A DNA stretch of 64,000 nt from Schizochytrium sp. TIO01 (taxonomy: Eukaryota > Sar > Bigyra > Thraustochytrida > Thraustochytriidae). Location of the stretch: contig SMSO01000036.1 in NCBI GenBank assembly GCA_004764695.1, positions 2,516,001 to 2,580,000 of the forward strand. Direction: 5' to 3'. How positions within the stretch are numbered: position 1 is the first letter of the stretch; every line of letters starts with the position of its first letter. This document shows positions 1 through 64,000 of this stretch, piece by piece. A program made the position numbers and the translations under genes. Below the pieces are notes generated by a model, which was given only the letters and a program-made list of their open reading frames with translations, searched no databases and had not been told where the DNA came from.

Positions 1-764
1 AACAAGGGCAACTTGAAATATGGTGCGCAGAACTTAAAAACTTGTTATTCCCACGAAAATATAGGGCAGCCATTGATTAATTGATTCATTGATTCACTCT
101 TTCATTCATCCTAAATCATTCTAGGCTTTTTGGAATTGGGCTTGTACCGAAGCAAGTAATAGAGACAGAAGCCCCTGATTCGTGACAAAGAGAGAGCAAT
201 TGGGTTGATTATAGAAGGTGCGGTAGTATTATTATAGCTACCAACCTAATTCTCCTACTAATAGCAAATCTAGTCCCCAAAGTTTGCCGGAAATCCGGGA
301 CTTCGACTTCTGTGCCCAGTGTTCCCTAGGCGCGGAGAGCGCGGGGTACACACCTTGAGAGGGAGGTGTGTACCGCCACGGTGGGAGTCCGTGAAAGAAG
401 CGCTCTTCGAAAAGGAGGGAGTTTAGACGGAGGAATTACAGGAAAGCGAAGAAGTTCGGATTTAAGAAAACCAAGAAGCGCGGTAGAGACTTGCGAATCT
501 AATTTGGAGAATCAAACGCGAAGATATGGATCGCGAGAGAAGCTAGGGTTCTTCTGGTGTTTGCAACTTTACGAGGCCATTGAAGGCAGAGGTGGAGAAG
601 CAAATCGGAAGGCGTGAGCTCTCGCCGCGGATAGAGTTTCGTTTATTCAATCTGAGTGCCACGGAAGACACCGAAGACGCCTCGAGTAGTTTAGACAGGA
701 TTACGAGACTATTGGTATCAATAACTAAAATTTGGTGAGCAAGGCGCGACCAAAGTTGAAGAGT
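1..764. other. Intergenic / upstream region of the CH-domain gene
   Basis: I see no convincing gene. A frame beginning at 366 runs for 83 codons but its product has no recognisable composition or domain. The stretch holds a perfect 11-bp inverted repeat at 345-374 (listed separately). The rest is probably the promoter and 5' UTR of the gene starting at 765. Confidence 0.5.
345..374. repeat. Perfect inverted repeat, 11-bp arms, 8-nt loop
   Basis: The arms are GGTACACACCT (345-355) and AGGTGTGTACC (364-374), separated by TGAGAGGG. Pairing is perfect over 11 bp. The right arm contains AGGTGTGTAC, a string that recurs in other intergenic segments (about 7739, 22328). It lies about 390 bp upstream of the first gene, so it could be a regulatory palindrome or a footprint of a small element. 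Confidence 0.6.
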
Positions 765-3700
765 ATGCCGGCTGGGCCTAGCCAGGTAGCACATCGCCGG
801 TTAGGAAGAGGGCGGGGTGGTAGTAGCACAATACCAGGAACAAGAATGCAGCAAATGGCGAAGCACCGCTCTGAGGACGGAATACCACATGGGGGTGCAC
901 AGCTACGACGGAAGCAGCCAATAAGTGGTTCACCAGAACAGTTCAAACAACCACAAAAACATCAGCAGCAACCGGGAAAGCAAGCAAAGTCTACTGCTCA
1001 TCGATCACAACCCAAAGCGCCGTCCGCTTCAAGCGGGAGTGCCGCAGACGTACCTGAGGAACTAGCTATTTGGCTTCGAGACCTTGGTCTTCTCCCGTCA
1101 GAGGTCTTGCACGGGCCCGTGACAGCAGCAGATGTCAAATTATTACGTTCAGGTGTCGTGGCCGCCCAAGTCATGCAGCAGTGTCTCGCTCGTGAGATGC
1201 CTGATGCTATGGTATTGGGGTCAGCTAGCCCTGCAGACACATGGGCTGAAGTCCTCCGTATTGCTAGTGAGTATACTGTTGCTACAGAGATCACCACACA
1301 AGATGGCGTCGCCAAAGAGCTTGTGCGCGGCAACCTGCGTGTGATTGTTGAACTTCTTGTGAGGCTACAGGATATTTTTCAAATGATACGAGCCAATGAA
1401 GAGCTCCTGCGCAACCCCCCCTATGGTAGCTATTAGTGTCTCAGAGGCAGAGATGAGCCGCCTTCGCGCTGGCGCTGATGCAGACTCACTTGGAATGTTC
1501 CTCATTGGTTCGCTGGCTGGACGGGTCGGGGTGACCCTTGAGCAGGCAGCGGCACTCTTTAATGGCGCAAACACCAATTATTTGAGCCAACTTCTCATGC
1601 ATGGCCCACAGCACAACATCCGTCCCATCTTTGATTGGGTTCATGAGCTGTACGAAAGTAGAGAGCTCCTAGCAGAGCTCGCTAAAACAGTGCCTTCAAT
1701 TGATGACAGTACTGGGCTTTTTCGAATCCTAGGGATGTTTTTGCTTGCCCCTGATGAAAGTGTCTGTGTTAAAGCATGTACATTATTTGCAGAAGTTGCC
1801 AAACAAGTTGCCCAGGAGGTAAGCGAAGCACCTCCCTCGCCTTCAGGTGGTCAAGAAAAGCGACAAGTCTACCCATGGAGCGCCCACGAACTAAGTGATA
1901 CTCTTTGGAATTACATGCGTTCTGGCTTTGGCCTTGCCTCTTTCCTTTCCTGTTGGATGAATATGCCAAAGTGTCGCCCTCTACTCGCAAATATTCTCAG
2001 CGCTTCTGCGGCAGCAGATTCTGGTTCTGATCTGACATCATGGTTTCGAGTAGACGTGCACCAGGCACTACCCAACGCAGTCGTGAACATGAGCTTTGTA
2101 CAAGAGCTATTGCAGGTTATTGATGACAACGCACTGCCGCTCGCCCATGAACTCAGCCAGCGCGACCTTCCTCATAGTCTCACAACCTACGCTCTTCGAT
2201 TTGCAGAGCCATGTCATTGTAAACCTGTTCGTCAAATGGCCATTGGTCTCTTAGCTCAACTTTGGGCAGTCTTCACCACAGACATTGAGCGGGAACCAGG
2301 GCTTCCAAAGAGTCTTCTGATCACAATTAGCAAGGGGTTTCGAGAGACTGGTTCTCAAGAACTGCAATTGTACAGCCTTTCTACCTGCTTCAAACTACTT
2401 CAACGATTTGCAGATACTCACCAGCCCTTTGCCCCCTTCCTTTACAAGACGCTTATTTTTGCGCTTATTGAATTCCATCGAGATGAAACTACGCGTAACT
2501 TTATTGTGCAGCACATGGCGGCAGCTCTGGCACGTATGCCCTTTGCGCCTGTGAGCGTGCTGGTCATGCCTTTGGTTAAGCAAATTACTTTGCAAGGATT
2601 TTCGGAACTTGATCTAGCATTTTTACACGCGTTAGCACAACATCAACGTCTTTCAGATAAAGACGCATTAAAGCTTGCAGAGCTTGCTGCACGTATTGCA
2701 ATCAACGATCAGGAGTACAGTAACCATGCAGCTGACCTATTACTTGCTTTGATTCAGCGTTTTGCGCTGAGTCATGTTATTATGCGCTTCGTCATTCGTC
2801 TATTTGAGGTTTGTGCGAAATTATTGGAAAGTCCTGAATCGTCGCCTGAAGAAACTGCCCGTAAAGGTCTGCGAGTTGGACTCTTGTCAGCGATATTGCG
2901 TCTTGGTATTCCACAACTCAATGATCACCTTCTTTCTGGTGTTATCGAGCGCCATGAGGTGTTACATGGCCTCATGGATCAAGCAAGTAAATATCGGAAA
3001 GCTGTACCTAAAAAACGTCCACGTATGCACGTTGATACAGCTCCAAATGCGATCGACAGTAACGGGGCTGGTCTGGGCTACTACTCACCATCTCCAAAGA
3101 GCGAGCCGAGCCCGCAAATAGCTTCTCCAATGGGCTCCATGGATGCTCAGCAACCATCAAACTCTCCGATGTTATCTCCTGCATCGATTATTGAACCTTC
3201 TTCTCCGTGGTCTTCGAAGTCAACAATGGCCCCAATCCCAGTGCCAAATGTTGAAGAGTGGGAAAACAATGCAAGCAAGACTCCACAGCCAGGGACTACT
3301 TTTCATGAGTACCAGCAAGCCCAGCCAGCGGTAAAGCCTCGGCAAACTGATGTACAAACAAGGGCTGCTCACCGTAAGACACTCTTGATGCTTCCCCAAG
3401 CCTTGCCAGAATTCGATGAAGATCTCTTGAAAGAGCGACTTGAGGAAGACACCATTGGGCTAGGGACTGGAGTACGAGAGCCTCGGTTTGGTACAGGCTT
3501 AGCAAAAGCAAGGCGCGAGAACATGCAAAAGAGCAAAAAAAGTGTCAATACTGCTCGCCAGGTTCTTGAGCGAGCACTCCCCTCGTTTCCTGGCCTCGAG
3601 CAAGCATTTGCTGCTCTCGACGTAGCCGACCTTGGATACGTAGACAAGGTTGTATTTTTACGAGCCATCAATTCTGATGAAGACAGCATTGCAAAACGTG

Positions 3701-6285
3701 CAATTCTTGCATGTTCCTTCTCACAAGCAATGCGAGACCGCAAGGTCCAAGAAAAGGTGAGACGTTTCCAGTCTTTGGAACCAGGTTCTATCCGATTAGT
3801 TGAGCTGCAGTCAGTTCTTGTTGATTACTTTTGGGCAAAAGAAAGAGAGCAAGAACAGGAGCGAGCAGCAGCTTCCCGCAAGGGCAAGGTTTTGGCATCG
3901 AAGACAACTTTGCACCCATTCAACCGAGAGCCTACCTACTCATCTTTTCCGCAAGCTGTGGCAAAGGTTGTTCAGCAGGATATCGAACGTTGTAGACAGA
4001 AACGCCTGGCTGTGCAAGAAGCTAAACAGACCATGATTGAAGTGGAAAGACGTAAGGCACGTGAGAGACGTCAGATTTTACGTCAAAAGTATGACCAGCG
4101 CATCCAAGAACGACGCGCACGTGAGGGAGATCCATTTAGTGCAACTCCTAATAAAATTCATCAGCAATTGGATCTTGCAAAACCCAACGACAGCTTTTCG
4201 AGCAGGAATTCGGGTGAAACTTCTCCAAGGGTCGGTGCACACACACAATATAGTATAGATTGTCGTGGAGAGATCCGTGCACTTGTGAGGTTTGATGATC
4301 TCTTACGAACAATATTTCGCCATGCCGTGGAGCCTGGCACTGGGCTTGGGGTACAACTTGGTAAGTCATTTGACGAGATGCAGTTACAACGCGGTCTACT
4401 TTCTGTTCAACATTGGTTACGACTTTTACGTAGCTATCGCCTTGTACCTCAGGTGATGACACAAAATGAAGCCAAAGCAGCGTTTTACAAAGGAAAATCG
4501 AAGGATTCCGTTGATGCAACCTATGAAGAATTTGTCCATTCTTTGGCGTACTGCGCTGCTACAATTACACCGTTTTCACTTGAGCCTGAGCCCACAAGAC
4601 GGATTGGTGCCTTACTTGCCTATCTGCGTGAAACAGCAATAGAGGATGCGCCTAAACAGGTGCATCAAGAGCATGTTGACCCGGTTCAGAAACGCATCAT
4701 TATGTCTTGGGCAGGAATGGAGGATGTTCCAGAGTATCGACACATGATTCCTGAAGGTTTGGTTGAGTCAGATACCCGACAAGAAGCGTTTGGTGCAGCT
4801 CTGGAGGTTCTTGATGATATCTTAGCCTCGACTTTCAATATACACCTGCTCATTCCATTGCCCACACGTCCAAAGAATAAGCGTAACGAGCTTCTGCAGG
4901 CTGTAGTAGGCCCTACAAAGGAATTTGAGCCCACAGTTCCCATCGATACGCGTCTTTATCCAGCAGCGCGGATTACTGAACACCAGGAGGAGCTCCGGCG
5001 TCAACGTCAAGCAAGAGAAGAACGTGTAGGATTTGGCCGAAACTTTGCTCAAGCTCCTGGTGTGTCCACAACCCACACCAAAGAGTCCGCACATGCAGGG
5101 GATGGTGCGCTACCAAAGTCACCTCCAGTAAAACATACAGCTCCAGAAGTGCCACCATTATCAGCGGTGGAGCAAGCCTTTTTAACGCGAATGGAGGAGA
5201 AAGCAGCGGAATCTAAGTTCTTACAATTCCGCCAACAAGAAAAGGCCGAAGTTCGGCAACAGCGAGAGGCCAAACTGAAAAAGCTTGAGGACAAAAAACG
5301 AAATGAGAGGCTCATAAAGCGTCGTGCAGAACTCGAAGCACTCAAGAGAGAGCAGGCTAAAATCCGCGAAAATGCGGAAACTGAGGCACGCAAATCTCAA
5401 CGCGAGCAAGAAGAGGCTGAACGTGCTATGAAAGAGCGCAAGCAAAAGGAATTTGAAGCTCGGCAAGCACGAAATCATATACTTCTGGAAAAGCACATTG
5501 CTGAGAAACATGCTAGAGAGCAAGAGGAGGCAAAAATGAAGGACGAGGAAGAACGAGCTCAAAGGAAAGCAGTAAAAAATAAATTCAAGGTCATTCAAGG
5601 CCGACAGGCTCAAGAAGCCGCAGATGAGGCTGTAGCTCTCCGCTTGAAACTAAATCGAGAGCTCGAAGCTGCTTTAACAAAACAGAAACGCGAGCTTGAT
5701 ATTGATAAAAGACGAGTGGAAATCAAGGCGAAGAGCAATGCCGCTAGTAAGCGTGCAGAAGAGCAGCGCATGATGAAGGAGTTAAAGCAGAAGAAGCGAC
5801 GAGAACTCCAAGACGAGCGTCGAAAAAATGCTGCAGAAAAGCTTCGAAAAGAGAAAGCTACTGCCAATGCACGAAAGGCAGAAATTGAGTTAGAGGCCCA
5901 ACGCAAGGCTGATGAAGTGGAGGAACGACTGCGCGCAAAGAATGAAGAACAAGAACGACGCCGAAGACAGACTGAAGTGCGTCAGAAAAAAATCAACAAG
6001 CTTGTGAATAATTTCCAAGATGTTGCAAATCAGGAACTCGCTGATATGGCCAATAAGTTGGATGTCGACCTTCGCGAAATCAATACATCTGCTGCTCGCG
6101 CTGTTTCTCCTGCTCCGGATGATTCGATCCAGAGTGATGATATCAAGAGCCTAGAGCCAGCCAGTGCCAAAATACAGGACACCACATCGACTTCATCATT
6201 TGTGGATAGTAATGTGAAAGAACAGAATGATGGTGAGATCGAAGCATCCATTTCTGAAAGCAAAGATGCTAAAGAAGTTGAATAA
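765..6285 (+). CDS. Large calponin-homology-like / helical-repeat / coiled-coil protein (frame change near 1415-1421)
   Basis: Probably one cytoskeletal or axonemal protein of about 1,840 residues. The first frame starts at the first ATG after an upstream stop (765; A at -3) and ends with TAG at 1434-1436. Residues about 95-215 look like a CH domain: the motif WLRDLGLL, and near its end the typical RGNLRVIVELLVRL. The second frame, open from 1387, continues to 6285. It holds a long helical, ARM/HEAT-like region (1450-2950), a Ser/Pro-rich linker (3050-3330), a degenerate EF-hand-like segment (3600-3670, loop without the final acidic residue), and a highly charged coiled coil (5170-6050). The two frames meet in the C7 run at 1415-1421; skipping one C joins them. 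A 94-bp intron (1359-1452) is a weaker alternative. I do not recognise the family. A cytoskeletal role is inferred from the CH domain and coiled coil. An AATAAA lies 38 nt after the stop. Confidence 0.7.
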
Positions 6286-6322
6286 AGGAGAAATCAAAGA
6301 GATACCTTGTACCGATGAATAC

Positions 6323-6328
6323 AATAAA
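6323..6328 (+). terminator. Putative polyadenylation signal AATAAA
   Basis: This canonical hexamer lies 38 nt downstream of the stop codon of the CH/coiled-coil gene, inside the 178-bp gap to the convergent Rab-like gene. It is assigned by position only. Confidence 0.4.
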
Positions 6329-6463
6329 ACTATTAATTTTCGACCTATCATAACCTCAGGTTTCTTTGAGACAAGTATTTAATTAAGCGTTCCACTTTAG
6401 ATAAATTGCTTGAGTTTGTTTTCAAGTTGTACACAAGCGAAGAATCGCAATGACACTAATATG

Positions 6464-7402
6464 CTACAGCCAATTCATATGGAAACTAACATGCTCGTTC
6501 TTCTGAGGTCGCATCGTCTGCCGAAAACGTGGGTCGGCGAGAAGCGAAGGACCTGGCTTAACATTGACGTCTTGAAATGCTTGAGCCTCATGATTTTTTG
6601 GTGTCCTCTCAATTAATTTACTGAAAAGGGTACGAAAAACACTTGTACATCGAATATTGGTCTTGGCATCGATCTCATAATAAATCATGTCGTGCAAACG
6701 GGCAATTGATTCTGCCTTTACTTTTGAAACTTCCCGAGATCGATCCATACAGTTGTCTTTATTTCCAATAAGAAACCGAATAGTTGATGGGGCAACGCGA
6801 TTCATAGCATTCAGCCAGTTCACAACCTTTTGAAAGGAAGCTTCAGAATTAAGATCAAAAAGAATAAACATAGCAAAGCTACTTCCACAGAGCTGTGCAG
6901 TTTGTGAGCGTAAACTCTCAACTCCTGGGCAATCCCAGAAGGCCAAGCGGTAAATGCGGTCATCATATTTATAATCTCGGGTCTTTATCCGAATAACAGG
7001 ATTTTGTTTGGTATTATCAAGGTGACGTGGTTCGAAAATGAGTTGAGCAGGGGCTGATTTCTGTCGCACAACAGATTGCCATACACCTTCAATCGGCCCA
7101 GGTCTTCCATCAAAAGAGTTTTCTGCATCAACGAAGGTCGTCTTCCCAACGCCGGGTTCACCTAAGATAACGATTTTAGCTGCGTAATCATATGCAAATT
7201 TCTTTTGTCGAAGAAGCTTCTCCTCAAGCTCTAAATTGAAGTCCTTATTTGAACCATTTCCTTGGCGACTGTGCGTGCTCCAGTGCCCACTCCCGCCTGA
7301 TAAACTCGCAAATTGCCCACTGCCTGGTGATGATGGCAAAGATGCCTTTCCAGAGATTGGGGAAACAGGACTGCTCAGAAGACGAAGATCCTTTGTTGAC
7401 AT
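6464..7402 (-). CDS. Rab-like small GTPase with N-terminal extension and no prenylation site
   Basis: This 312-residue P-loop GTPase is of the Ras/Rab-like superfamily. A Ser/Gly-rich extension of about 70 residues precedes the G domain. The P-loop is GEPGVGKT (81-88). The switch II/G3 segment reads WDCPGVE (156-162), where Rabs have WDTAGQE. G4 is GNKD (213-216) and a G5-like EIDAKTN follows near residue 250. A region of about 35 residues between switch I and G3 is longer than in usual Rabs. The C-terminus ends in HMNWL with no cysteine, so it is unlikely to be geranylgeranylated. The missing catalytic Gln of DTAGQ suggests slow intrinsic GTP hydrolysis. The start is a true ATG. A role in vesicle or ciliary trafficking is inference from the fold only. 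Confidence 0.8.
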   Translation of the reverse strand: MSTKDLRLLSSPVSPISGKASLPSSPGSGQFASLSGGSGHWSTHSRQGNGSNKDFNLELEEKLLRQKKFAYDYAAKIVILGEPGVGKTTFVDAENSFDGRPGPIEGVWQSVVRQKSAPAQLIFEPRHLDNTKQNPVIRIKTRDYKYDDRIYRLAFWDCPGVESLRSQTAQLCGSSFAMFILFDLNSEASFQKVVNWLNAMNRVAPSTIRFLIGNKDNCMDRSREVSKVKAESIARLHDMIYYEIDAKTNIRCTSVFRTLFSKLIERTPKNHEAQAFQDVNVKPGPSLLADPRFRQTMRPQKNEHVSFHMNWL

Positions 7403-8282
7403 TGTTCAGGATTGTTTCTTGATCTATTTACTAATATCTTAAAGCGTATTTCCTTGAGACAGATCTCCTTACTCAACCCCAGACGAGAACTCTGTTTTGC
7501 CTTCACAGCAGCAAGCAAATTTATTTTGCTTAAGTGCGTTGCTTAAGCGCGTCGCCAGGGTTCCTACGTTTCCCGTCGATTAAGTTGCCCTCTCCACATG
7601 CACCTGCACTAGCTACATCACCAATACGTCTTCGTCTACGATACTTTTTCTTCATTTCCCACCTACAACTTTTCCCCAAGGTTGCAAAAGATGGAGGAAG
7701 ACAGAAAGAAAGCCTTGGTTTAAGTTGAGTATTTTAAAAGGTGTGTACTTAGAGTTCAAGTCAAGTATTTCAAAAGGTGCGTACTCAACGTTACTAGGAT
7801 AAGTCAATCATAACCGCGAGGTGTGTATTGTGAACTTTCGCCGAGTATCATTTAAGAAAATTAGAGCTCGTCCATTTTATTCTTGCTGCTGTCAGGGCAA
7901 CTAATATGCCAGAAAATCTACTGAATCACTTTGTTGAAGTGGGTGCGTTGAGTTGATTTCGATTGACTAAATTTCCCCTGAAGTGATCGAAATATAAGCC
8001 CTCTGCAGTGTTGAACCTCTACTAAATAAAACATGATGTTCTCAGTTTGTCGGCGAACTTTGATTGTGCACAGTGTGCATCAGTAGTAATATCAGGTGGT
8101 GCATGGCGGGAATCGAGAACTGTGACTGTGTGTTGAAGAGGACGTTGCTCCTATGTAGTGCAAAGGAATTCTACTTCTAGACTTATTGTATGCTTGTTTG
8201 TTTGCTTGCTTGAATGATTAATTGATTTGTTTTTCTATATTCTTCTCAGGTCGCCAAACCCTCGAAAACCTCTTCCTGAAGG
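7403..8282. promoter_or_regulatory. Divergent intergenic region with short direct repeats
   Basis: This 880-bp gap separates two divergent genes and should contain both promoters. It carries two similar 25-nt units (7728-7751 and 7763-7787), each with a TATTT-AAAAGGTG-GTACT core, and a third partial copy, AGGTGTGTATT, near 7820. A pyrimidine-rich acceptor-like tract ending in TTCTTCTCAG near 8250 may mark a 5'-UTR intron of the gene starting at 8283. No coding frame is convincing. Confidence 0.4.
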
Positions 8283-10588
8283 ATGGCAGGCGACGAGTTG
8301 GGCAGCAAACTACCCAGCAGCTTGCCAAGCCTGGACAGCATTGGAGATGGCTCTGTTCTGAGCAGTGATGGGGAAGATGTAGATGCTGACTTGATTATTG
8401 ATGATGATGATGAGGTAAGTTGAGGTGGATATGATAAGGTACGGGTGTCTGTCAGAAAACTAACCAGCTGGTTAACTGTATTTGTGCGTGGATGCATTTT
8501 AACGTGAGCAACCAAAAGGATGGATATGGTACTGATTCGTTTGAGGATGAAGTTAATCGCATAATTCAGGCAGATGTAGGACGACCTGCCTCAGCACGGC
8601 CAAGCTCAGCGAGGCCAGGTTCGGCTAGATCAGAGTCTGCACATGATACTCAGAGTCAGGAACTTGCGTTGCCCTACGAAGCCTCGGCAGAATTGAAACA
8701 GGCCAGCCCTGAGCAACCTGATACTGAGCAAGTCCCGCTTAATTTGCCATCTCCTTCGCCGACAACTGTAGAAGAAATTCCGAAGTTTCATCAGGAAGGC
8801 TCAAATGCTGAAAATGAAGAGAAACAGCTTGAGAGTAAAAGTATCACGTTTGCGCCAGGAAGTGCAATGAATTCTCAGGAGCCACATGCGCATGTGCCAG
8901 AGAAGCTTAAACATCCTAAGAACTTTGACTCGGACAAAGTAGCTAAGTTAAACTTCCCTGATCTGCCAGGCAGCACCAAAAATGATGATAAAGCTCCAAG
9001 GCTGTCGATTGAATTGGAGCCCTCACGAATCAAGGTAGAAACAATGAATATCGATACTGTAAAAGCCTCGCGACCGCGGAGCGCTCATTCTGGAAGTGTT
9101 CGGTCAAATGCTGCTCCTCCAAGCGATAACAAGCAGAGTAGATCAGCTAGAGGGCCTGCAAAGTTGGTACAGCCTAGTCGAAGAAAAAAGTCTTCGACTC
9201 AAGTGAGAACTGACCGCAATCAGAGTCAGTCCCCAAGAGATCCCCAGGTAGCATCTCCGAGTCCTCGCCGCCGCCCGAAATCATCTTATGGTGTAAGGAC
9301 CCCCCATGGGCATGCTCTTGAGCGAGCAGATAAGCGCAACGCTCAGCTTCTTGCGGAAAATTTATTATTAAAAGCTGAAGTGGAGAGATTAAATCGTTAC
9401 CAGCATCAACTTCCAGCAAACCAGCAACAACAACAAGAGGATCATACTGTTTATCCACAACAGACTGTTGATTTCCTCAAGCCCAGCTCAAACTGGGCAC
9501 TCCAAGTACCCATTCGTAGTACAGGAGAATACCGTGAACGTCCAAAGACTGCAGGCACCTTTCTTCTCAATGGAACTATGACGCCGCAAGAACGTACAGA
9601 GCTGGCGAAGCAGTTCAGCAGAGCGAGCAAACCAACTCGAGAAGATGCTCTTCGTCGTCGCGAGGCTTCCTGGGATTCCACTACTTCAGTACCACGCAAT
9701 CTTCTCTCGCGGTACCTTCCACCACCTATAAAGCAACCCCCCAATCATGTGCTTCAAGCTGCCAAGCCTGAAACCAAGCACCTATTACCTCGGCGACCAT
9801 CAAGACCTGCTACTGCGATGCCCAAGTCGAAACGAGGAAAGAGACTTGTTGCTTCTCTTGCAAATCCAAAAAGTGGAGGCAAACCACACCGACCTAGACA
9901 CGTAGAGAGGAACGACTTGTCTCGTAAAAAGGAAGCAGCTGACTTCGGGCCCCGCACAGGCTCTCCCCCGTTAAGACCAGCATACCTTGATGATACTGAG
10001 GCAAGCCCGAGGCATCATCGTTTAGAAAATTCTCAAGAATATGTGAACTGGACTCAACAAGGTCTATTTTTAGAGAGCTCAGAGCGTCTACGTGCTAGTT
10101 CGCGCGACATGTCTCAAATGGATGTACTCTTGCGAGCAATTGACAATCCAAAACACTTGAAAACTTCCTACGAACAGGCATGTGGACTAGTCGAGAAACT
10201 CTGGGCGGATTTATGCACAAATGACAAAGAGACGCAAGAGTTCCGAACAGAGTTTTTCGGAGAATGCTCTACTGGAAATTATGCGCATGTACTGTCATAC
10301 ATGACTCGTCTTACAAGTCTCCGCAACAAACTTTTGAATGTGTTTGAGCTCATCAAGCGTCGCGAGCGCCTTGTAGACTCAATGAGCAAGGTTCTCAATC
10401 CTTTAGACACTCGTCCACAGTCCCCAAGTCGAGTGACAAGCGCTGCCGAGGAAATGGTAGAATTAAGATCTTTAAATCACAGCGTTCTAGCGCTTATTTC
10501 AGAAATTTCAAGAGAAACTGGTGAACCTTTAGTATTACATGGTCTTAACTATGCTCACAAGGTCCGATGTGACCTGGTGCTTCCCTAA
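8283..10588 (+). CDS. Hypothetical low-complexity / coiled-coil protein (two exons)
   Basis: The gene is reconstructed as exon 8283-8411 (43 codons, phase 0) joined to 8519-10588. The donor is GTAAGT at 8412 and the acceptor AAAAG ends at 8518. The joint reads LIIDDDE|DGYGTDSFEDE, one continuous acidic segment, which supports the splice. The product is 732 residues. Visible parts are an acidic N-terminus, an Ala/Ser/Pro/Arg repeat (SARPSSARPGSAR, about 55-75), a basic, Ser/Pro-rich disordered middle, a coiled coil (AENLLLKAEVERL, about residue 320-335) followed by a Gln run, and a more ordered helical C-terminal third (from about 10020). I do not recognise a family. A cytoskeletal scaffold is possible but not shown. 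Without the first exon the frame would begin at ATG 8492, which lies inside the intron. Confidence 0.72.
8412..8518 (+). other. Intron (107 bp)
   Basis: The donor is GAG|GTAAGT and the acceptor CAAAAG|GAT. The phase is 0 on both sides and the reading frame is restored exactly. The intron has an in-frame TGA just after the donor. Confidence 0.75.
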
Positions 10589-11133
10589 ATTTCATCATTA
10601 TTATAGAAAATCTAAAGTATGCGGCATGACTTTTCAAATCTTTCTTGTTCCCTTGTTTGTATATGGATGTATTGCGTCCTTCATAAAAGGATAAGAAAAA
10701 GTGTAGATGATAATACTAGGTGCTCTCTGTCATAAAGAACATAACATCCATAAATGATGGAGAAGCAAAACATTATAAAAAGACTTCTTTACTCATTCAT
10801 TTTTTGAGTACGTCCAACTCACAATAAAACGATGAACATTCATTCATAAGACAGACAGACAGAAGTAAAAAGGAATGGGAAGCAAAGAAAGAAGAAATCA
10901 ACAAAAACAATAAATCAGAAAATTAAACAAACAATGAAACCAGGAGTAAAAAAGCAATCAAAGGGAAGAAGTAATACATACCTGTTCCCGAGGGGTTTTT
11001 ATTGTATAGTCATCGGGAAGTTCACCGATGAAAGAAGAAAAGTGAGAGTTGTGTAAGTGAAGAGGGTTATTAACCAGGGGAAAAAAAAGAAGAAGGGACA
11101 GCCTTCTTCTTTGTGGCAATCAATCCTCATCGT
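10589..11133. other. Convergent intergenic region
   Basis: This is AT-rich, A-tract-rich sequence between the 3' ends of two convergent genes. The minus strand has AATAAA near 11000, about 130 nt after the RhoGEF stop, a plausible polyadenylation signal. No gene is seen. Confidence 0.5.
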
Positions 11134-14100
11134 TTAAGGAGAATAGTGCGCTGTGGCATAGCGCGAAATGCGGTTAGTATTGCCGCGGGTTTTAGTGAGC
11201 TTTCTCCAATTACGCTCTTTCACCTTGGGTCCAACAGATTGTGTGGCTTCCTTTGTGGTGTCCTCGAGACGCTGGAGGTTGTCAATTTGGGCGGTGAGAA
11301 TGCGAACAAGCTGATCACGTTCCTCATGGGTGGCCAACCAGATCTGGACCTTGCCGATCATAGTCTGGATTGTTCGCCCAGAGTCAGCACGATGAAGATG
11401 CGTCTTATCATCACCCTCATCATGGTCGTGCTCATCGACAACTCGGGTTACGTAGGACATCACAAAACCAAAGCACTCAGCCTCGTCGGGTTCCTCAATA
11501 TTTTTAATGGAACACTTGTGGAGATCAGCGCGCAGAGTAATGGCCCCGGCCAGAGCGCGCAATGCACCATTGCTGCTGTGATGGCCGAAGGAGTTAGAAG
11601 AACCAGTGGTGGAACGGGAAGTGCGGGTAATGTGAGCACTAGCGGTGGACCCGCCACCGGAGCTACGCTTATCAGATTCAGTACTGTGCGTGCTTTTGGA
11701 GGATGTACGACGAAATAGGTTCATCTTGCTATGAAGAGATGAGGTAGTCGTACGCTTGGAACCAGCGGTGGATTTCTTCAAGCTCTTCTTCGAGTGCAAA
11801 CGACGAAGGCTGCCAGATCCGGAACCATGGTAACCAACAGGTTGATGCATAGCAAAGACCAGGTGGTCGTTGAACATGTAAAGGCGGTGCTGAATAGGCT
11901 CCTCTAAGTCCTCAAAAGGTGGCTGGCGCAAAAGGATCTCGAAGTTATCGACAAAACGACGGCTAGGAGCAATGAGACCAGGAACAGCAGTTTCTCCTCC
12001 GAGCTCGGTGTACACTTGCATCATCTTGCCAAGGTTCTCTTGCTCGCCGACCTTTTGGTCCACTGACTTGGCAATTTTGTCAACAGTAGACATGGCATTA
12101 GAAAGCTCCTTGACGAGCTCATCGAGGTTGTCCACGTCAGCTCCTGCAAGGATCTCATCGTTTACATAGGGTACAACGGACTTTAGAAGCGCCTGGAAGA
12201 GCAGAGGGTATTTGCAAATACGCTGCACAGGCTTGATGAGAAGGTGCATGAGCGAGGTGTGGGTTTTGGCCTCCCTTTGCTTAATGAGGTCGTCAAGGGT
12301 CTTATTCTTGAGTCTAGAACGAAGGAGCTTGTCCTGTGCAGCGGTGTATTGGTGGCAGTAAAGCGAGTAGATTCTAAAAAAGGGCATGACGCGGGTGAAT
12401 GCCGGAGCAAAGATGCGTACAAGGTCGGTAATGGTAACGTTTTCAACTCCCCTTGAATCAACAGCCTCTTGAACCTTGCCATTGAGAACATCGAGGAGCT
12501 CGGCGTTCACCTTCACAAGCATTTCAAGATTGATAAAGATTTCACGAATCTCATGGGCTTCGAGAATTGGTGTTGTGTCACGGCTCATCTTATGGCAAGT
12601 CAAACGAGGTTGATGGTGCTCGCAAAAGGTAGACCCGGCAGTGACATCCTTGCACCGCACGTGATGCACAGTGCGGCGAATAGGCAGCAAGTAGTCACCA
12701 ACAATGACACGCAGGTCGCGCACATAATCACATTCTGTTTTGAAGATCTCCCCGAGGGTATTGGCACAGGCACGCACATGATCCGACTCGGAGTTAGCAA
12801 GGTATTCGAATACGTCAGTAGTATCCTCGTCTGTGGCGCGCTCTGTGCCTGTTTTACGATACATGGATTCAAGCTCATCTAGAGAGATGATTCTGGTGCC
12901 AAAGCTTCTGTTATGGCGGCGGCGCATCCAAGAACGTTGACCGTCACTCGCACCTGAATCAGATCGATCCATTGTGCGTCGGGCAGTGCGTGTGGAAGCA
13001 CGTCCCGCACGAGCAGTAGATGCAGCACGACGTGCAGAGGCACGTTGTTTACGTGCTTCAGCGCGCTGAATGTGGGAGTTGACTGTGAAGTTGCGCATGA
13101 ACTTGAGCTCAACCGGCCGGGGAGCGGACTTGATCACTTCGACGGCATCGCGCCATGGCATGTCCAGGGTGATTTCAGTATCGCCAATTTTGATTAGGCG
13201 ATCACCAATCTCAACCCCTCCGAACTCGGCCATGCTATGATCTGCGAGGCGGCCTACAATGACGCCAAGCCCGGCGCTAGAGCTTAGGGAAAATCCCATG
13301 GGACCTTCGCCAAAGACAACTGTGAACTCAGCCTCATGGCGGTCCTCGTCTTTCACATTCACTTTGTAGCGGCTCTCAAGGTCTGACAAAGAAAGACCAG
13401 AGTCACTTTCGTGTCCCCCATCGGTACTGCCCGAGGCGGCGGAGAAACGACGATGACCTCCGTCGTCGCTGTCTTCGGAGACGGCGGAGGCTCCACTGGA
13501 TGCGAGAGTTCGGCGTGAAGAATTGTGTCTTCGGATGTTCCGCTTTGCCTTAGCCCAGCTGCGAATTGGGGCACCATCAGTGGTTGTGGACTCTGTTGCA
13601 GAGCTTGCATCACTTACACTGCCGTCTTGAATGTGGCTTGCCTCAACTTCTTCATGTGAGGCATGCGTTTGCTCAATCTGTTCGTCAATGATCTCGAAGA
13701 GCTCGTCAGCTTGCTCAGCAGAACTGCACCAGACTTCAACCATATCGATCCGGGTGGCGGGCTTACCCTTGGCATCGCGAGCGCGGTAAACATGAGTAAG
13801 TTGGAATCCGCCTTCGTGGTGATTTGATGATGCTCGCTTAATGGTACATTTCTCGAGGTCAAGGCGATGTGTGAGCTTGTATGGTGCTGGCCCGGAGGCA
13901 TCAGATGCGACAGAGCGCTCCTCAGATGCCCTCCTGCCTCCCGAGCTGGAGGAGAGACGGCGTGAGATACGCTTGCCTTGGTTTGCGAGGGTACTGAGCC
14001 ATTTGTTTGAAGAAGACGTTTCTCCACTTGGTGTGAGGTTGTTGGCGTCGTCAGCGATAATAAGGACGTCGCGAAAGAGAAAAAGATTGGACGGGTGGCA

Positions 14101-14268
14101 TTTGTTGGCACTGAAGGGAGCGATCTTTACATCAACAGACTCTTGACGAATGAAGCGACGGTACGGTGTGACAAGATCATGAATCTTTACTTCCCTCTCT
14201 GCACCAAGTGCTTTGTATACCCTGAGAACCTGCGCGAGCTCGTCAATGTCATCAGACCATTCTGCCAT
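11134..14268 (-). CDS. Rho guanine-nucleotide exchange factor with PDZ, DH and two PH-like regions
   Basis: This 1,044-residue signalling protein should activate Rho-family GTPases at membranes or cortical actin. Domains in order: a PH-like region (about 20-200) interrupted by a Ser/Arg-rich loop; a PDZ domain (about 313-394) with GPMGFSL as carboxylate-binding loop and the GVEIGDRLIKIGD core; a basic linker; a DH (RhoGEF) domain (about 497-735) with the hallmark LLIKPVQRICKYPLL (677-691); and a second PH domain (about 745-1000), also split by a Ser/Thr/Lys-rich loop (810-900). The first and last domains share the pattern VYKALG...VTPYRRF / VYTELG...APSRRF, so they look like paralogous halves of one design. 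The start ATG has A at -3 and G at +4. An insertion in the DH domain (533-565) is rich in Cys and His. The function is inferred from domains; the GTPase target is unknown. Confidence 0.9.
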   Translation of the reverse strand: MAEWSDDIDELAQVLRVYKALGAEREVKIHDLVTPYRRFIRQESVDVKIAPFSANKCHPSNLFLFRDVLIIADDANNLTPSGETSSSNKWLSTLANQGKRISRRLSSSSGGRRASEERSVASDASGPAPYKLTHRLDLEKCTIKRASSNHHEGGFQLTHVYRARDAKGKPATRIDMVEVWCSSAEQADELFEIIDEQIEQTHASHEEVEASHIQDGSVSDASSATESTTTDGAPIRSWAKAKRNIRRHNSSRRTLASSGASAVSEDSDDGGHRRFSAASGSTDGGHESDSGLSLSDLESRYKVNVKDEDRHEAEFTVVFGEGPMGFSLSSSAGLGVIVGRLADHSMAEFGGVEIGDRLIKIGDTEITLDMPWRDAVEVIKSAPRPVELKFMRNFTVNSHIQRAEARKQRASARRAASTARAGRASTRTARRTMDRSDSGASDGQRSWMRRRHNRSFGTRIISLDELESMYRKTGTERATDEDTTDVFEYLANSESDHVRACANTLGEIFKTECDYVRDLRVIVGDYLLPIRRTVHHVRCKDVTAGSTFCEHHQPRLTCHKMSRDTTPILEAHEIREIFINLEMLVKVNAELLDVLNGKVQEAVDSRGVENVTITDLVRIFAPAFTRVMPFFRIYSLYCHQYTAAQDKLLRSRLKNKTLDDLIKQREAKTHTSLMHLLIKPVQRICKYPLLFQALLKSVVPYVNDEILAGADVDNLDELVKELSNAMSTVDKIAKSVDQKVGEQENLGKMMQVYTELGGETAVPGLIAPSRRFVDNFEILLRQPPFEDLEEPIQHRLYMFNDHLVFAMHQPVGYHGSGSGSLRRLHSKKSLKKSTAGSKRTTTSSLHSKMNLFRRTSSKSTHSTESDKRSSGGGSTASAHITRTSRSTTGSSNSFGHHSSNGALRALAGAITLRADLHKCSIKNIEEPDEAECFGFVMSYVTRVVDEHDHDEGDDKTHLHRADSGRTIQTMIGKVQIWLATHEERDQLVRILTAQIDNLQRLEDTTKEATQSVGPKVKERNWRKLTKTRGNTNRISRYATAHYSP

Positions 14269-17200
14269 TCTCGATGACGAGAAAAAACGCGAAATTTTTC
14301 AACTCCAGATGTATGAGCCGACCTCGCAGCGATCCTTTCGCCCACTAGCCAGGTTCAATCTACAGCACGATTTATAAAATAGGTCTTTGAGCAATCAATG
14401 CGGAGCAGGACCTTTCGCTTGTGTTGACCCAGTGAGGAGTTGAGCGCAGATTTGAGATTACCTACAAGGTACAGCCCAAGCTTGATGACGGTTGCTTTGC
14501 TTGATTGATTGAAGGGGGGGTTGAGCTAGCTTTTATTTTGCCCACGTAAGCTGCAAGCTGAGTGAATTGTTTTTATCTCAACAGCTTAAATACCAGCGGC
14601 GATTAGGTACGGATGCAGATATATATCTGTATGCGTGTATATATATATATTGTCTGCTCTAGGTGGGAGGAGCCAGGCTGAGATGCGATTCCGAAAGCAG
14701 GAAGAGGGTGCCTTGTAGCTGCCCTGATGCCTCGTGCACGTGAGTTTTTACTTGTGTGATGTAGCTCGAAGGAAGAAATGAAGGAAGAAGGGCTTGAGGA
14801 TCAGCGGCACTTCGCTGGAATTTCTTCGTTCTAGCCAGACAATATATTGAAAACTGCTAAGTAAAGACAGACGCACGCCGGGAACACAAGACTCCTGGCC
14901 GAAGTTGAAAAGCTGGCGAATATATATGACGGTGATGGCTAGATCGCCTTGATGGAGCGGTCAGCGCGGCTAGAGTATCTACGCTACTGAAAGCCAAAGC
15001 CACAGAACGAGAGAGCACACAGAATAGAAAGGAAGAAAGGAGGCTCTCTATGTAAATTATATGAAGAATGCAGAAATGTAGACGGGCACAGAGCTCGCGA
15101 CGGAATCAACCGCCTTCTCCGCAAGGCAACCTCGTGGCTGCTGGTTCTCCAGAGCTTATGCGAGAGATAGGCTTTGGCGTGAGAGAAGAAGGGCGGAGTA
15201 GATGAGGAGGAGGAGCGCCCCTTCTTCTACTCTTTCTTCTTCTTTGAAAGAGTGATGTCCTCGATCGGCACGTGGCGGCTGCGGCTTCGGCTTCTTCAGC
15301 CGGACTGCCACCGCTGCTTCTGCTGCTTCTGCCTGGGCTTTGCGATTCTGTCGGCCGGGATGGGGCACTCTCGCACGCAGGTCCTGGGCGGCGGGAGGCG
15401 ATGGAGTTTGCTGCGTGGCCAAGCCCCGACGCGGTGTTGCGGTGCGAAGTGAATTTAATTTGTTTTGATGAAGCAATTCTCAACTAAAAAAATAAACACT
15501 TTTATTTTATTTTTATCTCCATCTAAAAACCTTTTTAAATATATAAATAAAAAAGTATTTTTGTTAAGAGCTTATGGATAGAAAGAAAACAAAGGAAGAA
15601 AAGAAACGTCCTACTGTAAACATTATACAGGTTACCAAGGCGTAGTCGCGCGCTATTTCTAAAGTTCTGCGCTTGTAAAAGTCGACTATGTAGAAGAAAC
15701 TTCAAGTTACTTTGTTGAAAGGATTAGCAAGGTTAGTTTCTAGTTGGGCCTGGGAGAGCCCCTGTACTCGCGTTCGCGGCGTAAGTGAAGGACAGCCGCG
15801 GCCGGGAGCTTGCGTTGATGCTCATCTTAGAGTCTGAAGAAGCTGCTTCAAATGTTACCCTTTTAGTTTTCTTTTGTCCTGGCGTTGCCAAATCAGGTCT
15901 TTGCGGCACGTGAACGTACAAGACTCTACTAAATGTGCAAATACTACAATATGATACACCATGTCGGCGTCGAAGTGCACCACGTCACGTGCGAATTGAA
16001 CGCGCGCCAAGATCCTGCTGTTCCTTTCACCTTAAAACAATGCTATTTTCATCACAAAACTCGACTTTTATTAAGGCTCATATGTAAATCGTGGGATGGC
16101 GCCAGCATGAGAGAAAGAGGAAAAAGAAAGAGGGAAAAGAAAGTATGAAAAAAAACGAAAAAAGAAGTAAGCACATAGGCAAGCGCTTGATTGTTGTTCT
16201 CCTCTTCGCGAAGCCCTATCTATTATGCTACTACATAAACTTATTGAATAAGAGGGGCCTGGCAAGAAATTATCATTCACCAGATAGGAAGTTGAACATG
16301 GTAGGTATTTATTTGAAAAAAGAAAAAGAAAAAAAAAGGGTTGGGATGGGGATGTTCTACTAATACTACTCCTATTGTTTGCTATAGATGTTTCATTATA
16401 AAGAAAACCGAAGATTTCGGAAGCGACGCACGTTTTTTCCCTCTTTTCTTCTTTCCTTCATTCCATAATTATGTGGTTTTCGAAAGTTCCAGCCGCAATC
16501 AAAAACTATGAAAAGAATACCTTTCTACGCAGTAGTCAGGTACCTACCTATCTACGTAGCTGATCTGAAAGAGCTTTGGAGTATCGCAATTGATCGCCAG
16601 CATCGGTTGCAAGGTTTTATAGTTTTCAAGCCTTGTATACACCAATACAGCCTTTAAGTAGGTACGAAAGTAGAGAATATATCGGCCTTCATACGAGTGA
16701 ACTACTGCGTTGAAGGACCAACTTGAGACTTTGAGAACTTTAAACATTATGAGCCATGACGTACAGAATTCAGATCAAAGATGCAGGGCAGAAAGCTCAA
16801 TTGCATTGCCTGAATCTCATCTGTACTTGCAGTAGTTCTCATTGTCAATCGGTTAACTCCTTCCCTTTTTATAGTTGGGGAGCAGGAGTAATTTAGTACC
16901 AGTTGTTAACAACATCTATTACTGCTTACCTAGTTAGAGCTCTTAATTTGTTTCATTTTTAAAATTCCATAAAGTAGGATTAATAGAAATATAGTCTACT
17001 ATATTTTGTTTTAACATGTTATGTTTTTCAATGCTCGAGTTCTTCCTGCCGAAGCTGCGCGTGTCTCACAATCGAGTTTCCCTCGCCCGTTTGGTTCAAG
17101 CACCAGCTTTTTCTGCTCGGACCTCTTCATTCGAGTTTGAGCTCATTCATACCCTCGCGCCCATCTGCTTGCATAGCTTAGTGGTCCTCTCCGAGCTTTC

Positions 17201-20200
17201 TTGCATTTTCTAGCCTTGGCGAACTTTGACAAGGAATGCGATATTTGCTCACTTGAGAGCAAACAACTTTGTCACCATAGATAGCGATGATTGGCTGTCA
17301 AAATCATGCTCGATCATTTAATTCTACACTACGTAGGCACTAAGGCAGCTAACATCTCGTCGTGAGCGCGGCCTTCACTATGGTCCATCATTTGGCCTTA
17401 GTTCTCCACCCGAGTCCTCATCATGATTTTTTAGAGCTACCAAACACAAGCACGCAAGCAAATTGCAATCAAAATACAACCAACCTCAGAGACCATGAGC
17501 TCAGCTTGAGTGCAGTAGGCATTATCATCAATCATCGTGATGCATGATCTTCTTCTTTTGCAGCTTTCTGGGAAGGTTTTCACTGCGCTCGATTGTCCGA
17601 GACCTGGTAGCGGATCTAACTTAGGAAGCAGCAAAGAAGCGCACACTGCCGCTCTCTCTCAACCCTTACCGTTTGCGCTAGCGGTGCCTAGCGCCTAGAG
17701 GGAAGGAGCCCTCTCGCTCTTGGTACCTGCTGCGCTGGCAATGCTCCTGTAGATCGAGGCGGGCCGCTCTCGGGGGTCTATTTTACTGCTCTTAATGAGG
17801 GCGCGATCAAAGCTCCGATTCATGATCGATATGCTCATCGTGAGGCACCACCTGTATTAAAGGCTGTTGATCATCATGGATGAGGAAACTAACGAAACAG
17901 TCAGCAGCTGAAGAACCCGTCTCTCGAAAGATGGCCTTGGAATGGTTTGGTTTTGAAGGGATCGATTGAATTGCAGCGATATCCACCATCTTTTTAAGTT
18001 GGGGGATCTTGAACTGACTGACTGGCGTGATTCGAGCGAGAATCGATAGGAACAGGTTACAGTATCGTCAGCATTTCAACTCGGGTTGTTGGAGTGAAGT
18101 TCGCTGCGGATGGAGAACCCCAAAAGTCCAAAATCTGAAGGAGGGTTTCTGCCAGAGATGTTCAAATGCCATTTCCACACTGCTGCCAGAGGTTTGAGAC
18201 TATGGGTTGAGGGAGGCTCTGGAGTACTATTTCGAGCCCAATTTTTTTTTTATACCTTTCAAGTTCTTTTATATATTATATATATATTAATTTTATATTA
18301 TAAATTTAATGATTTTGTTTATGTTATTTAATTTTCAAGGGTATCTAGAAATAATAAGTAAACTGGAGATGAGCTCCGTCCAATAGTTGCTTACAGGCTG
18401 GGCACATTTAGGTGAGGATGTTGGCACTCGTAGCACCAAAGCCGCTGCGCACTACAATGCAGATGGATAGCCAGGTTATCAACCGTTTCCCAACTCGTAA
18501 TGACCAACACCGTTAATTCCGAGTCTGTTATTCTTCCTTCGTGGAAAAGGAACTTCAAGGAGGAAGAAAGCAGAAGAAAGCAAATTTCTTTTCCAGAATT
18601 AGGGAAGAAAATGACAAGCAGGGGTGTTATCGTCATCAATCGGAGAGCGAGATGAGCCGATCAGCCGGTCCTAAGGCAGACCCGCTGAGGTGGAGCATGA
18701 CCGATTGACGAAAGCGTCCAGAGAAAACTAAACCGATTGAGGGTCAATTTCGGACATAGCAATATTATTCTAATTGAAATGAAGTTATCTTTTTCTTTTT
18801 CTTTTTCTTTTTTTTAAAATTAAATTTAACGTTAAAAAAAATATCTTTTTAAATTAATTAAAAAAGAACAATTAAAAAAAACAAAAAAACATAGTAGGCC
18901 TATACTAATTAAACTAATAATTGCGCACCATGAGGAATTACAAATGATATTGAGGATTAGAATGGTTTGGGAAAACGAAATGCCGCCCCCAAAAAAACAG
19001 CGATAGAGACCATTTGAAGCACAATTGCCTTAAGCTGACTAAAGACGTAGGTAGGTACCTACAATCTTGGAGATATTCTGAGGCCTCAAAGCGAAGGACA
19101 CGGGAGGTACGAAGAAGTCTCCGAGTTACGAGGGTATACCAAAACTGAAGAGCGAGAAAGAGCCTCAAAACTTCGAGTGTGCTCGGTTTGGATTGATTGC
19201 AGAAAGACAGGAAGGCGAATCTCTGAGATCCGTGCGTAATTAAAACGCACCAGCACACAAGAACCCGAGCTAGCTAGTACGTGGAGAGGTTCTGCAACAA
19301 GCTTAAAGTTGGCGAAGGTAGTACGAGTTTAATTTTGCCAGTTCGCATATTCTGGGACAGCTGTCCTCTCAAAGTCTTGAGCGTCGTAGTTGCTATATTG
19401 TGTCGCTCAATTCACAATTGTCGTGAGGTCACTTGTGCTCACTAACGATCGAATGTAAATAGGATTGTGTACTCCACGGCTTCAAGTTCAACTCCTTTTA
19501 GGTACTCGTAGCATGATGCTCGTGCCGATTGTTTGCAGCACCCTCTCTCGCGCAGCTCAAGACACGCGAAGCGTCATTAAAATCATGCAATCAATGCTTC
19601 ATCACGAATCATGAAGGACATGCCGGCTCTGTGTTAAACAAAGTGCCTGCTATTCAAAGTCAGAGTCCTTCGAGTTCTTTTTCAGGCTTAATACAGGGCA
19701 ATCCAAGCTCATCCCATGAAGAAAAGTCGGCAAAGTAAGTTGCCTCGATTATGGTGATGATAGTGGTGATGACTTGAAGATAAGAGGTAATGCGTTTTTG
19801 GCTGAGCGGGCTCTAAGATCTCCCTTCCGGACAGAAGGAAGATCTCTTTTCGCCAACGTTTCGAGTGCCGCACACGTACCCAAAGAATGAGAACTTTCTG
19901 CGGCTCCATTTCAATCCTTTCTTTATTTTATTTTTTAAAATTAAAAATTAATATGTATATTTAATATTGATATATTGTAGCAAGTAAGTTTATAGCTGGC
20001 AATGTTATTTTTGTTGTTGTTTAAGCGCCAGGAAATAGAGAGAATAAGACGCTCTCCTCCTCTCTTGATCGCAACACTGAATACAGTGAAGGGATTTAGC
20101 CGTAAGATAGCAATCGATTCGATTTCAGGAGACAACTTGAACTTGAAGATAGGGCCTTGCGCTCAAGGGTTTCCATGAAGCAAGTCTTTTACAGCTTGAA

Positions 20201-23200
20201 GGTACCTACTTGGAACGAGAGCTGCAGAGAAGATAAGAATTACAGAAAGTTTGCCTGATTTGGACGTCACTTTACCTTGGAAATTGTTGGTTAAACTCGA
20301 AGTTAGCTCAACGCAGCAAAGACCCTCGTCGCAGTACCCACAATGTTGGAATGACTCAAAGTAAGCACGATCAATTTAGCCACATTCACTTGAAGCAAAC
20401 TTCAGGTTTGTCCATGCAATCCACGATATGCATATCATTCTTTCAACAAAAGCTTCTTCACGAACTCACAAGAGGGCGAGGCGGCTCCACGGGAAGAGGA
20501 ACTTGGAGAGCTCGAGTTGGAGGCACTCGAAGCGTGCGGAACTCAGCGGAGCAAGCCGGAGTACGCTTGGGAGGGTAACGGCGTACCCAGGCGCCGCCCG
20601 TGCGGATGGACAGAGCATCATTTTAATGACTCCTGGGTGTATGCAATGTATGCGCTCGCGTTAATTGCCTGCGGTTGGAAATTATGACTTAGCGATATGT
20701 AAAAGGAGGGCTTTGCACACATGGTCCGCCACACTGAGCACGTAGCGAGAGGAAGGAGCAGCAAGAGCTCCTTGGTCATCCATTGAAGAAGACTATCTTG
20801 TCCAAAGACCTTTTCTTTGAGATGTTCATCTCTCTGCAAATGCAGGGCTTCGAATTTGATGAAATTTGTAAATGCCGTACATTCTTGATTTTATTTGTTT
20901 TCCTATAAATAGATTGGTTGTCTTGTGGTACATTTGTGGACCTGAGCAGAAAATACGAGAATACTTTTGCTATCGTGGCAAGCTACGAAGCTGGTACCTA
21001 GGTAAAAGCAGATGTGCGATGTGCTTGCTCTCAGAAGATTTATTCGACTTTGTGATTTACAAATTCATACTTTTACATTTACACCAGCACATTACATTTC
21101 TATTTTCTTATAGAGCATATTCTGTTAAATTCCATGGAGACTAATGTTGCTGGTGCTGGTTCTGCTATTGATGGCGATTCAAGATACCAGCAGCTCGATT
21201 GCTGTCGTGTCCTTGGCCTGCCTAGCTCTTTGCTGCAACAATCATTGCAAGAAGATGCAAAATCTATTGCGGAACGAGATCTTTGCTCTTTTCTCTTTTG
21301 TATAATTCATTTTTATTTATTTTAAATAAAAATATAAAAAAATAAAAAAAACTGAGTATAGTAACTTATCTTCTTTTTATTCCATATTTTATATATTCCT
21401 TTTTATAAAAAGTGTGATAAAACTAGTCATAAAAACTTATGAATATTATTAACTACCTTGAAAAGAAAGCAAAATCTATAAAAGAAATGGCTTTTGCACG
21501 TGCGAGCGAGGGAGACAAAATGAACGAATCAAGAACTCCACTCTTTGAAGTACGAAAACAGGCACGCGCTGCCTTCATCTCAGAAAAAAGGGGTCACCAA
21601 GAGCGCCTTATCATACATAGCCTAGCTAGTTTACTGTCACCTAACTTTGAAAGTCCGCTATAATTGACAAATTAAGTAGCACTATCAAAACCATCATCAA
21701 AAATAGCAACGATCAAGAGAGCCTCGCCTTCGCTTGAGTTTTTTGACTGGAAAAGCAGCACCTACCTACGTAGATATTGTGCATAGCAGAGTGACCACTC
21801 ATGGTAATGGCAATGTTGGCAAAGGGAACAACTACAAATGCTGTCTCAGCGAGTGGGGCCGGCGCACGTCACTTTTGAAGTACAACTTGAAGGGGGTTTC
21901 TGAGCATTTGAAACGCCTCAAGTCACCCAACCAAACTGCTGCATCGCGAGTCATTATCGTATCAAGCATTGGCAGCCGGGACACCAGAATCAGGACTCAA
22001 ACGATTGATGGTCAGCAGCGTCGGAGAGAACACTTCAAGTTGAGCTCCTAGTGTTTCAACCTGACGACACTTTTCGCGCAACTTGCAGTCATGACAAGCC
22101 AAGGACTCTGATCATCCGCTGATGCCAACTTAGGTAGGAGTACCTGCTACTACTTTCTTGATGCTGATTCAATTGACCGAGGACGCCAGCCCTTATCCCC
22201 AACACGAGGTAGTAGTACCGCCATCGCGCCTGCTATTGCTATAAGTGAGCGCCATGACGATGCGGAGCCCTTGAAGTTGGAGAGGTTTCCAAAACATTGT
22301 CAAATTGTGCGACAAAAGTAAATGTCAAGGTGTGTACAAAGTGGGCTTCTATGTTTTTTGTCACACGAAAAGGTGTATTTTAAGAATTAAAATATAAGCA
22401 TTCACTTTGTCCCATATATAATAATAGGTGCAAAGTGCGGGCGTCGAGGACTGTTCTCGTCTGTCGCATTTATAGTGGTGATGAAAAAGTGCTTGGCATC
22501 GTCATGAGCATTCATCATTGCCAATGGTTTTCTTCACCAGAGTGCCCGATTGGTTGGCCTTGAGAAGGCAAAGAAGCAGCCCCAGTAGTTGCAGTGGTAG
22601 GTAGTAGCCTCTTCAGGAAGCAAAAAAGGTGTATTAGTAGCTATAAAATGTTTCCCACCATGAATCACTGGCAGCTTGAGACTCTTCAAGTCTCAAGCTG
22701 TTTGTAGATTGGTAGTGAGAAGAAAGCTGACTGGAACCTGTCATCAGGGCCGCATGATGACTATCTTGAAGTTTTTGTAGATCTGTGTCAACAAGGTTTC
22801 AGGCTTGCTGGCTGATTTTGGCTTCGTTTACACTGAAGAAGGCTGCACTGTGACATGGGTGCTTCTGGTCATTTTATTCCTTGGAACAACACCATAGCAT
22901 TCATGTATACCTCAGCATGAAGCTCATTTTGGGGGTTGTAATGGTGGTCCGTCGATTGAAGATCTCAAAAAGAATGTCTTCTAGTTCTTGTAAGTGTCTA
23001 AGGTAGGTACTTTCGGGAAATACTCGATAGCTATGATAGATTGGATAGATGCTGATCACGATGACAACTACATTTCTGTCTCACGCAACGAATACTCATT
23101 ATTTCGACAACAATCAAGTCTACACGAGTAAGAATGGTTCCTGAAATTTGACTGTTTTATCACGGAGATTCTTGAGATTTTTATTTGTTTTAAGATGGCT

Positions 23201-24834
23201 CCATCCTAGATTGTAGAATAAAATGAGGAAATTCGTTTTCATAAAGCTAGAGTGTTTCTCCTATCTTGTTGCTTTCTAAGTCAGTATAATTATAGATCTA
23301 CGGTTGGCTTTTTCATTTATCTTATTTACATGCTCAAATTTTGGTCTCATTTCGTATAGACCTTACCTCATTTCTTTCATTCCATGCAGATACTTTTCAA
23401 GATACCCTGACCTATCGCATTGTCCTGAGAAGTTTATGTCTCTAGAGAAAGAAACACTAGTTCAGGATAACGTCGTGTTTCAACCGAATTTCTCACACAG
23501 ATTTATAAATGTAGCTTTAAATCATTATCCAAAACATTCGTCCTATACGGTTTAAGTATTCGGCGGTGCAATAATCATGAATATAAAATTTAAGTTTACG
23601 CAAGAGACAAATATATATATTGAGTCTGCATCTGTTGCTCTTGCACGCCAAGATAATCTTTCAAATAGCTCGCGGATAGTCATTTTATATTAGGCTGCCT
23701 GCTCAATAATAAATATCGTGTACTCGTTTTTCAAGCCAGACTATGTTGCTGCAAATTCATTTCATGAACTTCATCCATATGTGACAGCATCTGCTCAGTT
23801 TCTAGCTTTTTAGATGATTTCGTTTGAACAAAAAGTCCCTTGATGCCCAGAAGACCTGTAGATAGGTGCATATGTATCTATGAAAGAGCACCAACGTTTT
23901 AGTGCCACCTGTTCCCATTCATATCCCCTGAAATTATCTGGACTACTATGCCACCTCCTGCAAAACATGCAGCGCTGTAATAGTAGTATGTGTTCCCTGT
24001 TTCCTTTTTTTACTCTTTTTCTTTTTCGAAGGTTCTGACTCATCCAAAATATGCAACAACGTGCCTGTGCGCTATCTCTATATACACCCACCCTCCCGCC
24101 ATTGAGTAGTAGACTTTTCTTCTCCATAGTTGCGCAACACCATCCCGTGCATGCGAGCGGTCTCCCCTAGAGCGAAGCAATGCCACAACCATCACCAAAA
24201 GTACGGGTACCCATGAGCTAGCAATTTACCAAAACACAGCGACTGATCATGTTAATTTTAACCATCAAGATCGTTGAATGAGAAGCCAGCTCGCACGAAG
24301 AAACAAGCCAATCAAAACTCTTCTCCTCACCAAGCAAGCAAGTAGGCCGGCCCTCCAAGGTTAATTAATCGTCGAGCACCTCTCGATGATGGGGACTACC
24401 CCAACGCTCGTTCGCAAGAAGGACTGCACTGCCTTGAGCCAATAATATCCGAATTGAGCTATGACCTATCTTGAACGATTTGGCCGTCTCCTCAAAGCAA
24501 GCAAGAAAAGGAAAAAGGAACTTATCCATTGACTGGTCGATTAGGACTTACCTAAGGCTTGGTAAGCTTTGAGTCTCATTTTAGGCCTCTTTCGGTTCTC
24601 CACGTTGTTGATACGGTACCTACTTCCCTCTATCCAAGTGGGAAGGCTCGGAGGCTATAACCTATAGTAGCCTGTCTCCGCAAGTGAAGTATTGGGGAAT
24701 AGGCTACTGTAGAGGTAATGTATACAGTGGAGCGAATAGAAAGCAAGTGGAGCGATTGAAGACAAAAGGTCGATTAAGCGGTCGATGTCAAGAATCGATT
24801 GCGGGCTCGAGGGTAGTCCAGCTCCACGGTTGCG
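14269..24834. other. Gene desert of 10.5 kb with AT islands and short palindromes
   Basis: No frame in this stretch looks like a gene; the longest are around 100-130 codons and lack recognisable domains. AT-rich islands occur at about 15480-15600, 18240-18320, 18780-18920, 19915-19990 and 21300-21440. Between them is moderate-GC sequence with many copies of a motif like GTAGGTACCTAC (for example 16539, 19044, 20201, 20993, 21759, 23001, 24615). A small GC-rich patch (15250-15450) has overlapping frames on both strands with no ATG-started product that I trust. I found no tRNA or rRNA. The stretch just before 24835 should hold the channel gene promoter. Confidence 0.55.
19816..19845. repeat. 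Inverted repeat, 12-bp arms with one mismatch
   Basis: The arms are AGATCTCCCTTC and GAAGGAAGATCT around the 6-nt loop CGGACA. Eleven of twelve positions pair, and the mismatch can be a G-U wobble in one RNA strand. It lies in the gene desert with no adjacent frame, and its function is unknown. Confidence 0.55.
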
Positions 24835-27800
24835 ATGGATTCGTACGGGTCTCCGCGGCAGCGTCGCAGGTCAGACCTGCGTCTGCGGATTCCACCGCTG
24901 TCGGAGGAGGAGGAGGTATTAAATGAGGAGGAGGGCGTCCGCGCCGCTTCCGGCATTAGCCAGTATAGACGGCTCAACTCAACCTCATTGGCCTCCACGA
25001 GCGCCACAGCTGCTGCGTCGAATCCAAATGCTTTGAATTTAGACGCAAACGCAGGTTCAAGTTCTGCCATGGCCGACGAAATGCTTTCACATACGCCTTT
25101 CTCGCACGGCAGCTCGAGAAACAGACCAAAGTCGCCACGAAGGAGCCCTGGGTTGGGCCCAGGAGGACCAGGAAGACCCAAATCACCGCAGAGACGTAGT
25201 CCAAATCTTTTGCCACAGCAGCACCCGCAGCAACATCATGGCAAAAGTTCGCAACGCAAAAGTAGCCCAAACTTGGGCCCTTCGTCGATGTTGCTGCAAA
25301 GATCGCCTCAAAGGTCACCTCAAAGGTCACCTCAAAGATCTCCACAAAGATCTCCACAAAGATCTCCACAAAGGTCACCTCAAAGAACTTCACAAAGAAG
25401 AAGTCCTGGATATGGACCCATTGCAGGTGCACTAGAGTCGACTTCAACCTTCGGAGGGTCACCAAACTCTGGATGGGGAATGCCGCCTCAACATCAACAC
25501 CGTCGAAGGCTAGATACGGGAGATACATGTTCAACATGCGGAGATCTAGACATGGGTCCAAGACATAGACACCTCAGACACCTAGAAGGCGAACCTTTTC
25601 AGGAAGGCATGGTTGCCAAACCAGCCAAAGGGCCCTTCAAGTGGCTAAGATGGGGGCGCACAACAATGCAGGCTCCGGAAGGCGCATTGAACCTAAATGA
25701 TATTGAGAATCAGATTCCAACCGTAGATGGGCTCAGAAGGCCACGGTTAGAGTCATCGGGTACTTTTTCGTCAAGGTCCTCGTTTTCGTCTATACTTTCG
25801 TCTAACTTAAAGCGTGTGCGCTCGATTTCGAACCTACTTGCGCAGAACCAAAATCACCCACACCACCATCACCATCACCACCATCACCATCACCATAGTC
25901 ACCACAGCCATTATTCCCAGTCTCAGCGACTGAGCGACGCACAATCCTCGTCTCAGTCCAGTGAATACTCCATGTCCGACGTGTCTGATGATCCTGACGC
26001 AAGTTGGTCCCGCCGAATTCTATCCCGTGATCAGTGGTATCACCAAAGTACAGGTGATATGATTATTGATCAGGTTGGCTCACAAGGTCTTTTACGCGAA
26101 ATCTTCAAGCTATATCAGGATGACTGGTTTCATGTAGCCCTTACGCAGCGAACCTACATCCTTTTTCTTGGCGTCATCTGCATTTATACCATGTACTTGG
26201 TTGTCTTCGCTGGCATCTACACGGCATTTCGAGATCCGTATAACACACGTTGTGCTCTCGATGTTGTGGATCCATCCGAGCTTGCGCGCCACCCGTTCCT
26301 CATGTCGTTCTCATTTGCCCTTATGACTGCAGCCACAGTCGGCTACACTCTACCTGATCACCAAGAAGGCGCCTTTTGGCATGACTGCTTTGCGATGCCC
26401 ACTGTGGTTTGGTGGCAAAGTTTTTTTGGAGACTTACTTAATGCACTTTTGGTCTCTCTAGTGGTAACTCGCGTGGGCCGTGCTGATCTGCGAGGTCATC
26501 AAGTTGTCTTCAGTAATAAGGCTTGTATCGTCAGCCGAAATGGTAAATTTTATTTTGCATTCCAATGTTACGACCTGGACATGTCTGCACCCATTGTTGA
26601 AGGCCATGTGCGCTGTTATGTGGTTCTCAACGAGACTGATGGTAATACTACTGCAAACTTCCAAACCCGCCACATGCGCCTGGTCAACCCTGATGACGCT
26701 CTCGGTGCAAATCTCTTTCTTAGTATGCCATGTGTTGTAGTACATGAGATAGACCAGTGGAGTCCACTTCTGCCTCCCACCATGCGCCGAGAACATTGGC
26801 AAGCTCATAATGATGGCTTCGTGCATAATCCTGCAAACCGCTACCGTTATCCTAATGTTTGTCTGCGTGAATCCGACGGAATCTCAGGTACCCGTGGGGC
26901 AGCCCAGTGCCCAGTCTGCGCATGGACCTTGTACACGGACGAGCACCTGCTTCGACATGTCCGCTTTCATCAATATGTCGAGCATGCAAAGTTTGAGGAG
27001 GATTCTGATGTTGAGGAGGAGGAAGATTTATGCGAAACCCCTCTACGCCGTCGTGAGATTTGTTGGAGTCCTCGCGACAGCCTCATCAGAAGCCTTTCTG
27101 CCTCAATTGATGGCGTTGATCGCGGCGGAGCATTTCGTTTAGATGGATTTGCCTTGGGGGGCTCTAAGGGCGGCAGCTTTAATCTTCCACCCCCCCTTCT
27201 TAAACCCAACGTTGTATCATTTCGCAGTCTCAAGAAGAAAAGTAGCTCTTCTGATGACTCGGAGCTAGATGACGAAGAAGAAGAGAAAGCAGGGGCTGAT
27301 TTTGGTGCTCGTGGAGCTAGGCATTTTGATTTTCAATTAGACAATGATGATGACGATGGTCTGCCCAAGGATGGTGCCCCCCCCCCGTTGGATTTAAATA
27401 ATGACGAAGAGCCTAAACCTGCTTCGGTTGCTAAATCTCAGCAGCCTGCTGGTAAATCAATTCTGCACTCGGTCAATTTTCGCATGGATACAGAACCTAA
27501 ACGCGCTAATGCCACCACCACCAGTGACAACGACAACAACAATGACGAAAAGGCACTTCAAATCGAGCAGCAAGAGCAACAAGATAAGGCATCACAGGGC
27601 GCGTCCAAACTCCATGGGCTCTTTAATGCGCCACCAAATGATGAAATCAAGACCTCCACATCGATGCCTGCGCGTCCAGAGCGCAGTGCTGGCGGGTCTG
27701 AAAACACAGACATTAAAATCACTGCTACACAGTCCTTCAATTCTATTGATGTTGGAACAGAAACTGGACGCAAACGAGAGGATTCACGCTTCAGTGTGCA

Positions 27801-28443
27801 TAGTCGAAGCTCGCGCCGCCGTAGTCACAGCCACCACCATAGTAGTTCGCGTGCTAATAGTGTTCACGACAGGCTGGAAAAGGAGTATCAAGAGCAAATC
27901 CGTCGCGGTAGGTCACGCCGAATTCATCAACATAAGACAGTGAAGCTCAATTACCTGGAAAGTTCAATCGATGAACGTCTCAAGGATCTTTCTGATCTTA
28001 ATAAGCCATCAGGCCATAGTGAGCTTACTGTGGAAGCTCTCACATCGCATGATCGTGTTGTTCATAAAGAAGATGAGGTCGAGCGTCTTCGCGAAGAAGC
28101 GGAGGTACGAGAGTCTTCAGCATCAGCAAAACGTCGGCCTTCATCTTCTCTTTGCCGTACAAGCAAGTTTGTCAAAGACGTCAAGCACTCAATTCAGCAC
28201 TTTATTGAAGCTTCGGAACTAGAAATTATTGTCATTGTAGAAGGTATAGAAGCCCAGTGCTCCACAACCTTTCAATCCCGTCACTCATACACGATGGATG
28301 ATATTATGTATGACCACTGGTTTCGCGATGCTTTTGGCCCAGATGAGCGCAACCCAAGTAGAATGGTGGTCAATCTTAATCACTTTCATGACACCGTCCC
28401 ACTGGACGATCGCACCAAGATTCCTGTCCAGTCTGTGCTTTAG
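24835..28443 (+). CDS. Inward-rectifier-type (Kir) potassium channel with split cytoplasmic domain and zinc-finger insertion
   Basis: This 1,202-residue membrane channel is about three times the usual Kir length. The N-terminus is disordered: seven QRSP repeats (about 155-185) and a run of 12 His (343-354). The channel core follows: slide helix DDWFHVALTQ (429-438), M1 (about 441-463), pore loop with filter TVGYT (501-505) and M2 (about 521-545). M2 carries the Kir pattern QSFFGDLLNA. By alignment N536 sits at the rectification-controller site (Asp172 in Kir2.1, Asn in Kir1.1). The cytoplasmic domain begins with VSRNGKFYFAFQC, IVEGHVRCYV and VVHEIDQWSPL (to 645). It is then broken by about 465 acidic, Ser- and basic-rich residues. 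It resumes with ELEIIVIVEG (1128-1137) and finishes at VNLNHFHDTVPL. The insertion has a C2H2 zinc-finger pattern at 692-712. The frame is open throughout and starts at a true ATG. Ion selectivity is uncertain because the last filter Gly is Thr. Confidence 0.9.
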   Translation: MDSYGSPRQRRRSDLRLRIPPLSEEEEVLNEEEGVRAASGISQYRRLNSTSLASTSATAAASNPNALNLDANAGSSSAMADEMLSHTPFSHGSSRNRPKSPRRSPGLGPGGPGRPKSPQRRSPNLLPQQHPQQHHGKSSQRKSSPNLGPSSMLLQRSPQRSPQRSPQRSPQRSPQRSPQRSPQRTSQRRSPGYGPIAGALESTSTFGGSPNSGWGMPPQHQHRRRLDTGDTCSTCGDLDMGPRHRHLRHLEGEPFQEGMVAKPAKGPFKWLRWGRTTMQAPEGALNLNDIENQIPTVDGLRRPRLESSGTFSSRSSFSSILSSNLKRVRSISNLLAQNQNHPHHHHHHHHHHHHSHHSHYSQSQRLSDAQSSSQSSEYSMSDVSDDPDASWSRRILSRDQWYHQSTGDMIIDQVGSQGLLREIFKLYQDDWFHVALTQRTYILFLGVICIYTMYLVVFAGIYTAFRDPYNTRCALDVVDPSELARHPFLMSFSFALMTAATVGYTLPDHQEGAFWHDCFAMPTVVWWQSFFGDLLNALLVSLVVTRVGRADLRGHQVVFSNKACIVSRNGKFYFAFQCYDLDMSAPIVEGHVRCYVVLNETDGNTTANFQTRHMRLVNPDDALGANLFLSMPCVVVHEIDQWSPLLPPTMRREHWQAHNDGFVHNPANRYRYPNVCLRESDGISGTRGAAQCPVCAWTLYTDEHLLRHVRFHQYVEHAKFEEDSDVEEEEDLCETPLRRREICWSPRDSLIRSLSASIDGVDRGGAFRLDGFALGGSKGGSFNLPPPLLKPNVVSFRSLKKKSSSSDDSELDDEEEEKAGADFGARGARHFDFQLDNDDDDGLPKDGAPPPLDLNNDEEPKPASVAKSQQPAGKSILHSVNFRMDTEPKRANATTTSDNDNNNDEKALQIEQQEQQDKASQGASKLHGLFNAPPNDEIKTSTSMPARPERSAGGSENTDIKITATQSFNSIDVGTETGRKREDSRFSVHSRSSRRRSHSHHHSSSRANSVHDRLEKEYQEQIRRGRSRRIHQHKTVKLNYLESSIDERLKDLSDLNKPSGHSELTVEALTSHDRVVHKEDEVERLREEAEVRESSASAKRRPSSSLCRTSKFVKDVKHSIQHFIEASELEIIVIVEGIEAQCSTTFQSRHSYTMDDIMYDHWFRDAFGPDERNPSRMVVNLNHFHDTVPLDDRTKIPVQSVL
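25303..25392 (+). repeat. 12-nt tandem repeat encoding QRSP units
   Basis: About seven 12-nt units of the form CAAAGRTCNCCT lie inside the channel N-terminus. Synonymous changes between copies (AGGTCACCT against AGATCTCCA) show they are not all recent duplicates. Low-complexity Ser/Pro/Arg repeats of this kind are possible phosphorylation sites; that is inference. Confidence 0.8.
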
Positions 28444-29072
28444 AACTAGTATTAATTCAAAAACAATATTTGAAATGAACATGTTTGCAACACTCGTGTT
28501 GCATATCGCCATGCCTCGTGTCATCTGCTCAATTGATTGATGTATCGTTAAAATTTAAAAAAAAAGCAAGGCATTATCTTTTAAAAGCTTGTCAAAAAGC
28601 ATTGGAAGACACCTCTTATTAATATCTCAAGTTTTCTGGATGTGTGTAAAATTTTCAATTTTAGAGTGTAAACCATATTTAGGAGAAATACTGTTTCAGT
28701 CGCCAAATCTCATTCGCGGCAGGACTCAAAGATATCTAAGACAGCAAGCCTAGGAAGGGAAAAAAAAAGAGAGCTTTTTCCTGCACCATTTTCAATCAAT
28801 CCAAGCAAAGGTTTTAAATCTTCATGATATTTATCATATGCAAGTTTTTTAATGCTCATTTTCTGTGTATCGTCTTTGATGACGATACTCCAAGAAAGAA
28901 AAAGTGGTGTGTGTCGGGTGTAAAACCAAATTGTAGTATGGATAAGTTTTTCCTGTAAACGAAATTTGGAGAGAGGATTTCGAAGGTTATACTTTTGAGC
29001 AAATACTATTGGGCGGAAAACTATATAAAAAACCAGAAACTCATGGGGTAGCCAGTTGACACCTCGGATTTC
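28444..29072. other. Convergent intergenic region
   Basis: This holds the 3' flanks of the channel (+) and the TTLL gene (-). The sequence is AT-rich with short A runs. No gene or clear signal is seen. Confidence 0.5.
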
Positions 29073-30934
29073 TTATTCCGGGGTACTTGCTCGCCGTTTT
29101 GGTGTCACCAAACGAACTAAAGGCTCACGAGGTGTTTGTGTCAACAACTTGTCACGATTTTTGGTTTGCACAGGTGTTGTCATGCTTCGACTACGAGCGC
29201 CCACATTTGACTCGGACTCTTCTTTAAGAAAAGAGGAAGTAGCTCCACGCCGCCGCCGCTTCACTTGCTGGATAATTGTTCTTACATTTTCAGAGAGAAC
29301 ACGCTGTCTTCCCTCGCCTTGAGCATTCGCAATCTTTTGTGCAGCGTGAGATGTGGTTTCATCAAAGGGAAAAATACAATCGAAAACTGAGAGTTCCTTG
29401 ACTTCTGTATCGATTGCCGAATTCTCTTGAGTATCTTTATCTCCGCCTTCCTCGCCAAAGTGTCTTACTGGCTCTTGAGCCTCTGTTTCAATCGCAGTAA
29501 CTACATGCGATGCAGAACCTGACTTGTTAAAATCAATTTCCTGCCTTTCGTCCACCGAAGGGCAAATTTGCGATTTCCTGGTTGATGATGCGTTCGAAGG
29601 AAATCCCCACGACCGCCTCATGCTACGTACCGTTGACTTACGAGCGCTACACGACTTTGGTGCGGACGACGTTGAGGCCTGCACTAAGTCAAACATAGCT
29701 CGGATCAAGGGCTCCTTAACTCGGCGGTCAATACCACAGTCAATTGAAAGTGCAGGAGCGCAATTGACCTCGAGAAGCCAAGGACGTAGTGCCTCATCCA
29801 CAAGAATATCAAAACCAAAGAGTTCAAAGCAAGAAGAACTTAACGCGCCTGGCTGCAAGGCAGTAAGGATAGTGCAGATTGCGATATCGCAAATTCTTCG
29901 CCAAAGAGTCGCGAAACGGTCCTGAATGAAATGTGCTGGGGAAGATGATGTATCAGAGAAAATATTGTTATTCTGAGGAGCATTCATCCAACGCCGCAAG
30001 GACGCAAAATCCCACTTGCATCCAGACCCAATGACATCTTTGTCGGTATTGTAAGTCTGCGATAATTTATTAATTGAGCTGTTGGTCAGATGAGAAAACA
30101 AATTGTCAATCTCTTGCATATTGTTGTCATACTTGGCGGTTCCAAAGCGCGCTAAGCCATTACGGAACACGTGAATCCGCAAAGGTTGCATACTGGTTAC
30201 AAGAACATAAACACGTAAATCTACTTTATAGCCTCCAATCGTCATTGGGTTGGGGACATAACGTTGAATAACATACTGTTGATCATAACAGAGCTCAGAA
30301 AGGTCTTTGATTAGAAAAATCTTTCGACCTCGAGAGAGATCAGCTGGCTTGCAAATCCACACAGTTTGCGAGTTTTTTTCTCCCAAGGTTTTCTGGGCCT
30401 CGTCATCCTCTGCATAGGCTTGCACAAATTTTGTATATTCTGAAGGAAGAATGAATCCTGCTGGTACAAAATCAAAAATACGACCATGCACAGCACGCAT
30501 CTTGCGCATAGCTCGGATCAAAAGATCTTTTTTGTAAGACATTTTGTATGAGGGAAATGATTAACTCGATCACCTCTTTCGTGTCCAAGTCGGAACTCAG
30601 TTGGGGTAAATCTGCAGTTTCTCCAGCAAATGACAAATGGAGAAACACTGACCTGATTTCGCTTGCGATGTGGGAGCAATTTGCTCCTATTAATACTATA
30701 ACCGGTGCTCTTCTGCTGCTGAAACTTTTTCTTTGATTGTAGCTGATGTTGCTGTGTAGACGTTTGCGAAGCACCATTTTGTGTTTCTGCCTTTTCGCTT
30801 GGTTCTGCATTCACAACCACTTGCCATTTTCTTCGCAAAGCCTCCTCACGAACTGGCAAGGGACATGTCTCAAACACACGAAGGATGCCAAGTTGCTGTT
30901 TGCCCTCAGACGTGTCCTGGACAAGAACCGACAT
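29073..30934 (-). CDS. Tubulin tyrosine ligase-like (TTLL2-type) polyglutamylase, frame change at 30528-30533
   Basis: This ATP-grasp enzyme should add glutamates to tubulin tails, typically in cilia or basal bodies. The main frame (29073-30542) has the family core: CKPADLSRGRKIFLI, YVIQRYVPNPMTIGGYKVDLR, FSHLTNSSINK, and the metal-binding end FELFGFDILVDE...PWLLEVNCAPAL. The N-terminal part of the same family domain (LRVFETCPLPVREEALRRKW, CWRNCRF, VNHFPHTKCLTKK) is in a different frame, 30518-30934. Joining the frames at the A6 run (30528-30533 as T on the plus strand) gives NHFPHTKCLTKKDLLIRAM, which matches the usual TTLL pattern HFPGT...LTRKD. The intact protein would be about 620 residues. 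I chose ATG 30934 because upstream codons in that frame lack an ATG before a stop at 31001-31003. The C-terminal 170 residues are disordered and basic. Closest to TTLL2 by motif memory; the exact paralogue is unsure. Confidence 0.88.
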
Positions 30935-31629
30935 GGCTGGCTGAGGCTGCACAACTGCGTTTTCTCGGAAATACAGGTCTGCTGCGCATCCAAAACTCAC
31001 TCACCGTTGTCTCCTTTCTCTATCCCTATTGACCCGGCGTAATTCCAATTACGATGCAACATTATTCACGAATATGCTTAAATTTTTAAAATAATAAGTG
31101 TTGTGTTAAACCATAGATCCGTTGAAAATGAACAAGGGACTGGGACACCCGTTTAGAGTCGCGGATTCCGGGGAGGATCCTTATTTTGCGAGGACCCTTC
31201 AAAGAAGAAGTATATTAACGAATGTGTAATTAATTAAAAAGAAGTCTAGCATGCGGATCATGCATTTTCAGCCTGAAAGATTTAGTCTGGAAAATGAATG
31301 ATTGGCTGGAGTTTGGCAAAAAGCAAAGGTTCGCTTCAAGATAGGGTCGATTGTCAGTTTTCAGTAACATCGGGAGAGGCGAGCTGATGTTGATCAGGGA
31401 ACCGTTTATTAGACCTCTGCTGAGTTTTTTTTCATTCTTGTGATACAATTCAGACTTGATAAATTATGAAACCTTTGGTTGGTGCAATTGTTGTGATTTG
31501 TTTGAAGACTTAGAATTAAAATTTGATGTTTGAAAAACGGATGTTAGGAGAAACGAATCAGGCAGGAAGATGTGCTTCATGAAAGTGCAAAGACTTGTGA
31601 GGTTTGAAATTTACGAGGTCCGACTATCT
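30935..31629. other. Intergenic region between TTLL and TAF9
   Basis: This should contain the TTLL promoter and the TAF9 3' UTR (both genes are on the minus strand). It contains a GTGAGTGAG string on the minus strand near 31005, which could be a 5' splice donor of a TTLL leader exon, and an AT-rich block at 31075-31100. No gene is seen. Confidence 0.45.
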
Positions 31630-33605
31630 TTAGTTAGAGAGATCCATTGCGTCATCGTTTGATGAAGATGTGGTAGTCGCTTGTTCAGTTTCCGCAGGGG
31701 CGGAGGCAGGGGCAGATGATGTAGAGGCAGACAATTCTGCTGTTGAGGTTTCTGTTGTTGAGGCAGCAGGTGCAGGCTTGGGAACTTCAGTAGACACTGA
31801 TGCTGGTGCTTGTGAGGACGGGGCAGGAGGAGGAGGAGGTGGGGGTGGAGGCGTCGTATTAGCCTCAGGTTTTGCATCATTCGAAGCCAACTTGGGAGCA
31901 CCATTAGCTTCTGGTGCTATCGAGGGGGCAGCAGTCGCATCCTTTGGAGCATCTGTTACTGGAGCTGTTGTCTCAGAAGCAGCACTAGGAGCGTTCGATG
32001 ACGCTGGGGTCGTTTGTGATGTCGTGGCAGACAGTTCCGAGGTTTTTGATTCGGTTGTTGCAGAATTTGCAGCTTGGGCAGCGGTGGCAACAGGGGCCTC
32101 CTCTTTGATAGCCTCTGGTACGGAGGTGTTGGCAGTGTTGGCGTTGTTTAATGTCGCAGATGCATCTCCTGTTGTAGTAGACGGATCATTCGCAGGAGTA
32201 GGAGCTGTACCCACAGAACCTGTAGACGTAGCTAAAGATTCCGGAGCTGCTGTTTCAGGGGAAGATGTTGGCGCCATTGATTTTTCCGCAGGGGTGGCAG
32301 ATGCATCAGCCGGGGCACTAGCAGGTTTCTCAGCAACATTTTCTGTTGAAGGAGGTGGGGGTGGGGGCGCAGATGTAGATGCAGATGTTGCAGCGGCGCT
32401 GTTTCCCCCTGCAGGTGCAGGGGGGGGCGGGGGAGGTGCTGCTGCATCTTTCTTCTCTTCAGTACCTACAGGACCTTGTGCTTGGTCTGAGGCAGGAGCA
32501 GGTGGGGGAGGAGGTGTGGCATCCTTCTTCTCCTCAGCTGGTGCAGACGTAGGTGCAGAGGTGGAATCCGCTTCTTTGTTTTCTGCGCCAGGAGGAGGTG
32601 GTGGTGGAGGTACATCATCCACTGCCTTAGTATCACTTGCAGACTTTTCAGATTCTTTCGGTGCTACAGCACTGGCATCTACAGATGTAGGATCGTCTTT
32701 TGCTGCAGAAGAGGAATCGGTAGCAGTAGCAGCAGTAGCCGCAGAGGCGGGAGCAGGAATAGCCTCAGAAGAAGCGGAGTCTGGCTTGGCAGCAGCGGCA
32801 AGGCTCTCATTCTGTGTGGAGGTCGTGGAAGCTGCAGGATCGGCGTTTGATGCATCAGTCATATCCACATCATCCGAGGACTTTGCAGATTCTGCATTGG
32901 TTCCTTCAACATCCATCATTGCCTCATCATCTTCATCAATAACGAGAGTACGTTGCTTTTTGCGACCAAGCTTACCCTTTTTCACATTGTAGCGACCTGT
33001 TTCATGTGGAAGCACCGGTTTGGAGCTGGCTGAGGCATCGCCCAGCTGAAGCTCATTCGGATTACGCTCCTCAATAATATCTGCGACCAAAGAATCGTTT
33101 ACAAGTGCCCGGGGGGGGAGGCGGACAGCATCACTTGAAATGGGAGGGAGATCTATCTTGTTGAACGCGCGAATCTCCTCGGGCCGCAGCCCAAGACGAG
33201 GTGGAGCTTTACTCTCACGGTCGAGATCGAGCGCCACATGTACATCTCTGTCGCTGAGAGGTTCGCCAGCCTTTTGTTGCTGCGGCGCGCGGTGCAAGGT
33301 TAGTGCTTTCGCCTCATTGAGGATACTTTTCGTCGTTCCTGTCCTTGTCCAAGATTTAGATCCAGAATGATTAATCATACGAATAAATTAGATCCAGCGT
33401 CCAGCAAATTCAGTTTGTTAGTTGCGTAATTCCCCTGAAAGTGAAGATAGCCATGAAATAGATCAGATGGAAAAGGTTTGGACTTGTGCAACTTACGATA
33501 TTGATATTCGAGCAGTTGATACATGACGCGGGGGTCCCAATCTTCGATTTGGTTCTCACGCAGCAAGTGTGAGATAGGTTTGAGCGGCACAAACCGGTTC
33601 TCCAT
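31630..33605 (-). CDS. TAF9: TFIID subunit TAF9 (histone-fold) with long Pro/Ala/Ser/Thr tail, two exons
   Basis: TAF9 is a histone-fold subunit of TFIID (and of SAGA in many eukaryotes) and pairs with TAF6. I rebuilt the gene as exon 33605-33497 and exon 33338-31630 on the minus strand, giving 605 residues. The splice (GTAAGT donor, GACAG acceptor, phase 1) joins VMYQLLEYQYR to TTKSILNEAKAL. The result matches TAF9 of animals and fungi, which have EPRVIxQLLEFxYRY...DVLDDA. The histone fold continues to LSDRDVHVALDLD, followed by the conserved tail NKIDLPPI...AVRLPP. A basic/acidic patch (KKGKLGRKKQR, then DEDDEAMMD) follows. The last 400 residues are low-complexity, rich in Ala, Ser, Thr and Pro, with four PPPPP-or-longer runs. 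TAF9 is usually about 150-260 residues, so this tail is unusual. A long opposite-strand frame (31670-32992) is only its shadow. Confidence 0.85.
33339..33496 (-). other. TAF9: TAF9 intron (158 bp)
   Basis: On the minus strand the donor is TATC|GTAAGT and the acceptor GGACAG|GAACG. It splits an Arg codon (C|GA) and restores an uninterrupted TAF9 histone fold, and the total coding length is divisible by three. Confidence 0.85.
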
Positions 33606-34475
33606 GGTGCCAGATAATTCGTATGACGTCTACAAATACCGCTGCACGCTGAAGTTGTGACAGCCCTCGTCTAGGAGACAACGATGGAGTTGTGGCTCGC
33701 TGAGCTCGGCAATGAGGTTGCCTGCCACAAACAGTCAAGTTCGTAGCTCGCCAAGAGGAACAATATGGGCGAGCCGCAACCAAATAGTCGCCCGTATCTC
33801 GCACCTCTGAGCGCTTCCTTCAAGACGCGCCGACGTCACGAAAAAGGGCGAAGACCGCGAGATCGTAGTTTGGTCGCAAAGCTGTTGTTTTTAATGTATC
33901 AATTGTGCTAAAAAGGAGCGTGATACCCCTATGGTTTATGTTAGTAGGTACTATGCCGATGTCATGGTAAAAAAATTAAAATTTGAACGAGATGACGAGA
34001 GCGAGCAACAATGAATGATAGTAGCTTAAATTTTAGTAACTTCATTTCAAAGTAAGAGCCATAAATTGTTGCAACAGCAGTTGAAAGCTAGTGTAGAAGT
34101 TCACTCACACAGACCAATAAAGTAGAATGGGTTATAAAGTAGATTTCAACACCACTTTTTAATAAATTAGCTACATTCCCTAAACTTTCCAACTACTTAG
34201 AATAATGAGGAATAAATAAATCATCCGTCTAGTATGCACTGCAACCCATATGGTCACGGTGACCCGAACCTGCAAATCACAGGTTTTATCGATGGCAGCG
34301 TGTAAGAGAAAGCGTAGCGTTGACATGTTTTAAAGGTTTATAGAGAGCAAGGAGAAGGTAGCAACTCCATTTCTTCTATTGTTATTATTATAATTGGAAT
34401 ACCCAAGTATCTGCTTTCAACCTGGCAAGAACTGATACACAGATTGTTTATTTTAGCGTGTTGCAAACTCACAGA
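33606..34475. other. Intergenic region upstream of TAF9 with a compact inverted-repeat cluster
   Basis: No gene is seen. It should hold the TAF9 promoter (adjacent to 33605) and the 3' flank of the carrier-like gene. A cluster of inverted repeats at 34237-34302 is listed separately. Confidence 0.45.
34237..34302. other. Cluster of nested inverted repeats (possible structured RNA or protein-binding site)
   Basis: There are three elements in 66 nt. GGTCAC-G-GTGACC (34252-34264) is a perfect palindrome around one base. AACCTG and CAGGTT (34267-34285) flank a 7-nt loop. An outer CACTGC (34237-34242) can pair with GCAGCGTG (34295-34302) with one bulge. It resembles a small folded RNA, but the loops do not fit tRNA anticodon or T-loop consensus, so I do not call a tRNA. 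Confidence 0.3.
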
Positions 34476-36332
34476 TCACAGCATTTCCGACATTTCAGGC
34501 TGTGGTTGTGAATCAACGTCGGTTGAGTTTGTCGTATTCGAAGCGGAAGCTTGTGAAGCGAGATCACGAACAATCTTGCGTAGACGGTGCTCCATCTTTC
34601 GTTTTTGGCCAAAACGGTACGGGACAATACAGTTTGCCTCCACCGAACCATTTGCAATTGGCAGGAAGCACGGAAAACGGCTCGAGAAGGCAATTTGACG
34701 CAACGCATCAAAGTTTCGAGCATCAGCGATGGCAAACGTCGCGTCTACATGCTCAGCAATGCCTTGGCATTCCTGCATTGCAACCTTGGAGTCATGGGAT
34801 ACGTTAACAAGTAGAAGTAACACGATACGATGGTGCCGCGAGGCTGAGGCGACAAGCGTCTCGAGGTGGGCTACGTCACGAAGGTGAATGGGTTCGGGCT
34901 TTTTCAGCTCCAGACTTTCGCGTACCTGCTCGACCTGCATACCAAGCTGCTCTTTGCGTGTAGGTCCCAGGATAAGGCGTACTGCCAGCTTCGAGACAGC
35001 CGACACGGCAATCTCCATTGGTGCTAGAAGCATCATTGTCTTGAATCCTGAGAAGAATCCTTGCCACCCTTCTGCTAAATACAGTGCTTGAGCGCTCTGG
35101 AACACATTTTGAGATGCAGGATAGAGCGTGTCGGGTGCAGATATCAGGGTACGCTCACACACTACATGCGGCGGCAAAAATGTGACAAAGGTTGCAAAGA
35201 CCGTCACCGCACCAAGTGCTGGTCCCACAAGACTATCCTCTAGCGCCTGAGCTGTGAGTAATTTATCCGTCAAGTACGACATAAATACAGACACGGCCTG
35301 CGTTGCAACATATGCTGAGAACCCATTATATGTTCTCCATCCGAGCGCTCTAATGCTGCTTTCTATCGGTTGTCCCAGTGCTACAAGCCTAGCGAACGCT
35401 ACCTTCGCAGGATACAACACCACGAGGCGCCTTACTTGGCGTTCCAAGCAAAGTGCTGCACGCCACCACGCGTTGCCGTTGGTCCAGAGAGACTTCGGCC
35501 CAGGGCACAGTTGGTGTTCTCCATGATAAGATAAATGATCTCCAATATATGACTGCGAGTCTTCGCGAGATTTTTGAGGTCCGTGCGAAGGTCCTTTGTG
35601 GGCGTGAGTAGAGGTATCGTGCTCCCACGGGTAGAAGGGTGGGACGAGGGCGGAAATGAGGCTTGTCGCCATGCAGAGTGGTACAGCCTGCATGAAGAGA
35701 GCGTGGTGCCACGGAGATTGAGGCCAATCCGGACAACGGGGTGCCGCCGAGGAGCGGATTCCGAGCATTGCGCGGGTCTCTAGGACCTCGACAGGAGCGT
35801 TTGCAGCAGCGGCGAGGAGAGTATTGAGCAGACGGCGGGCTCGAGAGAGAAACCAAGATTCTCTTCGTTTGGCACGGCTGACGGAGTCGAGGAAACGATT
35901 TACAACAACGACTTTGCGATACGCCTCTCGCCAGCGCGTGCGAGCTCGACGGGAACGACGCCGCAATTTGAGCTCAGGAGCATCGGTGGAGAAGAGGTCC
36001 TCGTCGCTGGGACCCTGCTCGGTAACGCTTCTGGCATCGAGGTCGGAGTCGTCGAGGTCTGAGTGCACGTACCCGCGCGAAAGGTCTTGGCCGAGTCGGC
36101 GCTCTCCCTCTCCATCTTCGTCGTGCTCGCGAGCATCCACGGAGTCCGAGTCTGATTCCGAGTCCGATTCGCCATCGGAGGTGTCCACGCCAAAGAGGCG
36201 CGAGCTGAAGCGCCTGCCTAGCCGCTTGAACTCTGTAAAGCCCATCTTTGCATCGCAGATACGTCTCGCCTCGCGAGCTTTTGAGACTTCTGCTGTTTCC
36301 TCGCTCTTGAATCGATTTCTCTCATTTGTCAT
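34476..36332 (-). CDS. Mitochondrial-carrier-like membrane protein with C-terminal thioredoxin-like region
   Basis: The product is 618 residues from a true ATG. The N-terminus (1-130) is charged and acidic/Ser-rich. The middle (about 205-480) has several hydrophobic helices. Two segments recall carrier modules: YPAKVAFARLVALGQP followed by GWRTYNGFSAYV, and PPHVVCERTLIS followed by AEGWQGFFSGFKTMMLLAPME. The second resembles the family pattern EGxxGFxxGxxxxxLxxxP. The P-x-[DE]-x-x-[KR] signatures are degenerate, so transport activity is doubtful. The last part (about 500-575) alternates strand and helix like a thioredoxin fold (IVLLLLVNVSHDS, FAIADARNFDALRQIAFSSRFPCFLPIANG). It lacks a CxxC, and RFP stands where the cis-Pro motif is expected. 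Both assignments come from pattern recognition, not a search. The cellular location is unknown; mitochondria is a guess. Confidence 0.6.
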   Translation of the reverse strand: MTNERNRFKSEETAEVSKAREARRICDAKMGFTEFKRLGRRFSSRLFGVDTSDGESDSESDSDSVDAREHDEDGEGERRLGQDLSRGYVHSDLDDSDLDARSVTEQGPSDEDLFSTDAPELKLRRRSRRARTRWREAYRKVVVVNRFLDSVSRAKRRESWFLSRARRLLNTLLAAAANAPVEVLETRAMLGIRSSAAPRCPDWPQSPWHHALFMQAVPLCMATSLISALVPPFYPWEHDTSTHAHKGPSHGPQKSREDSQSYIGDHLSYHGEHQLCPGPKSLWTNGNAWWRAALCLERQVRRLVVLYPAKVAFARLVALGQPIESSIRALGWRTYNGFSAYVATQAVSVFMSYLTDKLLTAQALEDSLVGPALGAVTVFATFVTFLPPHVVCERTLISAPDTLYPASQNVFQSAQALYLAEGWQGFFSGFKTMMLLAPMEIAVSAVSKLAVRLILGPTRKEQLGMQVEQVRESLELKKPEPIHLRDVAHLETLVASASRHHRIVLLLLVNVSHDSKVAMQECQGIAEHVDATFAIADARNFDALRQIAFSSRFPCFLPIANGSVEANCIVPYRFGQKRKMEHRLRKIVRDLASQASASNTTNSTDVDSQPQPEMSEML

Positions 36333-39300
36333 CTTCTCACAGGTGCATAGTAAGAACCTACCGGAAAGACTACCAGTGCGACCTGCTTTGGGCTACTGTG
36401 GTGCGAGGATACCCTTGTGTATGAAAGTCTATAACGTACTTGTGGAGTGGTATACCCGAGTGTAAAAAAGGTTATAACGCACTGTACAGCTTCTCCAGAA
36501 GGGCTTCTTAAGTAAGCTACATGAGAGAGGAGTGCAAAATCACCTTCATGCTTTCTTGAGGCAAGTCGAGCTCGATGATCGAAAAGTTGGCGTTGACCTT
36601 GACGTCGTATGTAGGGAGAAGTTGGCAAAGTTCAGACTTGAGGTCTCGCGATAAGGCAAATAAATACACATGGCACACACGCAAAAACGCGCACGAGAAA
36701 GGGGGTGTGCGATTTTTCATTTTTTTTTTGCGGTTGATCTTCGAAGTTGGCGAAGTGGTTACTGGCTTGAGATTGATTAGGCTTTTCATCGCGGAGATGA
36801 CCTATGCTTGATACAGACATCAGCTTCAAATGGACAAAAATAAAACATTGTTTAGTGCAATAGATCTTTGTCAATTCATTTCTCAACGACTCCAGTGTCT
36901 GAACTATGAGAAAGCTTCAGAATGAAGAGGAACGAACTTATTCTTAACCGATATGTTACAATCTCACAGATAGAGAATAAAAGCGCCGCCAGTAGTAGAT
37001 CACATGATACCTTGCATCATGGAGACTGGATATTCCCCTTTTATATCTTTCTCGCACTGATTGCGCCTTCCATAGGTTTCGTTGGTTTGCAGAGATGAAC
37101 TTTAGAGACTTCTTGTAGGTTAAACTAAATAAAAGCGTGCGACATTGGAATCCCTGCTCTCCACCCAACAACGCACTATGTGCTGCAGTTGATTGACTGA
37201 TCTCCACGATCAAAAGCTTTGTTTTCAAGACTAATGTCTATCGTTCTCTGAAACGGTAAGCTGCTGCGGCGAATATAAACTATCGAAAAACACGGTGTAT
37301 CTTTAGGACGTTTTGGATCTCCATCCATCTCTTTGTGGCGTTGAACAAGCTCAGTCGGGATCTAGATACGCCCGTGTCTGATAATTGGATTCTTTTTCTG
37401 TAGCATTGTAGATCGATGTGGTAAAGGTAAGTCTATCCCTGGCGGTATAAAGCATGATGTTTGCAGAGCAGAGCACACGTGGGTGCTACGAAAAACTGCG
37501 CACCCTGAATTTTGTTATGATTTCATTGAGCATGGCCATTCTCAAGTATTTTGACTAATTAACAGTGCGACTCCTGGAGTATGATAGCGATGATGATGAT
37601 GATGCACTGATCATACATAGGCCATCGATGGAGCAGAATGAAGCATTGGGGACCGACCCCAGAGATCATGTCTTGAGAATCCGCATGATGCTCGTGTCTC
37701 GAGACGTTCGTAGAATCTGTGCATCAGTCTGCAAAGATGGGGCTCATAGGTTTCGATCAGGTACTACACACCAGTTGTGCACTGGAAAGTACTTCTTGCT
37801 CGCCCAGAGGTGGAGGTGTCTTTGGTTCACATATGAGCTAGCGCAATAGAGAACGCAAGTGGTGGTGGCGATCGAGCTGCCTGCGTCGAGAACCATGTCT
37901 CTCTGCTGATACACCCCGCGCCCTCGCGAGTTTCAAGTTGTTCTCCACAGCTTAAATGCGCCGTGGGCCTAGTGTCGCGTCCGAGCAGGTCCTTTCAGAT
38001 CATCCCCAGCAATCTAATCTCGACTCACTGGCCGACTTTAGCCTTAGGCCCACTTACATCCACAATAATCTTGGCGCGAATGCCCCGACTTGAATACAAA
38101 AAGAGTTCAAGTTGTTTGTAAGCTGTCGAGCCACAGCATTGGACCAATCGAGCTGCTGTCGTAAGGTGTCTGCTAGATATGTTTGTTGTAAGGTGCGCTC
38201 GCTTTGGCTTGTGAACTTGGCTGGCGCCACATGAGCGAGTGGGTGGGTACTCCCAGTGCCTGCCTGCTTCAGAAAGAGCTCTGCTACCTACCTTCTTCTT
38301 CTCCGAGGCTGCAAGCGAACCGGTCGCCTCCAAGGCATACTGCAGACGCACAGTCGCCTCGAGCGAGTCCGTCAAACGTCAAAGACACCAGTCGAAGAAC
38401 AGAGGACCTCGAGTCCTATAGATCTCGTTCTCCGCAAGAATTCCAATTCTTCTTCACGGTTCTTCTCCAATTTCGATCAAAGAAGAAGTGAAAGAAAGAA
38501 AATGAAAGAAAGAAGAAGTGTGAAGGAGAGAAAGTGTGTGTGAGTTACGCTTCTTCGCCCATCAATCAAAGACCATCATGGAATATGTGCGTCTCTGGAG
38601 CACCGTTGGTCCCGCCGCCAGCGACGGTGCCAGCAACCACAGTGCTGCCATCGCGGCGTCATGAGCAGTGGCAATGAGAGCCTGGAGTCTTGGCGGCAGC
38701 GCTTAATAGGTACCTCACACTCACGCACCTGCACAGCCACCGTCAGAGGTTTACAATCATTATGTTCTTTTACTTAAAAACTTTTTGCTCTTATGAAGCC
38801 TATGCGATGCTAGTACTTACTTATACACTGAAGGGTTTTAATTATAACTTATTTTAAAGGGGGGTGGAGGTGACTGCTATGGAAAAGAGTAGAGGAGGGC
38901 TATTTCAGATAACAAGAAACTGAAAAGAAAATTTCAAGGAAAGCGAGTTTGTGGCGGAGAGAAAGAGCTTTTTTGGTTTTAACTTTAGTTAAAATAAAAG
39001 ATAAAAGACAGTAATAAGAAAGAGAGACAGAAATAAAGCAAAAGGAGGTTTCGCTTTTCCATCAGCGAATAACCAGTTTCTTGAATTTTGTGATTTCCCA
39101 GCACCCGACATCATCATCAGCGCTGATGGGTATACATACATACATACATACATACATACATACATCACCATGGCAGCACGGGGTTTGAGTTTTCTGAGCC
39201 ACTTTAAGCTTGTAATGTGTATGATCCTGAATAACCAATCGCCTTGGATCGTCAGCCCAAGTTACCTTCTAAGCTTGCAAGAGCACAAGTTATTGTAAGC

Positions 39301-40912
39301 AAGGAGCAGGAAGAATTGATCGGAGTCAGCGGAGCGAGCGAAGAAAAAGAAAGTATCTTGCTCAACTTGTTGAACCTGACAACCTCATCATCCATAATTT
39401 TACTCGGATGATCGTTATTTGTTATCGCCACCATCATCAGCAGGTGGATAGGTAAATACATACCTTTCACCGAATAACGGCATGATGAACAGGAACTTCG
39501 AGTCCTAAATAGAGTTCACTCATGTGATCGAAACCCAATCGACATAGAAGGTACTACATAGTGTATATATCTTCTGGCTCGTTGAACTGGGAAACCTCGA
39601 GTCTTGGATACAAAAGCACCACGAACTCTTGCACGTAGTAACAAGCCTCACTGCAGTGCAGCTCTGTCGAACGACTTGAAGGAGAGGGGAAACACCAAGG
39701 TATTTCCACTAAATCAGGTCTTGAGTTTGGTAACCGCTTCGATTGCCCGATTCCATCATCTTGAGACAAACAAATCGAGCAAGTGGTCTTGAACTTGAAA
39801 CACACACTCAATCATATTCATGATTTGGAAAGACTAGACGTACCTACGAAGTAATTTTTAGAGAGGTAATAATAGGTACTTTGGGTACCCATGCCCGGCC
39901 TCGTTCTCTCGTTCCTCTTCTTGGTGTTCCTAATCTTCGTCTATTACTTTTCAGATCCAGACTCCCACACAAAGAGGAGGGCCATGGTCCTCGAGATCTC
40001 CATTGTATCCTCCTGAAGATGTAGCTTGCTACTTCCTTCGCTCGCACGTGCTCTCTGACTGTTCTGTTCACCTTTCCCTTCGCTCGTGCCTTCACGCATT
40101 CACTCGCTCTCTCACTTTGTTTCTTTATTTCTTTATTTCTTTATTTCTCTCTTTCAAAGTTCTTTCCTTTTCACAGTGATTCTCTCTTTTTCAGACACAT
40201 TCAGTCTCCAATCTCTGATTCACCCCGCCACAGGCCCTGCCCGCCCCAAAGTCTAGCTCACAGAACTGCTTTGGCGGCCACTCCAGGCACCTCAGGCCGG
40301 TCTGGGGAGCCCTGACCGCCTTGGCGTCCTCTTGAAAACCTTGAAGCTTCTCTGCAGCGGCATTTCGTTCGCGGCGTACGGTGAGTGAGCAAGCACGTGC
40401 AACGTGTGCACGGATCGTCGTGCTCTAGGTCTTTGCGACATTCTCACGTGCGAGCACGGGAGGAGTTGAGTGGCGAACGAAGAGCTCGCTGTACTGGAGT
40501 CAGGACGTGGAGGAGTACCGCTGGAGTAGTGGCTAGTTGTATTGGCTTACACGAAGGCTTTTCGTACGTCGTGGAAGTAAAAGGTCAGCGAAGTTAGGAG
40601 GTGGGGCGCCACGTTTCTTTTGGTTGTAACTTCTGCTCGGGCACATACTATTACTGCTACCTCGTCGTATTTTCCTGTTGCATACAAAGCGAAAAGCGTT
40701 GAGGAGACAGAGAACCTTGGCAAAGGTAAATTGAGACGCTCGGATTGTGTGAAACAGCGAAGAAGCTAATTATCGTTTTAAGCGAGGGGAGAAGCTATTA
40801 TATTCCTTTGGACACGCCGGCTTGCTGCTGGCTGTGTGTCGCAACAACTGAAAGCTTGCCAATAGGGTCCCACGCCGATTGTACTGGCGTAGGAAAACCA
40901 TCGAGCAACACA
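36333..40912. other. Intergenic region of 4.6 kb with microsatellites and possible non-coding exons
   Basis: I find no supported gene. Splice-like signals exist near 37405 (TTTTTCTGTAG), 37428 (AAAG|GTAAGT) and 37564 (CTAATTAACAG), flanking a frame that is open to 37849 (see findings). Simple repeats are (ATAC)8 at 39133-39165 and TTTCTTTA units at 40130-40150. A GTGAGTGAG donor-like site near 40381 may start a 5'-UTR intron of the gene at 40913. GGTACC-type palindromes occur near 38710 and 39838. Confidence 0.45.
39133..39165. repeat. (ATAC)n microsatellite, about 8 copies
   Basis: Pure ATAC tandem repeat in intergenic sequence; no gene overlaps it. Confidence 0.9.
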
Positions 40913-43900
40913 ATGGGATCTGGAAAGGCCAATGATCCAGCAAATGCTGTGCGGCGGAGATCCTCACGAAAAAGTCACAGCAAGAAGAATGAGGATGCTG
41001 AAGGAGGAAATGTTGCCGCAGATGTTGAAGCAGAACTGGAGGCCTTGCGACAACGCAATGCAGAACTCGAGGATCAATTGCGTGAAGCAGAAGCTGAGAT
41101 CGACTCAAACAGAGTATTGTCACTTGGACGCGACTCGGCATCCCGTGCATCCTTAGCATTACAACCCCCACAAGGAAAACAACGCAGTCGCTCTGTAGCT
41201 GTTAGCATGCCCTTCAAACCACAGAGGCGAGCCACAGAATCGTACCAGGCTACACGCGACCGTATAAGTTCTTCTCATGATGGACACGAACTAAATAGTT
41301 CAGGGGATATGACCTTTGTGGAACGGCGTCGATCTGCAGGAGCACCGGCTTATTCACGTAACACACGACCTGCTTCGTTTGGTGGAATTCCTACGGATAT
41401 GTTGGCAGAACAAATTGGATCGTCTGAGTCAGGTGCCCCTATGCGTCGCAGTGCAAACATTCAGTCCCGTATCAATAACACTGTGAGGAAGCAGCTTGCG
41501 GATCTTCTTGATCGGCAGCGAGAAGGCTACCGAGAGCGACCTCTTTCTGGCGTTGGGCTCCGTTTAGATGCTAGTGAAGGTGGGGTGGCTCCCGCGCCGC
41601 TCGGGGCTTTTCAACATGGCTCGACAGTTACAAATTCACCGCTGCCGGGTACCTCTGTAGAACATACATCTACTGCAACTATCCCAGCACGGCGAAAGAG
41701 TGCCCGCGGATCGCTGTTGGGCCTTGGTGCTCGTAAACGGCGTGAGTCAAAGCACCCTGAACTCTATTTGGGCGAAACACATGTGAACCTTGAAGGTACA
41801 GGCGAGGGTGAGAACGAAGAGGAGGATGAGGAAGACGATGACATTGAAGGTTCCCATCGTAGGCTCATCTTAAGTCCAAGTGTGAATTACGATGATGTTG
41901 TGGATGAGCAAGTTAGTGACACCACAGATGGGCAACGTTCTAGAGGCCGGGGTCGCTCGAGTACATCCGATACGCGAGATTTAGTTGATGAACGGCTCAG
42001 TAGCCTGGAAGAGTTCAGTGGCGAAGAAGACGACGATGTGCATGATGCAGAAATTGAGAACCGGCATGCCAATAGTAATACAACCAGCCGTAAGAAGTCC
42101 AACATAACATCGAAAAAGGGACAAACGCACACATTACAAGAAAGAACAAGCGCACATGGTAAAACGGCCAATGATCATGCAGAGAATGGATCTGACAATG
42201 ATGAGGATGATGAGAACGACCAAGACGAAGAAATTGAGGCTGCTCGTGAGAGTTTTCGCACTCCGCGACTCTCACGGCAAACATCATCTCGTATGACATC
42301 GTTTATGGTAAATGTTTCACGTTTTCTTACCGCATATCATAAGACTGTTAAGAAAGATGAATCAAAAGCCAAAGCAAAACGCCAGAAACAACATCGACAG
42401 CAATCTATGCGTCTCGGTAATCTTATTCACTACTTGCCTCGTGGCGGTGTCGTAATTCAAACTACTATTGGCTATGTACAATTTGGCATGCCTCCCGAGA
42501 CCGTTAAAGATAGTATGACGATGGGCCTGGAGGTGCCGGAAATCTATGTGGTACCCCGCGAGCGCTTCAACTTAAGTGCAGGGGTCAACGTCTGTGAGAT
42601 CGAGTTCCCAGCATTTTTCAATTTTTTTATTCGGCGCCGAAAGACAACGCTTGTCACACATCGTGAGGCCTATGAAGATCTCCTCATTATTATGACTGAG
42701 GCTCTCAATGGACCTCCAGAGGAATTTCTCTTCGCAGACAAGGAATATTCTGATTTCTGTCCTGACAGTGTTCGTGCCGCATGCCCAGATCATGCGGCCG
42801 AGATATTTCACTTCCGTGCCCCTAATCGTAAACCTGGGCAAAACGAGAACTTGCACATGCTCGATATTGACATGCTGCTTGAATTCAAGTTCTTTGATGC
42901 CTATGGCGTCTGCGATCTTGGAAATGGTGTGATGGTCTTTGACGACGAAGAAAACGTCCGGTTTTGAGCTGGTAGATGCCAAAATGCAAGAAGCTCTCTT
43001 ATCACAGAGCACTTCCTCGGATGACGAAAATAATGCTGTGCATGAGGATGCGGGTGTCCTTGTGCCCTATCGAGTTGCCGAGTCGTGTACAGTGCCCATC
43101 AGTGGAGGTCTTGTTCCTCGTATGGGTATGGATCTCACACCTACTGGAATGAGCCCATCCCCAAGTGAGCATGGCACCGGTTTGCCTGCGCCTTTTCGCA
43201 AAACGCCATCCCAGGATTCTCTCTTGCAAGAAGCTCGGGCCCGAGCGTCGATGAGTAATGGACCACGCACAAACCTTCTCAAAATGGGAGGAGGCCGTAA
43301 CAAATCGATGGCTCCTAGTGTGAATAATTTTAGACATAGTCCCTCTCTGGTGAGCGCAAGTGCGAGCTTGATGCACCGTCCATCCATGTCAATGCCACCC
43401 ACTGGTTCTTTTATAATTCCCAAATTTGGACTCACCGTTTTGGGGAATTCTCATGGATTTGACAAGAATGGATCAACTTCGGGCTTTGTACTTTGGGTGA
43501 ATGGACAAGGTGTCATGGTAGATCCACCTCCACACTCCACTTCGCTTCTTTTTGAGGCTGGCATACCCCCAAACTCAATTACCGCTCTTATACTCACGCA
43601 TTGCCATGCTGATCATGATGCTGGTACATTTCAAAAGATGATCACTGAGCACAAGATCACGTTGATGACCACGACTACAATTTTCGAAAGCTTCAAGCGT
43701 AAGTACGCAGCAGTATCGGGTCTTAAGCCCGAGTTCATTGAGCAGCTTGTCAACTTTCGCCCTGTCTTCCTTGAAGAGCCGAACTATTGGAATGGTGCGA
43801 GTATAAGGTTCTTTTATTCGCTTCACTCTATCCCATGTGTAGGGTTTCAAGCGACTTTTGAAGGCAAGGATGTGGTCTATTCTGCAGATACCTTTTACGA

Positions 43901-45173
43901 TCCCGATGGCATGCGGCGCATGCACGAAGACGGTATCCTAAGCGAAGCTCGATTAAATGCGCTGCTGAGTTTTCCGTGGCACTGCGATGTTGTATTGCAC
44001 GAAGCTGGTGTACCTCCAATCCACACCCCTTTGGAAGCTTTAGCCACGGTGCCTGATCATTTGAAAAAGAATGTGCGACTGATCCATATTGATGGTAACG
44101 CTGCTGCACGCGCAGCAAAGCTTGGTTTTCGCATTGCTGAGGCTGGTGTAGATAACACAATTGTGTTGATTCCTCGGGGTGAAGACCAGGAGATGCTTAA
44201 ATTCCTTCAGTTGATTGGTTCAATTGAAATCTTTCGTCACTTTGAGGTTGCACAGGCTATCGATCTTATGTTGATGGCTCGTGAGGTGTTTTTTCCTAAC
44301 GGTGGCCTCATGCTAGAAAAAGGTACAGTAGATGAGCGATTTATGATCATTCTTGAGGGGCGTGCTATTGTCCAGGTAGATGAGATGCGCAAGTTTTACC
44401 GGGCTGGCGACTTTCTTGGCGAATTAGCGGCCTGGAAGCAGTCGCGCATGATTAAGGAGAAATCCCGCATGGGTTTACTAGATAGAGGTCATGGAAGTCA
44501 CAACGGAAGTTTCATCAGTCAACATGGACGAGACTTATCTGCAAGTGAGTCTTCATCTTCAGAGGAGAGTGAGGAAGACACTGCTCGTGAAGAGGGCGAA
44601 ATGCTATTTATTGACGACCAGATTGTTAAGGAAACTGTCATCGCGGAGACGGACGTGCGTGCAATGGTGATTGACAAATACGCTCTGAATTATTTGCTCA
44701 TGAACGATCCGATTCTACGTGACCGCCTGGAGATTATGATTCATGCCCGCCTCGATGGATCGTGGGAGGCCATCTCACTAAATACTCGTCTTCGTCTCCT
44801 TTCATCAATGCAAAAAACCCAGCTCCAAGGTCTACTGTCTACGCAGCGACTCAAGCGTGGTGATAAGTTGTGGCGCCGTGGGGATCCTGTTGATGTGGCA
44901 GTTCTGATCGCACGAGGAACCCTCATTTTCGAAGAAGTCCATGGACCTGTAGAGAGTGCGGACCTATCGGCATCTACGCATGCACCACTTTCTCCCGGCA
45001 TGCTCATCTTTGATTACTATGGCTGTCACCATCAGCGTGCCATTACTACAACCTTGGTGTGTCTGTCCGAGACTGCCTCGATTTTTGTGATTGACTCAAT
45101 TTCGATGATGCACTTTTTAGATCGCAATCCGATGATTTTGCTTGCACTCCTCAAGTCGCCTATCCTCATTTAA
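40913..45173 (+). CDS. Metallo-beta-lactamase plus cyclic-nucleotide-binding protein (frame change at 42962-42965)
   Basis: The gene encodes about 1,420 residues if read as one. The first frame starts at ATG 40913 (A at -3) and ends at TGA 42965-42967. The second is open from 42933 but has no ATG before 42984. Dropping one T from the T4 run at 42962-42965 joins them (VRF|ELVDAKMQEAL). The N-terminal part is disordered with acidic blocks and a short coiled coil. A folded domain (about 42410-42930) follows, with GYVQFGMPPETVKDSM and EIEFPAFFNFF. Then comes a metallo-beta-lactamase domain with the HCHADH metal motif at 43599-43616, later ligands in LHSIPC, YSADTFYD and HEAGVPPIHT. Two cNMP-binding-like folds follow. 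The first has AGDFLGELAAW but is broken by an acidic Ser insert (44520-44600). The second starts at LKRGDKLWRRGD. A hydrolase regulated by cyclic nucleotides, perhaps a class II-like phosphodiesterase, is inference. Confidence 0.8.
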
Positions 45174-45820
45174 GTGTGCTAGCTTTTTTTCATTTTATGT
45201 AAAACCCTCCCCCCACTCCTTTTTCCTTCTCTGATGCAGTTCCATCATTGTTCCATCAACATTACTGTTTACATATTATTGCTCGTTGTTGCTATATACT
45301 CATCAAAATGTTTGCAACTAAACGGGCGCCTTTATATCTCTCCCATCTTTCATGGGTGGCATGTTCTTCACATGCTCTGAGTCTTTCTGCTCCTCTTTGG
45401 TAGTACCTACCTAGGTACCGCATCGGCACCTGCTATAACTCTGATAACTAATATTGCAGGAGGGAGGAGGCACTCGGCTCCAGAATGAACGCATTTCCTC
45501 AACGAGTAATACTTTCACTAGTAAACGTATACTACCCTAGGCACGACCTTTATTTTCAATGATGTTGTTTTTGTTGTAGTATATGCTGTCACTTGGGACC
45601 ATGAACAAGCTGTCGCGCGGCTTTTAAAGATCGTCTGCATGTAGCTAACTCGGAGCTATGCCATGTGAGCAAGATTCTCGGCCAGCGCATGCGCTCCAAC
45701 GCTTTCTGAGCGTAGTACCCTGCGCTGCTGGCTCGGCACCATCTCTTCTTTTCCGAGTTCCCTCCCGGGCCCAAATTGATAATACCGTGCTATCCGGCAA
45801 AGCTCTCTCAGCCGATCATT

Positions 45821-45860
45821 TATTCATTCATTCATTCATTCATTCATTCATTCATTCATT
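45821..45860. repeat. (ATTC)n microsatellite, about 10 copies
   Basis: Uninterrupted ATTC tetranucleotide tract in non-coding sequence. Confidence 0.9.
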
Positions 45861-46813
45861 AGTTTTGCTCGCACGCATGAAGCACTGCTCGGTGATGTGC
45901 GAGGAGTTCTTCGATCGCCTCCAATTTGCTTTCCCAGGCACCTTTATGCTGTTTCTGCCCATATTTACGCTACGAGTGCGCCTGCTCCAAACAAGCGGTG
46001 TCGTCTCAGAGTTGCGGCCCATGCAATAGCCATGTCCTTGCGATGAGCCCTTTCTCTCAACGCATTTCACTTCCTTCGCATCGTTCGCGCACCAATTCCA
46101 TTCTTGTCCAGCTTTACAAATGTCTCCCATTCCTCTCATCGCCACTGCTAGCAGCTATCGAGGGAATACCCTAGGAGGCCCTAGCTGTTACCAATCGAGG
46201 TCTATTGCTTCTGTAACATTTCCATAACTCACAATTTTTAAATAAAATAAGAATATAAATCAGGTTGCAGAATCGCCTCTGAACGCTAGCATGTTCATGC
46301 CTAGCTCATAAGTAACTGGGGCCTCGGTGCCTCTACGCACTCCATTCGTCGCGTAGTGATTGCTCAACACGGACGAAAGTTCATGTGTGCGGTTTGACTT
46401 GAGTTTTGGCCAAGAGTTGCAAGTTTACAAGATTTTTTCACAATACTAATGACTATTATTAGCAGCAGTACTATTGTTTTTAATTTAAAACAATTGAAAG
46501 TTCTATCTCTCTCTAGAGTGAAATAATAGCTGTAGGTAAGTAGGCACGTAAGTGTTTCTTAGGTGGCTCTAGAGGCACTCTTAGTCAGGCATGAAAGAAG
46601 AGGCACTCCGCGGCTTCTCGCACGGCTTCCTAAGTTGACTAAAAATGAATGACGTCCTGACCAGTAAGCCTGATGACACTGCTACAATTTGCCAGCGCAG
46701 TTGCTTTCAGTTGGGTTCATTCGCTCAGGTATCCATCCACCTGGCCAAGATGGCACAGCACGCGAAACATGAACTTCATTCGAGATGACGCAAGCAAGCA
46801 ATTGCCGTGGGCC

Positions 46814-46838
46814 TTTATTTTATTTTATTTTATTTTAC
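46814..46838. repeat. (TTTTA)n microsatellite, about 5 copies
   Basis: Pentanucleotide tract in non-coding sequence. Confidence 0.85.
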
Positions 46839-48086
46839 CTGCATGAAGAACTTGAAGTGAGTCGAATTCACAGCTAGCTCTTCGCATGCGTGTAATACGC
46901 GAGGGTGGCAACCGGGAGGCAGCCTAACCTTCCAAAGGACCGCCGATCCGGCAACATTCACCTCTCGAGGGCACGCACTCACTGACCTTATCTTGGTCTT
47001 CAGCTCTTGGAGCGCCTCTCTTCAAGAATCGAGACGAAACCATCGTTTGCTTTCATCTCGAGTTCTCTAGCACCCTAGCGCCACCTACCACCACCGTAGG
47101 ACTCTAAGTTCTGCCGCTTCCTTTATCTAAGAAGAGAAAGGAACAGAAGAATGAAAGAAGAAAGGAGAAGGAAGAGGATAAATAAATAAATAATACTATG
47201 ACGAGAAAGATCTTTTTTTCTTTTCCCAATCTGCATTACATTCATTATTTATGCCTCTTTTCTCACCTCCACCTCACTCCTAAAGGCCTCGTATCCTTAA
47301 CCGTAGAACGGCCCTCGGAGGCCTCGGAAGCAGCGGCCAGGGATAGTCCACTTGCAGCAAGTGGGTTATTGGGGAACCGCAAGTGGGTTATAGAAGTATA
47401 GTTCATAGTATATTTGGTTCACCCACTGTGGCGGCGCACCTGTCTAGAGCCGCCCTCAGTGCACTGCACGCCGCCGCGACCATCGTCTCGGCCCAGACTG
47501 CAATTGCGATTGAGGTAGGTCTTGTGCGGCGCGAGGGCGCGGCAGCGCCTTCAGGTTTCCGCCAGGTTGCGGGTGTCTCGGAGGGGTGTCGGACCTGTGA
47601 GAACGCAGAGGCTGGCTCTTGAAGGCTGCGACGCTCTGATGTACTAGCAGCAGCGCTGACAGCCACAAGGAGGGCAAGAAGGTGCTCGGAACACGCGTCA
47701 TAAATTGTGTTTAGGCCTAAAGAGCTGAGTCGTGAGGGTGTAATGATTGTTGAAGGCATGTAAAACCAAAACACTAACGTGTAGAACCTGCGAACTTGCA
47801 CTACTACATTGTTGATGCGATATTGAACTCCTTTGTGCTTCTGTTGTTGTTATTGTTGTTGTTGTTGTTGACTATTATTTTTTGTCTGTGAATTCTTTTC
47901 GTCGCAACACCCGGGCTACTGTTGCTACTGCTGCTGCTGTCTCCGGTCGTGAATTTGGTGCTCCGTGTGCGGTACTATAACTACCTATCACCTTTACATT
48001 TACGTTTGTCTGGTCTTCTGGTCACGGGTGTTTTCTTTTTGGCGTTGAATTGCATTATCTTGCTCCCGTACCTCTACATCTCTGGC

Positions 48087-48096
48087 GCATAAAAAC
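48087..48096 (+). promoter_or_regulatory. TATA-like element upstream of tryptophan synthase beta
   Basis: The string GCATAAAAAC lies about 60 bp before the ATG at 48158. It is assigned by position and AT content only; the transcription start is unknown. Confidence 0.25.
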
Positions 48097-48157
48097 GTGT
48101 AAACGATCCACAGCTAGACACTAGCGAGACAAACATAGTAATCCCCTTTATTCAACC

Positions 48158-49603
48158 ATGAGCAAGCCTGTTAGGTACGCCGCCGACAATGTCGAGAACC
48201 GGCCTCTCAAGATCACCAACACAATGCCCGTGTATGACTCTGTCGCGGACTTGAACCCGTACTTTGGTGAGTTCGGTGGCCGCTACCTCCCCGCAACCCT
48301 CGAGGATGCCCACGAGCAGCTTGAGCAGATCTACGTTCAGGCTTCCCAGGACCCCGAGTTTCAACTGGAGCTTGAGCAGCTTGGCCGCGACTACGTTGGC
48401 CGCCCCACCCCGCTGTACTTCGCTGAGCGCCTCACAAAGCGCATGGGCGGTGCGAAGATCTACCTCAAGCGTGAGGACCTCTGCCACACCGGTGCTCACA
48501 AGATTAACAACGCTCTCGGACAGTGCCTTCTCGCCAAGCGCATTGGCAAGGAGCGTATCATTGCTGAGACTGGTGCTGGTCAGCATGGTGTCGCAACCGC
48601 CACTGCCTGTGCTCTTCTCAACCTTGACTGTACCGTGTACATGGGTGAGGAGGACATGCGTCGCCAGGCGCTTAACGTTTTCCGCATGAAGATCCTTGGT
48701 GCTAAGGTCATTGGTGTCTCCAGTGGTACTAAGACCCTCAAGGATGCCGTCAATGAGGCCATGCGCGACTGGGTCACCAACGTCCGCAACACCCACTACA
48801 TTATCGGTTCTGCCATTGGCCCTCACCCGTTCCCCACGATCGTGCGTGACTTCCAGTGCGTCATCGGTAACGAGACCAAGGACCAGTCCTTGACCCAGCT
48901 CGGACGTCTCCCTGACATGGTCTGCGCTTGCGTCGGCGGTGGCTCCAACGCCATCGGCATGTTCTACCCGTTCAAGGATGACAAGGAGGTCGCTATCCTC
49001 GGTGTCGAGGCCGGCGGTTCTGGTGTTGACACCGACGAGCACTGCGCCACCCTCTCTGCCGGCACACCCGGTGTTCTCCACGGAACTCGTACATACCTCT
49101 TGCAGCACGATGGCCAGATTACTGAGACTCACTCCATCTCTGCTGGACTCGACTACCCTGGCGTTGGACCTGAGCACGCCCACTTCAAGGCCTCTGGTCG
49201 CGCAGAGTACGTTAGTTGCACAGATAAAGAAGCTCTCGAGGGTCTCCAGCTCCTTTCGGAGTGCGAGGGTATCATCCCGGCGCTCGAGTCTTCGCATGCA
49301 ATTTACACCGCATGCCAGCGCGCCAAGACCATGCCTGCCGACAAGGTCATTGTGATCAGTCTCTCTGGACGTGGTGACAAGGATATGGAGTCCGTGGCCA
49401 AGGCCATGGGCGTCGATCTTGGTGTGATGTCTCTCCACGAGATGTCCATCAAGGAGAAGCGCGCCAGCGAAGCTGACAAGGCGGGCCTTGAGAACACCAG
49501 CTTTACTGTTGGTGAGCAGTCTTTTGTGACTGATGACGAGACCCTCAAGGGCAAGTCTTTCGAGACCATGGCCGAGATGGTTGCCTATGTGAAGTCCCTC
49601 TAA
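48158..49603 (+). CDS. trpB: Tryptophan synthase beta subunit (stand-alone, with C-terminal extension)
   Basis: A pyridoxal-phosphate enzyme that joins indole with serine to make tryptophan. It has 481 residues from a true ATG. The full domain is clear: [11 protein letters not shown] (35-45), [12 protein letters not shown] (81-92), [16 protein letters not shown] with Lys115 as the PLP-binding lysine, AETGAGQHG with catalytic Glu137, the phosphate-binding loop [10 protein letters not shown] (near 265), and the final SLSGRGDKD. After this the family normally ends within about 15 residues. Here roughly 60 more residues follow, ending in VAYVKSL. No alpha-subunit domain is fused, unlike fungal TRP5, and none is in this window. 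There is no obvious targeting peptide, so a cytosolic location is likely. Codons strongly favour C in third position, suggesting high expression. AATAAA lies at 49759. Confidence 0.97.
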
Positions 49604-49758
49604 ATGCTTTGATTTCAACCCTCTGATTAGGAGAAGAGCTGAGTAGCAGCATCATATTTCCTGCTATAGCTGCTCTTTTCGTCGTCTCCCGTTTCCCCTT
49701 TCAAAGGCAGACCTAGATAGTTTTGCCTGTTTTTACGTATCACTGATGTGCGCTCGAT

Positions 49759-49764
49759 AATAAA
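49759..49764 (+). terminator. trpB: Putative polyadenylation signal AATAAA of trpB
   Basis: AATAAA is found 156 nt after the trpB stop codon. It is assigned by position. Confidence 0.4.
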
Positions 49765-50480
49765 CCTACTTCTATTTTCTGATTGCTCTTTTTACCTCGT
49801 TTGTTTGATTAAGGTTTTGCATTTGATGATCTTGTAAATGTTGGTGACTGACTTACAACTCTAGGAGTCGTTTTCCCCTGTACTTTGATGGCCTCATGGT
49901 TCTTGATACGTAGTAGTTCGTGGCACGTGGGATCCAAAGAAACGAAGAAAAAAGGAACAACTCTAATCTTAACATCCAACCAAACGTGGCTAGAATGAAC
50001 TAAAACTATCATGGTTCGATTTTGTGATCGTGATCTACGAAAACGAAGAGACACCCTTACCATTTTACATAACTAATTTTTAAGTGCTAGGCTCACTAGT
50101 AATAGTTTTAAGAGCTCCTCTTCGTTTTCCTCAAGGGAATCCAGTTGGGATCGGTTGGCTGTGATGATCCCAGTAATTTTCACCTATAGCGTCTACACCC
50201 TCTTGGTCTCACCTTCTCTCTAGCTAGGTAGGCTGGCAACTACTTTCATGCCTCCTTCATATGATGAGGATGGGCTACGATGACATAGCCCTCTTACTCG
50301 GCAGAAGCTACTCCAGTCAATCCTTTGACATGACAGTGGGTAGGAACTCACGCCAAACTAAACTATCACTGATAATAACACAAGTGTTTCATACGAAGCA
50401 GGCAGACACCGAAAAATATCTTGCAGCCTGAGATAATATCCAATTTCCCACATTTCTTTTTTGGACCCTACTACTACACA

Positions 50481-50549
50481 GAAAGAAAGAATGAAAGAAA
50501 GAATGAATGAAAGAATGAATGAAAATGAATGAAAGAATGAATGAATGAA
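50481..50549. repeat. Mixed GAAA/GAAT tetranucleotide tract
   Basis: Interrupted tetranucleotide repeat of about 70 nt; it gives a repetitive Phe/Ser/Ile frame on the minus strand that is not a gene. Confidence 0.85.
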
Positions 50550-51374
50550 CCTTAAGCCCACAGAAATCACTTAGGGAGTAGTATCGCTCTGTTCTATCAT
50601 CATGATGTTCACGGCTCTGTGTTGCTCAAGTATGATGCTCGTTTCAGTTGCTCTCTTCATTGTGACTTGTGGTTTGTGTCGTGAAGTAGTGGCGCTATTA
50701 GAGCAAACCCTCTGCGCGAAGCTCTGAAGATGGCGCAATACAACAGCTGAAGCGCAGACACACCTTCATGAATAGATGATTGCATGAAGTGGAATGACTA
50801 AGTGCCAGTGCAGCGAGGTGCCTGCCTGCATGATGCCTATATTTCTGAGTTCAACTTTAGCTTCTTATACTGCTTGGCGTGACTATGTACAGTCTCGCCA
50901 TTAGCGACGAAACTGGGCATTGATTTGAGCGAGCGGTAGTCCACAAAGCCGCGACATAGTTTAAGTGGAGGTCATCATGACATGTGCAAAAACCTACAAT
51001 CGCGCAGGTATGATGTTCAATGAGTCCGTCGTGAAAGAGAGAGCGAAACGAAATGAGGGACTCTTCTGGTTATCACACCGGTACCTACCTACCCCATGGT
51101 CCATGATGGTCGAATGATGTAGCAGTAGATGCTTTATAAGGAGCAGACAGCATCGCATTGCTTCCGTCATGCTGAGGAGCTTACGGTCCAATCAACTAGG
51201 AAGCCAAAAAGAAAGAAAAAAAGAAGAAGAGGTTTATTATGAGTCGAAGTAATCGAGAACATGATTTTCAGAGTTAAGAAGGATTCTATCACTACTCCAG
51301 TTATTATGCATTAATACTAATTATAACAACCACATCAATTGAACAAAATTGAACAAAATAAACAAACAAAACAT

Positions 51375-51408
51375 GACGTAGGTAGTAGGTACGGTACCTA
51401 TCTACGTC
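51375..51408. repeat. Imperfect palindrome built from the GGTACC motif family
   Basis: Outer arms GACGTAG and CTACGTC pair perfectly. Inner segments GTAGTAGGTAC and GGTACCTAT pair with a small bulge. It is the most extended member of the dispersed palindrome family described in the findings. Confidence 0.6.
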
Positions 51409-52258
51409 AATGTCAAAAAGCACTATTGGGAATCAACTAAAGATACATACTGTTACTTGTCTGTGCCCTCCTGTAAGTGCTTACGGCCCTAATTTATGGG
51501 AGCGATTGCTGCCATCGCATCTTGCTATGACGCTGCGCAACGGGAACTTGCAGCACGAAATTCATCAAACCTTTCTTTGGGGAAGTCTAACTAACTAATT
51601 CTATAGTTTTGCATTACTAAACAAAAAGGAATGGAAACCTTTTTACAATAAAAATGCTTTCAAAGCAGTAGTAGCCCAAATTTACTTTGCATCTATAATA
51701 ATGAGAGCATAAACCATGCACTCGGATTACCTTGAACCTGAATCCCAGATCTGTATCAGCTTCGCAACAACTGAAACGCAAGAACTTTCTTAGCGTAAGA
51801 CTTTGTATACACATTCCTTCGTCTTCATACAGGACGATCTGTTTCCATTCCAACTCTGGCAAATCAAAATATGTGGAAACGAGGTCCATTGTAAACAGTA
51901 ACACATCACTACTCAGTGGGATGTGAGTGCTGCTCAAGTTCCCTAGGTGAGGTTTGCTAGCGAAAATTACTAGTAACGCCGCGTCTATTTTCTTTACTGA
52001 TTCCTCACAATGATTGACGCGGCAGCCCTACAAATAGAGTATACGGAATGTGCCTACTATATAATACTATGGAGTGTTTAATCTTGAAAGTAGAGTATAG
52101 GTATTGGAAATGAAGAATACGTGCTGTGGAGTGCAATAACAAGTGCCACTAGGGTAGGTAGTAGCAGAGGGTACGAGTGCGTAGTGATGCAAGATCAGCG
52201 GCGGCAAATCCGATTGCAAAAGGTTGGGCAAAACCGTTCCGTCCACGCCACATCAGTT

Positions 52259-52335
52259 GCCGCAAAGGCTTCGTTCAGTGCCGCAAAGGTTGTGCTTCTG
52301 TCGAAGCGTTTCCCGCGTCGCCTGTGGCTATAAAT
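52259..52335 (+). promoter_or_regulatory. INO1: Putative promoter elements of inositol-3-phosphate synthase
   Basis: Two exact copies of GCCGCAAAGG (52259-52268 and 52280-52289), each preceded by TCAGT or TCAGTT, lie about 21 bp apart, that is, two helical turns. A TATAAAT (52329-52335) follows at about 170 bp before the ATG. The spacing is suggestive of an activator pair plus TATA box; no factor is named. Confidence 0.35.
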
Positions 52336-52506
52336 TCTTGACTGCATCGTGCATCGGTGCTTGAGATCGAGAAGCTAGCTGCTACCGACAGCTTGGCCTC
52401 TTCTTGGTTGCGTACGCCGCGCAAAAACCTCAAAAGTAAACCTTTCAAACTTTGCTTGCATAGAGCAAAGTCGATTCACCAAGTAAACGAGCTTTAGTTA
52501 AAGAAA

Positions 52507-54072
52507 ATGTCTTACCAGTACATGGATTGCAAGGCTGACCTCCTTCAGGTGGAGTCGCCCAATGTGCAGTACACTGAAGATGAGATTGCCAGCACTTACT
52601 CGTACGCCACCACCGGCGTTTCTGTGGACCGTGCCTCTGGCAAGATCACTGCGACTCCTAAGGAAAAGGAGGTCCAGTTCAAGACTCAGCGCAAGGTAGG
52701 CAAGGTTGGTGCCATGATTGTGGGTCTTGGTGGCAACAACGGCTCGACCTTGGTTGCTGGTATCCTTGCCAACAAGCTCGGTCTTGAGTGGCGCACCAAG
52801 GAGGGCGTCCAGAAGCCCAACTACTTTGGAAGTGTCACCATGGCCTCCACGATTCGCCTTGGCACTGATGAGAGTGGCAATGATATCTTTGTGCCGTTCA
52901 ACTCCCTTGTGCCTATGGTTCACCCCAACGACCTCGTCATTGGTGGCTGGGATATCTCTGGCATGAACCTCGGTGATGCCATGCGCCGTGCTAAGGTCCT
53001 TGATGTCAACCTTCAAGACCAACTTTACCCCCACATGAAGGACATTGTCCCCTTGCCCTCTGCTTACTTCCCGGATTTCATCGCCGCGAACCAGTCTGAC
53101 CGTGCCGACAACGTGCTCAGCGGTAGCAAGCGTGAGCAGCTCGACAAGATCAAGGAGCAGATCGAGGCCTTTAAGAGCGAGAACGGACTCGACAAGGTCA
53201 TTGTACTCTGGTCTGCTAACACTGAGCGCTTTGCTGAGATCCAGGAGGGCGTCAACGACTCCATGAGCAACCTGCTCGAGGCTATCGATGAGGACGAGGA
53301 GGAGATCTCCCCCTCGACCATCTTTGCCGTCGCTGCGATCGAAACCGGATCTGCCTACATTAATGGTTCCCCGCAAAACACCTTTGTGCCCGGTGTGATC
53401 GAGCTTGCTCAGGAGCGTGGCGTTTACATTGGTGGTGATGACTTTAAGTCCGGTCAGACCAAGTTCAAGAGCGCCTTGGTTGACTTTTTGGTCAGCGCTG
53501 GTATCGCTCCGCGTTCCATCGTTTCTTACAACCACTTGGGTAACAACGACGGTAAGAACCTGTCTGCACCCAAGCAGTTCCGCAGTAAGGAAATCTCCAA
53601 GTCCAACGTTGTTGACGACATGGTTCAGTCAAACGGTATTCTGTACAAGCCTGGTGAACACCCTGACCACTGCGTTGTCATCAAGTACGTCCCGTATGTT
53701 GGTGACTCCAAGCGTGCCATGGATGAGTACACTTGCGAGATCTTTATGTCTGGCAAGCAGACTATTGTGTCTCACAACACCTGCGAGGACTCTCTCCTCG
53801 CCACTCCTCTTATCCTCGATCTTATCATTCTTACTGAGCTTTTGCAGCGTGTAACTTTTAAGGTCGATGGAGAGGCAGAGCACCACGGTTTCCACAGTGT
53901 GCTTTCCCTCCTTTCCTACATGCTCAAGGCTCCCCTTACTCCGCCTGGCACCCCTGTTGTCAACTCCCTCTTCACCCAGCGTGAGGCTGTTGTCAACTTT
54001 ATGCGCGCTTTTGTTGGTCTCCCCCCTGAATCACACATGAGCCTTGACCACCGCATGGGCCGCTCCGCATGA
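52507..54072 (+). CDS. INO1: Inositol-3-phosphate synthase
   Basis: This enzyme converts glucose-6-phosphate to inositol-3-phosphate with NAD, the committed step to inositol, phosphatidylinositol and inositol phosphates. It is 521 residues, close to the yeast enzyme (533). The dinucleotide-binding loop is [10 protein letters not shown] (73-82). Family blocks visible in order: [131 protein letters not shown] and [22 protein letters not shown]. The true ATG follows GAAA, an A-rich Kozak context. There are no introns, and the C-ending codon bias resembles that of trpB. It is probably cytosolic. Frames of 345 codons and less on the opposite strand are shadows. Confidence 0.98.
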
Positions 54073-56412
54073 GCATAAAACAGGGAGTTTCCTGGTGTGA
54101 TCTTTGAGTAGCTTCTACTTGCTTTTATTTTCGTTCATTTCACCAACAATAACAATCACAACAAACACCGAAAGAAGCTCTCACATGTCTCGATCGCCCG
54201 TGCATTCATTCGAGTTGCTGTCGTCGCCATTTCAACAATAACAATAAGAACAGCATTCATAGCAATCATCAATAGTGTTTATCTCCACATTATCATGCCA
54301 CCCAAAAATTAATTGTAGTAGGGACTTTCTCATAATTAGATAGCTTTTTGCCTGACTTTATCAACATGCTGATAAAACTCCCTGTATGTTTAAACTTGAT
54401 CAAGGAGTCTCATTTGTTTCAAAAGAGAGACTCAAGACGATGGACTTTCAAATATCAATTTCTTGGTTTGCAACGAGATTGGTGAATGCATTGCAGGTCT
54501 ATCACAAAGTCAAGAGGACTACACCCAGTAGACTTTAGAACTCTTCTGAATTTTTATGATTGGAGAAGGTCTCTTAGAGATTGTGCACAACATGTTACGA
54601 GAAAAGTGTATCAAACAAAATGAGCTTACTGCAGACATCAGAGACTTTAATGTATGGAATGAGAGGCTAGGGGAGGTGCCTAGTAGTAATCACATCTTCA
54701 AGTTGCTTTTGGGCAAGGGCTTACTTACGTGGTTCTGTTGTTCTACAGAAATTCATTGGTGTGCTCCCCAGACATGTTTCAGTCATCAATGGTACCTTAA
54801 ACCTGTTGAGGGCAATGCGTGTAAATAGTATGATGCCCATACTGACTTAAAACCGCAGATTGTTGGTAAATTCAAAGGCTTTGGTCTTCAATATGATAAA
54901 ATTTCTGTTGGTTATTCGTGGGGGAAATATGCTGAATGTCCCAGTGCAATTATAAATATTCAATCGTTTGTCTGGTTTATAATTGCATGGTATGGAATGA
55001 TGCCTTTGTTGATGTTTACATGAACTACAAGATGGACTTTGGTTTTCTCTGAAATAATTCAGGAAATCTGCTTATCACCGGAACCTGCTTGGTATGAGAG
55101 TGAGGTAGTTCGATTGCACTAAACTCTCAGTGTAGTATAGACTGTGTATAATGAATCCCTACGAAGATGAAGTGCTGGAATGTAGAAGAGGCATAGATTG
55201 CATCCGTATGGCTTGTTCAGATAGTCATCAAGATAGTCTCCTTGTAAAGGTCCCCACAAGTTGCCAGAGATCCGCAAGGCGGCAGAGGATGAAGCAATGA
55301 AACATCATCAAAGTAGAGTTGATAACCAACTAGTACCCGAAGATCTGTCTCTTAATGGAATGACCCTGTGCTTAATCAATGTCAAAGATCGAGAGTACTT
55401 AACATCTAGCCATACGAGTAAAACATCTCATATACCTCTGACTTCGGGCAAGTTGGATAATGTGTTGAGGGTCGTAATAAGATAAGATCAGGCTCCGGAA
55501 CTTGGACATTGAGTATCAATTTACCAGGAGATGAAGCACAGCTCACAGTAGTTTTCCAATGTCATCGGCTCATAGCAATCATTTATTCTATTATTGAAAC
55601 AACACCTACATATATTTGATCTCTACAGCCAATTTGAAACTATAGGGAATGGTATTCCGAGTTTGTGATCTGCGATACGACTGTTCTCAGGCAAATATTG
55701 TATCATACACACAATGAGATTAAGCTTGAGGAAGCCCTAAATTGGCTGCCAGAACGGGATATGGCGGACTTTTGTTTCCATTTATCATGTTTCCAGTAAC
55801 AGAAAATTAAAATCGCCAAAGTTACTTCAAGAACATCACAATATCCTCCATTCAAATTGAGCTGGTATTTGAGCAAGTTTCTAAAGGAGGTAGAGAGGAT
55901 CACGATGAGAAAAGAAATACAAGGCACGAAAATGTAACAAACTAGAATGGACCTTATTGCGCCCTCCCCATTTTCAATCACCATCATTGTACACGTGTGG
56001 TCGTAATTGAATTAAGAAGGGTTATGCAAAAAGTAGGTTATCAGATGTTTAGTCTCTTTTTAAAGTGTGTATAAAAGAAAGAAGAAGAGAACATACAGGA
56101 CAGGGAGCATGAAAATACGCGCTAAGTATAAATCTCTTTGCAAAGAGAGAAAAAGCGAACAAACGAAAGCCTTCACTCTTTCCAATCAAAGTATATCTTC
56201 TGGTGGTTGCAAAGAAAGGTCCTATTGTCATGCTTATCACAAGCAGACAGGTTCGGTTAATGACACGACATGTGCCTCAAAGATACAGGCAAGAGCACAA
56301 TGTGCGTCGCTAGAGTTGCATGGCTTGAACAAACAGACACACACTAAGTTTAATGTGCGTACATTTCCAGCATTGGCTAACCAATAAGGTTGTAAAGAAA
56401 AATCCGCAAGGT
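54073..56412. other. Intergenic region with a possible decayed coding relic
   Basis: This holds the 3' UTR of inositol-phosphate synthase and the 3' flank of eIF2A. One plus-strand frame between 54556 and 55485 stays mostly open with scattered stops (see the pseudogene entry). Otherwise the sequence is AT-rich with nothing recognisable. Confidence 0.45.
54556..55485 (+). pseudogene. Possible decayed coding relic, family unknown
   Basis: Reading in one frame from ATG 54556 gives 90 codons, a single TAG, then about 65 further open codons (through KFKGFGLQYDKISVG and a hydrophobic stretch). Further along in the same frame there is a 74-codon open block (55261-55485). The blocks have normal-looking mixed composition rather than low complexity. 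I recognise no family. A degraded gene or transposon remnant is the inference; chance AT-rich frames are the alternative. Confidence 0.22.
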
Positions 56413-58532
56413 TTACTCCTGCTCCTTGCGAGCAGCCTCAGCACGCTTCTTACGTTCACGGCGGAGAGCAGCCTTAGACTTTCCACCAGCGTTGGCAGAG
56501 GGGTTCTCGCCAACCACAGCAGTCATACCAGGAATGCTGTTGCTACTGCTACTAGGAAAACCGTTAGCAGCAAGACCAGCGAGGCCACCAAGCTTGCGTG
56601 GGCCAGAAGACGTGTCGCGCTCAGCACGCATCATTGCAGAAAGGGATCCACTGGCGCCAGGCGGCCGGTAGACACCCTTGGGCTTGGCAGCGGCACCGCT
56701 GCTGGCCTCGATCGTGGGGATTTTCTCGCCCTTCTTAAGAGGAGTCTGAGGGCGGTCAGGATAGGTGCCCGAGGCCGCAGGGCGGAAGACAGCCTTGGTA
56801 GCCTCGCGAACCTTGACGTCGTAGAGGTGAACACCACGGTAGGTATAAAATGAGATACCGTTATCCACACGCATACGAGGGAAGAGGGTACCGGTCATGA
56901 AAAAGCGACCGCAAGGTGACCACTCCTGGGAAACGGCACAGTTGGCACGGACGGAGCCCATTTTGGCCTTCTTGTTCATATCCCAAAAGTCCATATCACC
57001 AGACAAGTTGCCAAAGCCACCAAGGCAGACAAAACGGCCGTGTGGGCTGTAGCGGATGGTGTTACGGTGAGCCTGACCGAAATCAAAGATAGGGTCACCC
57101 TTCATGTTGTAGAGCACAGAGCTAGCTGGGCTACGTCCAGAGATAGCAATGAATTGACGGCTCTGAGGGCTCCATGCAAAGTCATGGAAGGGACCATCGT
57201 CCTTATGCGGCATAATTTTACAGTCAAACTGACCATCGGTGTGTAAGAGGTAGAGGGCAGACTCTCCGTAGTATGATTGACCAGTGGTATCGACATCAGT
57301 CTCGGTCTTGACCAAGACAGCCTCTCCGTTGGGAGACCACTCGAACTTGCACTCAGTGGCCTTGAAGGTGGACTTTGTAATAAGGGGCTGCTCAAGCTGT
57401 TCACCAGAGTAGCTGTACACGCTGAGCTTGGCTGGGCCCGAGTTGGACTCAGGTCTAAAGCAAGCAATCATGCAGGGGTTTTCCTCAGAAAGCTCGCCAT
57501 CCTTCTTCTTGAGAGAGAACTGGCTAACACCCTCGCACTTGACCTGTTGTTTGTTTGGTTATACATAATAATGAGAGCAAAGTTAGTCCATCAGCCCATT
57601 TCCTGTCTCTTCAATTTTCTCAAGATTGCTTCACTGCGTGGTATCAGTATCGTTACATCATCTCCCAGTGACCATTAACACGTAACATGTTTCGGATTTG
57701 GTGCTCGGCAAAGCATTAGCGTCATGAGGGCGCCCCCGAAGGAGAAACCAGTCAGAAGTAGTGACGAGTTTGTGCTTTAATGTGGATTTATCTTCATTGC
57801 ACAAAACCTTACATGGTACGAAAACAACTGTTCATGGGAGAGAGTAATACGATGATGCCATGCACGAGCTTATAGGCTCGCTGCTGCAAAAGAGGCTATC
57901 TTTGGGTATGTTTTACAAAAATACCTGCTTGCTCATAGCAGATTTAAAACAGAAAAATATGAAACACTTACCTTGGTGTAGCGGTCGAGCTCGGTGCCGT
58001 TGTACATGTTGATAAAATTCTTGACCATGTGGCCAGCCACAAGCTCGTCATCAGTCCACTTGACCATGGGCCAAGTGGTCTCAAGGAGGTTCTTCTCAAT
58101 CATGCGGAACATGACATTTCCATCGGCAACACGCCAAACGGTGAAATTACCTCCATCTTCAGATGCCTGCGCAGTCCACTTCTCCCAGGTCACAAGAAAG
58201 GTACCAAGCGGAGAAAGTGCCATCTTCATGATGTTGGGCCGTTCGATCTTGTTGATCTCGATGCCAGAGTCAGAGTCGAGGACGGTAACAACATTGTTGC
58301 GGAGGATGGCGACTCGGGATCCGTCAACAGGGTTGAATACAAAGTCTTTCACGGGCGCCTCGACCTTGGAGAAGCGCTCGTCAAGGTCATCCTTGTCCAC
58401 AAGCTCGCCGCGGCGCTTGTTGGGGCCAAGCTTGAACTCGAGGCCCTCACGGCCAAGCACGGCATACTGGATGCGCTTGTACGGCTTTGCTGCAGGCGGT
58501 GCCTCAGCGGCGGCGGCGTCTGGTGCGCTCAT
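56413..58532 (-). CDS. EIF2A: Translation initiation factor eIF2A (two exons)
   Basis: eIF2A is a WD-repeat protein that can deliver initiator tRNA to the 40S ribosome in a GTP-independent way. I rebuilt it as exon 58532-57972 and exon 57543-56413 on the minus strand, 563 residues. The splice (GTAAGT donor, ACAACAG acceptor, phase 0) joins ELDRYTK to VKCEGVSQFSL, a join typical of the family. The beta-propeller region follows (CKFEWSPNGEAVLVKT, FHDFAWSPQSRQFIAISG, TIRYSPHGRFVCLGGFGNLSG, CAVSQEWSPCGRFFMTG, DNGISFYTYRG). After it comes the linker VFRPAASGTYPDRPQTP and a basic helical tail (KAALRRERKKRAEAARKEQE). The frame extends 36 codons upstream of ATG 58532 but has no earlier ATG, so I start there. 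Confidence 0.95.
57544..57971 (-). other. EIF2A: eIF2A intron (428 bp)
   Basis: On the minus strand the donor is ACCAAG|GTAAGT and the acceptor CAACAG|GTCAAG, phase 0. It has in-frame stops if read through, and splicing restores the conserved eIF2A sequence. Confidence 0.92.
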
Positions 58533-61420
58533 AGCGGCTGCGGCAGGGTGGCTCGACTCGCGCAGCTGCGACGTGGCGGCTGCGACAGAGGAGCTAAATT
58601 GGATTGAGTTAAAGGTTTGTTTTGGATTTGATGCTGCCACGCAGCTGCCGTTTGCAGGAAGTGAATGGCACTTGTTCCGCTAATGTTCCTTTCTTGAGAT
58701 CCATACTTTAATAGTGATGTGAATATGAAATGTGAATAAACAGAGACCCAGGGAACGTTGAATGAGTGATGGAGAATGAAGACTTGCAGGATTCTGGATC
58801 AAATTGATCTAAATCAACGATGTTTAGTGAATGCCACGGGGGCATACGATGATGCTTTTACTGCCACACCACCACCGCCTGAAGTTTTGCGATGATTGTC
58901 ATAACTCCTCAACCAAACATCTTGGATGAGCGAGTGCGCTTCGGAAAGCAAAAAACATCGCTGTGACGTGCCTCGTGTTTTAAGTAGTTATGTGGAGCGA
59001 ATGGAAATTCGGGTTTCACTTACTTAGAGTTCGACCACAAATACCCCTGCAAAGACTCAGACTCATCTTCACCGTGCAATGTTCTCCGTGCTCGCTCGGG
59101 CAGTCCTGCAGCACAAATGACTCTGGTGCAGGACGAAATCCATGCTCTTGTTTAATAATCGAATGAAGATCAAGTCACCATCATTGATGGTGGTGATCTC
59201 GACTGACCATAGGAGTACTTGCTATATAGCACTATGCTATTTGTGGATTGCCAGGTTGGGGCACGCATGAAGACCAACCACTCTCACTAGCCACACGACT
59301 ACTACTCCCATCTATCAAGCTTTGGGCAACAACAATTATGATCACAATAACAACAGTAACAACAAACACTCGAAAGCAAATCACTCATGCTGAAGACCAC
59401 CTGATGCTAGTACCTCTAGCTAGGTGCCTACGTACCTATTGACAGGTGGCCTACCACTGCAACTAAAGTGGGTTGTTGCGATGTTTCCAGTTGACTGTTT
59501 TGGTTTGCAACCACTCAGTGAAAGCGCTATTGATGCAGAAGCTGTATCACTTGCTTAGACGTTCTATTCCAAGACAAACTTAAAAGTTGATCTTTTGTAT
59601 TACGCTCTGTTCAAGTTCGACGTTTTATGAAAATCAGGTTCATGCAGTTGAGACGCAGCCCACAGCGAGTCATGTGTGAAGCAGTAGAAACGTCAAGAAG
59701 CATGAGAAACAAAGCACAGCCTCTTATAAGCTAGGTAGACCTTGAATTTGGCCACGATGGCAATTTATTGAACCGAGGCTGTGAACATGATTAATGCTGT
59801 TCGAACATTCTGCTCACGGCAGCAACCTAGGTTCTTACAGTTGACACGGCCTCGCGATTCCTCGCAAAGTCTGAAATGAATGGTTGGTTCTGGCGTGCTC
59901 AAGCTAGTGTATCGATGTTTTCTCTTTCCTGCACTTACTTTTCGTACGCTCTACTTTGTGGACCCAATTCTCTACTTTGTGGCCCTCTATACTCTAGTTT
60001 TCTCGTCATGCGCAATAGTCGAAAAGGAATAGAAAAACGCACTATGTTTCGCTACTTCTAATATACCTCCTGCTTAGTCTTTCTGGAGGTGCTCAGGGTG
60101 CCATGTGGGTGTATTGTAGAATTGTTTTACTTCATATAAGTGAGGTGGCGCGCGCAGAACTCGCCTGGGAAAGGACTAAGCCAGTTGTTTGCCCGCAGGA
60201 CCCGCGGGATTGAGTCCTTGTGTACAGTAGAGAATACACTTGCAAGTGGAGTAAAGGATGTTTATAAAGTAGACCAAACGGGTTGCAAGTGGGGATCCTG
60301 CGACTTAAGTTCCACTGCTCAGGAATTCGAAAAAAAGTTTTCTTTATTGGCGATTTCTTTTTTCTTCTTCTGAAGATGAAGAAAAAAGACATACCACGAG
60401 GATGGAGGAGAAACGGCGTCGAGCGAGCACATTGGTGTACGTTGGGCAAAAGGTGGCCCCTTATTCTTTGTAAACTAAGCACATGTCCGTCATTCAATTC
60501 GCTGTCTGTCTCGCACTCCTCAATCGTAATCTAATTCACTGTATAAATTTTAATTTGTAATATATATATTATTTTTTTATGTCGCCAAGAATTGCGGAAT
60601 TCGATGAAGAACCCACCAGTAACGGAGTTGATTTGATTCTTCATAGTTCATGTGCCTCCACAGCCAATTCCTGCCGGCTCGTCGCAGATCAAAGACGCGG
60701 TCCACGCAGAGCCTCCCTTGCCTCCTCGCCCTCCTCCTCGAGTCCAAGCTGGTCGCTTTGTGGAGAATGGGCAGCGGACTTTGCATTCATCTTAGAAAAC
60801 GAAAGAAGAAACAAAAAAGGGGCGTCGTACAATAGGACAACACCAAATACTATAGAGAATGGAAAGTAGAGAATGGCATTCTTTCCTTTCCCCCAATAGA
60901 ATAAATAAACTTTGTTTTCCTTTTTTTTCAACCAAAGAAAAAGCGAGAGAAGGCCAAGGCGGTGGAGGAGAGAGTCCGCTGATTGTCGCAACATCGGGAT
61001 TCGCAAGCAGGATGTGTTATTGATTGGTTCCTCGTCCTCAACGGGAGCACGGCACGAAAGAGAGCCTTTGGCATGTAGGAGGGGAAGAAGAAATGCAGGC
61101 AGCCTGGTGCTAGAATATTGCATCCATATAACATGGCAGGGAGCTTTCTTTGGTGCAAGAGGAGTTTTTTAGTTTTTTTAGTTTTAGTCTGAAAGTTTTT
61201 AATTAAAAAAATGTTATTAAAATTGGTGGAGTCTTGAAGGGAGTGGAGGAGACCAGAGAAGACTAGGCAAAGCAAGGCCAGGCAAGACAAGACAAACCCG
61301 ATTGCGATTCCGTGGGCGCTTCGGAAGAGCGCTCAGGAGTGTGCGAGAGAGGTTTGGTACAAGGGCTACTTGCTCGCATCCTTCGCTTGAGTGGAGTGAT
61401 AACGTTTGTGCCCGAGGAAA
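58533..61420. other. Divergent intergenic region between eIF2A and NOG1
   Basis: About 2.9 kb without a supported gene. An ATG-started frame of 96 codons at 60579-60869 has no recognisable features, and opposite-strand frames overlap it. A GTACC-type palindrome lies at 59408-59440. AT-rich stretches are found at 60540-60580 and 61165-61225. The two ends should contain the eIF2A and NOG1 promoters. Confidence 0.5.
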
Positions 61421-63406
61421 ATGACGTCCAAGTATGACTTCAAGTCGATTCGGCCTGTGCCTACCTCAGATGACTTCTTGGACATCGTCCTGAGCAAGAC
61501 GCAGCGCAAGACGCCGACCGTCGTGCACCAGGGTTATGCCATTGGCCGTATCCGTGCATTCTACATGCGCAAGGTGAAGTTCGCTGCTGAGGCCTTCACC
61601 GAGCGTCTTGGCTGGATTCTCGACGACTTCCCCAAGCTCGACGACATCCACCCCTTCTACGGTGACCTCTGCAACGTTCTCTACGATCGCGACCACTACA
61701 AGCTCGCTCTCGGCCAGCTTAACGTTGCCAAGAGTCTCATCGCCACCACGTCCCGCGACTATGCCCGTCTCCTCAAGTACGGTGACTCTCTCTACCGTTG
61801 CAAGCAGCTCAAGCGTGCTGCTCTCGGTCGCATGGCCACCCTCATGAAGAAGCACAAGAGCTCTTTGGGCTACCTCGAGGAAGTCCGCAAGCATCTCAGC
61901 CGTCTGCCTTCGATCGACCCCAGCACACGTACGCTGCTCATCACTGGCTACCCGAACGTTGGTAAGTCGAGTTTCATGAACAAGGTCACTCGCGCCGACG
62001 TCGAGGTGCAGCCGTACGCCTTTACCACCAAGTCGCTGTACGTTGGTCACATGGACTACAAGTACCTGCGGTGGCAGGTACTTGATACCCCTGGTATTCT
62101 GGACAAGCCTCTTGAGGAGCGCAACACCATCGAAATGCAGGCCATCACTGCTCTGGCGCATCTCCAATGCTGTGTCATGTACTTCGTAGATCTCTCGGAG
62201 CAGTGCGGTTGGACCCTGGAGCAGCAGGTTGCTCTCTTTGACAACATCCGCCCACTCTTTGCCAACAAGCCTCTCGTCATTGTTGCCAACAAGATTGATG
62301 TTGCGCCGTTTGAGGCTCTTTCCCAGGTGCACAAGACCTTGCTCGACAAGATGGTCAAGGAGTCCGGCGCTGAGCTGTTGCCCATGAGTGCAGCTGCTGA
62401 CATGAACATTGCAAACGTGAAGCAGCGCGCCTGCGAGCTCCTACTCGAGCGCCGTGTGGAGATGAAGGCTAAGAGTAAGAAGGCTGCTGGCATCCTCAAC
62501 CGCCTCACCGTTGCGGTGCCCGCCGCACGCGACCAGAAGACACGGCCTGCCTTCATCCCTGAGGGCGTCATCGAGGCCCGCGCTCGCAAACAAGCCAATG
62601 CTGGCGATGATGCCGACATGGACGTGGATATGGACGGAGAGGAGCGCAAGAAGACGCTTCACCAGCTGGAGCAGGAGGCTGGAGGCCCCGGACACATTTC
62701 GTTCGACTACAGGAGATACTACAACCTCCGCAAGGAGGAGTTCAAGTTCGACGTCATCCCCGAGATCGTGGACGGAAAGAACATCGCAGACTTTATCGAC
62801 GTGGACATCATGGAGAAGCTCGAGGCTCTCGAGCGCGAAGAGGACGAGCGCGCCGCTCGCGAAGAGGCAGAGCTGGCGGCTTACGAGGATGCCGAGTCCG
62901 ATATGGACGAGGAGGAGAAGGACTTCGCAGACCGCATCCGCAAGAAGAAGGCACTCATCGTCGCCAAACACCGCGAGGACAAGCACAAGGTACGCGGACG
63001 CCTCTCACGCAAACACACGGCAGCATCCACGAAGGACGCATCTGCCGTCAAGGGCGAGATGGAAGACATTGGATACGACGCAGGCACTGTGGAGCCCGAG
63101 ACTGCTCGGGGACGCAAGCGCGAACGGTCCCTTGGACCTGGTGCCGAGGCCAACGAGGCCGAGGAGTCCGAACGCAACAAGAGGTCCAGCCGCTCCAGAT
63201 CTGTGGTACGCGAGCTTCAGCGCGAGGCGACCTCCTCGCTTGGAACAGTCGAGCGTGCCGTACAGGCGAACAAGCGCATGAAGAAGGCCCAGCAGGGCTT
63301 CCAGCTCAAGGCCCGCGCCGGAGAGGCCGATCGCCATGTCACCATCAAGATGCCCAAGCACTTGTTTACCGGCAAGCGCGGTATTGGCAAGAACCAGAGA
63401 AGATAA
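61421..63406 (+). CDS. NOG1: Nucleolar GTP-binding protein 1 (NOG1/GTPBP4)
   Basis: NOG1 is an essential GTPase bound to pre-60S ribosomal particles in the nucleolus. The product is 661 residues, close to the yeast protein (647). The N-terminal helical domain is clear (FKSIRPVPTSDDFLDIVLSKTQRKTP, RAFYMRKVKFAAEAF). The GTPase motifs are G1 GYPNVGKSS (about 176-184), G3 DTPGILD, G4 NKID and G5 SAA. The NOGCT region begins at HISFDYRRYYNLRKEEF and continues through IPEIVDGKNIADFIDVDI. A charged C-terminal tail ends KHLFTGKRGIGKNQRR. I chose ATG 61421 (A at -3) because five further upstream in-frame codons include no ATG. No introns; strong C-ending codon bias. Confidence 0.98.
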   Translation: MTSKYDFKSIRPVPTSDDFLDIVLSKTQRKTPTVVHQGYAIGRIRAFYMRKVKFAAEAFTERLGWILDDFPKLDDIHPFYGDLCNVLYDRDHYKLALGQLNVAKSLIATTSRDYARLLKYGDSLYRCKQLKRAALGRMATLMKKHKSSLGYLEEVRKHLSRLPSIDPSTRTLLITGYPNVGKSSFMNKVTRADVEVQPYAFTTKSLYVGHMDYKYLRWQVLDTPGILDKPLEERNTIEMQAITALAHLQCCVMYFVDLSEQCGWTLEQQVALFDNIRPLFANKPLVIVANKIDVAPFEALSQVHKTLLDKMVKESGAELLPMSAAADMNIANVKQRACELLLERRVEMKAKSKKAAGILNRLTVAVPAARDQKTRPAFIPEGVIEARARKQANAGDDADMDVDMDGEERKKTLHQLEQEAGGPGHISFDYRRYYNLRKEEFKFDVIPEIVDGKNIADFIDVDIMEKLEALEREEDERAAREEAELAAYEDAESDMDEEEKDFADRIRKKKALIVAKHREDKHKVRGRLSRKHTAASTKDASAVKGEMEDIGYDAGTVEPETARGRKRERSLGPGAEANEAEESERNKRSSRSRSVVRELQREATSSLGTVERAVQANKRMKKAQQGFQLKARAGEADRHVTIKMPKHLFTGKRGIGKNQRR

Positions 63407-64000
63407 GCATCGTTATTACGAAAAAACAGTCACATTACTTACCTACCTATCTACACAATTCTATCCATCCTCTACCTTTTACTACTTTTACACAGCAAAC
63501 TCATCTTTCGACTTCAATCCTCAAAGAACTCACTACTTTTCGATTACAACCACCACTAGAGACATTAGAAAGAATGAAGCACACACAAGTACAAAAAGCA
63601 TTGTTTCTCATTTGTTTCATTTTCTTCCCTCTCCACTATCGTAACTTGTACTCAATTTTCGCCACGCTGCCTTCAGTAGCAAATACTTTAGCACACCAAG
63701 GATCGACGAAAGAAAATAGAAAATCACCATCGGACATTCAAGACCGCTCGTTAAAATGAGGATTAGCCTCTATCATCATCATGATTGGGCTATTTTCAAG
63801 AAAATACAAGGTCATAAGGACTGAGCTACTTGCAGGCTCTAAAACTCTAATACAAGCAATGTTTTAGAATATCAGTTTTCCCGGGGGAGTGGAGAAGAGG
63901 GCATCTCTTCTAATTTTCGTTGAACTATTTCGCTATTGAGTAAGATACAAGCTCAAGAGATGAACTTCTTTGCACAGGAATCGATTTGTTTCGACACGCA
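63407..64000. other. 3' flank of NOG1
   Basis: No gene is recognised. It opens with a CTTACCTACCTATCTAC segment (63437-63455) related to the dispersed palindrome family. Short frames exist (to 63759) without supporting features. Confidence 0.45.

Follow-up and report, generated by a model that had tools for sequence, protein, structure and literature searches.

Introduction

Regulation of inward-rectifier potassium (Kir) channels usually depends on separate partners, such as G proteins, SUR and PIP2. Zinc has a place in the cytoplasmic assembly domain of Kv channels, where the N-terminal T1 domain carries interfacial sites at which zinc bridges subunits. In Kir channels, strand bH leads into the G-loop, which is the cytoplasmic gate (PMC6336875). 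Experiments with engineered insertions have shown that inserted domains can control the gating of Kir2.1, and that its surface helix aG did not accept inserted domains (PMC6336875).

Here we describe a Kir-family gene in which the cytoplasmic domain is split by a long insertion. It is located in the window, by which we mean the whole stretch of 64,000 nucleotides that was analysed. The host genome searched consists of 64 Mb in 37 contigs, with the window at 2516001-2580000 of the contig labelled C35, and it contains four Kir genes: the window gene, P0002 (contig C34), P0003 (C30) and L006 (C6).

Results

Identification of a split Kir channel

The open reading frame at 24835-28443 on the plus strand runs without interruption for 1202 codons. 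Its parts are as follows.

24835..28443, plus strand: gene for a Kir-family channel in one open frame (1202 amino acids plus stop)
24835..26004, plus strand: N-terminal extension, residues 1-390, low complexity, with SPQR repeats and poly-His; no Pfam family
26005..26772, plus strand: Kir core, first part, residues 391-646, with TM1, pore, TM2 and the first half of the cytoplasmic domain, ending HEIDQWSPLL
26335..26349, plus strand: selectivity filter TVGYT, residues 501-505, from an alignment of four Kirs; the last Gly of T-x-G-Y-G is Thr
26773..26994, plus strand: conserved proximal module, residues 647-720; 47% identity and dN 0.46 to P0002
26908..26970, plus strand: C2H2-like motif CPVCAWTLYTDEHLLRHVRFH, residues 692-712, with C692, C695, H708 and H712, and also H704
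26995..28170, plus strand: low-complexity tether, residues 721-1112, rich in Ser, Glu, Asp and Arg; no Pfam family
28171..28440, plus strand: Kir core, second part, residues 1113-1202, with the helix before bH, bH (EIIVIVEG), the G-loop GIEAQCSTT, the RHSY strand and the C-terminus

IRK_C was the sole Pfam family on the window protein, matched in two stretches (total E 5.6e-19, the first at 557-646) with a score of 68.9 bits against a curated cut-off of 22.5. The best PDB matches in the sequence search were Kir6.1, Kir2.2 and GIRK2, each aligned in two pieces, from residue 419 or 451 to 646 and then from 1121-1127 onward. With phmmer, residues 419-646 paired with residues 56-278 of Kir6.1, and the match restarted at 1127, which corresponds to Kir6.1 residue 288. 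AlphaFold (AF2), provided with an alignment of 24 bacterial Kir sequences, built a confident Kir core (pLDDT mostly 80-95) with two transmembrane helices around a pore helix and a beta-sandwich cytoplasmic domain. The best Foldseek matches in the PDB for this core were GIRK2, Kir6.x, Kir2.2 and KirBac3.1, and the top 50 structure matches were all Kir, KATP or KirBac, save for one untitled transmembrane protein that was named Kir5.1 in the sequence search. Thus, based on the IRK_C match, the two-piece PDB matches and the AF2 core with its structural matches, the assignment to the Kir family made in the first-pass annotation is secure.

The N-terminal extension showed 17.6% forced identity to P0002. 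It contains a tandem SPQR repeat at 25304-25400 and a poly-His tract at about 25857-25895. A second CxxC followed by His residues, CSTCGDLDMGPRHRHLRH, was observed at residues about 232-249 (about 25528-25581); this stretch is kept in neither P0002 nor P0003 and may be due to chance. The N-terminal region of L006 contains CKECRMPRLQTHH, which can be compared with it. The neighbouring gene at 29073-30542 on the minus strand is convergent with the Kir gene and belongs to the tubulin-tyrosine-ligase family (PF03133, E 1.5e-65).

Length and coding status of the insertion

The cytoplasmic domain is split between HEIDQWSPL, which runs to residue 645, and EIIVIVEG, which starts at residue 1130. Measured in a joint alignment between the SPL turn and the first Glu of strand bH, the linker is 484 residues long in the window protein as compared to 13 in 79 of 79 bacterial Kirs. 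The short contiguous linker, from which the window protein departs, is an observed regularity of the family and not a defining trait. In the phmmer alignment, a gap of 9 residues in Kir6.1 corresponds to 480 residues in the window protein. The net excess of the window linker is 471 residues, close to the roughly 465 residues of the first-pass annotation, which had also placed the break correctly (HEIDQWSPL/ELEIIVIVEG).

The 476 codons of the insertion are open in only one of the six frames, and the other two frames of the plus strand contain 5 and 57 stops. Of 2000 Markov sequences of the same length, none had an open frame among the three examined, and the G+C content by codon position was coding-like. 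Neither a canonical 5' splice donor (GTRAGK, GTATGT, GTGAGT or GTAAGT) nor an acceptor with a 6-base pyrimidine tract was found in 26761-28215. The insertion of P0002, located on another contig, has the same start and is also open. Taken together, these observations indicate, at the level of sequence, that the insertion is coding and not an artefact.

A conserved module followed by a tether

The insertion had been described as one unit. It is real, but consists of two parts, the module at residues 647-720 and the tether at 721-1112. Comparing the window gene with P0002 codon by codon, the module showed 47% identity and dN 0.46 as compared to 50% and dN 0.45 for the channel core; only dN was compared since the synonymous sites are saturated. 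The module has the consensus PPxxxRxxWxxxNDxFVHNxxNRYxxPxxxLRExDxxxGxR, which is followed by the finger-like motif. As the module also occurs in a sister gene of this genome, we regard it as a genuine component of the protein rather than accidental. The module with the finger is represented by two sequences, the window gene and P0002. In P0003, NPSKENIFPGVIQRDCDVENGSRD pairs with NASNRYIFPGLILREADTETGNRD, the 24-residue motif preceding the finger, at 31.2 bits (best of 200 shuffles, 21.2), and no finger follows this shared motif. Viral contigs were scanned with P0002, P0003 and the core and module alignments, and bacterial genomes with the eukaryotic alignment; no relatives were found in either. 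Related protists may commonly carry the module.

The tether of approximately 390 residues is probably disordered: 74% of its residues are disorder-promoting (E, K, R, Q, S, P, D, N, G, H, T), and hydrophobic residues make up 19% as compared to 44.5% in the core. It aligns to P0002 by force only, with 24% identity, dN 1.18 and no clear conservation. A weak blastp match between the two tethers (E 8e-4), obtained without compositional correction, was set aside. The AF2 model mostly had pLDDT below 50 here, with two helices of moderate confidence at about 903-925 and about 1011-1040. The core-like conservation of residues 647-720, and the lack of clear conservation over the approximately 390 residues that follow, suggest that the insertion is a constrained module joined to a fast-evolving tether.

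The C2H2-like motif

Residues 692-712 display the spacing C-x2-4-C-x12-H-x3-5-H, and CPVCAWTLYTDEHLLRHVRFH agrees exactly with C-x2-C-x3-L-x5-L-x2-H-x3-H, as the first-pass annotation had stated. The spacing C-x2-C-x12-H-x3-H arose in 0.02% of 20,000 shuffles of the 476-residue insertion, and the stricter pattern with the hydrophobic residues in none of 20,000. The counterpart in P0002, CPICGETFPTDQHLLRHIRYQ, keeps both Cys, the Pro between them and His708 at the same spacing, and its finger hydrophobics are better than those of the window protein, with Phe for Leu. The fourth ligand, His712, is Gln in P0002; the four ligands are thus not all conserved, and classical zinc binding by the candidate C2H2-like module is not secured. 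His704 is also kept, so that the set C-x2-C-x8-H-x3-H is common to both genes, as is the CPxC pair (CPVC/CPIC). The other Cys and His residues of the segment (C675, H653, H658 and H717) are not kept in P0002.

Searches with profiles showed a resemblance to C2H2 fingers that stays below the curated Pfam cut-offs. Against PF00096, the window segment scored 17.6 and the P0002 segment 24.8 of the 25.2 bits required, and the whole P0002 protein scored 20.9 against a cut-off of 27 bits for the zf-C2H2 model. A profile built from the two sequences found C2H2 chains in the PDB (PRDM9, 4.4e-7; a consensus finger, 1.3e-6; single-finger entries, 0.006-0.07), the E-values for multi-finger chains being inflated through the summing of fingers. 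Taken by itself, the window segment reached an independent E of only 0.57 for the best single domain of the top chain. A rearranged control 42-mer matched no zinc finger in the PDB. The finger query found no second place in the host genome; the finger is thus not one scattered copy among those of an abundant repeat. The AF2 model over the motif (pLDDT about 30) is uninformative, as no relatives were aligned there, and a single-sequence model of the module reached pLDDT 34.5.

The case for the finger rests on the two sequences together and on conservation in place. Zinc binding by the motif is probable. Since it is kept in P0002 at core-like rates, we conclude that the finger-like motif is in all likelihood not a chance match. 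The term zinc finger, used in the first-pass annotation, is here replaced by C2H2-like module: the motif is kept in P0002, but with Gln for His712 and with scores below the Pfam cut-offs.

Pore and rectification residues

The selectivity filter of the window protein, TVGYT, departs from T-x-G-Y-G. The filters of the other Kirs in the genome are TIGYG (P0002), TIGYA (P0003) and TLGYG (L006), so that two of the four genes, the window gene and P0003, depart from TxGYG. VEGHVR and the acidic residues of the cytoplasmic pore and EG-G-loop are kept in the alignment. With residue roles assigned as in Kir2.1, the TM2 rectification position is Asn, and the PKKR-type basic cluster after TM2 is missing, with GRADLRGHQ in its place. 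The Asn and the kept acidic residues are suggestive only as regards inward rectification, tetramer formation and PIP2 gating. K+ conduction is not certain because the filter is unusual, and with the Asn and the missing cluster added, the subunit may rectify weakly, have an atypical selectivity or act as a regulatory subunit.

Paralogues and history of the insertion

The SPL-to-bH linker is 484 residues long in the window protein, 340 in P0002, 95 in P0003 and 13 in L006. Core identity to the window gene is 50-52% for P0002, 35% for P0003 and about 19% (18.6%) for L006. The window gene, P0002 and P0003 group together with 100% support, and L006 forms a long isolated branch. The first-pass annotation had held that relatives with adjacent halves and no finger would speak against the insertion. 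L006 is such a relative, and P0003 nearly so, but the insertion is still real and P0002 shares the module. With 13 residues in L006 and 95 residues without a finger in P0003, the comparison shows an insertion that apparently arose in steps within a single branch of the Kir family. In the simplest history, the common ancestor of the window gene, P0002 and P0003 would have had a short insertion; the finger would have been gained before the window gene and P0002 separated, or else P0003 would have lost it, and the tether would have lengthened afterwards.

L006 (match at 1681915-1682376, minus strand) contains two stretches with a glutathione-transferase/glutaredoxin fold after the channel domain (GST_N_2, E 5.3e-17; CLIC-like_N, 6e-7). 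They lie in one open frame, making it a Kir-GST/CLIC-like fusion.

The host genome resembles that of a labyrinthulomycete and is thraustochytrid-like. Complete 18S genes were read with Rfam. The labyrinthulomycete primer LABY-A matched exactly at 43 sites, which are spread over many contigs and often lie no more than tens of kb from a contig end, and LABY-Y, a primer biased against thraustochytrids (PMC10892119), matched with two mismatches. The dispersed copies are consistent with subtelomeric rDNA, as described for Aurantiochytrium by Collier et al. 2023, cited in PMC12221091.

Discussion

Proposed role of the insertion

We propose that the window gene encodes a labyrinthulomycete K+ channel subunit of the Kir type, in which the SPL-to-bH connection has been turned into a regulatory or interaction insertion (module plus tether) upstream of the G-loop gate; we put the chances of this at about even. 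The short connection from the SPL turn to the helix-bH element has become the insertion. The module could form a small accessory domain from the finger helix and the NRY-P-LRE segment, with a metal bound through Cys692, Cys695, His708 and either His712 or His704 probably stabilising it, and might serve as a protein-docking or structural element at the side of the tetramer. The tether of about 390 residues returns the chain to bH. An effect on the gate is plausible, since the C-terminal end of the insertion runs directly into bH, which ends at the G-loop; binding of a partner, or folding and unfolding of the module, could bias the gate. The most economical guess is that the module has a structural or docking role; zinc or redox sensing is possible, and a cleavable tail is a further candidate named in the first-pass annotation. 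A DNA-binding finger was judged unlikely for a single finger in a membrane protein.

Alternatively, the module may be degenerate and metal-free, a conserved docking helix (HLLRHxR) that resembles C2H2 without needing zinc, the exact four-ligand pattern being partly coincidental. The change of His712 to Gln in P0002, the sub-threshold Pfam scores and the conservation of all of 647-720, not of the finger alone, are in line with this. Set against it are the two Cys, the Pro between them and His704/His708, kept at exact spacing when C675, H653, H658 and H717 are not, and the resemblance of both sequences to C2H2 profiles, with P0002 the better. On balance, we consider a metal-free module unlikely, yet the most serious of the alternatives. 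More doubtful is a reading in which a branch of Kir channels in labyrinthulomycetes, perhaps in wider stramenopiles, has evolved a built-in finger that senses zinc or redox state and acts on the G-loop gate; K+ channel control of this type is not known from Kir channels.

Slightly less probable again is a redox sensor, in which oxidation of the CPxC pair, with or without zinc, would release or lock the helix and change the G-loop gate. The pair is kept as CPVC/CPIC, and the glutathione-transferase/glutaredoxin-fold domains of L006 suggest that thiol-linked modules recur in the family; that fusion, however, sits on a distant paralogue (18.6% core identity), and CPxC-x12-H more commonly denotes a C2H2 context.

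A mainly passive insertion, that is, a tolerated surface-loop expansion with the tether as a disordered linker or trafficking tail and no role in gating, would fit the low hydrophobic content and lack of clear conservation of the tether, and the variation in linker length among the paralogues (13, 95, 340 and 484). It leaves the core-like constraint on 647-720 unexplained, and the helix adjoining the insertion site is taken to be aG, which in Kir2.1 did not accept inserted domains (PMC6336875). We therefore regard it as improbable. An annotation artefact, with 26773-28170 wholly or partly intron or assembly error, is hardly credible: poly-C runs near 27190 and 27380 could mask frame errors, but the single open frame of 476 codons, its coding-like composition, the lack of canonical splice sites and the open module of P0002 on another contig all speak against it.

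Comparison with known systems

The window protein shares with eukaryotic Kir channels (Kir2.2, Kir3.2/GIRK2, Kir6.1/6.2) the IRK_C domain in both halves, a modelled core that matches them best, and the VEGHVR and EG-G-loop acidic residues. It differs from them by the insertion of 484 residues in place of about 9, by Asn at the presumed TM2 rectification position, by GRADLRGHQ instead of a PKKR-type cluster and by the filter TVGYT. With KirBac3.1 it shares the layout of two transmembrane helices and a beta-sandwich, the core being alignable throughout, whereas the bacterial Kirs have a constant linker of 13 residues (79/79), none with a finger-like pattern. No report of a Kir channel with a zinc finger was found in the open-access literature, which agrees with the first-pass annotation.

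Like C2H2 fingers (PF00096, PF13894; Zif268 finger 2, PRDM9), the motif has the spacing C-x2-C-x12-H-x3-H, aligned hydrophobic residues and a profile resemblance. It differs in being a single finger inside a membrane channel, with Leu for Phe, scores below the curated cut-offs and the fourth ligand lost in P0002. The T1 zinc sites of Kv channels are similar in that a K+ channel has a zinc-type Cys/His site in its cytoplasmic assembly domain, but the fold is unrelated and the ligand spacing unlike.

The engineered Kir2.1 insertions have in common with this gene that whole domains placed in loops of the cytoplasmic domain can give control of gating; here the insertion is natural and in another loop, near the aG helix reported as non-permissive (PMC6336875). 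A natural, conserved domain insertion by the G-loop gate would be the evolved counterpart of those constructs, and a single genome offers an experimental series, with the finger present in two paralogues, the upstream motif alone in a third and an ordinary loop in the fourth.
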